This document shows, piece by piece, positions 1-54,188 of a stretch of DNA of 54,188 nucleotides. Location of the stretch: assembly GCF_014696345.1 (NCBI RefSeq), contig NZ_JACJPY010000022.1, positions 1 to 54,188 of the forward strand, given 5' to 3'. The notes under the pieces were generated by a model, which saw only the letters and a program-made list of their open reading frames with translations, was not told the origin of the DNA and did not search any database. The DNA is from Pseudanabaena cinerea FACHB-1277. Lineage in GTDB: Bacteria > Cyanobacteriota > Cyanobacteriia > Pseudanabaenales > Pseudanabaenaceae. Made by a program: the position numbers and the translations under genes. Position 1 is the first letter of the stretch, and each line of letters opens with the position of its first letter.

Positions 1-103
1 GCTTGATCGTCTAACAGTTCAGTTAGGGGAAACTTGATCATGTTTATGTCTGTTGTTGCGTCAAAACTTTTTTCCTATTTTACCATTTCACCTATTTACC
101 CAC

Positions 104-296
104 ATGAGCGAAGTATTCCAATATCGTCCATTCCTTTACCGATGGGACTACTATCCGCACTTGGATCAATGGGTTTGGAGTCTATCATGTATTTGTCGTC
201 AATGCAGATAGAAGATGCCAATATGCTGGATTTGTTGGCTGGGTACACATTGCTGGACTGCAAACAGCTATAGATAAAGCAAAGAAAATATTTTGA
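104..296 (+). pseudogene. possible frameshifted small gene, unrecognised
   Basis: Two adjacent frames look protein-like. The first opens at ATG 104 and reads MSEVFQYRPFLYRWDYYPHL, then meets a stop after about 35 codons. A second frame, overlapping from about position 160, reads NGFGVYHVFVVNADRRCQ and ends in HIAGLQTAIDKAKKIF before a TGA at 294-296. Joining them needs one frameshift near 165-175. I do not recognise the family. It may be a decayed small cyanobacterial gene; chance open frames remain possible. Confidence 0.3.
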
Positions 297-380
297 GATT
301 ATCAACTTTAGAAAATATAAAAATATACCTAGTTAAACACGAGGCTTAAATAATACCCTATTGGACTTAGATAAGAATGG

Positions 381-644
381 TCAGCTTTGCTTATCTAGAA
401 TTAATATACCTGTTCCACAGGCTACTGTATGTTCAAAAAATTCTTCAGAAACTTTACATGATTCAGAGTGAATACCTTCAACCTTATCCCGAACAAGTTG
501 AATTGTTTTTCTACTTTGCTCAACAAAAACTAGGACATCTGAATAGGTATAAACATGACCATTGATTAAATGCCATATTGCGTCAAGGTACTCAAAAGTG
601 AAACCCTCCCTAAAAGGTGTTGGAGAATTTGCTTGCTCAGACAT
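381..644 (-). CDS. small hypothetical protein, 87 aa
   Basis: An 87-residue frame starting MSEQANSPTPFREGFTFEYL and ending GILILDKQS. It is acidic, with no membrane segment, signal peptide or catalytic motif that I can identify. No convincing Shine-Dalgarno precedes the ATG at 644. It lies alone between a decayed frame and the helicase gene, with about 230 bases of non-coding DNA separating it from the helicase stop. I do not recognise the family. The unbroken frame and ordinary amino-acid composition make it plausible, but it could be spurious. Confidence 0.45.
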   Translation of the reverse strand: MSEQANSPTPFREGFTFEYLDAIWHLINGHVYTYSDVLVFVEQSRKTIQLVRDKVEGIHSESCKVSEEFFEHTVACGTGILILDKQS

Positions 645-700
645 TTTTGCTTTGAACTTAGAACCAATATCTCGAACCTTGTGAGATACAAATGGATTTA

Positions 701-758
701 CTTTTTAGAGGGACGATCGCTGTTTGGTTGATTTTTTAGAGAGGCGAACGCTGGCTGG
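701..758. repeat. two imperfect copies of a TTTTTAGAG..CGATCGCTG..TGG motif
   Basis: Two near-tandem copies of about 28 bases, at 701-729 and 731-758. Both contain a T-run, AGAG, a HIP1-like core (gacgatcgctg in the first, gcgaacgctgg in the second) and a TGG-rich tail. This looks like short dispersed-repeat material in the gap between the small hypothetical gene and the helicase gene. Nothing else was seen between 645 and 872. Confidence 0.35.
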
Positions 759-872
759 TGCAAGATACTGAGATGTTTGCGAGGAATATTATTTCCTATC
801 ACATTTCAGAATTATTGATTAAGAAAATCTATAACGCTACTTTTAGAAATTAGTCAGTTAAATTTATTTACC

Positions 873-3497
873 TTAAATAACCTCATTGACAGGGAAGCGA
901 TCAATCATTTGGGCTGCCTGTTTTGCCGCTTGATATAACTGTGGTGGTAAATGTGGCACATGGGGAATTTGGTAGAGCAGGTCAATGGTGCGGCGCATTA
1001 ATCGCACAATGTCTCCCTCATCGAGATTGGTGTTTTGGCAAAGTTCTGTCCATTCCATTCCCAATGCCCATTGCTCCACTAATCCCGTTAGCTCATAGTC
1101 TAGCCATGCAGGAATATCCACCTTACGATCGCGCTGTACTCTAAACAACTCACGGCGGCGATCGCCCAAACCATCGAGGGCATCTTCTACGGTTGGCGAT
1201 AAGCCAAATTTGATCCAGTTGTCAGGGCGACTGTTTTCACTGACGATCGCCGCACAGACAGTGGCGAGATGATGGGAAGAAAGCCTATCCATTTCGCCAG
1301 AGAGAAGGGCGATCGCCAACCATAATTCATTCTCACCCCGCAGCGCCGCCACCACTTGACCTGTTTCGGTGGGTTGCGTACCTTCTAGGCATCCATAGTC
1401 TTGGAGAATATTCACCAAGCTCATAAATTCTTGCCAATGTCTTTGGCGGCGCTCATTGACCATTTCCTGTTGAAACTCAATTTGGCGCTGAAGTTGTTCG
1501 AGGCGGTTGACCTTCTTAAAAATTGCGCCGCGATCGGGCATTTTGGCAACAGGATGTTTATTCATTTCCGACTCTAGCGCCACCACCCTAGCTTGCTGCG
1601 TGATCACCTCTGGCGCGAGATCGGGCGCTGCTAAGGGCTGGATTTGTTGGGCGATCGCTAGGCTAGTTTCATCGCCATTGAGAGACTGTCCTAAGCGCAA
1701 TGATAACTTCGCAGGATATTCGATATCTCCATCTAGCAATAAGTCTGTGCCAACCTGCACGATATCTTTGTAACCCACCACGTACCAGCGATTGTCTTGA
1801 CCAAGACAGACAAACCAAGGAAACTGCCCTGAGCCTTGCACCTTTGCCGCCAGTACTGTATGCACGATCAGCCCTTTACTGGTGCGAATGGTGAGGGGCG
1901 AACCCGATAGCAAATAGGGGGCGTAGGAAGCTAGATCATGGAGCCGCATTTCTTCCGCCTGTTGTGCCAGCATTTTGAGAATGCGTTTTTCTTCCCGTAG
2001 GCGATCGCGCAACTTGTCATAGGCTTCTAACTGAGTTAGGTCAATATTCGCTAGATCATGTTCTAATTTGGCAATTTGCGCTGTAATTGCTTCGAGATTT
2101 TGAATTTGGGGTGCGAGATTGAGATCCGCTAAATACTGCCCAAAACTGCGCTCCACTAAGTCTCTGGCTTGATCGAGGGAATGGGTTTGCAAGAGATTCA
2201 TCACCATGCCATAGCTAGGCGCAAATTGACTAACGAGGGGGTCAGCGCCAGAGGTGGCAAGGGTTGCCGCTTCTCGCGCACCTTCAAAGGGAGTCTGCAC
2301 CGTCACCACATAGCCCACCTCATCCATGCCGCGCCGTCCTGCTCTGCCTGCCATTTGCAGAAATTCGGAGGCATTTAATAGCCGATGTCCGCGATCGGTG
2401 CGCTTGGATATACTAGAAATTACCGTAGTTCTTGCGGGCATATTAATCCCTGCGGCAAGGGTTTCGGTGGCAAAAACCACTTTCACCAATCCTTGCTGAA
2501 ACATTTCCTCCACAAAGCCTTTCCAAGCAGGTAAAATCCCCGCATGGTGTGCCGCTACACCGCGATAAAGTGCGTCAATATGCACGGATTTACCAATCTC
2601 TGGATTAGCGGCAACAAAATTATCAATTTGCGGTTTCAGACGTAAATATTCTTCCGCATTCACTAGGGATATACTGCCAAGTTCGGTAATTGCCTTTTCG
2701 CAACCTCGGCGGCTAAAAATGAAATAGATGGCAGGTAACATATCCCTCTGGCGGAGATGGGATAAAACTGTGGTAATGGTGGGAACGATTTTATGGCGTT
2801 CTTCTTTAGTGGGAGGCTTATTGGTGAGTGGCTTTAGGCGCGGATTGATTTTTTGATTAGAACTATCGAGTAATGGGAAAAAGCCTTTGGTATTACAGAA
2901 GGAATGTTGTAACGGCACGGGGCGAAAATCAGAGTAAATTAGTTCCGTTTTTCCATGCACTTTATTTAGCCAATCCGTTAGCTGTTGGCTATTTGCCACC
3001 GTTGCTGAGAGTGCCACTAGCTGCACTTCTGTTGGGCAGTAGACGATCGACTCTTCCCAAACTGTCCCGCGCTGGCGATCGTTCATGTAGTGGCATTCAT
3101 CTAGCACCACCACTTCCACATCAAGCAGGGATGTCCCCACTTCACCGATGGGCGTACCATAGAGCATATTCCGAAATATTTCCGTGGTCATCACCAAGAT
3201 CGGCGCATCGCGGTTTACCGACATATCGCCCGTCAGTAAGCCGACCTTATCATCACCAAACTGTTGGCGAAAGTCGCGCAATTTTTGATTGGAAAGTGCC
3301 TTAAGCGGCGTTGTGTAAAATACGCGCCGATCGCCTGCGAGGGCGGCATGGATGGCATATTCACCAATGAGGGTCTTGCCTGAGCCTGTGGGCGCACAAA
3401 CTACGACGGATCTTCCTGCTTGCAAGGCAGCGATCGCCTGTATTTGAAATGGGTCAAGTTCAAAGGGATATAGCTCTTGAGGGTCTAATGCTTGCAC
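873..3497 (-). CDS. DEAD/DEAH-box RNA helicase, Ski2/Mtr4-like
   Basis: An 874-residue superfamily 2 helicase of the Ski2/Mtr4 type, which in other organisms unwinds RNA during turnover. A Q-like region (FELDPFQIQAI, residues 12-22) precedes Walker A APTGSGKT (35-42). The DEAD-box equivalent is DECH (133-136), the SAT motif is at about 164-166, and motif VI QMAGRAGRRG marks the second RecA domain. The long C-terminal half fits the helical domains of Ski2-like proteins. The length matches cyanobacterial homologues. The start at 3497 gives an N-terminus that enters the helicase fold directly. The role in cyanobacteria is inferred from the family. Confidence 0.93.
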   Translation of the reverse strand: MQALDPQELYPFELDPFQIQAIAALQAGRSVVVCAPTGSGKTLIGEYAIHAALAGDRRVFYTTPLKALSNQKLRDFRQQFGDDKVGLLTGDMSVNRDAPILVMTTEIFRNMLYGTPIGEVGTSLLDVEVVVLDECHYMNDRQRGTVWEESIVYCPTEVQLVALSATVANSQQLTDWLNKVHGKTELIYSDFRPVPLQHSFCNTKGFFPLLDSSNQKINPRLKPLTNKPPTKEERHKIVPTITTVLSHLRQRDMLPAIYFIFSRRGCEKAITELGSISLVNAEEYLRLKPQIDNFVAANPEIGKSVHIDALYRGVAAHHAGILPAWKGFVEEMFQQGLVKVVFATETLAAGINMPARTTVISSISKRTDRGHRLLNASEFLQMAGRAGRRGMDEVGYVVTVQTPFEGAREAATLATSGADPLVSQFAPSYGMVMNLLQTHSLDQARDLVERSFGQYLADLNLAPQIQNLEAITAQIAKLEHDLANIDLTQLEAYDKLRDRLREEKRILKMLAQQAEEMRLHDLASYAPYLLSGSPLTIRTSKGLIVHTVLAAKVQGSGQFPWFVCLGQDNRWYVVGYKDIVQVGTDLLLDGDIEYPAKLSLRLGQSLNGDETSLAIAQQIQPLAAPDLAPEVITQQARVVALESEMNKHPVAKMPDRGAIFKKVNRLEQLQRQIEFQQEMVNERRQRHWQEFMSLVNILQDYGCLEGTQPTETGQVVAALRGENELWLAIALLSGEMDRLSSHHLATVCAAIVSENSRPDNWIKFGLSPTVEDALDGLGDRRRELFRVQRDRKVDIPAWLDYELTGLVEQWALGMEWTELCQNTNLDEGDIVRLMRRTIDLLYQIPHVPHLPPQLYQAAKQAAQMIDRFPVNEVI

Positions 3498-3567
3498 GCA
3501 CTTATGCCTGAATAAAAGTTTAGAAATGAATGTTACAACCTAGAGGGCTGTAACCCAAATCCAAGAA

Positions 3568-3610
3568 ATTTTTGAAAGCATTGCGAAGCAATGCCTGTCA
3601 AAGTTTTCTG
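3568..3610. repeat. short hairpin with TTTGAAAGC flank
   Basis: A perfect 7-bp stem, GCATTGC (3578-3584) and GCAATGC (3588-3594), with a GAA loop. It is flanked on the left by TTTTTGAAAGC, whose complement GCTTTCAAAAA recurs beside other intergenic hairpins in this window (near 5690, 5800 and 15565). It lies in the divergent gap between the helicase and the Uma2 gene. It is probably a dispersed palindromic repeat rather than a terminator. Confidence 0.5.
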
Positions 3611-3659
3611 GGGGTTGTTATATAATATATTACTGCTTAGGATTACAGGACTAACTAAT

Positions 3660-4370
3660 ATGGCGATCGCCACAAGTATTACAATTCCCAGACCTAGTAA
3701 TGCCAACATGATTTCTGAAGTTAGCCCAGAAGTTATTAATTGGCAACAGGCGAATTGGCAGGATTATTTACGCTTTCGTGATGCCAATAATTCAGAAATA
3801 AACCGTTGCTTCTTTAATATTAGTTATTTATTCATTGAAATGGGTCAAGAGGGATTAACACACGCGAAAGTTAGTGATTTATTTATTTTTTTGTTGGTAT
3901 TTTGGTTTAGCCGCAATCCAGAGATCATAGCGGAAACCTTTGGACGCTGCCTGATGGAAAAAGCACCACAACAAGCGGCGGCTCCTGATTTAGTTTTGTA
4001 TGTGGGCGATCGCATCCCCGTTTGGCAAGAAGGCGAGCCAAGACGAATCGACCTGCATCAATGGCGCGTGCCAGACCTAGTGGGCGAAATTTCTGACACC
4101 ACCCTAGCGATCGATCTCGATCAAAAGAAACGGCTATATGCAGCTTTAGGAATTCCCGAATATTGGGTAATTGATGCAAAGGGCAGCCAAGTTTTGATCT
4201 TTCAATTACAGGATGATGGCATTTATGTAGAGACAACTGCATCATCTGTGCTGAAGGGGTTGCCCGTAACCATACTCAGGCAAGCTTTACAAAAGCTACA
4301 TCAAACCACCAATGTGAGAGCCGCGAGTTGGCTCATGGATCAAGTCGAGCAGTTACGGAATCAGGCATGA
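3660..4370 (+). CDS. Uma2 family PD-(D/E)XK endonuclease-like protein
   Basis: A 236-residue Uma2 (DUF820) protein; the family has a PD-(D/E)XK nuclease fold and is greatly expanded in cyanobacteria, with largely unknown biological roles. The core reads APDLVLYVGDRIP, then VPDLVGEISDTTLAIDLDQK and YWVID, which supplies the Asp, Glu and Lys of the putative active site. I place the start at ATG 3660 (MAIATSITIPRP); an in-frame ATG upstream at 3591 would add residues that look unlike the family. It overlaps the next gene by four bases (ATGA), so the two are probably translationally coupled. Confidence 0.9.
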   Translation: MAIATSITIPRPSNANMISEVSPEVINWQQANWQDYLRFRDANNSEINRCFFNISYLFIEMGQEGLTHAKVSDLFIFLLVFWFSRNPEIIAETFGRCLMEKAPQQAAAPDLVLYVGDRIPVWQEGEPRRIDLHQWRVPDLVGEISDTTLAIDLDQKKRLYAALGIPEYWVIDAKGSQVLIFQLQDDGIYVETTASSVLKGLPVTILRQALQKLHQTTNVRAASWLMDQVEQLRNQA

Positions 4371-5029
4371 GCGAATCCGCCGATCCCTATAGGGTTGGGG
4401 CTAATGACCCTAGATCCATTCCCGAAACCTATCAACAAGAATCGCTGTTTGCAGGTTACGAATATCGCAGTTTTAAAGGCAGCTTGCGAGATAGTGGCGT
4501 TGGCTATGGCATGAGCGCAGCCTCTTTGCAAATTTGGAAAGAAGCGATCGCCAATTATCAACATTCCGCCCTTAGCGCCAGCCCAACCACCCAAACCAGC
4601 CTCTTTGAACTACCTGTCAACTATTGCGATCCCGATGCCATTAATCCCTTTGCGCTATCATTCCATCCTGCCGAATTCTATCGCTTACCTGCTATGGATA
4701 GTGGTGATGCCTGTATTTATTTTGTAATCGATCGCCTAGCATCAATCCCCAAAACAACGCGATCGCCAATTTTGTTATACATCGGCGAAACCTGTCGCTC
4801 TAGCAAGCGTTGGCAGGGTGTCCATGATTGCAAGCGCTATGTGACAAATTACCGAGAGTTGCACCATACCCATAGCATTCCCACGCAGATCGTGATGAGC
4901 TTTTGGTGGGATGCCCCGTCAAAAAGCTCACAGCGCCAAAAGTTAGAGCGATCGCTGATCACAAAATGGCGATCTCCCTTCAATAAAGAAAACTGGCAAA
5001 CTTGGGGAACAACTTTTTTCGCTCTCTGA
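4367..5029 (+). CDS. GIY-YIG nuclease-like protein
   Basis: A 220-residue protein starting at ATG 4367, which overlaps the Uma2 stop (ATGA). The C-terminal half resembles a GIY-YIG nuclease domain: ACIYFVIDRL, then ILLYIGETCRSSKRWQGVHD, and near the end a Glu-containing helix (KLERSLITKWRSPFNKENW) that fits the metal-binding glutamate region. The N-terminal 90 residues are unrecognised. The canonical GIY is replaced by IYF, so the assignment rests on the IGET, Arg and LE..LI..W pattern. Coupling to a Uma2 gene gives a two-nuclease-fold pair with no obvious modification partner. The cellular role is unknown. Confidence 0.72.
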   Translation: MSESADPYRVGANDPRSIPETYQQESLFAGYEYRSFKGSLRDSGVGYGMSAASLQIWKEAIANYQHSALSASPTTQTSLFELPVNYCDPDAINPFALSFHPAEFYRLPAMDSGDACIYFVIDRLASIPKTTRSPILLYIGETCRSSKRWQGVHDCKRYVTNYRELHHTHSIPTQIVMSFWWDAPSKSSQRQKLERSLITKWRSPFNKENWQTWGTTFFAL

Positions 5030-5071
5030 TGAGTCAAATCTGAGTCAGAATCGCTTTATGCCCCAAGCTAC

Positions 5072-5593
5072 TTAATAACTCGCTAGGGAAATAATCGGCA
5101 CATTGGGCAGTGATTTTCTGCCATTGAGAAAATCTAACTCGATGAGAAAGCCATAAGCCACTAGCTCTGCGCCAGTCTGCTCAACTAGCTTGGCTGTAGC
5201 CGCCGCAGTTCCTCCCGTTGCAATCACATCATCAATGATAATGACGCGCTTACCAGCAGCGATCGCATCTTGATGGATCTCTAAAGTGTCCGTGCCATAT
5301 TCCAAAGCATATTCCACCCGAAAAACTGCCGATGGTAGTTTCTTCGGCTTACGCACTGGTACAAAGCCGCAACCGAGGGCCATTGCTAAAGGCGCACCAA
5401 GGATAAACCCCCGCGATTCAATGCCGATAATATAATCAATATTGTCTATGGATATTTCGGCAAACTTGGCTTGAAAGGCTTTGATAATCGATGATAGTCC
5501 TTGGGAATGCGCTAATAATGGCGTAATGTCGCGGAAAATGATACCTGCTTGCGGAAAATCAGGAATATCACGAATAACACTTTTAAAATCCAT
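5072..5593 (-). CDS. apt: adenine phosphoribosyltransferase
   Basis: A 173-residue type I phosphoribosyltransferase that salvages adenine to AMP using PRPP. The PRPP-binding motif [14 protein letters not shown] is intact, and the N-terminus ([20 protein letters not shown]) carries the typical Apt signature. The [12 protein letters not shown] segment matches the conserved flexible-loop region. Length is normal for the family. It lies downstream of pyrG on the same strand, but 230 bases of repeat-rich DNA separate them, so it probably has its own promoter. Confidence 0.96.
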
Positions 5594-5630
5594 ATTTTAA
5601 TTTTCTGTCAAAGGTGTAGCTATATTACAG

Positions 5631-5703
5631 CGCTTTGCGCTGACTGAAAACCCAGAGGATTTTCTGAAAGGAGCGCGGGATGATGCTTTCAAAAAATCCT
5701 CTG
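5631..5703. repeat. double-hairpin intergenic repeat
   Basis: Two hairpins lie upstream of apt. The first is CAGCGC TTT GCGCTG at 5632-5646. The second has 18-base arms, CAGAGGATTTTCTGAAAG (5653-5670) and CTTTCAAAAAATCCTCTG (5686-5703), which pair with a single mismatch. A related GCTTTCAAAAATCC string recurs at about 5803-5816, next to the pyrG stop. The composition looks like a cyanobacterial dispersed palindromic repeat. It could also end transcripts from pyrG. Confidence 0.6.
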
Positions 5704-5826
5704 TAATTCATACTGTACTTCATATATGTATGGAGACTATACAGAGATTACATTACAGCCTATTGAGGCTTTTAGTAGTACAGAAAGGTTCTTGAGGGCG
5801 GCGCTTTCAAAAATCCTTCTGGGGTT

Positions 5827-7503
<1,677 letters not shown>

Positions 7504-7669
7504 TTAGGTGCAATGGTTAACTTTTCTTGACCATGCTTAACAGAGTGATTATATAGCAGTCCTTGCTAATGATTACAGCGCTGCAAATAACCCCTCATTG
7601 GTTGTAGACTAATCGCGAACTAGCCAGTTTTACTAAATAAAGGCAACAAAATTTTAGAAAACTTATGCC

Positions 7670-8908
7670 ATGCTAAAGCACTCATTACTGGTCGCGATCG
7701 CGATATTTGCTAGTAGTTGTTCTAATGATGCTGTCCCCAATCTAGATCGGGGTAGTAGCAACAATGCCAATCAAGTAACGGCGATCGCCTCACCCACTGC
7801 CCAAGAGCCGAAATCACCAGACAAATCACCAGCAAAATCACCAACAAAAGCACCTAAAGGCTATCAAAAAGTTACCGTTATCGAAAATCTAGAAAGACCT
7901 TGGGGGATGGCGGAGCTACCTGATGGCTCGATGCTGATTACCGAGAGAGCGGGACGGGTTAAACTTTGGCAAAATGGCAAGGTGCAGCCAGTGGCATTAG
8001 AACTTCCCAATCTATTTGCCTCTGGACAGGGCGGCTTAATGGATATATCCTTACACCCACAATTTAGCCAAAATCGTTGGGTATATCTGACCTATTCATC
8101 GGGAGACTCTCAGGCAAATCGTACTAACTTGCTGAGGGCTAAGTTTGATGGTCAGGCTTTCAGCGAAGTGCAGGTTATTTTTAGCGTCACCCCTGAAAAG
8201 TCTGGCAATCAGCACTTCGGCTCGCGCATGACATGGTTGAGCGATCGCACTATGTTGTTAGCGATCGGCGATGGCGGCAATCCACCACTACAACTAGCAG
8301 GGGAATTAATTCGCAATCAAGCCCAAAAGCTAGATAGCAGATTAGGCAAGATTCTACGGATCAATGATGATGGCTCGATCCCCATAGATAACCCATTTGT
8401 TAAGCAAACTGGAGCCGATCCTGCGGTCTGGAGCTATGGACATCGCAACATTCAAGGACTATTTGCCGATCGCCTGTCTGGAAAAATCTGGTCAACGGAG
8501 CATGGCGCTCGTGGCGGTGATGAGCTAAATCTGGTGGAGGTGGGCAAAAACTATGGTTGGCCCCTTGTCACCCATAGCGAAGAATATGCAGGTGGTGAGA
8601 TTTCTAAAGAAAGGTCGCGTCCCGATATGTCCGATCCCAAAATCGTTTGGACTCCTGCGATCGCCCCCTCTGGTTTGGTGATATATAGCGGCGATCGCTT
8701 TCCTGATTGGCAGGGACAAATCTTTGCAGGTGGTCTGGTGTCACGGGATGTGCAGAGAATCAAGTATGCAAACAACCAAGCTAAAGTCCAAGAAGCGATC
8801 GCCATTGGGCAGAGGGTAAGGGATGTGCGCCAAGGAGGGGATGGTTTGATTTATATCCTTACCGATGAGCAGAATGGGCAGTTAATTAGGCTAGAGCCTG
8901 TATTTTAG
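7670..8908 (+). CDS. PQQ-type glucose/sorbosone dehydrogenase-like lipoprotein
   Basis: A 412-residue beta-propeller protein of the glucose/sorbosone (aldose sugar) dehydrogenase family. The N-terminus MLKHSLLVAIAIFASSC looks like a lipoprotein signal with Cys17 as the lipid anchor, though Ala at -3 is less typical than Leu. A Ser/Pro/Lys-rich linker (residues 40-65) follows. Family motifs include LERPWGMAELPDGSMLITER, GGLMDISLHP, the metal/quinone-site region AIGDGGNPP, and YGHRNIQGL, with a nearby WSTEHGARGGDELN. It is probably an outward-facing, membrane-anchored sugar oxidoreductase. Whether it carries PQQ is unknown. Confidence 0.92.
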   Translation: MLKHSLLVAIAIFASSCSNDAVPNLDRGSSNNANQVTAIASPTAQEPKSPDKSPAKSPTKAPKGYQKVTVIENLERPWGMAELPDGSMLITERAGRVKLWQNGKVQPVALELPNLFASGQGGLMDISLHPQFSQNRWVYLTYSSGDSQANRTNLLRAKFDGQAFSEVQVIFSVTPEKSGNQHFGSRMTWLSDRTMLLAIGDGGNPPLQLAGELIRNQAQKLDSRLGKILRINDDGSIPIDNPFVKQTGADPAVWSYGHRNIQGLFADRLSGKIWSTEHGARGGDELNLVEVGKNYGWPLVTHSEEYAGGEISKERSRPDMSDPKIVWTPAIAPSGLVIYSGDRFPDWQGQIFAGGLVSRDVQRIKYANNQAKVQEAIAIGQRVRDVRQGGDGLIYILTDEQNGQLIRLEPVF

Positions 8909-8921
8909 TAAACGCGATCAA

Positions 8922-8959
8922 GGATTGTAGGGGCAGTTCATGAACTGCCCCTACAATCC
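8922..8959. repeat. perfect 38-bp palindrome
   Basis: Two 19-base arms, GGATTGTAGGGGCAGTTCA (8922-8940) and its exact complement (8941-8959), meet with no spacer. The GTAGGGGCAGTTC..GAACTGCCCCTAC core resembles a widespread cyanobacterial dispersed repeat. It sits 13 bases after the dehydrogenase stop and could act as a transcription end, but no T-run follows. Confidence 0.8.
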
Positions 8960-9031
8960 GATCGCAGGGCGCTGTATATTGAGAAGGGTTTAAGCAAAAT
9001 TTACCGATACCCTATAACCCTGCCTGAGCCT

Positions 9032-10087
9032 ATGTCTAGTCGTCTCAAAGCCCTTCTTTATTACATCTCAGCGCGGCTGATGCTTGCGCCGATCATGATC
9101 TGGGCGATCGCTACCCTTGTATTTATCCTCATGCGGGCGACCCCAGGCGATCCCATTGATGCAATTTTAGGCCCTCGCGCCCCAGAAATCGTTAAAGAGG
9201 AATTGCGCCAAAGGGTGGGTTTAGCAGGATCTTGGCTATCGCAATATCAGCGCTATCTCTATGACCTTTGTCATTTCAACACCGAAAAATTTAAATTTGA
9301 ATTTAGCCTTGGTAAATCCATCAGTTCAGGGGATAAACCCGTCTGGCAGATTATCAAAAATTTCTTTCCCGCCACAGCCGAATTAGCGATCTATGCTCTA
9401 TTGATTGCCCTTGTAATTGGCTTGAGCGTGGGGATTTTTGCGGCGCTGCGTCCCAATACAAAATGGGATGTGGGCGGTCGGTTGTTTGGGATCGTGACCT
9501 ATTCGCTGCCTTTGTTTTGGGTGGGGATGATCCTGCAATTAATCTTTGCGGTGCAGTTGGGCTGGCTGCCCATTGGCACAAGATTTCCGCCTAGTCTCGA
9601 TCCACCTGAAAATATAATTGGTTTATATACATTAGACGCATTGCTCAAGGGCGACTGGGAGGGATTCTTGACTAGTCTCCAATATTTGACCTTGCCTGCA
9701 CTCAGTTTAGGAATTGTGATTAGCGGTATTTTTGAGCGGATTGTGCGGGTCAATTTGCAGCAAACCCTGCAATCAGACTATGTGGAGGCGGCAAGGGCGC
9801 GGGGGATCAAGCCGATGGCGATTCTATTTAACCATGCGCTGAAGAATGCGATGATCCCTGTAATTACAATTTTGGGGTTAACCCTAGCTTCGATGCTGGG
9901 CGGTGCGGTGTTAACGGAGGTGACTTTTTCTTGGCCTGGGCTTGCCAATCGCCTGTTTGAGGCGATCGTGGGGCGAGACTATCCTGTGGTGCAGGGAATT
10001 GTGATATTTTTTGCAGTGATCGTGACAATCGTGAGTATTCTGGTGGATATTGTCAATGCTTGGATTGATCCGCGCATTCGCTATTAG
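9032..10087 (+). CDS. ABC transporter permease, DppB/OppB family
   Basis: A 351-residue inner-membrane permease of the dipeptide/oligopeptide/nickel type. An N-terminal membrane segment follows residues ALLYYISARLML, then the family hallmark FILMRATPGDPIDAILGPRA. The binding-protein-dependent transport motif lies around EAARARGIKPMAILFNHALK, which includes the EAA loop that contacts the ATPase. Six membrane segments are expected. No binding protein, DppC partner or ATPase gene adjoins it, which is common for cyanobacterial peptide transporters. Substrate cannot be told from the sequence. Confidence 0.94.
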   Translation: MSSRLKALLYYISARLMLAPIMIWAIATLVFILMRATPGDPIDAILGPRAPEIVKEELRQRVGLAGSWLSQYQRYLYDLCHFNTEKFKFEFSLGKSISSGDKPVWQIIKNFFPATAELAIYALLIALVIGLSVGIFAALRPNTKWDVGGRLFGIVTYSLPLFWVGMILQLIFAVQLGWLPIGTRFPPSLDPPENIIGLYTLDALLKGDWEGFLTSLQYLTLPALSLGIVISGIFERIVRVNLQQTLQSDYVEAARARGIKPMAILFNHALKNAMIPVITILGLTLASMLGGAVLTEVTFSWPGLANRLFEAIVGRDYPVVQGIVIFFAVIVTIVSILVDIVNAWIDPRIRY

Positions 10088-10131
10088 TGGGCGGCGACAG
10101 CTATACTTCAAACCTCAATAGGCTGTAATTT

Positions 10132-11403
10132 ATGAACATTCAAAATCAGCAGGCTAAGGCAAATCCTTTAAAAAAGATTGAACCCGTTTTGGTGGCGATC
10201 GCCTTAGTGTCGGCGTTGTTGTTGCTATTGAGTATGACGACAGTGGCGCAAATTGTGGGGGCAGATCCCCGTGAGCTAATCCGAGGCACGCGCCAAAATA
10301 TGGCGCGAAACCCAGAGACAGTGCAGTTTATATCCAAGCGATCGCCATTTTTTATATCACTGTTGGTCAAGCCAGAGCGCTTGCAAACCTTTAGCCAACT
10401 TGCCACCAATCCTAGCGATCGCGGCAAATTGCGCCATCAATTAGATTTTTTTAAACAGCAATTGCGGCAAAATTGGCTATTGGATTATGAAAAGGATATT
10501 CAACCTTGGCTGGATCAAGAAATCACGATCGCCAAGGTTGATTTAATTAAAGATGCCTATCTATTGGCAATGACTGCCAAAAGCCCACAGCTAGCTCAAC
10601 AGGGTTTAGAAAAATTGTGGCGGAGATTGGCGCTCACTGGTTCAGATTTGCGCTTTGAGCAATATCAGGGCGTGGTAATTGCCAAGGTTTTACCCCCCGA
10701 AGATCATCGCGATCGCCCCACCATTGTTGGCGCAAGCTTGGGTAAGTTCGTTGTCTTTGCCCAAGATGTGGCAGTACTCCATGATGCCATCGATAATCTG
10801 CGATCGCCGAGTTTAGCGATTAGTGGTTTAGATAGTTACCGCGATCGCCTAGAGCAAATTAATCAATCACCAAAAAATAATAATAAATCAAATGAAATCG
10901 CGATCGCCTATCTCAACTTTGAGCGCACCCTTGAGCCTAATGATATGGACAGCAGCCCAGTAAATTTACTTGTGGGTTTAGGTCTAGAGCGCGATCACCT
11001 AGTTGCTAATACTTTTTTTGAGTCACTATGCAATCAATTTGACAGTTCTAAAATGGGCGCAGATATATCCTGTTTACAGGGGAAATATAACTTGCGTATC
11101 TCTCCCAGTTCATATCTGGGCGCAAATATATGGCAGCATTTTGATTGGCTATTGACGGCTAATACCAAGTCGCAATTGCCTGAAGTTACCCCCGCGATCG
11201 CCCATCTAGATGTGATCGCCAGAAATTATTTCACCGTTGGCACAGTAGCGATCGGTGATCAACCTGCCACTGTATGGGCAGATCTAGCCGCCAATCCCAC
11301 TGGGGTTGCTGGCAAAGTTGTGGCGGTTCATACTCAAACCCCTAATCAGATTATTTTCTCCAATTCATTGGTGGCGATCTCCTCAGCATTACAGACTCAT
11401 TAG
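10132..11403 (+). CDS. DUF3352 domain protein, membrane-anchored
   Basis: A 423-residue protein with one N-terminal membrane anchor (LVAIALVSALLLLLSM, about residues 21-36), followed by an extracytoplasmic domain that I recognise as DUF3352, conserved in cyanobacteria. The sequence includes FISKRSPFFISLLVKPERL, DIQPWLDQEITIA and FVVFAQDVAVLHDAIDNL, which fit the family pattern. No catalytic motif is visible and the function is unknown. It lies 44 bases after the permease and 16 bases before a diguanylate cyclase on the same strand, so co-transcription is plausible. Confidence 0.8.
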   Translation: MNIQNQQAKANPLKKIEPVLVAIALVSALLLLLSMTTVAQIVGADPRELIRGTRQNMARNPETVQFISKRSPFFISLLVKPERLQTFSQLATNPSDRGKLRHQLDFFKQQLRQNWLLDYEKDIQPWLDQEITIAKVDLIKDAYLLAMTAKSPQLAQQGLEKLWRRLALTGSDLRFEQYQGVVIAKVLPPEDHRDRPTIVGASLGKFVVFAQDVAVLHDAIDNLRSPSLAISGLDSYRDRLEQINQSPKNNNKSNEIAIAYLNFERTLEPNDMDSSPVNLLVGLGLERDHLVANTFFESLCNQFDSSKMGADISCLQGKYNLRISPSSYLGANIWQHFDWLLTANTKSQLPEVTPAIAHLDVIARNYFTVGTVAIGDQPATVWADLAANPTGVAGKVVAVHTQTPNQIIFSNSLVAISSALQTH

Positions 11404-11419
11404 GTATGGATAGATTGCA

Positions 11420-13501
11420 ATGACTTTTTCTCCTTGGCAAAAAATACGGGCGCGATTACCCGCTAGAGTGCCATTGAGGTCGATCTTGATTGTGCCATTG
11501 GTTTTACAGGTAATCTCAATGGTGGGCATAGTTGGCTACTTCTCCAATGCTGGGGTGCAAATGTCTGTTGAAAGTATTGCCAAAGCCCTGCTCGCCGAAA
11601 AAAGCGATCGATTCAATCATGATATGTATGTTTATTGGTGTGATCCCATCCTGATTTCCCCAGAGGCTAAGGATTTAATCCAACAGGGTTTAATTAGTCC
11701 AGAAGACTTAGTAATTGTTCAGCAACTATTAGCAAGGCGATTAAAGTTCTTTCCGCCCAATATCAATGGTCATATCAATGGTCATGCTTTTGCTGTCAAT
11801 CGCCGAGGACGATTAATTGCATCTTCTAGTGCCGAAGCGGAGAGCGCCCCTCCATCAACGTCAAATCCTGTTGCAGAGATTGCGTCCACTTCACAGCACA
11901 TACTTGCCACCAATAGTCGCGATCGCCGCACCCGTCAGATTGCCAAGCACCTAAGCGATCGCTTCAACAGTCTTGAGCAAATTAATCAAAATTACTTTTT
12001 TAGATTTGAAGATGCGGGAAGTAAATACTTTGTCAAGGTTTTTCCTTTGCAACCTCCCCAAGATAGCATGATGTCATTGGCTAAGGGACTCAAAGGCTCC
12101 AACCCCGCATCACAAGCGATATCTCAAAACAATCTAGATATTCTCCAAAAACTAGACCTTTTAACCATTATTGCCATTGACGAAGCTGCATTCACATCAG
12201 ATCTGAGCAATAATACTAATACGATAATTTTGCTATGTGGCATCGCAGCGATTCTGGCGATCGTCATTGGGAGCATTACTTCTGATTGGATCATTCAGCC
12301 GATTTTGCAGTTAAATGCAGTCACCAAACAGATATCCAATATCTACTTTGTCAAGCCTAAATCGCAAACCCGAATTCAAGAAATACAAGAATTAAACAAT
12401 TGCTTTGTGGAGATGACTGAGCATTTACAGAGTTCTTTTGAGTCTCTAGTTGATCAAAAGTTATACGTTTCCAACCTACTAGAAGCCATGCCCATTGGGG
12501 TAGCAATCCATAGTGCTGACGGTGCGCTCACCTATCTTAACGATGTGGGACAAAGTTTGTTAAAAACCAAGATCATAGCGGTACAAACAGCAGATAACCT
12601 GCATAGTACTTTTCAAATCTACATCGCAAATACTGATCAACTTTACCCCGTGGATCAATTGCCTTCTAGCCAAGCCATTGCTGGTAAAACTTGCTATTTA
12701 GACAACTTAGAAATTGTGCACGGAGATGAGCGCATTCCCTTAGAGGCAAAAGCCGCCCCTGTTTTTAGTATCGAAGGAAAAGTGAATGGGGCGGTGGTGG
12801 TTTTTCGCGATATTAGCGACCGCAAAAAAACAGAAAGAATTCTTGCAGATTACAATCGCAAGTTAGAGCAGGATGTGCAGCAACGTACCCTCGATTTGCA
12901 GCAGGAAATTCAAGAACGGCAACAAGCAGAATTGGCATTGCGGCAAATAGAAATAGAGCTAACTAACGCAAATCAGGAGTTAGCTAGACTCGCCAACATT
13001 GACGGCTTAACCAAAATTGCTAATCGGCGGGGCTTTAACCAGCGCCTCGAATTGGAATGGCGGCGCATGATGCGAGAATCTCAACCCCTTGCTTTACTTT
13101 TGTTTGATGTTGATTATTTCAAGCTCTATAACGATCATTATGGTCATCAACTAGGCGATCGCTGTTTAGAAAAGCTTGCGGAAACAGTGGATTTAATCAT
13201 GCGCCGCCCTGCGGATATGGTGGCTCGCTATGGGGGAGAAGAGTTTGTAGTCATTTTGCCGAATACCAATCTTGAGGGGGCGGCGATCGTGGCTGCCTTG
13301 ATTCACCAAGCCATTCGGAACTTAGCGATACCCCATCAGCGATCGCTAGTTAGTGAGATTGTCTCCGTGAGTTTAGGTATCTCTTGCTTTGTGCCGACCC
13401 TTGAGCGATCGCCTGATATTTTAATCAGCCAAGCTGATCGCGCCTTATACAATGCCAAACAGCAAGGGCGCAACTGTTCAAAGATTTTTGATGAGCATTA
13501 A
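11420..13501 (+). CDS. membrane-bound PAS-GGDEF diguanylate cyclase
   Basis: A 693-residue signalling protein. A membrane segment near residues 20-45 and a second one (TIILLCGIAAILAIVIGSI, about 269-287) enclose a periplasmic sensor domain of about 220 residues. A HAMP-like stretch, a PAS domain (about 345-475, ending VVVFRDISDRKKTE) and a coiled coil follow. The C-terminal GGDEF domain has an intact active site RYGGEEF (GGEEF 605-609). RPAD (596-599), five residues before it, is a canonical RxxD product-inhibition site. It should make cyclic di-GMP. The sensed signal is unknown. Confidence 0.93.
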   Translation: MTFSPWQKIRARLPARVPLRSILIVPLVLQVISMVGIVGYFSNAGVQMSVESIAKALLAEKSDRFNHDMYVYWCDPILISPEAKDLIQQGLISPEDLVIVQQLLARRLKFFPPNINGHINGHAFAVNRRGRLIASSSAEAESAPPSTSNPVAEIASTSQHILATNSRDRRTRQIAKHLSDRFNSLEQINQNYFFRFEDAGSKYFVKVFPLQPPQDSMMSLAKGLKGSNPASQAISQNNLDILQKLDLLTIIAIDEAAFTSDLSNNTNTIILLCGIAAILAIVIGSITSDWIIQPILQLNAVTKQISNIYFVKPKSQTRIQEIQELNNCFVEMTEHLQSSFESLVDQKLYVSNLLEAMPIGVAIHSADGALTYLNDVGQSLLKTKIIAVQTADNLHSTFQIYIANTDQLYPVDQLPSSQAIAGKTCYLDNLEIVHGDERIPLEAKAAPVFSIEGKVNGAVVVFRDISDRKKTERILADYNRKLEQDVQQRTLDLQQEIQERQQAELALRQIEIELTNANQELARLANIDGLTKIANRRGFNQRLELEWRRMMRESQPLALLLFDVDYFKLYNDHYGHQLGDRCLEKLAETVDLIMRRPADMVARYGGEEFVVILPNTNLEGAAIVAALIHQAIRNLAIPHQRSLVSEIVSVSLGISCFVPTLERSPDILISQADRALYNAKQQGRNCSKIFDEH

Positions 13502-13523
13502 TATTTTAAGGGATAGCCATTTT

Positions 13524-13595
13524 AAAATATTCTTGAAAATATTCTTGAAAATATTCTTTAAAATATTCTTTAAAATATTCTTTAAAATATTATTT
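13524..13595. repeat. 12-bp tandem repeat, six copies
   Basis: Six head-to-tail 12-base units of AAAATATTCTTG or AAAATATTCTTT (the last is AAAATATTATTT), ending ten bases before the cpcT start codon. Each contains the palindrome AATATT. The array fills most of the gap between the diguanylate cyclase and the lyase. It may tune cpcT expression or be a neutral slippage-prone tract. Confidence 0.9.
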
Positions 13596-13605
13596 TTATA
13601 CTTTG

Positions 13606-14211
13606 ATGAGTACAACTACCCAGCCTCAAGATGTATATGTTCTCGCCCAGTGGTTAGCGGGAGATCATAGCAATTGGCAGCAAGCGATCGAAAATCCGCC
13701 ATTTTTTGCCCATATAAGGGTCGGCATCCGCCCCCTGCCTAGCCCCATTACCTCCGAAGGCGTTTGGCTATTTCTCGAACAAGCCTATGATTTTGAATTG
13801 CATCATCCTTACCGCACTGCCGTACTGCACTTGATCTATCAAAACGATCGCATCGAAATGATCAACTATCGGCTCAAGGATGCTCAAACCTTCTTTGGGG
13901 CAAGCCGCGATCGTGATCGGTTGCAGGGGATCAATGCTGAGGCGATCGTCAAACTTGATGGCTGTACCCAACTAGTCCATCGCGCTGATTTACATACTTT
14001 TAAAGGTGCAGTCGAGCCTGGAAAGAAATGCTGCATCCACCGCAAAGGCGTAGATACATACCTAACTATTGAATTTGAGGTTACGGAAAACACTTACAGC
14101 AGCCTAGATCGTGGCTATGATGTCGTCACCGATGAGCGGGTGTGGGGTTCGATCGCAGGAGCCTTTGAATTTACGAAAAAAACTAGCTTTGATGCAGAAG
14201 TCATCCCTTAG
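13606..14211 (+). CDS. cpcT: chromophore lyase, CpcT/CpeT family
   Basis: A 201-residue T-type phycobilin lyase. Family members attach phycocyanobilin to a cysteine (Cys153/155 region) of the beta subunit of phycocyanin or phycoerythrocyanin. Signature stretches are NPPFFAHIRVGIRPLP, FLEQAYDFELHHPYRTAVL and the C-terminal DRGYDVVTDERVWGSIAGAF. The start is ATG 13606; a TTG immediately upstream is in frame but less likely. Its presence implies phycobilisomes. CpcT and CpeT paralogues cannot be separated by eye. No phycobiliprotein gene is nearby. Confidence 0.9.
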   Translation: MSTTTQPQDVYVLAQWLAGDHSNWQQAIENPPFFAHIRVGIRPLPSPITSEGVWLFLEQAYDFELHHPYRTAVLHLIYQNDRIEMINYRLKDAQTFFGASRDRDRLQGINAEAIVKLDGCTQLVHRADLHTFKGAVEPGKKCCIHRKGVDTYLTIEFEVTENTYSSLDRGYDVVTDERVWGSIAGAFEFTKKTSFDAEVIP

Positions 14212-14264
14212 GATTACTCCTCAAGGTATAATAACCATCTTAGAAATGATATTTAAGGTGAAAT

Positions 14265-15539
14265 TTGAAAGTCCTTGTAGTTGGCAGTGGCGGTAGAGAA
14301 CACGCCCTTGCTTGGAAACTTTTACAATCGCCCAACATTGATCGGGTATTTTGTATCCCTGGCAATGGTGGTACGGCAACCATGCCCAACTGTCAAAATG
14401 TCTCCCTTAGCATTGATGACTTTGAGGGAATGTTGCGCTTTGCTCAAGTACAGGGAGTAGGGTTTACGATGGTTGGACCTGAATTACCCCTAGCCCTTGG
14501 CATTGTCGATTATTTCCAAGCCGCAGAATCCTTGATTTTTGGTCCAACCCAAGAGGGCGCAATGATCGAGTCCAGTAAAGCTTGGGCGAAAACATTAATG
14601 GCGGAAGCGCAGATCCCCACTGCCGCCAGTGCGACATTTAATGATTTGGAATCTGCCCAAGCCTATGTCCAACAGCAGGGCGCACCGATTGTGATCAAGG
14701 CTGATGGTCTTGCCAGTGGCAAAGGTGTGACGGTGGCGATGGATATTGCTGAGGCGATCGCCGCCCTCGAGCGTATCTTTGCAGGTCAATTCGGCTCCGC
14801 AGGCGAAACCGTCGTCATTGAAGAATTTATGACTGGGCAAGAAGTATCCGTGCTCGCCTTTACTGATGGACAAACGATCCGCCCTCTCTGCCCCGCCCAA
14901 GACCACAAGCGCCTCGGCGATGGTGACACTGGACCTAATACTGGCGGTATGGGAGCCTATGCCCCAGCGCCAATCGCTACCCGTGAGTTGATGGCAAAAG
15001 TGCAGACAAGGGTGCTAGAACCAGCGATCGCCGCCCTCAGAGCCAGAGGTATTGATTATCGTGGTTGCCTCTATGCAGGATTGATGATTACTCCCGAAGG
15101 GGAACCGAAGGTTGTCGAATTTAACTGTCGCCTAGGTGATCCTGAGACACAGGCAATTTTGCCATTACTAGACACCAATCTTGATGAACTGATTCTTGCC
15201 TGCATTGAAGGAAAGTTAGCAAACTTCCCACCGCTCAAGTGGAAAAATCAAGCCGCAGTCTGTATAGTCATGGCGGCAGGGGGCTACCCAGACAAAGTTG
15301 ACATGGGGCAGTTTATTACAGGCATCGGCAAGGCGGAAGACATTGGTGCGTTTGTATTTCAATCTGGCACTAGGCTAAAGAATAATGCCCTTGTCACCAA
15401 CGGGGGTAGGGTTTTGGGCGTAACTGCCCTAGGCGACAATATTCGCCAAGCAATCACCAATGTCTACAGCGCCGTAGATTTCATCGCCTATGACGGAATG
15501 TATTACCGCAAAGACATTGCCAGTAAAGCAGTTGTATAG
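14265..15539 (+). CDS. purD: phosphoribosylamine--glycine ligase
   Basis: A 424-residue GAR synthetase for purine biosynthesis, joining glycine to 5-phosphoribosylamine with ATP. The N-terminus KVLVVGSGGREHALAWKL is diagnostic, and the ATP-grasp core includes PIVIKADGLASGKGV and VVEFNCRLGDPETQ. I use the TTG start at 14265 because it gives the canonical KVLVVGSGGREH opening and has AAGG a few bases upstream (14255-14258). A TATAAT hexamer at 14227-14232 could be its -10 box, but no clear -35 was seen. Confidence 0.97.
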   Translation: MKVLVVGSGGREHALAWKLLQSPNIDRVFCIPGNGGTATMPNCQNVSLSIDDFEGMLRFAQVQGVGFTMVGPELPLALGIVDYFQAAESLIFGPTQEGAMIESSKAWAKTLMAEAQIPTAASATFNDLESAQAYVQQQGAPIVIKADGLASGKGVTVAMDIAEAIAALERIFAGQFGSAGETVVIEEFMTGQEVSVLAFTDGQTIRPLCPAQDHKRLGDGDTGPNTGGMGAYAPAPIATRELMAKVQTRVLEPAIAALRARGIDYRGCLYAGLMITPEGEPKVVEFNCRLGDPETQAILPLLDTNLDELILACIEGKLANFPPLKWKNQAAVCIVMAAGGYPDKVDMGQFITGIGKAEDIGAFVFQSGTRLKNNALVTNGGRVLGVTALGDNIRQAITNVYSAVDFIAYDGMYYRKDIASKAVV

Positions 15540-15549
15540 CGCCTTGAAA

Positions 15550-15576
15550 CTGCTGTGAAGCAGAGCTTTCAAAATC
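15550..15576. repeat. small hairpin plus GCTTTCAAAA between convergent genes
   Basis: A 5-bp stem, CTGCT (15550-15554) and AGCAG (15559-15563), is followed by AGCTTTCAAAATC. The GCTTTCAAAA core is shared with the hairpin repeats near 3570, 5690 and 5800. It lies between the purD stop and the stop of the convergent HTH gene and could serve either as a terminator. The stem is short. Confidence 0.4.
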
Positions 15577-16075
15577 ATTCAGCCATGCTCAAATTAACAG
15601 TAATCGTTAATTTGAGTGAAGAATCTGTATGGGAATCATGGATTTGCTGAAGATAGCGATCGCCAATTGGCTCTGTCAAAACCCTCGATAGCAACTGCAA
15701 TAATTTTGATGCACCATTGCTGATTTCTTGGCTAAAGTTTTCCCCTGCAAGGGGCAGATTCAAAGCATTAGATGGGATTGCTTGATAAGCGATCGCCGCA
15801 GAGTTAGCATAGACTTGTGGCGATCGCTGGCAATAGCGCCGCAGTACAACTTGCAAATTATTTTTAGTGACGCGATCGCCAAAAGCGTCTGATAGTAACT
15901 GCCATAACTTATAGCCCACATCACGGATATAAGCTGCATCATACCCTTCCACCTCTGCAATTTCTGCATAGGTTTTCCCCTCCCAAGTTTGCCGAAAAAT
16001 CGCCTCTTGAATATTACTAAGGCTTTTATTTGCCAATACCGAATCAACAATATTGAGTGCGTCTTCAATAGTCAT
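15575..16075 (-). CDS. vMAP-type helix-turn-helix protein
   Basis: A 166-residue protein whose first 90 residues match the N-terminal HTH domain often found on cyanobacterial vWA-MoxR-associated (vMAP) and NB-ARC/WD40 proteins: ALNIVDSVLANKSLSNIQEA, FRQTWEGKTYAEIAEVEGYD, YIRDVGYKLWQLLSDAFGDR and VLRRY. Here the domain stands nearly alone, with a short unrecognised tail and no effector domain. It may bind DNA or mediate assembly. It is convergent with purD. Confidence 0.78.
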   Translation of the reverse strand: MTIEDALNIVDSVLANKSLSNIQEAIFRQTWEGKTYAEIAEVEGYDAAYIRDVGYKLWQLLSDAFGDRVTKNNLQVVLRRYCQRSPQVYANSAAIAYQAIPSNALNLPLAGENFSQEISNGASKLLQLLSRVLTEPIGDRYLQQIHDSHTDSSLKLTITVNLSMAE

Positions 16076-16645
16076 GATTTTCTCTCACCAATTCATTTTT
16101 TGTTTCATCTAGCAACGTTAAATTAGCACAATTTATTCAAAGCGGTTAAGCCATAGCACGATCTAAAAATAAACCTCAAAAACATTTATTAGTAGGGTTT
16201 TCAGAGATTGTCATATTTTTATATCAATCACAAAATTGTTTTTAATGATCAAAAATCTGATGTTTCATGACAATACTTAAGGCATTAACAAACAAGTTAT
16301 GGGAACATAAAAAGTCATATCTTTTTTCTAACATTTTCTGACAAAAAACAACCTCATCCATTCCCACTCAAGCATGGATTTCCGAAATAAGCGGGAGTTG
16401 TATGACTATCAATCACTTCTAGCAATTCACTTGCGTCATGGCTAAAGAATTAACTTTACATCTGCAAAATTGCCAAAACTTGACTACGCATCACAATTCA
16501 CGTAAAACCTTCAGTATTATTCGCAGACTCTGATTAAAATTACTTTGCAATTATTTGTTTACAATTATTTATTTTATAAATACTTTCCATGATCAAATAA
16601 ATATGATATATTCTGATTAATGTTTTTGAGTATAAAATCACTAAT
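16076..16645. other. AT-rich intergenic region, no gene seen
   Basis: About 570 bases between the divergently oriented HTH and RNase T2 genes. No open frame with protein-like composition, no strong hairpin and no recognisable RNA gene was found. It presumably holds both promoters, but I cannot place -35/-10 pairs with confidence. Confidence 0.6.
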
Positions 16646-17647
16646 ATGAGATTTCTGATTGGATTATTGCTGTTTTTTTTAATGTTAGGACAACAATTGA
16701 GCTATGCCGATTACAACATTAAGGGAAGTTTTACGGCTGGTGAATGTACTGCCTATTCCAGCATCAAAGGTCAAAATGAACCAATAGAACTTGAATCAGG
16801 GAAAACCTATCAGGCTACAAGCCTGAACAAGCAGGACGGCGACTTTGTTGTTATCAAAGTTAATGGCAAAAGTAAATGGGTTACGAAAAGTTGTGGCACA
16901 CTTGCTTTGAATGAAGCTAATTCTCCAGCGATCGCTGACACCGTAGATCCATCCAAACAAGCGCCACCAATAGGCACAGCCAATGGACAAGTGCAAGGCT
17001 GTCCAACTAAGGGCTGCGCCGCCAATTATTTGCTGTCTCTATCTTGGCAATCCTCTTTTTGTCAAACCCACCCCACCAAAGCCGAATGTATTAAGCAATC
17101 TGTTGATGGCTATGATGCAACTAATTTTACGCTGCATGGTTTGTGGCCAGACAAACTTTCCTATTGTGGCGTTGCTTCTGTGGATAGAGAAAATGATGAA
17201 AACCACAACTGGGAGCAATTGCCTCCAGTGATTACTGACGAGCAGACTCATCAAGATCTCACAGCTGTCATGCCCGGCATTATCTCAGATTTAGATCGCC
17301 ATGAATGGTACAAGCATGGAACTTGTGATGGACGCAGCGCTGACCAATACTATGACATTGCGATTAATTTGCTAAAGGAGTTTAACGGCTCTCAAGTAAG
17401 AGAGTTAATCGCTAGCAATATTGGTCAGACCGTTACTTTAGAGCAGGTAAGACAAGCTTTTGACAGCAGTTTTGGCGAAGGTGCTTCCAATAGCTTGAAT
17501 CTAAAGTGTGGTAAGGATGATGGATTGCTATCTGAAGTTCGCCTGAAAATTAAGCGCCCCCAAGAAGGACAAAAACTGGCAGAAGTTTTGATACCCAGTG
17601 GTGGACTTTCCTGCGATCGCGTCATTGTTGATGCTGTCGGACTATAG
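16646..17647 (+). CDS. secreted ribonuclease T2 family protein
   Basis: A 333-residue endoribonuclease of the T2/RNase I family. A signal peptide (about residues 1-21, MRFLIGLLLFFLMLGQQLSY) is followed by an unassigned domain of about 90 residues and then the nuclease domain. Both active-site blocks are intact: CAS I FTLHGLWP (161-168) and CAS II HEWYKHGTC (219-227), supplying the catalytic histidines. It should cleave RNA in the periplasm or outside the cell. The extra N-terminal domain is a variation on the usual architecture. Confidence 0.92.
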   Translation: MRFLIGLLLFFLMLGQQLSYADYNIKGSFTAGECTAYSSIKGQNEPIELESGKTYQATSLNKQDGDFVVIKVNGKSKWVTKSCGTLALNEANSPAIADTVDPSKQAPPIGTANGQVQGCPTKGCAANYLLSLSWQSSFCQTHPTKAECIKQSVDGYDATNFTLHGLWPDKLSYCGVASVDRENDENHNWEQLPPVITDEQTHQDLTAVMPGIISDLDRHEWYKHGTCDGRSADQYYDIAINLLKEFNGSQVRELIASNIGQTVTLEQVRQAFDSSFGEGASNSLNLKCGKDDGLLSEVRLKIKRPQEGQKLAEVLIPSGGLSCDRVIVDAVGL

Positions 17648-17729
17648 ATCTTAATGAAAGGATAATCAACAAAAGTTACCTCCCATGGAGCGCACTATAT
17701 TGACAACAATTACCGATTAAACTAACCAC

Positions 17730-17778
17730 AAGAAAAACCTTGAAAACTTTGCTAAGCAATACTTTTGAGGTTTTTCTT
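17730..17778. terminator. hairpin between convergent rnaseT2 and scpB
   Basis: Arms AAGAAAAACCT (17730-17740) and AGGTTTTTCTT (17768-17778) pair perfectly over 11 bases, with further imperfect pairing inside. The A-run on one side and T-run on the other suit a bidirectional terminator between the convergent genes. Confidence 0.6.
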
Positions 17779-17817
17779 AGTAGGGGGATCTGCAAAATGC
17801 TCTGGGATTGAATATTT

Positions 17818-18441
17818 CTAAAACAACTTAGTTAAATCATCGATTTCAAAATATTGATGAAACTTAGGGGTTAGCTGCAAAACTGACGATCGCCCCTCTG
17901 CTTGACGTTTCTTTTTAACAAAACCTTGCTCCACTAACTCTTGAACGTGCTGGTAAGCGCCTGCACCGCGCAACTCGATCAACTCTGACTGCACGATATT
18001 TTTCTTAAGAGCGATCGCCGCCAAAGTTCGCAAAGCACCACGCCCCAAATCTACGGGAATGAGCTTATTCACCAATTCATCAAATTCTGAGCGCAAACGC
18101 AAGGCAAACCCTGCATCGGTTTCTACGATCTCCAAAGCACTATCACGATGAGCATACTCTGTGATTAGGTCAATTAGCCCGATTTCTGCTTCAGCGACCT
18201 CGCACCCCAACACCTCAGCGATCGCCCCCAAATTCATCGTTTGCCCCTTAAGATAAAGCACTGCCTCCACTTTTTGTTTTAAGGAGTTATTACTAGGCAG
18301 TACTTGCGCGTCATCATCAGTCATGCTCACCATAGGCAATAGCGCCCTTGGCTGATCAATAGGTATTTCCAAATCCAGAATTTTTTCTGAATTTAACTCA
18401 ACTGGTTCTTTGGCTTGTGTTAATGGCAATTCATTCGTCAT
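17818..18441 (-). CDS. scpB: segregation and condensation protein B
   Basis: A 207-residue ScpB, the winged-helix (kite) subunit of the SMC-ScpAB condensin that compacts and segregates the chromosome. The conserved core starts LKQKVEAVLYLKGQTMNLGA, continues ALRTLAAIALKKNIVQSELI and GAYQHVQELVEQGFVKKK, and ends with the second winged helix FHQYFEID. The first 55 residues are a variable extension. ScpA is not adjacent. Divergent from crr7. Confidence 0.95.
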   Translation of the reverse strand: MTNELPLTQAKEPVELNSEKILDLEIPIDQPRALLPMVSMTDDDAQVLPSNNSLKQKVEAVLYLKGQTMNLGAIAEVLGCEVAEAEIGLIDLITEYAHRDSALEIVETDAGFALRLRSEFDELVNKLIPVDLGRGALRTLAAIALKKNIVQSELIELRGAGAYQHVQELVEQGFVKKKRQAEGRSSVLQLTPKFHQYFEIDDLTKLF

Positions 18442-18522
18442 GCTAAAATTTTAACCAAAGGAGGCATAAAGTACTGCTTTTACTATTCTTAACCTTTAAA
18501 TTTTATTAGTTGGGATCACAAT

Positions 18523-18783
18523 ATGCCAAACAGCATGATGTACTACGAAGACACCTATGTGGTGCTGTCTCCCGATATGCAACAGCAGTTTGTCACTCAG
18601 CCCGAATTAGAACAGATTTTGCATAATTTACTGATCAATATTCAAGATGATTTGCCTAGAGATCTCCAAAATATCAAAACTATCCCAGAGCAGGTACAAC
18701 GCCTAATTAAAACTGCCTGCGATCTTAACTGTGGCGATCGTGGCACATGGCAATGGTACGTTGTACGCCTTGACAAAATCTAG
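18523..18783 (+). CDS. CRR7-like protein (NDH-1 complex associated)
   Basis: An 86-residue protein resembling CHLORORESPIRATORY REDUCTION 7, a plant factor needed for the chloroplast NDH complex and conserved in cyanobacteria. Matching features are MMYYEDTYVVLSPDMQQQF, DDLPRDLQNI and the C-terminal WQWYVVRLDK. No membrane segment is present. The assignment rests on my memory of the family pattern and its length. Function in cyanobacteria is inferred from the plant role. Confidence 0.75.
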   Translation: MPNSMMYYEDTYVVLSPDMQQQFVTQPELEQILHNLLINIQDDLPRDLQNIKTIPEQVQRLIKTACDLNCGDRGTWQWYVVRLDKI

Positions 18784-18790
18784 CGGGCTT

Positions 18791-19567
18791 TTACAACATA
18801 AATGTACGGGTATCATTAGTCACATCCGTATTCACGACATTATCAGATTCGAGATTACCATCGACTAGGTTGATGATGCGATCGGCAACATCAAGAATAC
18901 GGTTATCATGAGTCACCATCAAAATTGTAATATTTTCCTCCTTTGCCATTTTCTGCATCAATGTCACAACGTCGCGCCCTGATTTCTTGTCTAGCGCCGC
19001 CGTAGGCTCATCGGCGAGAATTAATCGAGGATGATTGACCAACGCACGGGCGATCGCTACCCTTTGTTTTTGTCCACCAGACAAAGCATGAGGCTTATAG
19101 TCAACCCTTTCCCCCAATCCCAACTTCGTTAAAATGTCAGCAGATCGACTGGAGGGGGCAATATCGCTAATATCCTTGGGATACAGATCCGTAGACATCA
19201 TCACATTTTGCCTTGCCGTCAGCGAATAAAAAAGGTTGTGCGCCTGAAAAATAAAGCCAATATTTTTACGTACTTGGACTAAATTCTTAGCGCCTAAATT
19301 TCTAAGTTCCTGCCCCAGTACCCTCAAGCTGCCATCTTGAACCGTCCGTAAAGCACCGATTAGAGTCAATAGCGTCGTCTTTCCAGACCCAGAAGGCCCA
19401 GTTAAAATCACAATCTGCCCTGGGTAAATATCAAGATTAATATTAAATAAGACCTGCTTAAATAAATCCCCCTCACCATAGTGAAAATTGAGATCACGAA
19501 TTCGCACCGAAGGCTCTGTGCTTGGTGACTCAGCCTGTAGATTGTCTATAGATATAGCAGTTGTCAT
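18791..19567 (-). CDS. ABC transporter ATP-binding protein, DevA/LolD-like
   Basis: A 258-residue ATPase of the MacB/LolD class, closest in look to cyanobacterial DevA proteins that power glycolipid or protein export with DevB and DevC. Walker A is GPSGSGKT, the signature is LSGGQKQRVAIARAL, Walker B is LILADEPTAALD, and the switch histidine is in MVTHD. DevB and DevC genes are not seen on the 3' side. A partner operon, if any, is elsewhere. Its stop lies eight bases from the convergent crr7 stop. Confidence 0.92.
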   Translation of the reverse strand: MTTAISIDNLQAESPSTEPSVRIRDLNFHYGEGDLFKQVLFNINLDIYPGQIVILTGPSGSGKTTLLTLIGALRTVQDGSLRVLGQELRNLGAKNLVQVRKNIGFIFQAHNLFYSLTARQNVMMSTDLYPKDISDIAPSSRSADILTKLGLGERVDYKPHALSGGQKQRVAIARALVNHPRLILADEPTAALDKKSGRDVVTLMQKMAKEENITILMVTHDNRILDVADRIINLVDGNLESDNVVNTDVTNDTRTFML

Positions 19568-19784
19568 AGTCTAAAAGCAGCGAAATAGGGATCATCAATT
19601 ATTAAAGAAGTCTTTTGGCAATAAGAGCATAAAAATACAAAATTTATTCAGATTGAGAATTAACTTGCCAATCTATACTAAAGATCAAACCAAGACTTTA
19701 GGCTTTTTGTATAATAGTCACAACACAAGTAACCATTATAGTTATTCAGCAACTACATAGCAGTTTTTGAAGGGTTCTAAATTT

Positions 19785-20399
19785 ATGGCAACGCGAACCT
19801 TAGTTAAAAATTATCTCGCTCAATGGATGCAGATGGGCAAATCAGTCAGCCTATCCAGCCAAGGAGAAGATATTCACATATACAAAATACTGCAGGGAGA
19901 AAAGTATTCATCCCTCTTTAACAAGCTTTGGGACGAAATCGCCACCCACCAAGCCCACCAAGCCCACTTGAGTGGGACAGAGCAAACTATTAGTGAGTTA
20001 CTAAGCAATAAGTGGGACATTATTGCTTGCGCCCGATGCAACCTGCTTGTACCCTGCATAGATATGGGACCTCGCGCCCCAGTCTGCTGCCCCTGCGATG
20101 ATCTCCCCAATCATCCTAATCTCGACTCGGTTGCGCCCCATGTACCCGTCACGCTTGCTGAACATATTGACGAGCTATGCGATCGCCTAGAAATACTAAA
20201 TAGCCGCAACAAAGTCGCCAACTCCTCAGAATCATTACATCCCGAACAAGACTCAACCTACAGTTCCGCCGAAGAAGATCAACAAACGATCAATAGCCTA
20301 CGAAAGTCTATTCTAAAACTGGTCAAGGGGGATAACCACGCGCAGTCAGAGCCGCAAGCACCAACAATTGCCAAGCAAACAAACCAAGGAAACCTTTGA
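19785..20399 (+). CDS. hypothetical protein with cysteine cluster
   Basis: A 204-residue protein, probably conserved in cyanobacteria but of unknown function. The middle has CARCNLLVPC and then CCPCDDLP, four to five cysteines that could bind a metal. The C-terminal third is Ser/Gln/Glu-rich and looks disordered. I start it at ATG 19785 (MATRTLVKNYLAQWMQMGKS); an in-frame TTG at 19767 precedes it. TATAAT at 19710-19715 is a possible -10 box without a clear -35. Confidence 0.72.
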   Translation: MATRTLVKNYLAQWMQMGKSVSLSSQGEDIHIYKILQGEKYSSLFNKLWDEIATHQAHQAHLSGTEQTISELLSNKWDIIACARCNLLVPCIDMGPRAPVCCPCDDLPNHPNLDSVAPHVPVTLAEHIDELCDRLEILNSRNKVANSSESLHPEQDSTYSSAEEDQQTINSLRKSILKLVKGDNHAQSEPQAPTIAKQTNQGNL

Positions 20400-20400
20400 G

Positions 20401-20431
20401 CATTGTTGTAGCAAAAGCCGCTACAACAATG
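20401..20431 (+). terminator. hairpin after the cysteine-cluster gene
   Basis: CATTGTTGTAGC (20401-20412) pairs exactly with GCTACAACAATG (20420-20431) around a 7-base loop, directly after the stop codon. No T-run follows, so intrinsic termination is uncertain. Confidence 0.55.
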
Positions 20432-20798
20432 AGGGAAAGGGAGTAGGTTAAGAATTATTCTTGCTTTTAAAACATACGCCGCTATGATAAGTTGAGAGAG
20501 ATTAAGCAATTATACGAGTAATGATGAGTGTAGATTGCTGATATGTTTACGATGAGATGACCTATATACTGAGTAAAAACCGAATGTAACCCTAAATATA
20601 CTTGACAAAATACTTGACAAAAAAAACTAAACCTGAATAGTTGCCTTAAAAACACTTTCGGGCTTTAATAAATCCAAAATCTAATAGTCATAACTTTTTG
20701 TGTTTAGGAGTTGGGCTTTGACGGTCTTACGGATCTCAGCCCCTCCCCAAGTAACCTTCTTGTCCCATATATTTAGGAACATTCTTAAGGAGGTCTAA
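20432..20798. other. intergenic region with a short direct repeat
   Basis: No protein-like frame was found. It contains a tandem 12-base repeat ATACTTGACAAA (20598-20609 and 20610-20621), each copy holding a TTGACA hexamer like a -35 box. No matching TATAAT was found at the usual distance. The 3' end holds the strong ribosome binding site of the next gene. Confidence 0.45.
20787..20794 (+). promoter_or_regulatory. Shine-Dalgarno AAGGAGGT fixing a TTG start
   Basis: A full AAGGAGGT stands four bases before TTG 20799. It is the strongest ribosome binding site noticed in the window and settles the non-ATG start of the next gene. Confidence 0.8.
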
Positions 20799-21224
20799 TT
20801 GCGGAGAAGGTGTGACAAAAATCGTAAGCGCTCTAAGCGCAGGGAAATAAAATGTCCAATTCACGACTGCTACATGGACAGCGTTAGTCAAAAGCATCGA
20901 TTGTTCGCCAATCAAGCTATTCATCTACAGCAGCGCGGAGTCAGCCGAATAGCGGCCTCAATGTTAATCACCACACACACGACTGTCTCTATGCAGGGCG
21001 AATGGCTGGAGGCCTTTTGGTGCGAAGAGTGTCAGCAAAAAAATTGGTACTATGTGCAGCAGACAGACAATGGAAAATACAGTATTTCCCTAGCACCTAG
21101 AGAGTTGTGGCAGCGAGTAACTGGCGTAATTGATGCAAATGGTAATCCTTCAGTAGGCGAGTTCACTCGCAAAAATGCGAGACAAGCCAGTAGCAACCTG
21201 CTTCAGCGATTTTATGACAACTAA
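20799..21224 (+). CDS. conserved cyanobacterial protein of unknown function, 141 aa
   Basis: A 141-residue protein starting at TTG 20799, chosen because of the AAGGAGGT just upstream. The N-terminus is very basic (RRRCDKNRKRSKRREIKC), and cysteines in CPIHDC and in FWCEECQQKNWYYV suggest a zinc site. LQQRGVSRIAASMLITTHT and the WLEAFWC stretch look like a conserved cyanobacterial family I have seen but cannot name. A terminator-like hairpin follows 51 bases after the stop. It marks the last conserved-looking gene before the polysaccharide locus. Confidence 0.78.
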   Translation: MRRRCDKNRKRSKRREIKCPIHDCYMDSVSQKHRLFANQAIHLQQRGVSRIAASMLITTHTTVSMQGEWLEAFWCEECQQKNWYYVQQTDNGKYSISLAPRELWQRVTGVIDANGNPSVGEFTRKNARQASSNLLQRFYDN

Positions 21225-21275
21225 GCTTACTATTTGCGTTTACCTTTAGACACCATTGCTTAATGTGTCTGTAAA

Positions 21276-21297
21276 CCCATCTGCGAACTCAGATGGG
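21276..21297 (+). terminator. hairpin terminator candidate
   Basis: CCCATCTG (21276-21283) and CAGATGGG (21290-21297) form a perfect 8-bp stem with loop CGAACT, about 50 bases after the preceding stop codon. Only a weak T-rich stretch follows. Confidence 0.6.
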
Positions 21298-21320
21298 AAT
21301 GCCTTTGTGTTAAGGTTAGG

Positions 21321-21399
21321 GAAAAACTTAAGTTAGTAGTATATGCTCGGGTTATAAGACCAAAAGCGTCATACAGCTTTGCGAGATGTAATTTATGAT
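21321..21399 (+). pseudogene. 5' remnant of a wzt-like gene
   Basis: About 79 bases align with the start of the intact wzt at 23507, with roughly two thirds of positions identical by hand and a single one-base insertion. With that gap the remnant reads E-K-L-S-stop-stop-Y-M-L-G, then DQKRHTALRDVIYD. This compares with ENLSKKYMIGHQKQERYTAL in the intact protein. Two lysine codons have become TAG. The remnant runs into the start codon of the nuclease gene at 21395, so the nuclease cassette appears to be joined to a truncated wzt 5' end. Confidence 0.72.
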
Positions 21400-22240
21400 T
21401 GAAGCTGAAATTAGGGCATTAATCCAAAAAGAATTACCTAGGGCGATCGCTGAAGAACCAGCAATACGGGATTTCGTGCTGCGTACCGTATCGGAATACT
21501 ATACGCCCAAAACTGAGTTTGACCAGAAGTTTGATCGCGTTATGGCGGAACTACAGCGAGACAGAGAAGAACAGGCTCGCAAGTGGGACGAGAGTAACCG
21601 CAAATTTTATGCTTTTCAAGCAGAACAGGCTCGTAAGTGGGATGAAAACAACCAAAAATTTGATGCTTTCCAAGCAGAGCAGGCTCGTAAGTGGGACGAG
21701 AGTAACCGCAAGTGGGAGGAAAATAACCGCAAGTGGGAGGAAGATAGCCGCAAGTGGGAGGAAAATAACCAACGCCTTGACAGAATGGAAGCCCAGAACC
21801 ACGCCACTTTAGCGGAGATTCAGAAAGCAAACCGTCGCTATGAAAGTACTATTGGGGCTTTGGGTTCCCGATGGGGACTCTATTCGGAGGCGAGCTTTCG
21901 CAACGGCTTAAAGGCGATTTTGGAGGAGTCCTTTGGGGTGGAGGTGATGAATCTGAATGAATATGATCATAATGGGGTGGTTTTTGGGCGACCCGATCAG
22001 GTGGAAATTGATGTGATCGTCAAAAATGGCGTTGTGATCCTTTGTGAACTCAAGTCATCGATGAGCAAGTCAGATATGTATGTGTTTGACCGCAAAGCTA
22101 CTTTCTATGAAAATTTTCATCAGCGATCAGTAACAAGGAAAATTGTAATCTGCCCAATGGTTGATCATCGGGCGCTGCCTGTAGCGGATAACTTAGGCAT
22201 TGAGATTTACAGTTATAGCGATCAGGTTAAGGAACTTTAA
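21395..22240 (+). CDS. PD-(D/E)XK nuclease-like protein with coiled coil (DUF3782 type)
   Basis: A 281-residue protein. Residues 1-55 are helical, about 56-130 form a long coiled coil built of repeated units such as EEQARKWDESNRK, and the C-terminal 130 residues form a PD-(D/E)XK-like domain. Its putative catalytic residues lie in DQVEIDVIVKNGVVILCELK (Asp, then Glu-x-Lys). Such DUF3782-like proteins are common in cyanobacteria and uncharacterised. It starts inside the wzt remnant and is followed, 14 bases on, by a Uma2 gene. A related but distinct nuclease lies at 33709-34314. Confidence 0.85.
   Translation: MIEAEIRALIQKELPRAIAEEPAIRDFVLRTVSEYYTPKTEFDQKFDRVMAELQRDREEQARKWDESNRKFYAFQAEQARKWDENNQKFDAFQAEQARKWDESNRKWEENNRKWEEDSRKWEENNQRLDRMEAQNHATLAEIQKANRRYESTIGALGSRWGLYSEASFRNGLKAILEESFGVEVMNLNEYDHNGVVFGRPDQVEIDVIVKNGVVILCELKSSMSKSDMYVFDRKATFYENFHQRSVTRKIVICPMVDHRALPVADNLGIEIYSYSDQVKEL
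21569..21776 (+). repeat. in-frame repeats encoding the nuclease coiled coil
   Basis: Roughly two and a half 54-base units (18 codons, EQARKWDESNRKFYAFQA) are followed by four 21-base units (about RKWEENN). The copies differ slightly at the DNA level. Coil length is likely to vary between strains by unequal crossover or slippage. Confidence 0.85.
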
Positions 22241-22254
22241 TTTCTTATAAAATC

Positions 22255-23049
22255 ATGAATTTAGCAACCCTTCCTCGGACTTCGGTTGATCTTGAGTTAA
22301 TCACCTTACCAAATCAAGATCAACTTCCCTATGAAGACGGAGAAACGATGGAGACTCAGCGCCATAAAATGCAAATGGATCTGCTAATTGAAGGATTAGA
22401 TCCTTGGTTGGAAAAGCGGGAAGATGGTTATGTCGGCGGAAATATGTTTATTTATTTCAGCCAAGCGCAACTTAAAAATCAAGATTTTAAAGGTCCAGAT
22501 TTTTTTGCAGTCACTGGAGTTTCTAAGAAAGAGCGTAAATCTTGGGTGGTTTGGGAAGAGGAGAAGGCTCCTGATGTGGTAATTGAGCTGCTTTCTCCAA
22601 GCACCGCAAATTTTGATAAGACTGAGAAAAAGCAGATTTATCAAAATAAAATGAGAGTCAGTGAGTTTTTTTGGTACGATCCCTTTGATTCGGAAGACTT
22701 TGCTGGATTTTCATTGAATAGTGGCACTTACCAACCGATTGTGTTTAATGAGCAAGGATGGCTGATTAGTCAATCTTTGGGGCTCGCTTTGGTGCGTTGG
22801 TCTGGGAGCTATCGTGGAGTAATGGCGGTGTGGTTGCGATGGGCAACTTTGTCGGGAGAGGTGTTACTGACAGGTCGAGAGTTAGCCGAGCAAGAGCGTG
22901 AACGGGCTGAGCAAGAGCATGAACGGGCTGAGCAAGAGCATGAACGGGCTGAACAGGAGCATGAACGGGCTGAACAGGAGCGTGAACGGGCTGATAGATT
23001 AGCACAAAAGCTGCGATCGCTTGGTGTAGATTTAGATGCTGGTATTTAG
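22255..23049 (+). CDS. Uma2 family endonuclease-like protein with repeat tail
   Basis: A 264-residue Uma2 protein. The nuclease-like core includes GPDFFAVTGVSKKERKSWVV, EEEKAPDVVIELLSPSTA and an N-K-x-x-x-Y region (YQNKMRVSEFFWYDP), matching the PD-(D/E)XK pattern of the family. The C-terminal 60 residues are a charged coiled coil made of heptads AEQEHER and end KLRSLGVDLDAG, a typical Uma2 tail. It follows the DUF3782-type gene by 14 bases, so the two are probably co-expressed. Confidence 0.9.
   Translation: MNLATLPRTSVDLELITLPNQDQLPYEDGETMETQRHKMQMDLLIEGLDPWLEKREDGYVGGNMFIYFSQAQLKNQDFKGPDFFAVTGVSKKERKSWVVWEEEKAPDVVIELLSPSTANFDKTEKKQIYQNKMRVSEFFWYDPFDSEDFAGFSLNSGTYQPIVFNEQGWLISQSLGLALVRWSGSYRGVMAVWLRWATLSGEVLLTGRELAEQERERAEQEHERAEQEHERAEQEHERAEQERERADRLAQKLRSLGVDLDAGI
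22885..22989 (+). repeat. 21-bp tandem repeat, five copies, in Uma2 tail
   Basis: Five consecutive 21-base units (consensus GCTGAGCAAGAGCATGAACG plus G), each coding AEQEHER. Small differences (CAAGAG or CAGGAG; CAT or CGT) separate the copies. Confidence 0.92.
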
Positions 23050-23086
23050 AGCTTTAAGATTGAATGGCACAATCAGTTACAAGATT

Positions 23087-23342
23087 ATGACCACTATCCC
23101 CCAAGAAGTTTGGCAACTCATCGGAGAACTTGTCTAGGCACAAAAGGAAACCGAGCGCAAGTTTCAAGAAATTGATGGCATACCCAAGCAAAGTAGGCAA
23201 GAAGTTGATCGCCAAATCAAAGAACTAGGAAAACAAATTGGTGGATAAGGAACGCATCCTCAAGGAAGGATTGTATGTAGCCCGTATTCATGACGAAATA
23301 TTTGTAATTGATACTCCTAATGATCTTCAACCTAGGCACTGA
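23087..23342 (+). pseudogene. decayed DUF3782-type nuclease gene, internally deleted
   Basis: Closely related to the intact gene at 33709. It opens with the same MTT(I/T)PQEVWQL(I/L)GELV, but the Gln codon after GELV is TAG (23135-23137). It then matches through KELGKQIGG, loses about 320 bases including the whole catalytic region, and resumes as KERILKEGLYVARIHDEIF to a stop at 23340. The 30 bases upstream also resemble those before 33709 (TTTAAGAT, CAATCA, AAGAT-ATGAC). This indicates a common cassette that includes 5' flanking DNA. Confidence 0.9.
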
Positions 23343-23506
23343 TAGTAGTTGTGCTATTTCTTAGTTATGAAAGGACTATAGCCAACAGAAAAGAAAATTG
23401 GCAACTAGGATGTAATACTGATATCATTCTCAACATAAGCATTTAGAAGTAATATTCTTACCATCCATAAAATACTAGACTATACAGCCAATACAAGCGA
23501 CAAACT

Positions 23507-24790
23507 ATGTCTGATTCGGTGATCCGTGTTGAAAATCTAAGCAAGAAGTATATGATTGGGCATCAGAAGCAGGAGCGCTATACAGCTTTGCGCGATGTTC
23601 TTTCCGACAAAGTTAAGGGGCTTGGTAATTTTTTTAATCGTCACGCTCAGAAGCAGGATGAGGCTTTTGAGGAGTTTTGGGCGCTTAAGGATGTGTCGTT
23701 TGAGATTAAGCAGGGCGATCGCGTTGGCATCATCGGACGTAATGGTGCAGGAAAATCTACTCTTTTAAAAATTCTCAGTCGCATCACCGAGCCCACATCA
23801 GGCAAAATCTCCATAAAGGGCAGGGTATCGAGCCTATTAGAAGTGGGGACAGGATTTCATCCTGAACTAACGGGAAGAGAAAATGTATTCCTAAATGGTG
23901 CTGTGCTGGGGATGGAGCAAATAGAAATCAAAAGAAAATTTGATGAAATTGTGACCTTTGCAGAGGTTGAAAAATTCTTAGATACCCCAGTTAAACGCTA
24001 TTCATCAGGTATGTATGTACGTCTAGCGTTTGCAGTAGCTGCACACCTAGAACCAGAGATTCTGATCGTAGATGAAGTGCTGGCAGTTGGCGATGCCCAA
24101 TTTCAAAAGAAGTGTCTAGGTAAGATGAAAGATGTAAGTGGCGAAGGTCGCACAGTTATTTTTGTGAGTCACAGTATGCCAACCATTACATCTCTCTGCT
24201 CAAAAGCAGTTCTTTTGGAGAAAGGGAAAATAGTTTCCCAAGGGAATGTGTCTGACATAGTAATGAATTACTATGCAAGTGATGGTAATTTCTCGCCAGC
24301 GTCTGTAACTTATGCAGAAAGAGATCGCCCCGTTGGTGATGAATATGTCAGAATGCTATCAGGTTGTATCGTCAATAGTAGTGGTGAAATCACGCCTGAA
24401 ATTTCTATTAATGAAAATGCAAAGATTGTTCTTAAGTACCAAATACTTCAAGATAGTAATTACAAGTTTTTGCCTAACTTTCATTTCTATACAGCCGATG
24501 GAACCTGTGCTTTTATTACTTCTGTAGAGAAAATAGAAATATTGCCTATGGGAATTTATGAAGCTGAATGTGTTTTACCTATGAATTTCCTTAACGAGGG
24601 TGCATACTTTGTAGGTTTAGCTATAAGTTCCTTTGAGTCAGGAGTTAGAATTCATTTTTATGAACAGAATATTCTCTCTTTTAATATCAAGGATGCTCTT
24701 GATGGTGTAGGGCGATCGCATGGATACGTAGGACGAGTACCAGGGGTAGTTCGTCCTCAACTGAATTGGAACTTAGTGAAGGTGTCATGA
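23507..24790 (+). CDS. polysaccharide ABC transporter ATP-binding protein (Wzt type)
   Basis: A 427-residue ATPase of the polysaccharide/polyol-phosphate exporter family. Walker A GRNGAGKST is at 77-85, LLEVGTGFHPELTGRENV follows, the signature is YSSGM (165-169) and Walker B is ILIVDEVLAVGD (185-196). A C-terminal domain of about 150 residues resembles Wzt carbohydrate-binding domains, which recognise the finished glycan end. Family partners (Wzm permease) are usually adjacent; none is seen in the window. The stop overlaps rfbF (ATGA), tying it to the CDP-sugar genes. Confidence 0.94.
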   Translation: MSDSVIRVENLSKKYMIGHQKQERYTALRDVLSDKVKGLGNFFNRHAQKQDEAFEEFWALKDVSFEIKQGDRVGIIGRNGAGKSTLLKILSRITEPTSGKISIKGRVSSLLEVGTGFHPELTGRENVFLNGAVLGMEQIEIKRKFDEIVTFAEVEKFLDTPVKRYSSGMYVRLAFAVAAHLEPEILIVDEVLAVGDAQFQKKCLGKMKDVSGEGRTVIFVSHSMPTITSLCSKAVLLEKGKIVSQGNVSDIVMNYYASDGNFSPASVTYAERDRPVGDEYVRMLSGCIVNSSGEITPEISINENAKIVLKYQILQDSNYKFLPNFHFYTADGTCAFITSVEKIEILPMGIYEAECVLPMNFLNEGAYFVGLAISSFESGVRIHFYEQNILSFNIKDALDGVGRSHGYVGRVPGVVRPQLNWNLVKVS

Positions 24791-25554
24791 AAGCAGTAAT
24801 TTTGGCAGGGGGATTAGGTACGAGGCTAAGCGAAGAAACGCACTTAAAGCCTAAGCCAATGGTAGAAATTGGTGGCAAGCCAATTTTGTGGCACATCATG
24901 AAAACTTACTCTTTCCATGGAATTCAAGACTTTGTGATTTGCTGTGGCTACAAAGGCTATGTAATTAAAGAATACTTTGCCAATTACTTTTTACATATGT
25001 CTGATGTTACGTTTGATATGCAGTCAAATCAAATGGAGGTGCATCACAAGAAAGCAGAGCCTTGGCGCGTAACTTTGGTAGATACTGGCGAAGATACGTT
25101 AACAGGTGGCAGATTAAAGAGAGTTCGCGACTATGTTGGTCAAGAAACTTTCTGTTTCACCTATGGCGATGGGGTGAGCAATCTGGATATTAGTGCATTA
25201 GTTAAACTACACCATAGAGAACAACGCATGGCAACAGTAACTGCAGTGCAACCACCTGGGCGCTATGGCAATATTAATATTGTGGATAATGCCGTATTAA
25301 ATTTCCAAGAAAAGCCGCAAGGTGATGGCAGTTGGATCAATGGCGGTTACTTCGTTTTAGAACCTGATGTTTTTGACTTGATTGAAGGCGATCAAACTAG
25401 TTGGGAATCAAATACGCTGCCGATTATTGCTAACAAAAATCAATTAGCAGCCTTTCAACACTATGGATTTTGGCAGGCTATGGATACCTTACGGGATAAA
25501 AGCTATCTAGAAAGTCTGTGGCATGAAAGTAAGGCTCCTTGGAAAGTATGGTAA
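24787..25554 (+). CDS. rfbF: glucose-1-phosphate cytidylyltransferase
   Basis: A 255-residue nucleotidyltransferase that makes CDP-glucose from CTP and glucose-1-phosphate. The N-terminal KAVILAGGLGTRLSEETHLK and KPMVEIGGKPILWHIM are diagnostic, and the CGYKGYVIKEYF and GGYFVLEPDVFD stretches fit RfbF/DdhA. I start it at ATG 24787, which overlaps the wzt stop. This is the entry step of the CDP-6-deoxy-sugar pathway; the product feeds the next gene. Confidence 0.97.
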   Translation: MKAVILAGGLGTRLSEETHLKPKPMVEIGGKPILWHIMKTYSFHGIQDFVICCGYKGYVIKEYFANYFLHMSDVTFDMQSNQMEVHHKKAEPWRVTLVDTGEDTLTGGRLKRVRDYVGQETFCFTYGDGVSNLDISALVKLHHREQRMATVTAVQPPGRYGNINIVDNAVLNFQEKPQGDGSWINGGYFVLEPDVFDLIEGDQTSWESNTLPIIANKNQLAAFQHYGFWQAMDTLRDKSYLESLWHESKAPWKVW

Positions 25555-26633
25555 GATTAGAAAATTTTTGGCAAGATAAAACAGTTTTTGTCACAGGACA
25601 TACGGGTTTCAAAGGATCTTGGTTGTGTTTATGGCTGGAATTGCTAGGCGCTAAGGTGTTTGGTTATAGTTTGTCAGTGCCGACAGAACCGAACTTGTTT
25701 GAGCTAGTTAAGGGTGATCGCCTAACTTCGACTATTGCCGATGTTTGTAATTTGGAGCAGTTGACTCAAGCGATCCAAGCAGCCCAGCCTGAGATTGTGA
25801 TCCATATGGCTGCCCAATCTTTGGTAAGGGAATCCTATAAAAATCCTGTGACAACCTATGCTACTAATATCATGGGAACTGTGAATGTGTTGGAAGCAGT
25901 CAGACAGGTTGGTCATGTTAAAGCTGTAATCATTGTCACTTCTGATAAGTGTTATGAAAATCAAGAATGGCTATGGGGATATCGGGAATCAGAGCCAATG
26001 GGCGGCTATGATCCCTATAGCAGTAGTAAAGGGTGTGCCGAGCTAGTCACAGCAGCCTATCGTAATTCTTTTTTTAACCCAAGCACCTATACTCAGCATG
26101 GTGTAGGTGTTGCCTCAGTTAGGGCAGGCAATGTAATTGGTGGCGGTGACTGGGCAAGTGATCGCCTCATTCCAGACATTGTTAAAGCTTGGCATAATGA
26201 TCAAAAAGTAGTTATTCGTTATCCCCAAGCAATTCGACCTTGGCAGCACGTTTTAGAGCCTTTATCTGGCTATTTAAGCTTAGCCGTAAACTTGTATGAG
26301 GATGGGGTTAAGTATGGTGGTGCTTGGAACTTTGGCTCTAATGATTATGATGCGAAGCCAGTGGGCTGGATTGTGGCGGAAATGGCAAGGTTGTGGGGTG
26401 ATCGCGCCGATTGGATTCAAGAGATCCAAAATCAACCCCATGAAGCGCATTATCTTAAACTCGACTGCGCGAAGGCTAAGCACTATTTGAATTGGCAACC
26501 AAAGTTAGATGTTACAACTGCTTTAAGTTGGGTAGTTGACTGGGCAAAGGCTTGGAAAGCTGCTGCTAATATGAGGGAATTTACGACTAATCAAATTATT
26601 GAATTTATGAAAATTTCTAGGCAACAAGTTTAA
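25548..26633 (+). CDS. rfbG: CDP-glucose 4,6-dehydratase
   Basis: A 361-residue short-chain dehydrogenase-type dehydratase converting CDP-glucose to CDP-4-keto-6-deoxyglucose. The NAD site is VFVTGHTGFKGSWL, a serine lies in VIIVTSDKCYENQEW, and the catalytic Tyr-Lys pair is in YDPYSSSKG. The start ATG 25548 overlaps the rfbF stop by seven bases. An in-frame GTG-type start nine bases earlier is less likely. It acts directly after RfbF and supplies the keto sugar for the methyltransferase and epimerase that follow. Confidence 0.97.
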   Translation: MVRLENFWQDKTVFVTGHTGFKGSWLCLWLELLGAKVFGYSLSVPTEPNLFELVKGDRLTSTIADVCNLEQLTQAIQAAQPEIVIHMAAQSLVRESYKNPVTTYATNIMGTVNVLEAVRQVGHVKAVIIVTSDKCYENQEWLWGYRESEPMGGYDPYSSSKGCAELVTAAYRNSFFNPSTYTQHGVGVASVRAGNVIGGGDWASDRLIPDIVKAWHNDQKVVIRYPQAIRPWQHVLEPLSGYLSLAVNLYEDGVKYGGAWNFGSNDYDAKPVGWIVAEMARLWGDRADWIQEIQNQPHEAHYLKLDCAKAKHYLNWQPKLDVTTALSWVVDWAKAWKAAANMREFTTNQIIEFMKISRQQV

Positions 26634-26723
26634 TTAAAATTTGCGCTTTTGCATGTCATTATTAGCTATCTATCTTAGTTTTTTGTGTCGAAAAATTATT
26701 TATGATTTTATTTATGATTATTT

Positions 26724-27959
26724 ATGTCCTATCATCAATGCCGCTTTTGTAAGACTGAGCTAAAACATACCTTTGTTGATTTGGGTATGTCGCCTTTGTC
26801 AAACTCCTATTTGAAGTCAGAACAGTTAAATAAAGCCGAAAGGTTTTATCCACTCCATGCTTATGTGTGCGATCGCTGTTTGTTAGTACAGCTAGAAGAA
26901 TTTGAGTCTCCTGATCATATATTTAGCGATTATGCTTATTTTTCTTCCTATTCCGATAGCTGGCTTAAGCATTGTCACCAGTATGCCAACTTAATGATTG
27001 AACGGTTTGGATTTAATCAATCCAGTCAAGTTATGGAGATCGCCAGTAATGATGGTTATTTACTGCAATATTTCCAAAATCAACAGATTCCTGTTTTAGG
27101 AATAGAGCCTGCGGCAAATGTGGCGAAAGTGGCGATCGCCAAGGGAATTAGTACTGTAGTTAAGTTTTTCGGGGTGGCAACTGCTCAGGAGCTAGTTAGT
27201 CAGGGTAAACAAGCCGATTTGCTATTGGGCAATAATGTCTTAGCCCATGTTCCAGATATTAACGATTTTGTCGCAGGGATGCAGATTGTCTTAAAGCCTG
27301 ATGGCATAATTACGATGGAATTTCCCCATGTATTGCAACTGATGCAGCAAAATCAGTTTGATACAATTTACCATGAGCACTTCTCCTATCTCTCTTTGCT
27401 GACAGTTTCGCAAATCTTTACTGCTCACGGCTTAACTCTATTTGATGTGGAAGAGTTGCCTACCCATGGAGGATCTCTACGAATCTATGCTAAACATCAG
27501 GACAACAGTGAGTTGGCGATTAGCGATCGCTTAATTGCTTTGCAAGCAAAAGAAAAAGATGCAGGTTTAGATCAAGTAAAAACCTATTTAGAATTTGGAG
27601 ATCGTGCGATCGCCACTAAGCACAAATTATTAAACTTCTTAATCGAGATTAAGCGTCAAGGTAAAACCATAGTTGGCTATGGTGCTCCTGCTAAGGGTAA
27701 TACTCTCTTAAATTACTGCGGCATTCGGACAGACTTTTTAGAATATACCTGCGATCGCAGCCCCCATAAACAAGGACTATTTCTCCCTGGTACGCATATC
27801 CCTATTCATGCCCCCGATCAAATCAAAGTCACCAAACCCGATTATGTTCTGATTTTGCCTTGGAATCTCAAAGACGAAATTCAAGAACAGCTTAGTTATA
27901 TTCGTGAGTGGGGCGGACATTTTATTGTGCCGATCCCAGAGGTTGAGGTTTTAGGATGA
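26724..27959 (+). CDS. NDP-hexose C-methyltransferase, TylC3-like
   Basis: A 411-residue SAM-dependent methyltransferase of the sugar C-methyltransferase type. An N-terminal zinc-binding part has Cys6, Cys9, Cys49 and Cys52 (QCRFCKTEL, VCDRCLLVQ). The SAM domain has VMEIASNDGYLLQYF, and the C-terminal domain begins IVGYGAPAKGNTLLNYCGI. TylC3-like enzymes add a methyl branch at C-3 of 4-keto-6-deoxy sugars. After rfbF and rfbG, the expected substrate is a CDP-4-keto-6-deoxyhexose. It overlaps the epimerase gene (ATGA). Confidence 0.9.
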   Translation: MSYHQCRFCKTELKHTFVDLGMSPLSNSYLKSEQLNKAERFYPLHAYVCDRCLLVQLEEFESPDHIFSDYAYFSSYSDSWLKHCHQYANLMIERFGFNQSSQVMEIASNDGYLLQYFQNQQIPVLGIEPAANVAKVAIAKGISTVVKFFGVATAQELVSQGKQADLLLGNNVLAHVPDINDFVAGMQIVLKPDGIITMEFPHVLQLMQQNQFDTIYHEHFSYLSLLTVSQIFTAHGLTLFDVEELPTHGGSLRIYAKHQDNSELAISDRLIALQAKEKDAGLDQVKTYLEFGDRAIATKHKLLNFLIEIKRQGKTIVGYGAPAKGNTLLNYCGIRTDFLEYTCDRSPHKQGLFLPGTHIPIHAPDQIKVTKPDYVLILPWNLKDEIQEQLSYIREWGGHFIVPIPEVEVLG

Positions 27960-28498
27960 AGTTCCTCGAAACTAAGCTCAAGGGAGCCTATGTGCTCAAA
28001 ATAGAACCAATTATTGATCACCGTGGTTTCTTTGCGCGATCGTGGTGTCAACAAGAATTTAGCGATCGGGGCTTAAATCCTAACTTAGTCCAATGTAATA
28101 TTTCTTTCAACCTTAAGAAAGGAACATTGCGGGGAATGCACTATCAAACTGCGCCCCACGAAGAAGCCAAATTAGTAAGATGCACCCAAGGCAAAATCTA
28201 TGATGTAATTGTGGATCTCCGTCCCAATTCTGACACCTTTAAAAACTGGATTGCCGTAGAACTAAGTGCCACCAATCACCAAATGCTCTATATCCCTGAA
28301 GGCTTTGCCCATGGCTTTCAGACCCTAGAAGACAACACCGAAGTCTTTTATCAAATGGCTGAATTCTTCCATCCCGAATCAGCAAAAGGAATCCGATGGG
28401 ATGATCCAGTATTATCCATTGATTGGCTTTTGACTGAAGATTTAATAATTTCTGCTAAGGATCAGCAGTATCCTTCTTTTCAAGAAACGAGCTTTTGA
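27956..28498 (+). CDS. rfbC: 4-keto-6-deoxy sugar 3,5-epimerase, RfbC family
   Basis: A 180-residue cupin epimerase of the RfbC family. The catalytic histidine lies in GTLRGMHYQ, and the YIPEGFAHGFQTLEDNTEVFY segment is conserved. Family members act on dTDP-4-keto-6-deoxyglucose in rhamnose synthesis. Here the neighbours make CDP sugars and no rmlA, rmlB or rmlD is seen, so I infer a CDP-linked substrate and possibly a C-5 or 3,5-epimerisation to an L sugar. Confidence 0.93.
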   Translation: MKFLETKLKGAYVLKIEPIIDHRGFFARSWCQQEFSDRGLNPNLVQCNISFNLKKGTLRGMHYQTAPHEEAKLVRCTQGKIYDVIVDLRPNSDTFKNWIAVELSATNHQMLYIPEGFAHGFQTLEDNTEVFYQMAEFFHPESAKGIRWDDPVLSIDWLLTEDLIISAKDQQYPSFQETSF

Positions 28499-28526
28499 GC
28501 TAAATAGATAATTAAATAATTAATTT

Positions 28527-30197
28527 ATGTCCCATCCACTGCTCTCTATAGTTATTCCAACCCGTCAAAGACATGACACTTTAGTCTATGCAATGGCAAG
28601 CATTTTAGATCAAGACTTTAAAGATTTAGAATTAATTGTAATGGATAACTTTAGTAGTCCTGAAACTGCGGAAGTTGTGGCTTCGTTTAATGATGCGCGA
28701 GTTGCTTACTATCGTTCTCCACAAAGACTCTCAATGACGGAGAACTGGGAGTTAGGACTATCCTATGCCACTGGAGAATATGTCTCAATATTAGGCGATG
28801 ACGATGCTTTTATTCCCGATGCATTTGCATTGTGCGAAAGTCTTATAAATTCATACGAATTTAAAACTATTTCCTGGCAACCAAGTCTATACACTTGGTC
28901 TACCTTTATTGCTCCATGGCGGCGCGATCAATTATCTTTAGAACTAAATCAATCTGTTTCTATTTTAGATTCTAAATTTGTTTTAGGGCAAGTTTACGAA
29001 GGCTTAGCTAGTTATACTAACTTGCCAATGTTATATAACTCTTTTGTCCACAAAAGTATTATTAATTCGATTAAATCTCACTGCGGACAATATTTTCTTT
29101 CTTCCTGTCCTGACGTTTACTCTGGCATTGTCAATGCTTGGTTTTTAGAATCTTATTTCTTTTCTGTTCGTCCTTTATCTATAGCTGGAGCTTCGCATCA
29201 TAGTACAGGATCTTCTTTTGCTTACAGGGAAATTAAAGAATCAAGTACACAGGTTAACCAGTTTTTAGCAGAGGTTAAAGAAGATGACTTTAATAATCCT
29301 CATTCACAATTAATACCTACTGACAATCTTGAAATATCAATTGCAAATGTACTACTGCACGCTAAAGATAAGTTTTTCCCTGAAGACCAAACTATTCAAC
29401 TAAATATTTTTAACCTCCTTCAATCTATCGCAGATCAAATTAATCGCAATAATTCTACCTATGAAAGAACATTTGAATATATCAAGGCTTTAGCTGAAAA
29501 GCATAATATCTCCTTGACTAAGTTAAAAATACCTCCAAAGCTTACTCAAAATAAAGTTTTTGTGTCCCATCAAGGAATAGTTGAGAGAGAGTCAGGCTTT
29601 ATTGGATTAGTAATAAATTGTAAGCAAGCAAATGTAACGAACGTCCTTCAAGCTTCAAAATTAGCGCAATCAGTATTGCCAAGTAATGAATCGTTTTTAG
29701 ATGTTTGTCGGGACTTATTACATACTAATGAAACTGAGAATCATAAAAGCATCTTAAACACCTTAAACCTAAGAAAAATCAATCTAGCAATTTTCCCTGA
29801 TTGGCAAGTATCAGCAGATTTAATTATTTTCGAGCTAACTTCTATAATTAAAACTATTGTTACGCATCCATTAAGCAAACAAATTAGTCTTTTAATTTAC
29901 GTTGACGACCAAAGTGACTTGCAAAAGGTTGATGAGATCATCTCTGATATATTAATTCAAATAGTATTAGATGAAGACTTACAGTTCAGTGAAGATACTG
30001 AGCCATCTATTTCTATATTAGAAAATTTTAGTCAATCTGAGTGGCTAGAGATTGCTGCTAGTTTGCATGGGATTATTTTAATGACTCATGAAAATCAAAA
30101 TATACTCAATCAAATAAATATTTATCATCAAGAGTCAGGCAAACTGCCGCTTAAGCAGATTAAAAATATATCAGTACTTACTGAAATATTAGATTAA
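28527..30197 (+). CDS. family 2 glycosyltransferase with long C-terminal extension
   Basis: A 556-residue protein. Residues 1 to about 240 are a GT2 (GT-A fold) transferase: SIVIPTRQRHDTLVYAMASI, LELIVMDNFSSPET, and the metal-binding LGDDDAF. The remaining 300 residues are helix-rich and Asn/Ile/Lys-rich, without a family I recognise. A stretch around NLRKINLAIFPDWQVSADLI could be a second nucleotide-binding-like fold. Composition is more AT-rich than region 1. It presumably adds one sugar to the surface glycan. Confidence 0.88.
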   Translation: MSHPLLSIVIPTRQRHDTLVYAMASILDQDFKDLELIVMDNFSSPETAEVVASFNDARVAYYRSPQRLSMTENWELGLSYATGEYVSILGDDDAFIPDAFALCESLINSYEFKTISWQPSLYTWSTFIAPWRRDQLSLELNQSVSILDSKFVLGQVYEGLASYTNLPMLYNSFVHKSIINSIKSHCGQYFLSSCPDVYSGIVNAWFLESYFFSVRPLSIAGASHHSTGSSFAYREIKESSTQVNQFLAEVKEDDFNNPHSQLIPTDNLEISIANVLLHAKDKFFPEDQTIQLNIFNLLQSIADQINRNNSTYERTFEYIKALAEKHNISLTKLKIPPKLTQNKVFVSHQGIVERESGFIGLVINCKQANVTNVLQASKLAQSVLPSNESFLDVCRDLLHTNETENHKSILNTLNLRKINLAIFPDWQVSADLIIFELTSIIKTIVTHPLSKQISLLIYVDDQSDLQKVDEIISDILIQIVLDEDLQFSEDTEPSISILENFSQSEWLEIAASLHGIILMTHENQNILNQINIYHQESGKLPLKQIKNISVLTEILD

Positions 30198-30282
30198 ATA
30201 GATTAAGCACAACACTCAATGAACTTATTAGCCGTAGCCTCACTCTCCCCTAAACTGTAACGCTCTATCTAAGAAATATCCC

Positions 30283-30391
30283 ATGACAAAGCCTCACATA
30301 TATTTATTATACAAAACCTTCAATTACGGAAATAGAAGTGGGCTATTCCACTGATGCGGCGCGTAATGGTTGGGGCGATCGCTGGTTTTAG
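30283..30391 (+). pseudogene. 5' remnant A of a DegT/DnrJ/EryC1 aminotransferase gene
   Basis: Starts MTKPHIYLLYK, then (after a one-base shift) reads KPSITEIEVGYSTDAARNGW plus GDR, the N-terminus of a PLP-dependent sugar aminotransferase of the DegT/DnrJ family. Homology to the family ends at GGCGATCGC (30374-30382), after which a stop follows at 30389. Nearly the same fragment recurs at 30948. The DUF29 gene lies between the two copies. Confidence 0.85.
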
Positions 30392-30462
30392 ATTTTAATC
30401 AGGCTAAGCTACTCACCAATAAATATGTTAGTTTTGTGTCAGAACACTTTTACAAAGTCGCA

Positions 30463-30903
30463 ATGAGTACCTTAAGTTCTTTATACCAGTCAGATTTTAA
30501 TCTCTGGCTAGAAAAAAATCTTACTCTGCTTAAAGAGAGGGGGTTTGCTCAGTTGGATGTCGATAACTTAGTAGAAGAAATAGAGGATATGGGCAACAAT
30601 CGCAAAGATGCTTTAGAAAGTAATCTTATGCGAGTTTTTCAACATCTATTAAAGTGGAAGTACCAACCGCAAAAAAGGACGAATAGCTGGAGAGCTTCAA
30701 TTACCGAACACTCATTACGCCTAAACAAAATTTTTAAGAAAAGTCCTAGCCTTAGGCGTTATTTTGAAAATGTGTATGAAGAATGCTATCAAGATGCTCG
30801 CTTGGTGGTTTCACGGGAAACGGGAATAGACATCAATATATTCCCTGAAGTTTGCCCATTCAAGTCTGATGATGTGCTTAATCCCGATTATTTGCCAGAA
30901 TAA
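30463..30903 (+). CDS. DUF29 family protein
   Basis: A 146-residue DUF29 protein, a small helical family abundant in cyanobacteria and of unknown function. Family features are LYQSDFNLWLEKNL, QLDVDNLVEEIEDMGNNRKD, HLLKWKYQPQKRTNSW and SPSLRRYFENVYEECYQDAR. I start it at ATG 30463; further upstream residues in the open frame do not look like the family. It is bracketed by two partial copies of an aminotransferase 5' end (30283 and 30948). A paralogue lies at 34560. Confidence 0.9.
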   Translation: MSTLSSLYQSDFNLWLEKNLTLLKERGFAQLDVDNLVEEIEDMGNNRKDALESNLMRVFQHLLKWKYQPQKRTNSWRASITEHSLRLNKIFKKSPSLRRYFENVYEECYQDARLVVSRETGIDINIFPEVCPFKSDDVLNPDYLPE

Positions 30904-30947
30904 TCTTGATAAGAGTATCCTTTTTGAAGTTTCTTGGTCAAATTTTG

Positions 30948-31064
30948 ATGACTAAACCACGCATCTATTACACCAAACCTTCCATAACTGAGCTAGAGGT
31001 GGGCTATGCCACTGACGCAGCGCGTAATGGTTGGGGCGATCGCTTTTTATCAGGCAAACTTTAA
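30948..31064 (+). pseudogene. 5' remnant B of a DegT/DnrJ/EryC1 aminotransferase gene
   Basis: An unshifted 38-codon frame: MTKPRIYYTKPSITELEVGY, then ATDAARNGWGDR, ending soon after GGCGATCGC (31035-31043). It is the better preserved twin of the remnant at 30283. Beyond the HIP1 site both copies share only about 20 more bases, around ATCAGGC, with a small indel. The complete gene is absent from the window. The remnant stops five bases before the next start codon. Confidence 0.87.
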
Positions 31065-31068
31065 TATC

Positions 31069-31902
31069 ATGACTAGTATTGCAATTACTGGTGCTACTGG
31101 ATTTGTTGGGCGGCAAGTACTAAAATATTTATCTCAAGGAGATCATAATATAAAAATCCTTACTAGAAAGCCTCAAATTGCAGATCAATATCAAGTAAAT
31201 ATTAAAGTAATAGAAGTAGAAAATCTATTTCATGAAAAGATTGAGCTTTTAACAGAAATCTTAAAAGATGTGGAAATACTAATCCATCTAGCTTGGTATG
31301 CTGAACCTGGTAAATATCTAACTTCTTCTTTAAATATAGATTGCCTAACTGGTACACTTAACTTAGCTCAAGCATTTTCCCTAGCAGGTGGTAAGAGATT
31401 TATAGGAATTGGTACTTGTTTTGAATACGATCTTGATCAATGTTTGCTAAGTGTTGATACTCCTTTAAAGCCAAAAACTATTTATGCAGCTTCTAAGGCT
31501 TCAGCATTTCAACTTTTAACACAGATTTTATCAATTTCAAAAGTTGAATTTGTGTGGTGTCGTTTATTTTATCTTTATGGTGAAGGAGAAGATTATAGAA
31601 GATTTGTTCCTTATCTTAAGCAACAGTTAAGTAATGGAGAAATAGCTGAATTAACTAGCGGCGAGCAAATCCGAGATTTTTTGAATGTTCAGGATGCGGC
31701 TAGAATGATTGCAGAAGAAGCGTTAGGTTCTCATCAAGGAGCAACCAATATATGTTCAGGCATACCAGTGACAGTGCGACAACTAGCTGAAAAAATCGCC
31801 GATCATTTTAATAGAAGAGATTTACTTAAGTTTGGATCTAGACCAGATAATCTAATTGATCCGCCCTGCGTAGTAGGTGTGAGAGGAAGAATAACAAGAT
31901 GA
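31069..31902 (+). CDS. NAD-dependent epimerase/dehydratase, SDR family
   Basis: A 277-residue extended short-chain dehydrogenase. The Rossmann motif is ITGATGFVGRQVL, and the catalytic Tyr and Lys are in IYAASKASAF. I start at ATG 31069; a longer open frame upstream runs through the aminotransferase remnant and is not credible. By position, after rfbF, rfbG, the C-methyltransferase and the epimerase, it is a candidate 4-ketoreductase that completes the CDP sugar. That role is inferred. It overlaps the next gene (ATGA). Confidence 0.87.
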   Translation: MTSIAITGATGFVGRQVLKYLSQGDHNIKILTRKPQIADQYQVNIKVIEVENLFHEKIELLTEILKDVEILIHLAWYAEPGKYLTSSLNIDCLTGTLNLAQAFSLAGGKRFIGIGTCFEYDLDQCLLSVDTPLKPKTIYAASKASAFQLLTQILSISKVEFVWCRLFYLYGEGEDYRRFVPYLKQQLSNGEIAELTSGEQIRDFLNVQDAARMIAEEALGSHQGATNICSGIPVTVRQLAEKIADHFNRRDLLKFGSRPDNLIDPPCVVGVRGRITR

Positions 31903-32966
31903 GACAAAACTCAAAACATCGGATTCTATATAAAGTTGAGCAGTTGCCAATTTTTCAAAATCGGATGTATGACTCAGAAATAGAAGCTAAAAACTGCCCA
32001 AAAGGAGACGTTTGTCTAATCGAAAACCTTGAAACAGGACTAGTTTATAATGAGAGCTTCATCCCTGAGTTAATGGTATACGATCAGCGTTATCAAAACG
32101 AACAAGCCGTTAGTCCCTTGTTTCAACAACATCTTAGCAGTGTTCTATCAATTATCGAAAGTACTATAGGTAAAGAAGAGATAGTAGAAGTTGGCTGTGG
32201 TAAAGGTTTCTTTTTAGAAATGCTCTTCAAAGAAGGATTTCAAGTAATTGGATTTGATCCGACTTACGAAGGTTCAAATCCTGTTATAGAAAAAAGATAT
32301 TTTACATCAGATGTTGGTATTCAAAGTAAAGGTATAATTCTGCGCCATGTTCTTGAACACATTCAAAATCCTATTGATTTCCTTTTTCAATTAAGAGACG
32401 CTAATGGAGGGCATGGGAAAGTATACATTGAAGTTCCCTGCTTTGACTGGATATGCCGTCACCGCGCTTGGTTTGATATTTTTTACGAGCATGTAAACTA
32501 TTTCCGAATATCAGATTTCTATCACATGTTTAGTGAAGTAATAGATAGTGGCAAGCTGTTTGGCAATCAATACATCTATGTTGTAGCAGAATTATCAAGC
32601 CTACAAATCCCTAAATTTGACAATTCAAGTAGTGTATATTTCCCAACTGATTTTCTGAGAAAATTAACAGATTATCAAATAGTAGAACAAGCTAAAGCAG
32701 CTATTTGGGGAGGAGCTTCAAAGGGTGTGATTTTTGCTTTACTTAAGTCTCGAATAGGCCATTTCGTAGATGTGGTTATAGACATTAATCCAGCTAAACA
32801 AAACAAATATCTTCCTTCTACAGGAATTAAAGTAAGTTCTCCTGATAAAATATTTGATTTGCTTCCTGACAAGTCAACTATTTTTGTTATGAACTCTAAT
32901 TATTTAGAAGAAATCAAAAAAACGTCCAAATATCTTTTTAATTACGTGAGCATTGATAATGAATAA
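31899..32966 (+). CDS. class I SAM methyltransferase, sugar C-methyltransferase-like layout
   Basis: A 355-residue methyltransferase. The SAM motif is EIVEVGCGKGFFLEMLF, followed by ILRHVLEHIQNP, and the C-terminal domain has AIWGGASKGVIFALL, akin to the GYGAPAKG segment of the enzyme at 26724. The N-terminal zinc cysteines are reduced to CPKGDVC. It may methylate a sugar carbon or oxygen. It overlaps both neighbours, so the SDR, this gene and the CmcI-like gene probably form one translational unit. Confidence 0.88.
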   Translation: MRQNSKHRILYKVEQLPIFQNRMYDSEIEAKNCPKGDVCLIENLETGLVYNESFIPELMVYDQRYQNEQAVSPLFQQHLSSVLSIIESTIGKEEIVEVGCGKGFFLEMLFKEGFQVIGFDPTYEGSNPVIEKRYFTSDVGIQSKGIILRHVLEHIQNPIDFLFQLRDANGGHGKVYIEVPCFDWICRHRAWFDIFYEHVNYFRISDFYHMFSEVIDSGKLFGNQYIYVVAELSSLQIPKFDNSSSVYFPTDFLRKLTDYQIVEQAKAAIWGGASKGVIFALLKSRIGHFVDVVIDINPAKQNKYLPSTGIKVSSPDKIFDLLPDKSTIFVMNSNYLEEIKKTSKYLFNYVSIDNE

Positions 32967-33663
32967 ATCTGACGATTCTAAGTTGGCAGCTATAGCAAGC
33001 TCTTTCTTAACTGCTTCTATCGAGCCCAAGTATTCCTACAACTATTCTTGGCTTGGTCGCCCTATTATTCAATATCCGCAGGATATGGTGGCAATGCAAG
33101 AATTGATCTGGAAAGTACAGCCAGATCTAATTATTGAAACTGGTATTGCTCACGGTGGATCGTTGATTTTTTCAGCTTCGATTCTTGAGCTAAATGCAAT
33201 TTGTGGCGGTTGCCAAGATGCTGAAGTATTGGGGCTAGATATTGATATTCGCGCCCACAATCGCGAAGCCATTGAAGCACACCCGATGTTTAAGCGGATT
33301 TCCATGATCCAAGGATCAAGTATTGCCCCTGAAGTTATCGAGCAGGTGAAGGCAAAGGCAGCAGGCAAGCAAAAGATTTTGGTGTGTCTGGATAGCAACC
33401 ACACTCATGATCATGTGCTAGCAGAGCTAGAGGCATATGCGCCATTAACCTCTGTGGGTAGTTATTGTGTGGTGTTTGATACTGTGATCGAAGACTTACC
33501 TGATGATATGTTTGGCGATCGCCCTTGGGGTGTGGGCAATAATCCGAAAACCGCAGTCTGGGAATACCTCAAGGCCCATCCAGAGTTTGAAATTGACAAG
33601 AGCATTCAGCACAAACTCCTGATTACGGTTGCGCCAGATGGCTATTTGAAGAGGGTCTATTAA
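32959..33663 (+). CDS. cephalosporin hydroxylase (CmcI) family, probable sugar O-methyltransferase
   Basis: A 234-residue protein of the CmcI/rhamnosyl O-methyltransferase family. Features are LGRPIIQYPQDMVAMQEL, IETGIAHGGSLIFSASI (SAM loop) and ILVCLDSNHTHDHVLAELEA, with acidic and His residues that fit a metal site. The usual role in polysaccharide loci is O-methylation of a deoxy sugar. I start at ATG 32959, overlapping the upstream stop by eight bases. Codons 186-234 are duplicated 800 bases downstream, on the other side of a nuclease gene. Confidence 0.9.
   Translation: MNKSDDSKLAAIASSFLTASIEPKYSYNYSWLGRPIIQYPQDMVAMQELIWKVQPDLIIETGIAHGGSLIFSASILELNAICGGCQDAEVLGLDIDIRAHNREAIEAHPMFKRISMIQGSSIAPEVIEQVKAKAAGKQKILVCLDSNHTHDHVLAELEAYAPLTSVGSYCVVFDTVIEDLPDDMFGDRPWGVGNNPKTAVWEYLKAHPEFEIDKSIQHKLLITVAPDGYLKRVY
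33514..33657 (+). repeat. direct repeat, left copy (3' end of the CmcI-like gene)
   Basis: This stretch, from GGCGATCGCC to the end of the CmcI-like gene, recurs at 34314-34457 at an offset of exactly 800 bases with no indel and a modest number of substitutions. The two copies bracket the nuclease gene at 33709-34314. Confidence 0.93.
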
Positions 33664-33708
33664 TTTAAGATATAACACCACATAGCGCAATCAAAAAATT
33701 AAAAGATC

Positions 33709-34314
33709 ATGACTACTACCCCCCAAGAAGTTTGGCAGCTCCTCGGAGAACTTGTCCAATCTCAAAAAGAAACCGACCGCAAGTTTCAAGAAACTGACCG
33801 CAAGTTTCAAGAAACTGACCGCATACTCAATCAAAGCAAACAAGATACCGATCGCCAAATTAAAGAACTAGGAAAACAAATTGGTGGATTAGGTAAAAAG
33901 TTTGGTAGTTTTACTGAAGGTTTAGCTTTGCCTTCAATGGAAACAATCTTGCGCGATCGCTTTGGCATGGAGATCATCAGCCCCAGTGTGCGTGCCAGTA
34001 AACAAGGGCAGCACCTAGAAATTGATGTACTTGCCTATGCTAATGGTGATATCAACACAGCCTATATTGTGGAAGTCAAAAGCCATGCAAGGGATGAAGC
34101 TATCGAACAGTTAAAAAACCTACTAGAAAGATTTCCCGTCTTTTTCCCTGAACACCAGCACAAAAAACTATATGGTATCCTTGCTGCTGTTGACCTGTCA
34201 TCTACAATGAAAGAACGCACTCTCAAGGAGGGGATATATGTTGCTAGTATTCATGATGAAGTGTTTGAACTAGATACACCTTTAGACTTTCGTCCCAAAA
34301 ACTGGCAAGTTTAG
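33709..34314 (+). CDS. PD-(D/E)XK nuclease-like protein, DUF3782 type
   Basis: A 201-residue protein. It starts MTTTPQEVWQLLGELVQSQK, continues with short coil repeats KFQETDR, and then KELGKQIGGLGKKFGSF. The C-terminal nuclease-like fold has HLEIDVLAYANGD followed by AYIVEVKSHARDE, supplying Asp and Glu-x-Lys of the PD-(D/E)XK site. A decayed copy lies at 23087-23342 and a damaged relative at 35002. Its stop codon abuts the duplicated CmcI 3' end, so the gene looks inserted between two copies of a host sequence. Function unknown. Confidence 0.88.
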   Translation: MTTTPQEVWQLLGELVQSQKETDRKFQETDRKFQETDRILNQSKQDTDRQIKELGKQIGGLGKKFGSFTEGLALPSMETILRDRFGMEIISPSVRASKQGQHLEIDVLAYANGDINTAYIVEVKSHARDEAIEQLKNLLERFPVFFPEHQHKKLYGILAAVDLSSTMKERTLKEGIYVASIHDEVFELDTPLDFRPKNWQV

Positions 34315-34517
34315 GCGATCGCCCTTGGAGTGTGGGCAATAACCTGAAACCCGCAGTCTGGGAATACCTCAAAAATCATCCAGAGTTTGAGATTGATAAG
34401 AGCATTCAGCACAAGATCCTAATTACAGTTGTGCCAGATGGCTATTTGAAGCGAGTGAAGTGTCATATCTCTGACTTGAATAGCCACAGCTTGGATGTAG
34501 GATATAATCAACAGTAA
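34314..34517 (+). pseudogene. duplicated 3' fragment of the CmcI-like gene
   Basis: It begins at GGCGATCGCC and reads in the parental frame as GDRPWSVGNNLKPAVWEYLK, then HPEFEIDKSIQHK and PDGYLKRV, matching codons 186-234 of the gene at 32959. It then runs on for about 20 foreign codons to TAA at 34515. The frame is intact and divergence is low, so the duplication appears fairly recent. There is no proper start, so it is unlikely to be functional. Confidence 0.9.
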
Positions 34518-34559
34518 GACTCAAAATTAGATTCACCTTCTTATAGAAACTTATAAGTT

Positions 34560-34988
34560 ATGATCAAAACTTTGTATGAACAGGACTATGGACTCTGGGC
34601 AGAAAAGATGGCAGATTTGTTGGAGTCAGGTCGGTTTTCGGAGTTAGATATTGCAAATTTAGTTGACGAGGTGCGCGATTTGTCAAAACGGGAGCGTGAT
34701 CGCTTATTAAGCAGCATGCGTTTGATTGTGCATCATTTGCTGAAGTGGGACTATCAACCACAAAAAAGATCTAAAAGTTGGGTGGGAACGATTCAACGGG
34801 AGCGCAAAAATATTGCTTTGTATTTAGAAGATAGTCCCAGTTTAAAACGTTATTTGACTGAGCTATGGCTAAATAAAATGTATGGCGTAGCTTGTGATGA
34901 TGCTTTTGGGGAGACTGGCTTAACATTTCCTAAAGCATGTCAATATAGTGTTAGTGAGATTTTGGAACGAGATATCAGCTTAAATTAG
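34560..34988 (+). CDS. DUF29 family protein
   Basis: A 142-residue DUF29 protein with LYEQDYGLWAEKMADLLESG, ELDIANLVDEVRDLSKRERD, HHLLKWDYQPQKRSKSW and SPSLKRYLTELW. Start at ATG 34560. It is a diverged paralogue of the protein at 30463 and lies between the duplicated CmcI fragment and a broken nuclease gene. A 5' scrap of a third member lies at 35964. Function unknown; the family commonly accompanies Uma2 and similar genes in cyanobacteria. Confidence 0.9.
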   Translation: MIKTLYEQDYGLWAEKMADLLESGRFSELDIANLVDEVRDLSKRERDRLLSSMRLIVHHLLKWDYQPQKRSKSWVGTIQRERKNIALYLEDSPSLKRYLTELWLNKMYGVACDDAFGETGLTFPKACQYSVSEILERDISLN

Positions 34989-35001
34989 AAACGAAAGTTT
35001 T

Positions 35002-35392
35002 ATGGTGGCTACAACTAACTATTAATGAGGTTTGGCAACTATTAGGCGAATTGATCCAATTGCAGAAAGAAACAAAAAGATTGCTTCAGGAGCAAAGTCA
35101 AAAAACCGATAGACAAATCCAGCAGGTTAATGAGCAAATTGGCAAACTGGGTAATCGACTAGGAGAATTTGCTGAAGGGCAAGTCCGTCCTGCCGCAGTG
35201 CATCTATTTCAAGAGAGAGGCATTGCGGTTAGGGAATTATCGGCTAATATTTCTGTTCAAGACGGGGATGAAGGCATTGAGATCGATCTGTTAGTTGTTA
35301 ATGGCTCAGAATGGTTATTCTTAATGATCTTAAATTTTAGCCAAGGGTCTGGTAGGTTAAGGCGATCGACAAACGTTTTGATAAAACTTTGA
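35002..35392 (+). pseudogene. frameshifted DUF3782-type nuclease gene
   Basis: ATG 35002 opens MVATTN and stops at once. After a frameshift the frame reads INEVWQLLGELIQLQKETKR, then IGKLGNRLGEFAEGQVRPAA and GIEIDLLVVNGSEW. The catalytic strand is displaced to another frame, which reads VILNDLKF, matching VILCELKS of the gene at 21395. Further frame changes follow, and homology fades near 35420. At least two shifts and the altered active site make it non-functional. Confidence 0.82.
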
Positions 35393-35612
35393 TCAAACAC
35401 AGAGAGGGCAATACTGAAATTATGGAAACACTGCTTTACATAGATGATTTTTACAGTTGTGCTTGCTGATCAGCCCAACTGTGATTATTTTTTCCCAGAT
35501 AGCCAATTCATAGGCTAGTAAAGCAATACTTGCTCCGATGCTTTATGAGAACATTAGGACTAGATAGTCTAGTACCAGAATCAATGGTGATTGCTACCAA
35601 TTTCGGCATCTG
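35393..35612. other. degenerate DNA, no supported gene
   Basis: About 220 bases after the broken nuclease gene. A frame from 35530 to 35763 is open but crosses into the repeat described next and does not resemble a protein family I know, so I do not call it a gene. Confidence 0.5.
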
Positions 35613-35823
35613 GGCACTGGTTCCGCCCAATGAGGAGCAGAAAGTCTTATTCAGCAAGGAGTGTAGGAATCTGTTGTCAAAGCTGGTTAACGTGGTTTTT
35701 GAGCAAAAAGTGCCTGTACACCCTGTTTTTGTGTTAGGTTACTGCCATACAAGATTCTTTTAATTAAAACCATAACCCTTGCTATGCTTGGCTTTTACTT
35801 CCTCACTGGGCGGAACCAGTGCC
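35613..35823. repeat. inverted-repeat element, MITE-like
   Basis: Arms at 35613-35636 (GGCACTGGTTCCGCCCAATG plus AGGA) and 35800-35823 are inverted copies with one mismatch in 24 bases, enclosing about 163 bases. Similarity continues slightly outside the arms (CATCTG and its complement). The arms resemble material I associate with dispersed cyanobacterial repeats. Size and shape suggest a non-autonomous foldback element or two nested repeat fragments. No transposase is encoded. Confidence 0.6.
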
Positions 35824-35898
35824 GGCATCTGCGTCACATTTAATGACAAAACAGTATTCAAAACCACTGACTGGGTTGGTATACAACAAGAGCTATCT

Positions 35899-35961
35899 AT
35901 GCGCCAAAGACTTAGCGATCGCTTGAGGTCTTTGGGTATTAATCCAGAAGATGTAACTTAA
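35899..35961 (+). pseudogene. 3' tail of a Uma2-like gene
   Basis: The last codons read MRQRLSDRLRSLGINPEDVT before TAA, which is the typical C-terminal tail of Uma2 proteins (compare LAQKLRSLGVDLDAGI of the gene at 22255). No Uma2 core precedes it. It is a fragment joined to repeat DNA. Confidence 0.6.
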
Positions 35962-35963
35962 AA

Positions 35964-36059
35964 ATGATATGGAAGGACTATAGTAAATGGGCAGAAACCA
36001 TGTCTAGTTTGGAATCAGGAGACTTAGTTAAGGTTGTTGCCATAAAATTTTTTACGTGA
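35964..36059 (+). pseudogene. 5' fragment of a DUF29 gene
   Basis: ATG 35964 reads MIWKDYSKWAETMSSLESGD and then LVKV before unrelated residues and a stop. This parallels the DUF29 start YEQDYGLWAEKMADLLESGR of the gene at 34560. Homology ends after about 24 codons, just before the next glycosyltransferase gene. Confidence 0.62.
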
Positions 36060-36072
36060 TTTTTTAATTCAG

Positions 36073-37020
36073 ATGCCTATTAACAATGAAAAACAGCCTC
36101 TAGTTAGTGTTGGTATTCCAACTTATAATAGAGCAGCTACGTTAGTTAAAGCTATTGAATCTGTATTACAACAGACTTATAGCAATATAGAACTAATTAT
36201 CTCTGATAATGCTTCTACCGACGAAACTCAATCTATATGTGAAAAATTCTGTAATCTCGATCAAAGAATAACTTACATTCGTCAAGAAAAAAATTTGGGG
36301 GCAGCCAATAATTTTAATACTGTTCTAGAATTCGCTAAAGGAGAGTACTTTATGTGGTTAGGTGACGATGATTGGATTTCTTCGATGTACATAGAAGAAT
36401 GTATAGGTATTCTGAGTCTAAATCTTGGTTATTCATTAGTCTCTGGCACTGTAAGTTACTTTGTTGGCAACAAATATTTAGGAGAAGGTAAACACATTAA
36501 CTTGGAACAGAATGATAGATATGACAGGGTGATTAGATATTACGATCAGGTAACTGATAATGGTGTTTTTTATGGAGTAATGAATAGAGAGCAAATACTT
36601 AGCATATCCATGAGAAACACACTAGGAGCAGACTTACTGATGATTGCTGCAATGGCATTTTTAGGAAAAGTAAAAACACTAAAGAATGTTTCTTTAAGAA
36701 GAGAAAGCAGAGAAAATGAGGGATTAGAAACTCTTGTTAAGAGGCTTGGTTTATCACAATTTCATGCTAAATACCCAACACTCAGTTATACAATATCAGC
36801 ATCTAGTGACGTATTTATTAACTCAAGCTATAAGCATTTAGCACTTAATCAAAAAATGTTATTGTTTATTAAAATTACATCATTTTTTGTCTTTTATCGT
36901 CTTTTACCTCACACTAGAAATAGTCTTGTATCGTTTATCGCGTCAATAACACCAAAGTTACTATATCCATATTTTCGTAGAGTTTATCGTATTCTTCAGA
37001 CTATACTGTGTAAACTATAA
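36073..37020 (+). CDS. family 2 glycosyltransferase
   Basis: A 315-residue GT2 enzyme. The N-terminal GT-A fold has VSVGIPTYNRAATLVKAIES, IELIISDNASTDETQS and the metal site WLGDDDWI. The C-terminal 60 residues are hydrophobic (LLFIKITSFFVFYRLL) and may associate with the membrane. It transfers a sugar to the growing surface glycan; donor and acceptor cannot be told. It opens a run of collinear genes after the degenerate stretch. Confidence 0.93.
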   Translation: MPINNEKQPLVSVGIPTYNRAATLVKAIESVLQQTYSNIELIISDNASTDETQSICEKFCNLDQRITYIRQEKNLGAANNFNTVLEFAKGEYFMWLGDDDWISSMYIEECIGILSLNLGYSLVSGTVSYFVGNKYLGEGKHINLEQNDRYDRVIRYYDQVTDNGVFYGVMNREQILSISMRNTLGADLLMIAAMAFLGKVKTLKNVSLRRESRENEGLETLVKRLGLSQFHAKYPTLSYTISASSDVFINSSYKHLALNQKMLLFIKITSFFVFYRLLPHTRNSLVSFIASITPKLLYPYFRRVYRILQTILCKL

Positions 37021-37043
37021 AGAGGAATAAATTTAAAAAATAT

Positions 37044-38144
37044 ATGCAAAAAAAAATTATTAAAAAGCTTCTAGGCAAAATATATTATGGTGCCAAGCCT
37101 CAAATATGCATGGATGTTATAGCGTGGGCAAAAAAAAGAGGTTTAGATACTATTGAGACCTATCCACCAGTTTTATGTGAAGTTGAGCCCTATGTAATAG
37201 AAGATCCATTAGCAAAATCACATTTTGATATTCATTATGATGTACTATGCCGTCCACAGGCTTTGGTTTTAATTAAAAATGCGATTATTAAAGATGCCGA
37301 TGGTTTAGTTCAATTGCCAGACGGACAGGTATGTTATGAAGGAAACTGGCATTTACCATACTTATTAGAAAATCCTGCATATCGTCGCTATTTTGCTAGA
37401 AAACGTTATTTAAAGGGAAATATCTATTCTTTATTATCCCTATGGTCGAAAGAGTTTTATCATTGGTTCTACGATGTTTTACCTCGACTTGAGTTTGTTT
37501 TACCGCACCTTCCTAGTGATACAAAATTCCTAATTCAAGAAAATCCCCATAACTATCAATTAGAATCGCTACAAGCTTATGGAATTGATTTAGATAGGTT
37601 AGAGATACAATCTAATGGTTTAGATACAAAAGTAGAAAGGCTTTGGTTTGCAAATCCTATTGGAGTTACTGGCATGAGTTCAGCATATCCTTTACAGGTT
37701 GTATCAAATAGGCTTAAGAGGTTTTTCAAAATAAAAGATGTTGGGATCAAAAAACATAGAATTTATATTTCGCGAAAGTTAGCTGGTTGTAGAAGAGTTG
37801 TAAATGAAGTAGTACTAGAACCTATACTAAATGAATTTAGATTTGATATCATACATTGTGAGCATTTATCCTTAGTTGAGCAGATACAACTTTTTGCTAA
37901 TGCAGAAGCAATCGTGGGTCCTCATGGAGCTGGAATGATACATATGATATTTGCTCCAAACAACATCTCAACAGCAGAGATCAGTCCACTTTCTGCTTCT
38001 ATACCACCTTGCTATGCTATTTTGGCAAAACAACTTGGACATAAATTTACTAGATTAGATGCTGATTTATCATCTGATCTTACATTATCTGATATGAATC
38101 TTGAACCTGCAAAACTCTGTGATTGGATAAAAAGTCTTTCTTAG
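37044..38144 (+). CDS. family 61 glycosyltransferase
   Basis: A 366-residue GT61 (DUF563) protein. The typical core includes FYHWFYDVLPRLEFVLPHL, the RIYISRKLAGCRRVVNE region and IVGPHGAGMIHMIFAPNN near the C-terminus. Plant and animal members are xylosyl- or GlcNAc-transferases; bacterial members are found in polysaccharide loci. The N-terminus has no membrane segment, so it should act in the cytoplasm on a lipid-linked intermediate. Gap to the next gene 113 bases, without a clear terminator. Confidence 0.94.
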   Translation: MQKKIIKKLLGKIYYGAKPQICMDVIAWAKKRGLDTIETYPPVLCEVEPYVIEDPLAKSHFDIHYDVLCRPQALVLIKNAIIKDADGLVQLPDGQVCYEGNWHLPYLLENPAYRRYFARKRYLKGNIYSLLSLWSKEFYHWFYDVLPRLEFVLPHLPSDTKFLIQENPHNYQLESLQAYGIDLDRLEIQSNGLDTKVERLWFANPIGVTGMSSAYPLQVVSNRLKRFFKIKDVGIKKHRIYISRKLAGCRRVVNEVVLEPILNEFRFDIIHCEHLSLVEQIQLFANAEAIVGPHGAGMIHMIFAPNNISTAEISPLSASIPPCYAILAKQLGHKFTRLDADLSSDLTLSDMNLEPAKLCDWIKSLS

Positions 38145-38257
38145 TTTTGTCATACCTTAATTAATCACTTATATAATGATTGATATGACTTAGGCAAAAA
38201 GATCATCTAAGTAGTCGATAAAACTATATTGCATATTAAGACTTTAATTAACTACTT

Positions 38258-39313
38258 ATGAAAAAACTTTTAGTTACAGGTTCGTCTGGATTGATTGGTT
38301 CAGAGGTTTGTATTTATTTTGCGAACCAAGGCTGGCAGATTCATGGTGTTGATAATAACCAAAGAGCCGTATTTTTTGGTACTCAAGGTGATACGCGATG
38401 GAATCAGCAAAGATTGCAGTCACAAATTAAGGATTTTGTGCATCATGAGCTAGATATTCGCGATCGCCAAGGTATTCTTAAATTAATTGAAAACGTGCGT
38501 CCTGATGCGATCGTGCATACTGCCGCCCAGCCTAGCCACGATCGCGCGGCGGCAATCCCCTTTGATGATTTTGATACCAATGCTGTCGGTACATTAAATC
38601 TATTAGAAGCAGCAAGGCAGTTTTGTCCAGAGTCTGCTTTTGTGCATATGTCCACCAATAAGGTATATGGAGATCGCCCTAACACGATCGCCCTCAAAGA
38701 GTTAGACACCCGATGGGATTATGACGATCCTGAGTATGCAGAGGGCATACCAGAAACTTACAGCATTGACCAATCCAAGCATTCTCTATTTGGTGCGTCT
38801 AAGGTTGCCGCCGATATCATGGTGCAGGAGTATGGGCGTTATTTTAATATCCCTACCTGTTGTCTGCGTGGAGGTTGTCTGACTGGTCCCAATCATTCAG
38901 GTGTGGAACTACATGGTTTTTTGAGCTATCTGGTCAAGTGCAACCTAGAGGGCAAGGAGTACAAAATATTTGGCTATAAAGGCAAACAGGTAAGAGATAA
39001 CATTCACTCTCTAGATGTAGCTAAATTTATCGAGTCATTTATCAATGCACCGCGTATTGCTGAAGTCTATAATCTTGGTGGTGGTAAGGCGAATAGCTGC
39101 TCTATCTTAGAGGCTTTTAAACTAGCCGAAAAATATAGTGGTAAGGCAATGCAATATATTTACCTTGATGAAAACCGTATCGGCGATCATATTTGCTACT
39201 ATTCAGATTTAAGAAAAATGCGATCGCACTATCCTAATTGGGATATCACTATTTCTCTTGAAGAAACTATTCAACAGATTGTTATGTCTTGGCAAAAGCG
39301 TTTATTAGCATAG
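38258..39313 (+). CDS. NAD-dependent sugar epimerase, CDP-paratose 2-epimerase-like
   Basis: A 351-residue extended SDR. The NAD motif is [13 protein letters not shown], the [11 protein letters not shown] segment and the [18 protein letters not shown] catalytic region (Ser, Tyr, Lys) follow. [20 protein letters not shown] resembles CDP-paratose (tyvelose) 2-epimerases, which invert C-2. No paratose synthase (RfbS) or E1 dehydrase (RfbH) is seen, so the natural substrate may be another nucleotide sugar. It has more HIP1-like sites than its neighbours. Confidence 0.85.
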
Positions 39314-39361
39314 AAAATGTGAAATGTGTAAAATCATGCAAGTTGCGGGAACGAGTTGGTA

Positions 39362-40120
39362 ATGTATCAGAATCAGGGTAATAGACCAATCTATGAACCT
39401 TTGCCCCCCCAAGAGGCATTGCCAACTATGTACGATCTGCCCAGCGAAAATCCTGAGGAGCCTGGATTGCCTGACGAATTTCATTTGTTACAGCCTGAAC
39501 TATTACGCATTACTTTTCGCCCACCCACCTATCCAGATGATAATTTCTTTACTGCCAGCGATCTCAACTTATACTACGATCCTAGGCATCCACAATGGTA
39601 CAAACGTCCAGACTGGTTTGCGGTATTAGGTGTGCCGCGCTTTTATGATGATTCGGGTTTACGCTTAAGTTTTGTGACATGGCAGGAGGGCAATGCTCCC
39701 TTTATTGTTGTTGAACTAATTTCTCCTGGTACAGAAAATGAAGACCTCGGCAATAATTTACGCGAAATTAATAAACCGCCTAACAAATGGACTGTTTATG
39801 AACAGATGTTGCGTATCCCCTACTACTTTGTCTATAACCGCTATACCAATCAGTTTCAATGTTTTGGTTTAGTCATGAACCGCTATCAACCGTTACCCAT
39901 AGAAGGTTTGGGCGTATGGTTAGAAGAAGCTGGTCTAGGTTTGGGGCTATGGCAAGGAGAATATCAAGGTATTAATCGGCTATGGTTACGCTGGTATGAT
40001 CAAAATCATGAGTGGCTACCCACACCAGAAGAACTCCAAAAACAAAGGGCTGATACGGCTGAGTCAGAACTAGCAAGGTTAAAACAATTGCTTTTGGATC
40101 GGGGTTTAGAGATTTCCTAA
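39362..40120 (+). CDS. Uma2 family endonuclease-like protein
   Basis: A 252-residue Uma2 protein, start ATG 39362 (MYQNQGNRPIYEPLPPQEAL). The core carries KRPDWFAVLGVPRF, then NAPFIVVELISPGTENEDLG and YEQMLRIPYYFVYN, consistent with the PD-(D/E)XK-like fold. The C-terminus ends LARLKQLLLDRGLEIS. It interrupts the sugar genes, as do the other Uma2 and DUF3782-type genes here. No flanking duplication was found for this copy. Confidence 0.9.
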   Translation: MYQNQGNRPIYEPLPPQEALPTMYDLPSENPEEPGLPDEFHLLQPELLRITFRPPTYPDDNFFTASDLNLYYDPRHPQWYKRPDWFAVLGVPRFYDDSGLRLSFVTWQEGNAPFIVVELISPGTENEDLGNNLREINKPPNKWTVYEQMLRIPYYFVYNRYTNQFQCFGLVMNRYQPLPIEGLGVWLEEAGLGLGLWQGEYQGINRLWLRWYDQNHEWLPTPEELQKQRADTAESELARLKQLLLDRGLEIS

Positions 40121-40149
40121 CAAATCATAAAATTTATTTGCAGCATAAT

Positions 40150-40890
40150 ATGAAAACCTTAAAAAGCTTAAAACAGTCTTTTTCTTTATTGTTGAGAGAA
40201 AAAGTCTTACACCACTATCTAATTCCCTACAGTAGATTTGGAGTCCCCGCTTGCATTCTTCAATACATTGAAGATAAAAAAACTCCTTTATCAGTAATTG
40301 ATATTGGTGCTTCAAGAGGAACATTTACCCAATCTTTGCAAATAGTTTATGGTATCAAAAAAGGACTGTTAATTGAGCCTCAACCTATCCTATGCGATCA
40401 ACTGAAGCAAAAATTTGCAGACCCTCAATTTGTGATTTATGAATGTGCGATCGCCGATAGTGAGAGAACTCAAAAAATGGAAGTTCTAAACTGGGACTAT
40501 AGCTCTTCGTTACTAGAAGTTAAGAGAGACATAGATAATGTCAATTCTATTTTAAATTTAGAAGTTAATCAGACAATTGATTGTAAAGTAAGGACACTTG
40601 ACAATATACTTCAAGAAATTCACTGGAAAGAAACCATTGATTTACTAAAAATTGATATCCAAGGTGCAGAGCTAATGGCTCTTAAGGGAGCAGAACAAAC
40701 ATTAAAACGGACGAAGATGATATTTACTGAAGTATCATTCCGTCGCTTATACGAGAATGCTCCAGTTTTTCAAGAGGTATACGATTATTTGCACGACCAA
40801 GGCTTTAAACTATTGACAGTTTCTGATGGTTTTAGAGGAGCAGATGGAGATTTATTACAAGCGGATGCACTATTTTGCCAAGATTTATAA
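40150..40890 (+). CDS. FkbM family methyltransferase
   Basis: A 246-residue FkbM-type SAM-dependent O-methyltransferase. Motifs are VIDIGASRGTFTQSL, GLLIEPQPILCDQL, IDLLKIDIQGAELMALKGAE and the C-terminal FTEVSFRRLY. Start at ATG 40150 rather than the in-frame TTG 12 bases earlier. It probably methylates a sugar hydroxyl or an acidic substituent on the glycan. Two FkbM enzymes are present in this locus (also 47564). Confidence 0.94.
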   Translation: MKTLKSLKQSFSLLLREKVLHHYLIPYSRFGVPACILQYIEDKKTPLSVIDIGASRGTFTQSLQIVYGIKKGLLIEPQPILCDQLKQKFADPQFVIYECAIADSERTQKMEVLNWDYSSSLLEVKRDIDNVNSILNLEVNQTIDCKVRTLDNILQEIHWKETIDLLKIDIQGAELMALKGAEQTLKRTKMIFTEVSFRRLYENAPVFQEVYDYLHDQGFKLLTVSDGFRGADGDLLQADALFCQDL

Positions 40891-40914
40891 TCAGTAGAGT
40901 AAGAGTAGATATTT

Positions 40915-42096
40915 ATGACAACTATTTTTTTGTCTGAAATGTGTGCTGAAGCAATTCATGGGGGGGGGCTCACTTTACATCGAATTTTAGGTAAAGAACT
41001 AGATAAGTTTGACGGTTTTGTCAAAGTAGTAAACTATGACAATGAACCAGAGATAAGTTTAGATAAAATAGACCACTATATTATTTTTCCCTTTGGTAAA
41101 TTTAGACAATGGCTTAGTAAAATTCTTGGTTGCACATTAGCTTACAAAATATTTAAAAATAATTTACTCAGAAAAATCCATAGTTATCGAATTGCACATC
41201 AATTAATTCAACAAAGGACTATAACTAGCTCTACTAAAATGCTAGTATGCCCTCAAGGTGAATTTAGTCTCTATGTCGTTCAAAAAATTAACAAATTGCT
41301 CAATGTACCCTATGTGACTTGGGTAATGGATGATCACTTAGTTAAATGGCAGAACGGCAGTTGGATTTACCAATATGATCACGAACAATTAATGCGAGAA
41401 CATCTACAAAAAGCAGAACAAGTATTTGTAATCAGTCCCAATTTACAGAAATTCTACAAACAAAAGTTTGGCATAGATAGCCAAGTATTATTTTCTCCAT
41501 GTGAATATGTATCTGAGCCATTTCATAGAGTAATCGATCATAATGAGAAATTATCTCTAGCATATTTCGGTAGCATTAGTATCTGGCAAAAAGATGCTCT
41601 TGAATCTCTAGCTCCTCTCATTGAAGAAAATGTAATAAGCTTAGATATATTTACTAATAATCAAGCATCTGTACCTATTGGGTTACAAATAGCAGGAGTA
41701 AATATTTGTAAGCCTATATCACCCAAACTAGTCGCCTTAGAAATTAGAAAATATGATGGAGTAGTTATTCCCATTGGATTCAGCGAAGATGTTTATAACA
41801 TGTCCTATTTTAATATAGCTACTAAAATGTCTGAGTGTGTTGGAAGTGGCATCCCAACTTTAGTAATTGGTGCTGAAGATTCAGCTATGGTTAGTTTCTT
41901 AAGTGATTATGGTGCAGCAGTTCTAGCTACTAGTACTAACAAAGCAGATCTTGCAGCAGCTATTTCTAAGCTCAAAGATCCTGTCATCAGGCAAAAAGTT
42001 TTAGCCAATGCTTACAATGTAGCTCAAATTGATTTGAGTGTAGATAAGATGCGAGAGCATTGGAGTTATGCTAGTCAATTACTAAATTTAGCTTAA
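40915..42096 (+). CDS. glycosyltransferase, GT4-like
   Basis: A 393-residue protein with a GT-B look. The N-terminal IHGGGLTLHRILGKEL has the glycine loop, the middle has VPYVTWVMDDHLVKW, and the C-terminal part SLAYFGSISIWQKDALESLA and ATKMSECVGSGIPTLVIGAED resembles the donor-binding domain. The glycine loop is encoded by an uninterrupted run of nine G (40960-40968). The family call is less certain than for the other GT4 genes because the ExFGxxxxE motif is weak. Confidence 0.75.
   Translation: MTTIFLSEMCAEAIHGGGLTLHRILGKELDKFDGFVKVVNYDNEPEISLDKIDHYIIFPFGKFRQWLSKILGCTLAYKIFKNNLLRKIHSYRIAHQLIQQRTITSSTKMLVCPQGEFSLYVVQKINKLLNVPYVTWVMDDHLVKWQNGSWIYQYDHEQLMREHLQKAEQVFVISPNLQKFYKQKFGIDSQVLFSPCEYVSEPFHRVIDHNEKLSLAYFGSISIWQKDALESLAPLIEENVISLDIFTNNQASVPIGLQIAGVNICKPISPKLVALEIRKYDGVVIPIGFSEDVYNMSYFNIATKMSECVGSGIPTLVIGAEDSAMVSFLSDYGAAVLATSTNKADLAAAISKLKDPVIRQKVLANAYNVAQIDLSVDKMREHWSYASQLLNLA
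40960..40968 (+). repeat. nine-base poly-G tract within a glycosyltransferase
   Basis: CAT GGG GGG GGG CTC codes His-Gly-Gly-Gly-Leu near codon 16. Gain or loss of one G would shift the frame and truncate the enzyme. Confidence 0.95.
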
Positions 42097-42109
42097 TAAT
42101 AACTAAACA

Positions 42110-43291
42110 ATGACAGATATTGCTTTTGTAAAGCCTCAAATAATAGTCATATCTTCAGTTGCTCCTGAGTTAACAAGCGCAGGTCAAGTAATTTTACATC
42201 GTCATTTAAGTAATTTGACTGATTGGGAAGTAAGTGTAATATCTAACCCTTATCAATTTACAAATTCTGTTAAGGATAGATGGCAAACTAGGTTAATTAG
42301 AAGGCTAGAATATACAAGATTTCATCGACTTAGCTATGATTTACAGGTTTTAGATCAAGGAAAGAGTTGGCTTAATATCGTAAATGATGCTCAAAAGCTA
42401 TACACAAAGGATATTCAAAATAGCATTGTTTTAACTGTTGCTCATGGTGATGGATGCTGGGCGGCTCAAAGTTTTGCCCAAAAATATAAACTGCCTTTAG
42501 TATCTATTTTTCATGACTGGTGGCCAGATATTCCTAATATTCATAGACCATTAAAATCTTTGTTATTACAAAGGTTTAGACAACTCTATCTAAAATCTGA
42601 TTTAACACTTTGCGTTTCCGAAGGTATGCAGGAAGCCTTAGGAGAGCATAATAACAGTAGCGTTCTTTACCCTATACCCGAACATCTTAATAATGTTGCT
42701 CCGTTTACTGCTAGTCAAAAAACTAATCCAGTTGAGTTTTTAAAAGTTATATATTTTGGCAACTTATATGACTATGCTGATGATTTAGGGAACTTATTAA
42801 ACTTAACTAAAAGTAACTCTAAAGTACGAGTAGAGGTGCGTGGATCTAATCCTAACTGGACAACAGAGTTTAAGCAGGAAATGCGCGATCGCAACTTGTG
42901 GCTTGACTTTGCACCTCGTAAGGATTTAAATAACTGGTCAATTAGCGCTGATGCTTTTTTAGTAGTGATGAGCTTTGATCCAAATTTGCAGAAACGTATG
43001 GAAACTAGTTTTCCTTCTAAGTTGCCTGAGTATGCTCAGTTTGGTAAACCGATAGTTATTTGGGGTCCTGAGTATTGTTCGGCGATTAAGTGGGGTAAAA
43101 CAGGCGATCGCGCTGTTTGTATAACTGATAAAGATCCAAAAACATTGGTTACAGCCTTAGAAAATTTACAACAGCAACCCAATCTACTAAAACATTATTC
43201 TCAAGAAGCAAAATTTGCGTCTCAAAATGAATTTAATCCTGTTATTATCCAAAATCAGTTTTTAGAATCTATGCAAAATATTTTGCAATAA
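42110..43291 (+). CDS. glycosyltransferase, GT4-like
   Basis: A 393-residue GT-B-fold protein. It has VISSVAPELTSAGQVILHRH at the N-terminus, LPLVSIFHDWWPDIPNI and DLTLCVSEGMQEALGEH in the acceptor domain, and VIYFGNLYDYADDLGNLL with FPSKLPEYAQFGKPIVIWGP in the donor domain. The canonical E-x7-E is not obvious, so the exact family is uncertain. Start ATG 42110, 14 bases after the previous stop. Confidence 0.85.
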   Translation: MTDIAFVKPQIIVISSVAPELTSAGQVILHRHLSNLTDWEVSVISNPYQFTNSVKDRWQTRLIRRLEYTRFHRLSYDLQVLDQGKSWLNIVNDAQKLYTKDIQNSIVLTVAHGDGCWAAQSFAQKYKLPLVSIFHDWWPDIPNIHRPLKSLLLQRFRQLYLKSDLTLCVSEGMQEALGEHNNSSVLYPIPEHLNNVAPFTASQKTNPVEFLKVIYFGNLYDYADDLGNLLNLTKSNSKVRVEVRGSNPNWTTEFKQEMRDRNLWLDFAPRKDLNNWSISADAFLVVMSFDPNLQKRMETSFPSKLPEYAQFGKPIVIWGPEYCSAIKWGKTGDRAVCITDKDPKTLVTALENLQQQPNLLKHYSQEAKFASQNEFNPVIIQNQFLESMQNILQ

Positions 43292-43335
43292 ATCCATTGA
43301 ATCTTTCCATAAATACTCCTCAACCTTACATAGAA

Positions 43336-44577
43336 ATGTATTCTGTCTGCCATTTAACTACTGAATTAACAGGAGGATCAGGAATTGCTACTCAACGTAT
43401 TCATAAAGCCCTACTAGCAAAAAATATATCCAGTAAACTTGTGTTTCGTAAGGGAACAAGTCAGCTATTACATAGTAATAGAGATCATCGCCATACATCG
43501 ATAATATGGCGTAATCTCGAATCTATTGCTACTACCCAACAATGGAAACAAATAGATTCTGAAAGAAGTTTATTCACCAAACCTCAATGGATTTATCAAA
43601 CTAAGCTGCAAGATATTGCGCCCAAAGCGTCACTTATTAACTTACATTGGATATCCCGATGGCTTGATCAACCCAGCTTTTTTAACTCGATACCCTCAGA
43701 TATTCCTGTGGTCTGGTCACTCCATGATATGAACCCAATTACAGGAGGTTGCCACCATGCCTTAGATTGCGATCGCTTTACTAGTCATTGTGCCAACTGC
43801 CCTAGCCTTAAAAAGTCTGGCGATCGCGATCAATCTTGGCAAAACTTTGAAATTAAAGCCAAGCTTTACCAAAAGCTAAACTTACACCTTGTCGGTAACA
43901 GCACTTGGACAACCGCACAAGCTCAAAAGTCTGCCCTTGGCAAATATGCGCGATCCATTCGCACTATTCATTTGGGTATTGATACTAATGAATATCAACC
44001 CATCGACAAAGCGATCGCCAAAGCTGCCTTAAAAATCAACCCTAATCAGTTAGCGATCGCCTTTGCCTGTGCTGACCTCAGCGATCGCAACAAAAACTTA
44101 GCGATTTTAATCGAAGCTATCAATGAACTCGCAAAACATCAATTAATTACTCTCATCATCTTTGGCGCAGGACAAATACCCACCCTCAACTCACAGATAA
44201 ATATTATTAGCCTTGGACATCTATCCTCATCCCATCTGCAAAGCCTAGCCTATTCTGCCGCCGATATTTTTGTCATGCCTAGTCGAATTGAATCCTTTGG
44301 ATTAACAGCCCTCGAAGCAATGGCCTGTGGCACACCTGTACTAGCATTTCGCACAGGTGGCATTCCTGATCTTGTGCATCATCGTGAGACAGGCTGGCTG
44401 GCGGATCAAATTAGTTCAGTGCAGTCCCTATATCAAGGACTAGAATGGCTTGCTCACCATCCTCAAGAATGTCTAGCAATGGGTAAAGCGGCACGCGATC
44501 GTGTTGAAAAAGAATTTAGCTCTCAACTTATGGCAGATCGTTACATCAGTCTCTATCAAGAACTTTTGCATAGGTGA
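43336..44577 (+). CDS. family 4 glycosyltransferase
   Basis: A 413-residue GT4. The N-terminal loop is ELTGGSGIATQRIHKALL. VWSLHDMNPITGGCHHALDC lies in the acceptor domain. The donor domain has VMPSRIESFGLTALEAMACG, with both glutamates of the E-x7-E motif, and TPVLAFRTGGIPDLV. I prefer ATG 43336 because the conserved fold begins right after it; an in-frame TTG at 43297 would add 13 residues. HIP1 sites are denser here than in flanking genes. Confidence 0.94.
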   Translation: MYSVCHLTTELTGGSGIATQRIHKALLAKNISSKLVFRKGTSQLLHSNRDHRHTSIIWRNLESIATTQQWKQIDSERSLFTKPQWIYQTKLQDIAPKASLINLHWISRWLDQPSFFNSIPSDIPVVWSLHDMNPITGGCHHALDCDRFTSHCANCPSLKKSGDRDQSWQNFEIKAKLYQKLNLHLVGNSTWTTAQAQKSALGKYARSIRTIHLGIDTNEYQPIDKAIAKAALKINPNQLAIAFACADLSDRNKNLAILIEAINELAKHQLITLIIFGAGQIPTLNSQINIISLGHLSSSHLQSLAYSAADIFVMPSRIESFGLTALEAMACGTPVLAFRTGGIPDLVHHRETGWLADQISSVQSLYQGLEWLAHHPQECLAMGKAARDRVEKEFSSQLMADRYISLYQELLHR

Positions 44578-44591
44578 AAGCTATACATAAA

Positions 44592-45689
44592 ATGAAGAGA
44601 GTTCTCGTCCGCCCATCCTTTCAAGACTGGTGCAATAACAAATTATTCACACAAGGTACTTCTTTCTCATCGGTTTACCAAGAAGCATTTTCGCTCTGGA
44701 AGCAACAAGCTGCTCAACATGGCTTTCAGCTTGATACTTGGGATCAAGCCCCATTAGACTCAGCTGACATCTTTTGGTTTTTAGATCTTCCTCCCACCCG
44801 CCGCGAATTTCAAAAAATTTGCGCTCAACTCAAGCCTAACACTCCTAAAGTTCTCCAAATTCTTGAAAGCCCCTTTCTCGCAATTCATGCACTGCATCAG
44901 TTAAATACTCAAGATTTTGATGCTGTCTTAACCTATCAACATCCCAAACTCGGACATTTTCCAAAAAACTATCATCATTACCGCTTACCCAATCAAATCC
45001 GTTATCCCCAAACTAATATTCCCTTTGCAGAACGCAAAGGTTTATTGCTGATCAATAGCAATCGCATAGAAGGCTTCTTAGCAATGCGTCAAGTCGGATT
45101 AGCAGGACTCCCAGCCATAGGCAAATTTCTATCAGGTTGGCATTGCTCAATACCTATGTTTCGTGAAGCGATCTTTGGCGAGCTATATTCCCACCGCCGC
45201 CAGATCGCTAAACTTGCCGAGTCTTTGGCTCCTGATTTTTTGGAGCTTTATGGAAGAGGCTGGAATGGTGAACAGATATCATGGTGTCCCCTCTATATCA
45301 ATCGTCCCTATAAATGTTGGCGAGGTATTCCCAATATTTCTAAATGGCAACTCTGCGAAAAGTACAAATTTGTACTTAGTTTCGAGAATTTTCAAGGCGA
45401 TCTAGGTTATATTAGCGAGAAAATATTTGATCCACTTATGTCTGGCTCAGTACCAGTATACTTAGGCGATCGCCGCATTAGCGATTACATTCCATCAGAA
45501 GCCTTTGTCGATGCCAGAGATTTTTCTTCCTATCAGGAAATGTTTAAATATTTGATTAACCTTCCCGAAAAAACATGGCAAAAAATGCGTGATGTGGGAG
45601 TTGATTACTTAAAATCAGTACAATTCCAAGCATTTAGTTCCCATAGATTTGCCGAAACAGCGCTAAATGTCTTATTAAGCATAGTATAG
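44592..45689 (+). CDS. family 10 glycosyltransferase (fucosyltransferase-like)
   Basis: A 365-residue GT10 enzyme; the family includes alpha-1,3/4-fucosyltransferases using GDP-fucose. The hallmark donor-binding region is KFVLSFENFQGDLGYISEKI, followed by FDPLMSGSVPVYLGDRRI. I start at ATG 44592 (MKRVLVRPSFQDW); a GTG at 44574 overlapping the upstream stop is an alternative. No GDP-mannose dehydratase or GDP-fucose synthase gene is seen in the window, so GDP-fucose would have to come from elsewhere, or another donor is used. Confidence 0.91.
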   Translation: MKRVLVRPSFQDWCNNKLFTQGTSFSSVYQEAFSLWKQQAAQHGFQLDTWDQAPLDSADIFWFLDLPPTRREFQKICAQLKPNTPKVLQILESPFLAIHALHQLNTQDFDAVLTYQHPKLGHFPKNYHHYRLPNQIRYPQTNIPFAERKGLLLINSNRIEGFLAMRQVGLAGLPAIGKFLSGWHCSIPMFREAIFGELYSHRRQIAKLAESLAPDFLELYGRGWNGEQISWCPLYINRPYKCWRGIPNISKWQLCEKYKFVLSFENFQGDLGYISEKIFDPLMSGSVPVYLGDRRISDYIPSEAFVDARDFSSYQEMFKYLINLPEKTWQKMRDVGVDYLKSVQFQAFSSHRFAETALNVLLSIV

Positions 45690-45704
45690 GCACAGTTTCA
45701 CTAT

Positions 45705-46394
45705 ATGGCTTTTCATAAAATCAAAGAATATCTTCGCAACTCTCAAGCTTTTAGAACCATTTATGCCAAACTTTTGAGCAGAGGCAACCATATTAAGCTC
45801 AATGGCAAGAACAATCATTTTGATAGGGCAGAAGCTATTTTAAAACAATGTTCTATTAAAATTATTGGAGATAATAATTTCGTCTCAATTGCTAGAGGAT
45901 GTACTCTCCAAGGTGTCAAAATCGTTTTGCAAGGAGAAAATCTAAAATTGAAAATTGGTAGAAGCGTTTTTATCGGTCAAGGCTCAGTATTATGGATGGA
46001 AAATAGTGATGGGCTGCTAGAAATTGGTGAATATAGCTCCCTAGAAAAAGTAGGAATAGCCGTATCAGAAGGTAAGCAAATTACACTTGGGAAAGACTGT
46101 CTAGTTTCTTACGATGTTGATATTAGATGTAGTGACTCTCATGGAATATTTGATCAACAATCTAAACAAAGAATTAACCATGCTCAAGATATAAAAATTG
46201 CCGATCACGTATGGATCGGTGCAAAATCGATGATTCTCAAAGGTGTCACCATCGAGTCTGGTGCAGTAGTTGGGGCTGGAGCTGTAGTCACTAAGTCGAT
46301 CGCGTCAAATGCGATCGCGGCGGGCAATCCTGCTAAGACGATCAAAACTGATATACTATGGACGCGATCGCGCAATGATTATTTAGATCAATAA
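45705..46394 (+). CDS. hexapeptide-repeat acyltransferase
   Basis: A 229-residue left-handed beta-helix acetyltransferase of the WcaF/MaaA type. Hexapeptide turns run from about residue 50; the catalytic-type His lies in IRCSDSHGIFD, and the typical end is IADHVWIGAKSMILKGVTIE, GAVVGAGAVVTKSI and AAGNPAKTIK. It probably acetylates a sugar of the repeat unit with acetyl-CoA. It lies 15 bases after the GT10 gene. Confidence 0.93.
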   Translation: MAFHKIKEYLRNSQAFRTIYAKLLSRGNHIKLNGKNNHFDRAEAILKQCSIKIIGDNNFVSIARGCTLQGVKIVLQGENLKLKIGRSVFIGQGSVLWMENSDGLLEIGEYSSLEKVGIAVSEGKQITLGKDCLVSYDVDIRCSDSHGIFDQQSKQRINHAQDIKIADHVWIGAKSMILKGVTIESGAVVGAGAVVTKSIASNAIAAGNPAKTIKTDILWTRSRNDYLDQ

Positions 46395-46460
46395 ATATTA
46401 GGATTCATTAATCACCAAATAATAAAAGCAAATTAATTTAAATAAACCAAAATCAACAAT

Positions 46461-47408
46461 ATGACAGAACCCTTTGGTATTGTGACAGCCTGTTGGTCAG
46501 GAGACTACTTCCTTGCTAAAGCAACCTGTGCTAGTATTCGACACTTTCTAGGCGATGTCCCTATATGCGTAATTGTCGATGGAGATTTTTCAATTCAAGA
46601 ACTTATTGATATTTATAACGTTCAACCTCTTTATCTATCTCAATTATCTAATCCAGATCTTCGTAAAATCTGTCCTGGCTCAGGGCGCTCCAAACTAGCT
46701 GCTATTTGGGAAGGACCATTTGAGCGTTTTCTATACTTAGACAGTGATGCGATTATTTGGGGAGACTTACTGACACAAGTTAATTTATCTGATATAGACT
46801 TTGTTGTTATGCGTCCTGATTTGTATGGAGATTTATCAAAGCAGGAAGTGTGTAAGTGGTTTTTTGATGTTGATCAAATTCTTACAATTAATCCTCATTT
46901 TCAATGGCAAAAACAGCCCTACTTTTGCTCAGGAGCCTTTGTAGCTAGACGAAACTGTCTTGATTTACAGGAATATTTAAAGCTAGAAAATTTACTAAAT
47001 AGATCTCCAGACCTATTTAAGTTTTGGGAGCAAGGTATAGTTAACTACATGGTTTTTTCTTCTCATCAAAAAGGAGCATTGACATATAAAGTAGTTGACC
47101 TTCAATTAGTTACAGCAGACTATACTAAGATTACATTAGAGCAACTATTTAAATGTAATGTATATAATCCACCTAAAATCACAGATAAACCAGTTATCAT
47201 CCATTTCTGCGGCAATAAGCCATTGATTTATATCAGAAAATCATTTAGTCAGCCTTTTACTGCTTTTCGATTAGCTCACTATAATAATCTTTATAAAAGC
47301 AAGAATTTTTATAGTAATAGATTTATGTCTTATATTTTTTCTTGGTTAAATATTATTTTAGATGAATTTCTATTGTTAAGCACAAAGTTTTTGAAGAAAA
47401 TTAATTAA
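46461..47408 (+). CDS. putative nucleotide-diphospho-sugar transferase, GT8-like
   Basis: A 315-residue protein with a GT-A fold. The metal-binding D-x-D is in FERFLYLDSDAIIW, preceded by FGIVTACWSGDYFLAKATCA and GSGRSKLAAIW. The YFCSGAFVARRNCLDL and VIIHFCGNKPLIY segments resemble GT8 galactosyl-transferases and relatives. The C-terminal 40 residues are hydrophobic and Lys-rich. Donor unknown. Confidence 0.83.
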   Translation: MTEPFGIVTACWSGDYFLAKATCASIRHFLGDVPICVIVDGDFSIQELIDIYNVQPLYLSQLSNPDLRKICPGSGRSKLAAIWEGPFERFLYLDSDAIIWGDLLTQVNLSDIDFVVMRPDLYGDLSKQEVCKWFFDVDQILTINPHFQWQKQPYFCSGAFVARRNCLDLQEYLKLENLLNRSPDLFKFWEQGIVNYMVFSSHQKGALTYKVVDLQLVTADYTKITLEQLFKCNVYNPPKITDKPVIIHFCGNKPLIYIRKSFSQPFTAFRLAHYNNLYKSKNFYSNRFMSYIFSWLNIILDEFLLLSTKFLKKIN

Positions 47409-47563
47409 ACTCATTTTATGCGACAAGAATGAAATCAATAATTTTGTGATGATCTATATACATCTAAAATCTTAAAAAAAGATTAAAATTAATTGTCTAA
47501 TTTCTAACTTAACTATCTTGCATTTCATTAGGCGATACTCAGTTCTAAATTTTTTCTTTAAAT

Positions 47564-48295
47564 ATGAAAAATCTGTCAATCAAAATTTCTACATTACTAA
47601 AATCATTGCCACTAATTCATAATCTACTAAGAAGAATATATTGTATTTTTTTTCCTGGAATAAGATTTAGAACCGAAGAAAAACTTGCTCATCTCAATCA
47701 AGTTTTTGTATTAAAAATTGGGGCTAATGATGGAGTTTTAAACGACCCATTTTCTGATTTTCTAATGTTTGACACTAGATTTAGAGGGATTTTAGTCGAG
47801 CCTATTCCACATTATGCTCAAATGCTTCGTGATAACTATTCAGACACCAACCGTTTCAAAGTTGAAGAATCTGCAATATTTGAGGAAAGTACATCTATTT
47901 CAATGTTTTTGGTAGATGAAGAAGAATCTAGCAGAACAGGTCAAAAGATTGAGCCTTGGTTAAGAGGTGTAGCTAGTATAGATAAGTCACACGTTATAAA
48001 GCATTTATCTTCCAATTTACATAAATACGTTAAAGAGATACCTGTTTCGACCTTAACTGTTCCTGATTTGTTGTCAAAATATTGTATCAATCACATTGAT
48101 CTACTTCATATAGATGCAGAAGGATTTGACTATATGATTCTTAGACAGTTTGACTTTGAAGAAATACATCCTAGAGTTGTATTGTTTGAGTGCAAACATC
48201 TTTCTCCTGCTGATAGGATCAAATCTAAGGAATTAATGGAAAGCCATGGTTATTCAGTTTATTTATACGAAACCGACTTTCTTTGCCTTAATTAG
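47564..48295 (+). CDS. FkbM family methyltransferase
   Basis: A 243-residue FkbM methyltransferase. The N-terminal 35 residues are basic and hydrophobic (LLRRIYCIFFPGIRF). The SAM fold includes VFVLKIGANDGVLNDPFSDF, GILVEPIPHYAQML, CINHIDLLHIDAEGFDYMIL and VVLFECKHL. The insertion SISMFLVDEEESSRTG is typical of this branch. It likely O-methylates the glycan. A gap of 155 AT-rich bases precedes it, without recognisable signals. Confidence 0.92.
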   Translation: MKNLSIKISTLLKSLPLIHNLLRRIYCIFFPGIRFRTEEKLAHLNQVFVLKIGANDGVLNDPFSDFLMFDTRFRGILVEPIPHYAQMLRDNYSDTNRFKVEESAIFEESTSISMFLVDEEESSRTGQKIEPWLRGVASIDKSHVIKHLSSNLHKYVKEIPVSTLTVPDLLSKYCINHIDLLHIDAEGFDYMILRQFDFEEIHPRVVLFECKHLSPADRIKSKELMESHGYSVYLYETDFLCLN

Positions 48296-48377
48296 TCTTC
48301 ATTTTTATTTAATCTCTAAAGATGACATACATACTTTTGAATTAGATTAAAGTTTTAGAAAGTAACAGTGAGCATCA

Positions 48378-49241
48378 ATGCTAAATATTTCAGTTGTAAT
48401 TCCTACTTACAAGCGATTAAAAGTACTTCAGTTATGTTTAGAAAAAATACTTACCTCAAATCCTCTTCCAAGTGAAATAGTTATACACATAGATTTTGGA
48501 GATCAGGAAACAAAAAATTTTCTTGTTCAAAAACAATACTCTTTAGTTCGTTGGATTACTAGTGAAACAACTCAAGGACCTGGTGGAGGTCGCAATAAAC
48601 TAATCAGAGAAGCTAAATATCCCATAATTGCCAGCTTTGATGATGATTCTTGGCCTATTTCTCCTGACTATTTTCAAGTGGCTTTAGATACTTTTGCTAA
48701 ATATCCCAAAGCAGCCGTTATCTCTGCTCAAGAAATCCGTCGTAATAGTCGTCAATTGAACCAATCAAAAAGCGATCGCATTCAGGAAGTATCCTGCTTT
48801 CAAAATTGTGCTTGTTTAATTAGAAAGGAAGCCTTTATGCAGACTTCTGGATATATTCCCCTCCGTTATGCCTATGGTATGGAAGAAGCAGATGTTGCAC
48901 TGCAAATTTTAGATAAAGGTTGGCAAATTATTGAAGTTCTAGATTTGCAAGTATTTCATGATACAGAACTAGAGCATCATGCAAGCCCTGAAATTAATGC
49001 TGCTCATATCGCCAACACAGCCTTACTAGCTTATTTACGATATCCTGCTAAATATATTATTCTTGGTATCTTACAGGTTCTCAATAGATTACGATACACC
49101 TTAAGTCAAGGTAGATGGGATGGCATCCTAAAAGGAATTTTACTTATTCCCAATTTATTGTATAAATACCGCAGTCAGAGAAAGCCAGTTACACCTCAAA
49201 CAATGCAACTAAGCCGAAAGCTTGCTAAATCTAGCAGATAA
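48378..49241 (+). CDS. family 2 glycosyltransferase
   Basis: A 287-residue GT2. ISVVIPTYKRLKVLQLCLEK opens the GT-A fold, GPGGGRNKLIREA and ASFDDDSWPI (metal site) follow, and the acceptor region has YGMEEADVALQILDKGW with the acidic catalytic position. A hydrophobic segment near residue 230 (ANTALLAYLRYPAKYIILGI) may attach it to the membrane. Start ATG 48378. Confidence 0.93.
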   Translation: MLNISVVIPTYKRLKVLQLCLEKILTSNPLPSEIVIHIDFGDQETKNFLVQKQYSLVRWITSETTQGPGGGRNKLIREAKYPIIASFDDDSWPISPDYFQVALDTFAKYPKAAVISAQEIRRNSRQLNQSKSDRIQEVSCFQNCACLIRKEAFMQTSGYIPLRYAYGMEEADVALQILDKGWQIIEVLDLQVFHDTELEHHASPEINAAHIANTALLAYLRYPAKYIILGILQVLNRLRYTLSQGRWDGILKGILLIPNLLYKYRSQRKPVTPQTMQLSRKLAKSSR

Positions 49242-49256
49242 ATAGACACTAAATTA

Positions 49257-50477
49257 ATGAATAGATATTCTCATTGGATTTGTTGTCAAATTGGGGCTAG
49301 AGAAAATTATGCTATTCCTAGGGCATTACACAAAAATCGAAAATTAGAATACTTAATAACTGATGCTTGGCTATCGCCACATAATCCTGTAAAAGCGATC
49401 GCACCTAAATCATTACAAGAAAGATACACATATGATTTAGATAGTGCTAATAAATATGCCTTTACTACTGATTTAATTCGATTTGAATTACAAAACAAGC
49501 TCAGTAAAACGTTAGGTTGGCAATTAATTATCAAGCGCAATTTTTGGTTTCAACAGAAAAGCTTGGAAAAATTAAAAAAAGTTGCTAATTCTCTTAATCA
49601 AGCCAACTATCCTATTGTTTTATTTTCCTATAGCTATGCCGCTTTAGAATTATTTAAATTTGCTAAACAGCAGGGTTGGCTAACAGTTTTAGGACAAATT
49701 GATCCTGGTGTAGAAGAGGAAAAAATAGTTTTACAAGAATATCAGGAACATCCAAATTATGCGCCAAATTGGCGACCTGCACCACTAGATTACTGGCAAA
49801 ACTGGCGAGAAGAATGCGACCTAGCAGACGCAATACTTGTTAATTCCTCTTGGTCTAAGCAACTTTTACAAAACTCTGGCGTTAACAATCAAAAAATTCA
49901 CATATTACCCTTAGTTTATAGCCCTTCAGTTCTATCCAATGATTTTATTCGCGAATATCCAAATTCGTTTAGCGAAAATCGACCTATAAGGGTGTTATTT
50001 TTAGGTCAAGTAATTTTAAGAAAGGGAATTATTGCAGTTTTAGAAGCAATTAAAATACTTGAGCATTTGCCCATTGAATTTTGGATTGTTGGTTCCAGCC
50101 AAATTGAAATCCCCACATATTTTCAAAATCATCCCAAAATTATTTGGTTAGGTCAAGTGAACCGCAGTGAGACCATCACTTTTTACCAAAAAACCGATAT
50201 TTTCTTGTTTCCCACGCTTTCCGATGGTTTCGGTTTAACTCAGCTAGAGGCTCAGGCTTGGCAACTGCCAATTATTGCTTCTCGCAACTGTGGTGAGGTT
50301 GTAACTAATGGTGTAAACGGTTGGGTTTTGGAAGAAGTAAGTGGCATAGCGATCGCTGATGTATTAAAAAGATGCATCGCACAACCAGAAAACTTGGTTA
50401 AACTTGCAAAACAAACTAAACTATCTTCAAAGTTTAGCATCGATAATTTGGCGACCAACCTAGCAAATATCCTTTAG
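49257..50477 (+). CDS. family 4 glycosyltransferase
   Basis: A 406-residue GT4. The donor domain carries RVLFLGQVILRKGIIAVLEA, then FLFPTLSDGFGLTQLEAQAW and LPIIASRNCGEVVTNGVNGW. The N-terminal domain starts with YSHWICCQIGARENYAIPRA, and ECDLADAILVNSSWSKQLLQ precedes the interdomain hinge. It lies 15 bases after the GT2 and 13 before the polymerase gene. Confidence 0.94.
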   Translation: MNRYSHWICCQIGARENYAIPRALHKNRKLEYLITDAWLSPHNPVKAIAPKSLQERYTYDLDSANKYAFTTDLIRFELQNKLSKTLGWQLIIKRNFWFQQKSLEKLKKVANSLNQANYPIVLFSYSYAALELFKFAKQQGWLTVLGQIDPGVEEEKIVLQEYQEHPNYAPNWRPAPLDYWQNWREECDLADAILVNSSWSKQLLQNSGVNNQKIHILPLVYSPSVLSNDFIREYPNSFSENRPIRVLFLGQVILRKGIIAVLEAIKILEHLPIEFWIVGSSQIEIPTYFQNHPKIIWLGQVNRSETITFYQKTDIFLFPTLSDGFGLTQLEAQAWQLPIIASRNCGEVVTNGVNGWVLEEVSGIAIADVLKRCIAQPENLVKLAKQTKLSSKFSIDNLATNLANIL

Positions 50478-50490
50478 CATCAATCCAGTT

Positions 50491-51837
50491 ATGCCTGACA
50501 CCCTAGATATTCCCTTTAGTTACTACACTGCCTGTGTAATAGTATGCGTTTTAATCCTAGAGTCAGTCAATAAGTTCCATAAAAGTTGGGCAATTCCTGC
50601 CTTAGCTATTTATGCAACTACAATTATTTGGTACTTCACAGAAGTATTTTACACTCCTGAGAGACTAGTAATATTTGATTCCTCCATCCTAGACCAAGGA
50701 TTTTATCAAGTTATCATCTTTCTAGTAACATTTAGGCTATGCTTGCCAAGCATTACCAATGCTCTAACAAAGCGAGTTTATCTAAAAAACCTATCTGAAA
50801 CCTCCCATAGATTTTCACTTAGTCCTGAACAACTACTTAAAATTTTTCTGATAATTTGGCTAATTTTACTGGTATATGGTATCAGTCAACTAAATTGGGA
50901 TGTCTGGCAAGCTCTATTTCCTAGAGGAGGTCGTTGGGCTCCCAGACTTTGGAGTCGTGGAGGTGTTGGACAAGGATTTGATTTCGTTACTTCTGCTCTT
51001 GGTTATATCTACGCCTTAATCTGTGCCATGTTTGGCATATTAATATTCTTTCAGAAAAAACTAGAGCCACGAATTATTAATTTTTTAGTCATTTGTATTA
51101 GCTGGCCAGCATTTTATTTATCGGGGACAAGAAACTCTTTTTTAGCGGTGGCAATGCCTGCATATTTTACTTACTTAATCATATCTAAGCAAAAATGGGC
51201 TGCTAAGTTAATAGTCTCAATCATTTCATTCGCTGTAATCAACTACTTGTTTTTGATTGTAATTGCCCTAAGAAATACAGGTATAGATGCATATTTTGAA
51301 GGAGATGCTGTGATTAGTGAAGAAATTAAGCACCAAGGATTAAATATGTTTGAGGAGCTTTGTTTCATTAATACTTTTTACGAAAATGGCAAGCTATCAT
51401 TGCAATATGGTATGGATTATGTTGCCGAAGCGCTTAATATTATTCCTAGATTCCTTTTGCCAGACAAACCTCTAATTGGTTATGAATACAATCTATTACG
51501 AAATCCTGAGAGTGGTATTCAAGCGACAATTTCCGCAGGTTTTGTTGGGCGAGGTGTATTAAACTTTGGTTCTTGGTTCGGTCCTATATTTGTTAGCTTG
51601 ATTATGTCGGTTTGGTCAGGTTTCTTGGCACGTCTATGGATACAAAGAGAGTCTATTTTAAGATTATCTCTATTTTTGGTTGGTTTAGGTATTACGCCAA
51701 ACTTGGGTAGAGATATTACTTTACTAGTTCTTTGGCCTATAGTATTCGGATATTTTATTATTATGTATCTTGAAAAAATGGAGAGACGATCGCAATCTTC
51801 TAGATTAAATAAACCACGCAAATCTTCTTATTTATGA
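50491..51837 (+). CDS. Wzy-like O-antigen polymerase, multi-pass membrane protein
   Basis: A 448-residue protein with about ten hydrophobic segments, among them YYTACVIVCVLILES, LLKIFLIIWLILLVYGISQL and LIVSIISFAVINYLFLIVIA. A large loop with basic and aromatic residues (LFPRGGRWAPRLWSRGGVGQ) suits the periplasmic loop of oligosaccharide-repeat polymerases, and GTRNSFLAVAMPAYF matches that family. It would join repeat units at the outer face of the inner membrane. No flippase (Wzx) gene is in the window. Overlaps the next gene (ATGA). Confidence 0.83.
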   Translation: MPDTLDIPFSYYTACVIVCVLILESVNKFHKSWAIPALAIYATTIIWYFTEVFYTPERLVIFDSSILDQGFYQVIIFLVTFRLCLPSITNALTKRVYLKNLSETSHRFSLSPEQLLKIFLIIWLILLVYGISQLNWDVWQALFPRGGRWAPRLWSRGGVGQGFDFVTSALGYIYALICAMFGILIFFQKKLEPRIINFLVICISWPAFYLSGTRNSFLAVAMPAYFTYLIISKQKWAAKLIVSIISFAVINYLFLIVIALRNTGIDAYFEGDAVISEEIKHQGLNMFEELCFINTFYENGKLSLQYGMDYVAEALNIIPRFLLPDKPLIGYEYNLLRNPESGIQATISAGFVGRGVLNFGSWFGPIFVSLIMSVWSGFLARLWIQRESILRLSLFLVGLGITPNLGRDITLLVLWPIVFGYFIIMYLEKMERRSQSSRLNKPRKSSYL

Positions 51838-53012
51838 ATATTGATGCTTTTTCAAATACTGTTGTCTTGGAGACTAAAAATTTAAAAGTAGGCATTTTTT
51901 TCACCAATTTTGGTCCTTATCACATTGCCAGAGTGAAAGCTGCTAGAGATATATGCCAACCTTTAGGTATTAATATATTTGGTTTAGAAATAGCGCGATC
52001 ATCAGTTGAGTATCCTTGGCAATCAAAGACTGATCATTTGAACTTTGATTTAATTACTATTTCCTCGGATCATAGATACGAACATATACCAAGGAAGAAG
52101 TTAATATCAGATCTAATTAAAAAATTAAATGAAATTAATCCTGATATTTTGCTTCTGTCTGGATATAGTGAAATTTCTATGTTAGTTGCACTTTTTTGGA
52201 GCAAAAGTCGTGGTAAAAAAGCAGTCTTGATGTCCGAATCTAAGCAAGACGATGCACCAAGATCTAGATACAAAGAATTATTTAAAAAATTTATTGTTAG
52301 TTTTTATGATGCGGCAATTGTTGGTGGTCAACCTCATCAAAGATACTTAGAAAATCTAGATATGCCAAAAGATTCTATATTCTTTGGCTATGATGTGGTC
52401 AACAATAATGATTTTGATCGAGATAAAATTCGACATTTACCTAGACCAATTAAATTTCCATTTTTTCTAGCGATCAACCGCTTTATTCCTAAGAAGAATT
52501 TAATCTTTTTGCTCTCTGCCTATGCTCAATACCTACAGCGAGTTGATCAAACTTCAGCATGGCATTTAGTTCTCTGTGGTGATGGCGAAATGCGATCGCA
52601 AATAGAACAAAAAATTTTTGAACTCGGTATTCAAGACCAAGTTCACCTAACAGGTTTTTTGCAGCAAGCGGAATTGCTACCTTACTTTGCCCATGCCAAA
52701 TGCTTTGTGCATACTAGCACGACAGAACAATGGGGGTTAGTTGTCAATGAAGCTATGGCAGCAGGCTTACCCGTACTAGTTTCTAATCGCTGTGGATGCT
52801 ACGAAGATCTATTAATTGAGGGAATAAATGGCTTTGGTTTCGATCCTGAAGATCAAGCAGAACTAACAAATTTAATGCTCAAAATGTCTGCGAAGTACAT
52901 AGACCTAGAAGAAATGGGAAAAGCGGCTTTGATGCACATCCAGAATTTTTCGCCTAACTATTTTGCTCAAGGTGTGCAGAATGCGATCGCCTTTGTCTCG
53001 AATAAAAGCTAA
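51834..53012 (+). CDS. family 4 glycosyltransferase
   Basis: A 392-residue GT4. GIFFTNFGPYHIARVKAARD opens the N-domain. FPFFLAINRFIPKKNLIFLL begins the donor domain, and FVHTSTTEQWGLVVNEAMAA gives E-x7-E, followed by GLPVLVSNRCGCYEDLLIEG. Coupled to the polymerase gene by an ATGA overlap, which suggests it serves the same repeat unit. Last gene of the + strand run. Confidence 0.95.
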   Translation: MNIDAFSNTVVLETKNLKVGIFFTNFGPYHIARVKAARDICQPLGINIFGLEIARSSVEYPWQSKTDHLNFDLITISSDHRYEHIPRKKLISDLIKKLNEINPDILLLSGYSEISMLVALFWSKSRGKKAVLMSESKQDDAPRSRYKELFKKFIVSFYDAAIVGGQPHQRYLENLDMPKDSIFFGYDVVNNNDFDRDKIRHLPRPIKFPFFLAINRFIPKKNLIFLLSAYAQYLQRVDQTSAWHLVLCGDGEMRSQIEQKIFELGIQDQVHLTGFLQQAELLPYFAHAKCFVHTSTTEQWGLVVNEAMAAGLPVLVSNRCGCYEDLLIEGINGFGFDPEDQAELTNLMLKMSAKYIDLEEMGKAALMHIQNFSPNYFAQGVQNAIAFVSNKS

Positions 53013-53038
53013 TTTACATTGCTAATCTATATTATTTT

Positions 53039-53803
53039 TTATACCATTTTATTTCCTAGTAAGTAAATTGCTTCGGAACCAACAAATCTAGCAATACTTT
53101 CAAGGAAAATTTCCAAGAAATAATTTAATTTAGGAGGCAATCTATTATCCAAAAATTGTAATCCCATAGAAAATTTTCGATATGACTCGATTTCCAGATT
53201 AGCTAGGTCACATAATTGCAATAGATCTTTGTGTCTATAGTATTTAATCATGTATCCATTTTTGGCATAGTAGCTTTTCTCTGTTAAATACTTAACAATC
53301 GCCGTCACTGGATTATCAAGCAAAGTTGACTGCAAAATGATTTTACCGTTTGGAGATAGAACTTTATGCATGAGCTGAAGTAAACGGGGCGCATCACTAA
53401 TGTGAGCTATCAGTCCAGAACATATAATTAGATCATAAGTATCAGCTCTATCAGACTCCAAAAAATCATATACATCAGCGTGTACTGTCTCTAGAACTAG
53501 ATCATTCTCAACTACAGACTGACAATTTTCTCTAGCGAGTTCCAACATTTTCTCGGAAATATCAACCAGCACCACCCTTGAAAACTTACCAAATTTAATA
53601 ATCTGGGCAGTTATTTGTCCATCCCCCACAGCACAATCTAGTACACTTCCCGATAAATTAGCAGACATACTAGATATTATGTCCAATCTTTTGTTGAAGT
53701 TGTAAGTTTTGCCCGACTTATTTTGTTTATCGAAATACTGCGAATAGATGGAAGATGTTTTATCAAAAAACTTCTGAACTATAACTTCTTTTTTATCATT
53801 CAT
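53039..53803 (-). CDS. class I SAM-dependent methyltransferase
   Basis: A 254-residue methyltransferase. Motif I is VLDCAVGDGQITAQI, motif II VVLVDISEKMLELAREN, and the acidic post-motif is DLIICSGLIAHISDAPRLLQ. It is similar in layout to UbiE-like and methyltransf_11 proteins. It is the only clear minus-strand gene in the polysaccharide region and is convergent with the GT4. Substrate unknown; a role in glycan tailoring is guessed from location. Confidence 0.92.
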   Translation of the reverse strand: MNDKKEVIVQKFFDKTSSIYSQYFDKQNKSGKTYNFNKRLDIISSMSANLSGSVLDCAVGDGQITAQIIKFGKFSRVVLVDISEKMLELARENCQSVVENDLVLETVHADVYDFLESDRADTYDLIICSGLIAHISDAPRLLQLMHKVLSPNGKIILQSTLLDNPVTAIVKYLTEKSYYAKNGYMIKYYRHKDLLQLCDLANLEIESYRKFSMGLQFLDNRLPPKLNYFLEIFLESIARFVGSEAIYLLGNKMV

Positions 53804-54028
53804 ATAGATAAGTCATGTTTTGAGAATTACATTGTTATGTAATTGTTATTTTAGTTGCTGGCTTTTACTAAATTATAGTATCCCTATTTACATATATTGA
53901 CAATATATTTTTTTGAATTAGAAAATATCTAACAAAATAGAGCAAAAGCTATCAAAAAAAGCATAAAAGCATAAAATTAGTTTATGTTTTTAGATCTTGT
54001 TATATAAGCAAGTAACCAACATAATAAA
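53804..54028. other. very AT-rich intergenic region
   Basis: About 225 bases with long A and T runs between divergent genes. No gene is seen. A TTGACA hexamer at about 53895-53900 could be a -35 box, but no clear -10 follows at 17 bases. Confidence 0.45.
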
Positions 54029-54091
54029 ATGAAAAAAAATACAAGAGTATTAATGGTTGTTCCAGCCCTAGGAGAAGTGTACGGGGGCTGA
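54029..54091 (+). pseudogene. truncated start of a glycosyltransferase gene
   Basis: ATG 54029 reads MKKNTRVLMVVPALGEVYGG and then meets TGA. This is the usual opening of a GT4 enzyme, whose glycine loop should follow. The change after GTGTACGGGGG is abrupt, so the gene seems to have been interrupted by foreign DNA. The rest of the gene is not in the window. Confidence 0.62.
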
Positions 54092-54188
54092 CGGGGCGAC
54101 AAAAGATATGGGAAGTATGAGTAGATGGGGATTTGAGGATTTAAGATAAAAAAGATAGGTCAAGTCATAGTAAGTATGACCTATCTAG
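54086..54188. mobile_element. probable end of an insertion element, cut by the window edge
   Basis: DNA after the interrupted glycosyltransferase start is unrelated to its neighbours. It holds a strong hairpin, AGATAGGTCA (54153-54162) with TGACCTATCT (54177-54186). No transposase lies within the window and terminal repeats cannot be checked, so the call rests on the broken gene and the hairpin. Confidence 0.4.

Follow-up and report, generated by a model that had tools for sequence, protein, structure and literature searches.

Truncated CmcI ends behind inserted genes in cyanobacteria as putative displaced gene ends with a candidate joint at HIP1

In this study, we describe a cyanobacterial methyltransferase-family gene, CmcI, whose 3' end recurs behind a nuclease-like gene. 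We observed directly the repeat, a matching arrangement with different or additional genes in four more genomes, and empty sites in relatives, and we propose, with slightly more confidence than doubt, that the structure is a displaced gene end comparable to the C-terminal displacement of rhs genes, with the new joint at a HIP1 palindrome. Incoming DNA in which a cargo gene follows a CmcI 3' end would have been joined into a resident CmcI; the full-length CmcI would now carry the incoming end and lead into the cargo, and the former CmcI end, pushed downstream, would be a 5'-truncated, unused fragment. The joint would fall at the HIP1 palindrome inside CmcI in each event, either because a break at HIP1 had been repaired by one-sided invasion into a donor CmcI together with end joining, or because the HIP1 of CmcI had crossed over with one located behind the cargo.

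A repeat search of the window, the whole stretch of DNA analysed here (54,188 nt; a 54-kb contig of the 4.77-Mb, 179-contig genome of a Pseudanabaena-type cyanobacterium), returned a family of two ungapped forward-strand copies of 146 nt each, at 33511-33656 and 34311-34456, with a start-to-start spacing of exactly 800. Copy 1 is the in-frame 3' end of an intact RMNT_CmcI-family methyltransferase gene (32953-33663, forward strand; an ORF matching PF04989 with E 3e-102), and copy 2 is a 5'-truncated CmcI end beginning at HIP1, recovered by the repeat search, by Pfam and by a genome-wide CmcI search; a third copy was not found by genome-wide search in the window genome. Copy 2 alone matches Pfam RMNT_CmcI with E 1.1e-11, which excludes chance as the origin of the repeat. 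A preliminary description of this DNA had reported that about 140 bases of the CmcI 3' end recur downstream and flank a nuclease gene, that both copies contain GGCGATCGCC, that the stop codon of the nuclease shares its final G with the repeat, and that the copy keeps an open frame. All of this is borne out: GGCGATCGCC starts at 33514 and 34314, the nuclease-like gene lies between the two copies, the last G of its TAG stop (34312-34314) is the first G of GGCGATCGCC in copy 2, and copy 2 is open across its 47 CmcI codons, overlapped by a 61-aa ORF. The word "exact", used there for the repeat, holds for the 800 offset and the lack of indels and not for the sequence, which is identical at 128/146 positions (88%) and over no more than 22 consecutive nt. 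Nor can the event readily be called recent, as the open frame had been taken to indicate: the copies differ at 18/141 sites with dS 0.50, and the open frame is weak evidence of recency because random substitution often leaves the frame of copy 2 open (71, 56 and 48% of trials in simulations of 9, 14 and 18 substituted sites).

Between the copies, a 45-nt spacer (33664-33708, forward strand), common to the window and the relative G018, leads from CmcI to the nuclease-like gene (33709-34314, forward strand; PF12644, E 1.9e-6), which comprises a DUF3782 coiled coil and a weak NucS-like stretch, which scores far below cut-off against the model of the endonuclease NucS (E 3.4e-4). The spacer stretch including the stop codon has 37 identical positions between the window and G018 (48 versus 50 nt), an alignment that scores 22 against a best of 13.5 in 1000 shuffles, and the nuclease-like proteins share 81% identity; as spacer and nuclease are common to both genomes, the CmcI end and nuclease would together predate both insertions or have travelled as a unit. 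The gene ends two codons past the orthologues compared, at the junction of insert and fragment, where the HIP1 octamer GCGATCGC stands in the sequence (34315-34322); a sequence scan located the sole octamer within the intact CmcI gene at 33515-33522. A PADLOC search of the nuclease-like gene gave no match and a PDB search nothing usable, and the ORF list of the insert holds no methyltransferase ORF as a restriction-modification partner. A transposase was not found in the insert, where the DUF3782 gene is the sole ORF longer than 60 aa lying wholly inside, and the repeat search of the window gave no inverted pair joining the insert ends, at which the best terminal inverted match scores 7, a value without a control. 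Elsewhere in the window lie a truncated second DUF3782 gene of another subtype (35051-35392), with a longer relative in the G018 insert, a decayed DUF3782 nuclease-like remnant (23087-23339) behind the ORF at 22255-23049, and a 211-bp element (35613-35823) with 47-nt inverted arms that are 74% complementary. With 8 more copies at 100% in the same genome and diverged copies in relatives, the last looks like a young MITE-type element.

Alignment with relatives lacking the nuclease had been called for in the preliminary description, and such empty sites were found in G011 and G019, where CmcI runs directly into a glycosyltransferase gene. In G018 the order is CmcI, nuclease, an Rpn-like gene, more nuclease genes, a second, broken Rpn-like copy, the CmcI fragment and a glycosyltransferase, the last being the same gene as behind CmcI in G011 and G019. 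When G018 was compared with empty-site G011 by blastn, a first block spanned CmcI through its stop, and a second restarted exactly at GATCGCCC (9573 in G018, 8949 in G011) and continued into the glycosyltransferase. Dioxygenase-like and TylF-like methyltransferase genes separate CmcI from the fragment in G005, and HicBA-like genes do so in G350 and G395, two congeners from another family; we assume these names from sequence recognition, as we do the Rpn-like and glycosyltransferase names above and DUF2442, Uma2 and DegT below. Directly before the fragment there is thus a nuclease in the window, an Rpn-like remnant in G018, a TylF-like methyltransferase gene in G005 and a HicA-like gene in G350 and G395. 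All five fragments begin at the identical position, the GATC of HIP1, with differing upstream flanks, and it is mainly because these flanks differ that we regard the joints as independent. A single ancestral insertion with changing cargo was rejected, the five fragments as one clade giving p-AU 8e-5, though gene conversion might mask shared ancestry.

A causal role of the nuclease in the repeat is at odds with the same fragment start behind unrelated genes in G005, G350 and G395, where the CmcI 3' duplication exists with different genes, a type of finding that the preliminary description had itself listed as refuting. The nuclease is incidental, as relatives carry other genes between such copies, and as a mobile agent we rejected it as the general cause, given other cargo at the same edge; its orthologues in G010 and G006 lie among unrelated genes, and CmcI was not found in either genome.

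A CmcI match occurs in 7/26 genomes of the genus (the window genome counted). Across the class, 26/388 genomes have a match to the CmcI end, with more than one in 7 of these 26 (the window genome, G005, G018, G023, G042, G323 and G350); the second match of G323 (G323:C12), and G201, look like frameshifted genes and not fragments. In the taxonomic order of G350 the end matches in 20/388 genomes, more than once only in G350 and G395. Among the best 80 of 580 named CmcI loci, some of which end at contig ends, a downstream fragment was present in one, L075 (Chlorobiaceae), with another edge. An intact CmcI followed by dissociated 3' fragments was found in the window, G018, G005, G350, G395 and G042, which suggests, at the level of sequence, that the CmcI end may be a recurrent landing place for foreign genes. 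Fragments with apparently other edges (G042 f1 and f2, G023 and L075) were left out of the HIP1 group, as was G042 f3, which by eye appears to start at another GATC.

At locus L043 of G042, one full CmcI is followed by three fragments of a CmcI end, separated from one another by DUF2442- and Uma2-like ORFs, and in G005 a perfect hairpin of 9 bp (TTGCGAGAA/TTCTCGCAA), at L040 11527-11554, lies immediately next to the CmcI fragment. Fragments might alternatively be remnants of whole tandem CmcI genes, each being what is left of a second CmcI after deletion between HIP1 sites had removed its 5' part. HIP1-bounded deletions would fit the illegitimate recombination at HIP1 reported in the available part of PMC4390886, and G042 does have three fragments in a row, but two intact, adjacent, similar CmcI genes were not seen in any genome among the best-match loci, and the G018 fragment sits exactly at the empty-site gene end; we consider this account quite improbable.

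Full copy and fragment differ mostly at synonymous sites in the window, G018 and G005 (synonymous/nonsynonymous 11/7, 18/3 and 16/5, respectively), indicating that the copies diverged largely as working genes. A null model in which the gene is duplicated and one copy then decays gives p 0.022, 2.8e-6 and 1.5e-4 for these three, and is not rejected for G350 (10.5/11.5, thus 10.5 of 22 differences synonymous; p 0.19). The full CmcI of G018 differs from that of G011 at 11/546 sites before GATC and at 18/141 after it (Fisher p 7e-7), the mismatches closest to GATC lying at -45 and +26, and the G018 fragment differs from G011 at 17/141 sites, with a downstream sequence likewise not nearly identical. 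In a tree of CmcI ends (19 rows, including G350 and G395 and excluding L053; the G395 fragment used over 87/141 nt), the G018 fragment falls into one group with the ends from the empty sites of G011, G019 and G004 (84/86, not starred), and full copy and fragment of G018 as one clade are rejected (p-AU 0.015). Because this fragment is placed among the alleles of empty sites and apart from the full copy of its own genome, and because identity switches near HIP1, the native end of G018 was displaced by an incoming end; as far as sequence comparison reaches, the G018 fragment is shown to be of native type, with a full copy that is not its sister.

The other fragments lie nearest their own full copies in the same tree (window 90/88, G350 100/99, G395 82/77, G005 59/67), and in the window the branch of the fragment measures 0.14 versus 0.034 for the full copy. 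These sister copies with a longer fragment branch argue against displacement in the window, being what a local duplication would give, and gene conversion between copies could create sister copies and mask common descent. Local tandem duplication would involve unequal exchange between sister chromosomes, the HIP1 of CmcI crossing with a HIP1 just behind the nuclease so that CmcI end and nuclease were duplicated as one block, and later loss of the second nuclease. It gains from the orthologous nuclease gene of G018, which has GCGATCGC 19 nt past its stop, as well as from the window tree, but 11 of the 18 window differences are synonymous, against expectation under duplication followed by decay (the p of 0.022 above), the 103 nt that follow the fragment show no recognisable trace of spacer or nuclease (scores reached in 35 and 165 of 300 shuffles), and the rejected clade of full copy and fragment is a misfit in G018. 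We regard local duplication as a possible but not a probable account. For the window event, the choice lies between an outside, closely related donor and local unequal exchange at HIP1, and is made with less certainty than for the arrangement as a whole; displacement by a related allele is favoured, not strongly.

Insertion of restriction-modification genes with long target duplication has been described (Nobusato 2000, as related in the available portions of PMC1643837 and PMC3031569), and as in those cases a long direct repeat flanks the insert and is single in the empty allele; unlike them, as far as those portions go, there is no restriction-modification pair here, the cargo varies and the copies are old, divergent alleles. 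Under a nuclease-driven event of this type, a staggered cut in CmcI would duplicate the stretch from HIP1 to the stop. The direct repeat around the insert, single in empty sites, and the nuclease-like nature of the insert are as it would predict, but non-nuclease cargo stands at the same edge in G005, G350 and G395, the copies of G018 and G005 diverged mainly as functional genes, and the insert has neither a methyltransferase partner nor a PADLOC match, which together render such an event highly improbable. A reading of the repeat as nuclease-driven, recent and cleanly reversible is not supported. In form, homologous recombination could reverse the insertion; it would have to act on a repeat of 88% identity whose longest unbroken match is 22 nt, and the gene end that results would be chimeric.

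The joint reads GCGATCG in 4/5 fragments, the whole octamer being present in 2/5 (window and G018), and the G005 fragment starts with only GATCGC. Nine fragments were counted (window, G018, G005, G350 and G395 as one, three in G042, G023 and L075), and the probability of four of nine lying within 3 nt is 6.5e-5 for edges distributed uniformly along the whole gene, 1.3e-3 when they are confined to its last 250 nt and 3.3e-3 when confined to its last 180 nt. As to HIP1 on the cargo side, beyond the octamer behind the G018 nuclease, homology to hicBA elsewhere stops near the hicA stop, and at the left flank in the window nuclease flank and CmcI fit about equally by eye. The window also holds a mirror image of the CmcI pattern: a DegT aminotransferase gene, recognised from sequence comparison, is represented by two 5' remnants (30302-30383 and 30963-31044, both forward strand), which form an 82-nt direct repeat, 85% alike, flank a DUF29 gene (30370-30903, forward strand; PF01724, E 3.7e-52) whose TTG start overlaps the first remnant, and end at the same HIP1. 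That HIP1 is carried by the DegT gene in G018, G011, G019 and G004; the G005 DegT remnant extends past it, and the window ORF list has no intact DegT ORF between or beside the remnants.

Gene-remnant edges fall within 12 nt of HIP1 in 4/24 cases (six clusters; 0.72 expected, p 0.0025), four that are not independent because three are in the window and all derive from CmcI or DegT. Of 307 clustered ends of alignment blocks, 19 are no more than 5 nt from HIP1, against 6.8 expected (0/1000 shifted controls), all but one of the 19 coming from CmcI and DegT. Outside these two loci there is no excess (1/263 clustered ends within 5 nt, 6.1 expected), and HIP1 as a general breakpoint was rejected on this count. 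HIP1 is accordingly presented here as a candidate joint at particular genes, judged from sequence, its general role being unproven.

Rhs genes with their variable tips are toxin-type genes, unlike the present methyltransferase-family gene in a polysaccharide-type cluster. C-terminal displacement was described for rhs genes (Jackson 2009, PMC2935791), and, as far as the accessible part of that paper goes, the likeness is that a gene receives a new 3' end from incoming DNA, its old end being shunted downstream as a fragment, sometimes in strings of fragments, of which the three in G042 are reminiscent. In that same part, rhs tips are non-homologous and rhs core fragments vary in length, whereas here the two ends are CmcI sequences homologous to each other, and five fragments share a single first base. 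Homology-facilitated illegitimate recombination, proposed for Vibrio T6SS immunity arrays in the available text of PMC5361080, likewise combines one homologous anchor, here CmcI, with a joint without long homology; unlike in that text, the second joint here recurs at HIP1. G018 would fit such a scheme, with an identity switch inside CmcI and with cargo and fragment joined so that no CmcI sequence precedes GATC.

We know of no settled function of HIP1. It has been associated with site-specific plasmid recombination in PCC 7002 and with illegitimate recombination (Akiyama 1998 and Robinson 1997, as cited in the accessible part of PMC4390886), and in S. elongatus HIP1 lies in two porin genes ahead of an inversion, with a plasmid fusion with HIP1 also proposed (PMC9239245, in part). 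The CmcI joints resemble these cases, so far as the two sources are available, in having GCGATCGC or GGCGATCGCC at or near the joint; unlike the plasmids, cloned sequences and one inversion covered there, they concern the acquisition of genes in the chromosome, at a single gene and in several lineages. In the literature searched, which was that outside subscription, we noticed no description of CmcI ends being displaced or of joints of this type at HIP1.

It is conceivable, though we hold it unlikely, that HIP1 is an active recombination joint by which cyanobacteria would acquire genes downstream of chosen genes while keeping the latter intact: cargo bringing an extra gene end would enter at HIP1, the full gene would be restored and the old end left, and CmcI in surface-polysaccharide clusters would be a standing landing place. 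Displaced gene ends have previously been described, in the parts of the literature available to us, for rhs and T6SS effector genes, and the gene concerned here is of a biosynthetic type. The nuclease adjoining the repeat need not be the agent behind it. With five fragments, four kinds of gene and one HIP1 base, the CmcI locus offers a concrete, testable locus for HIP1 function, and its fragments offer a means of reading how polysaccharide clusters of cyanobacteria acquire genes.
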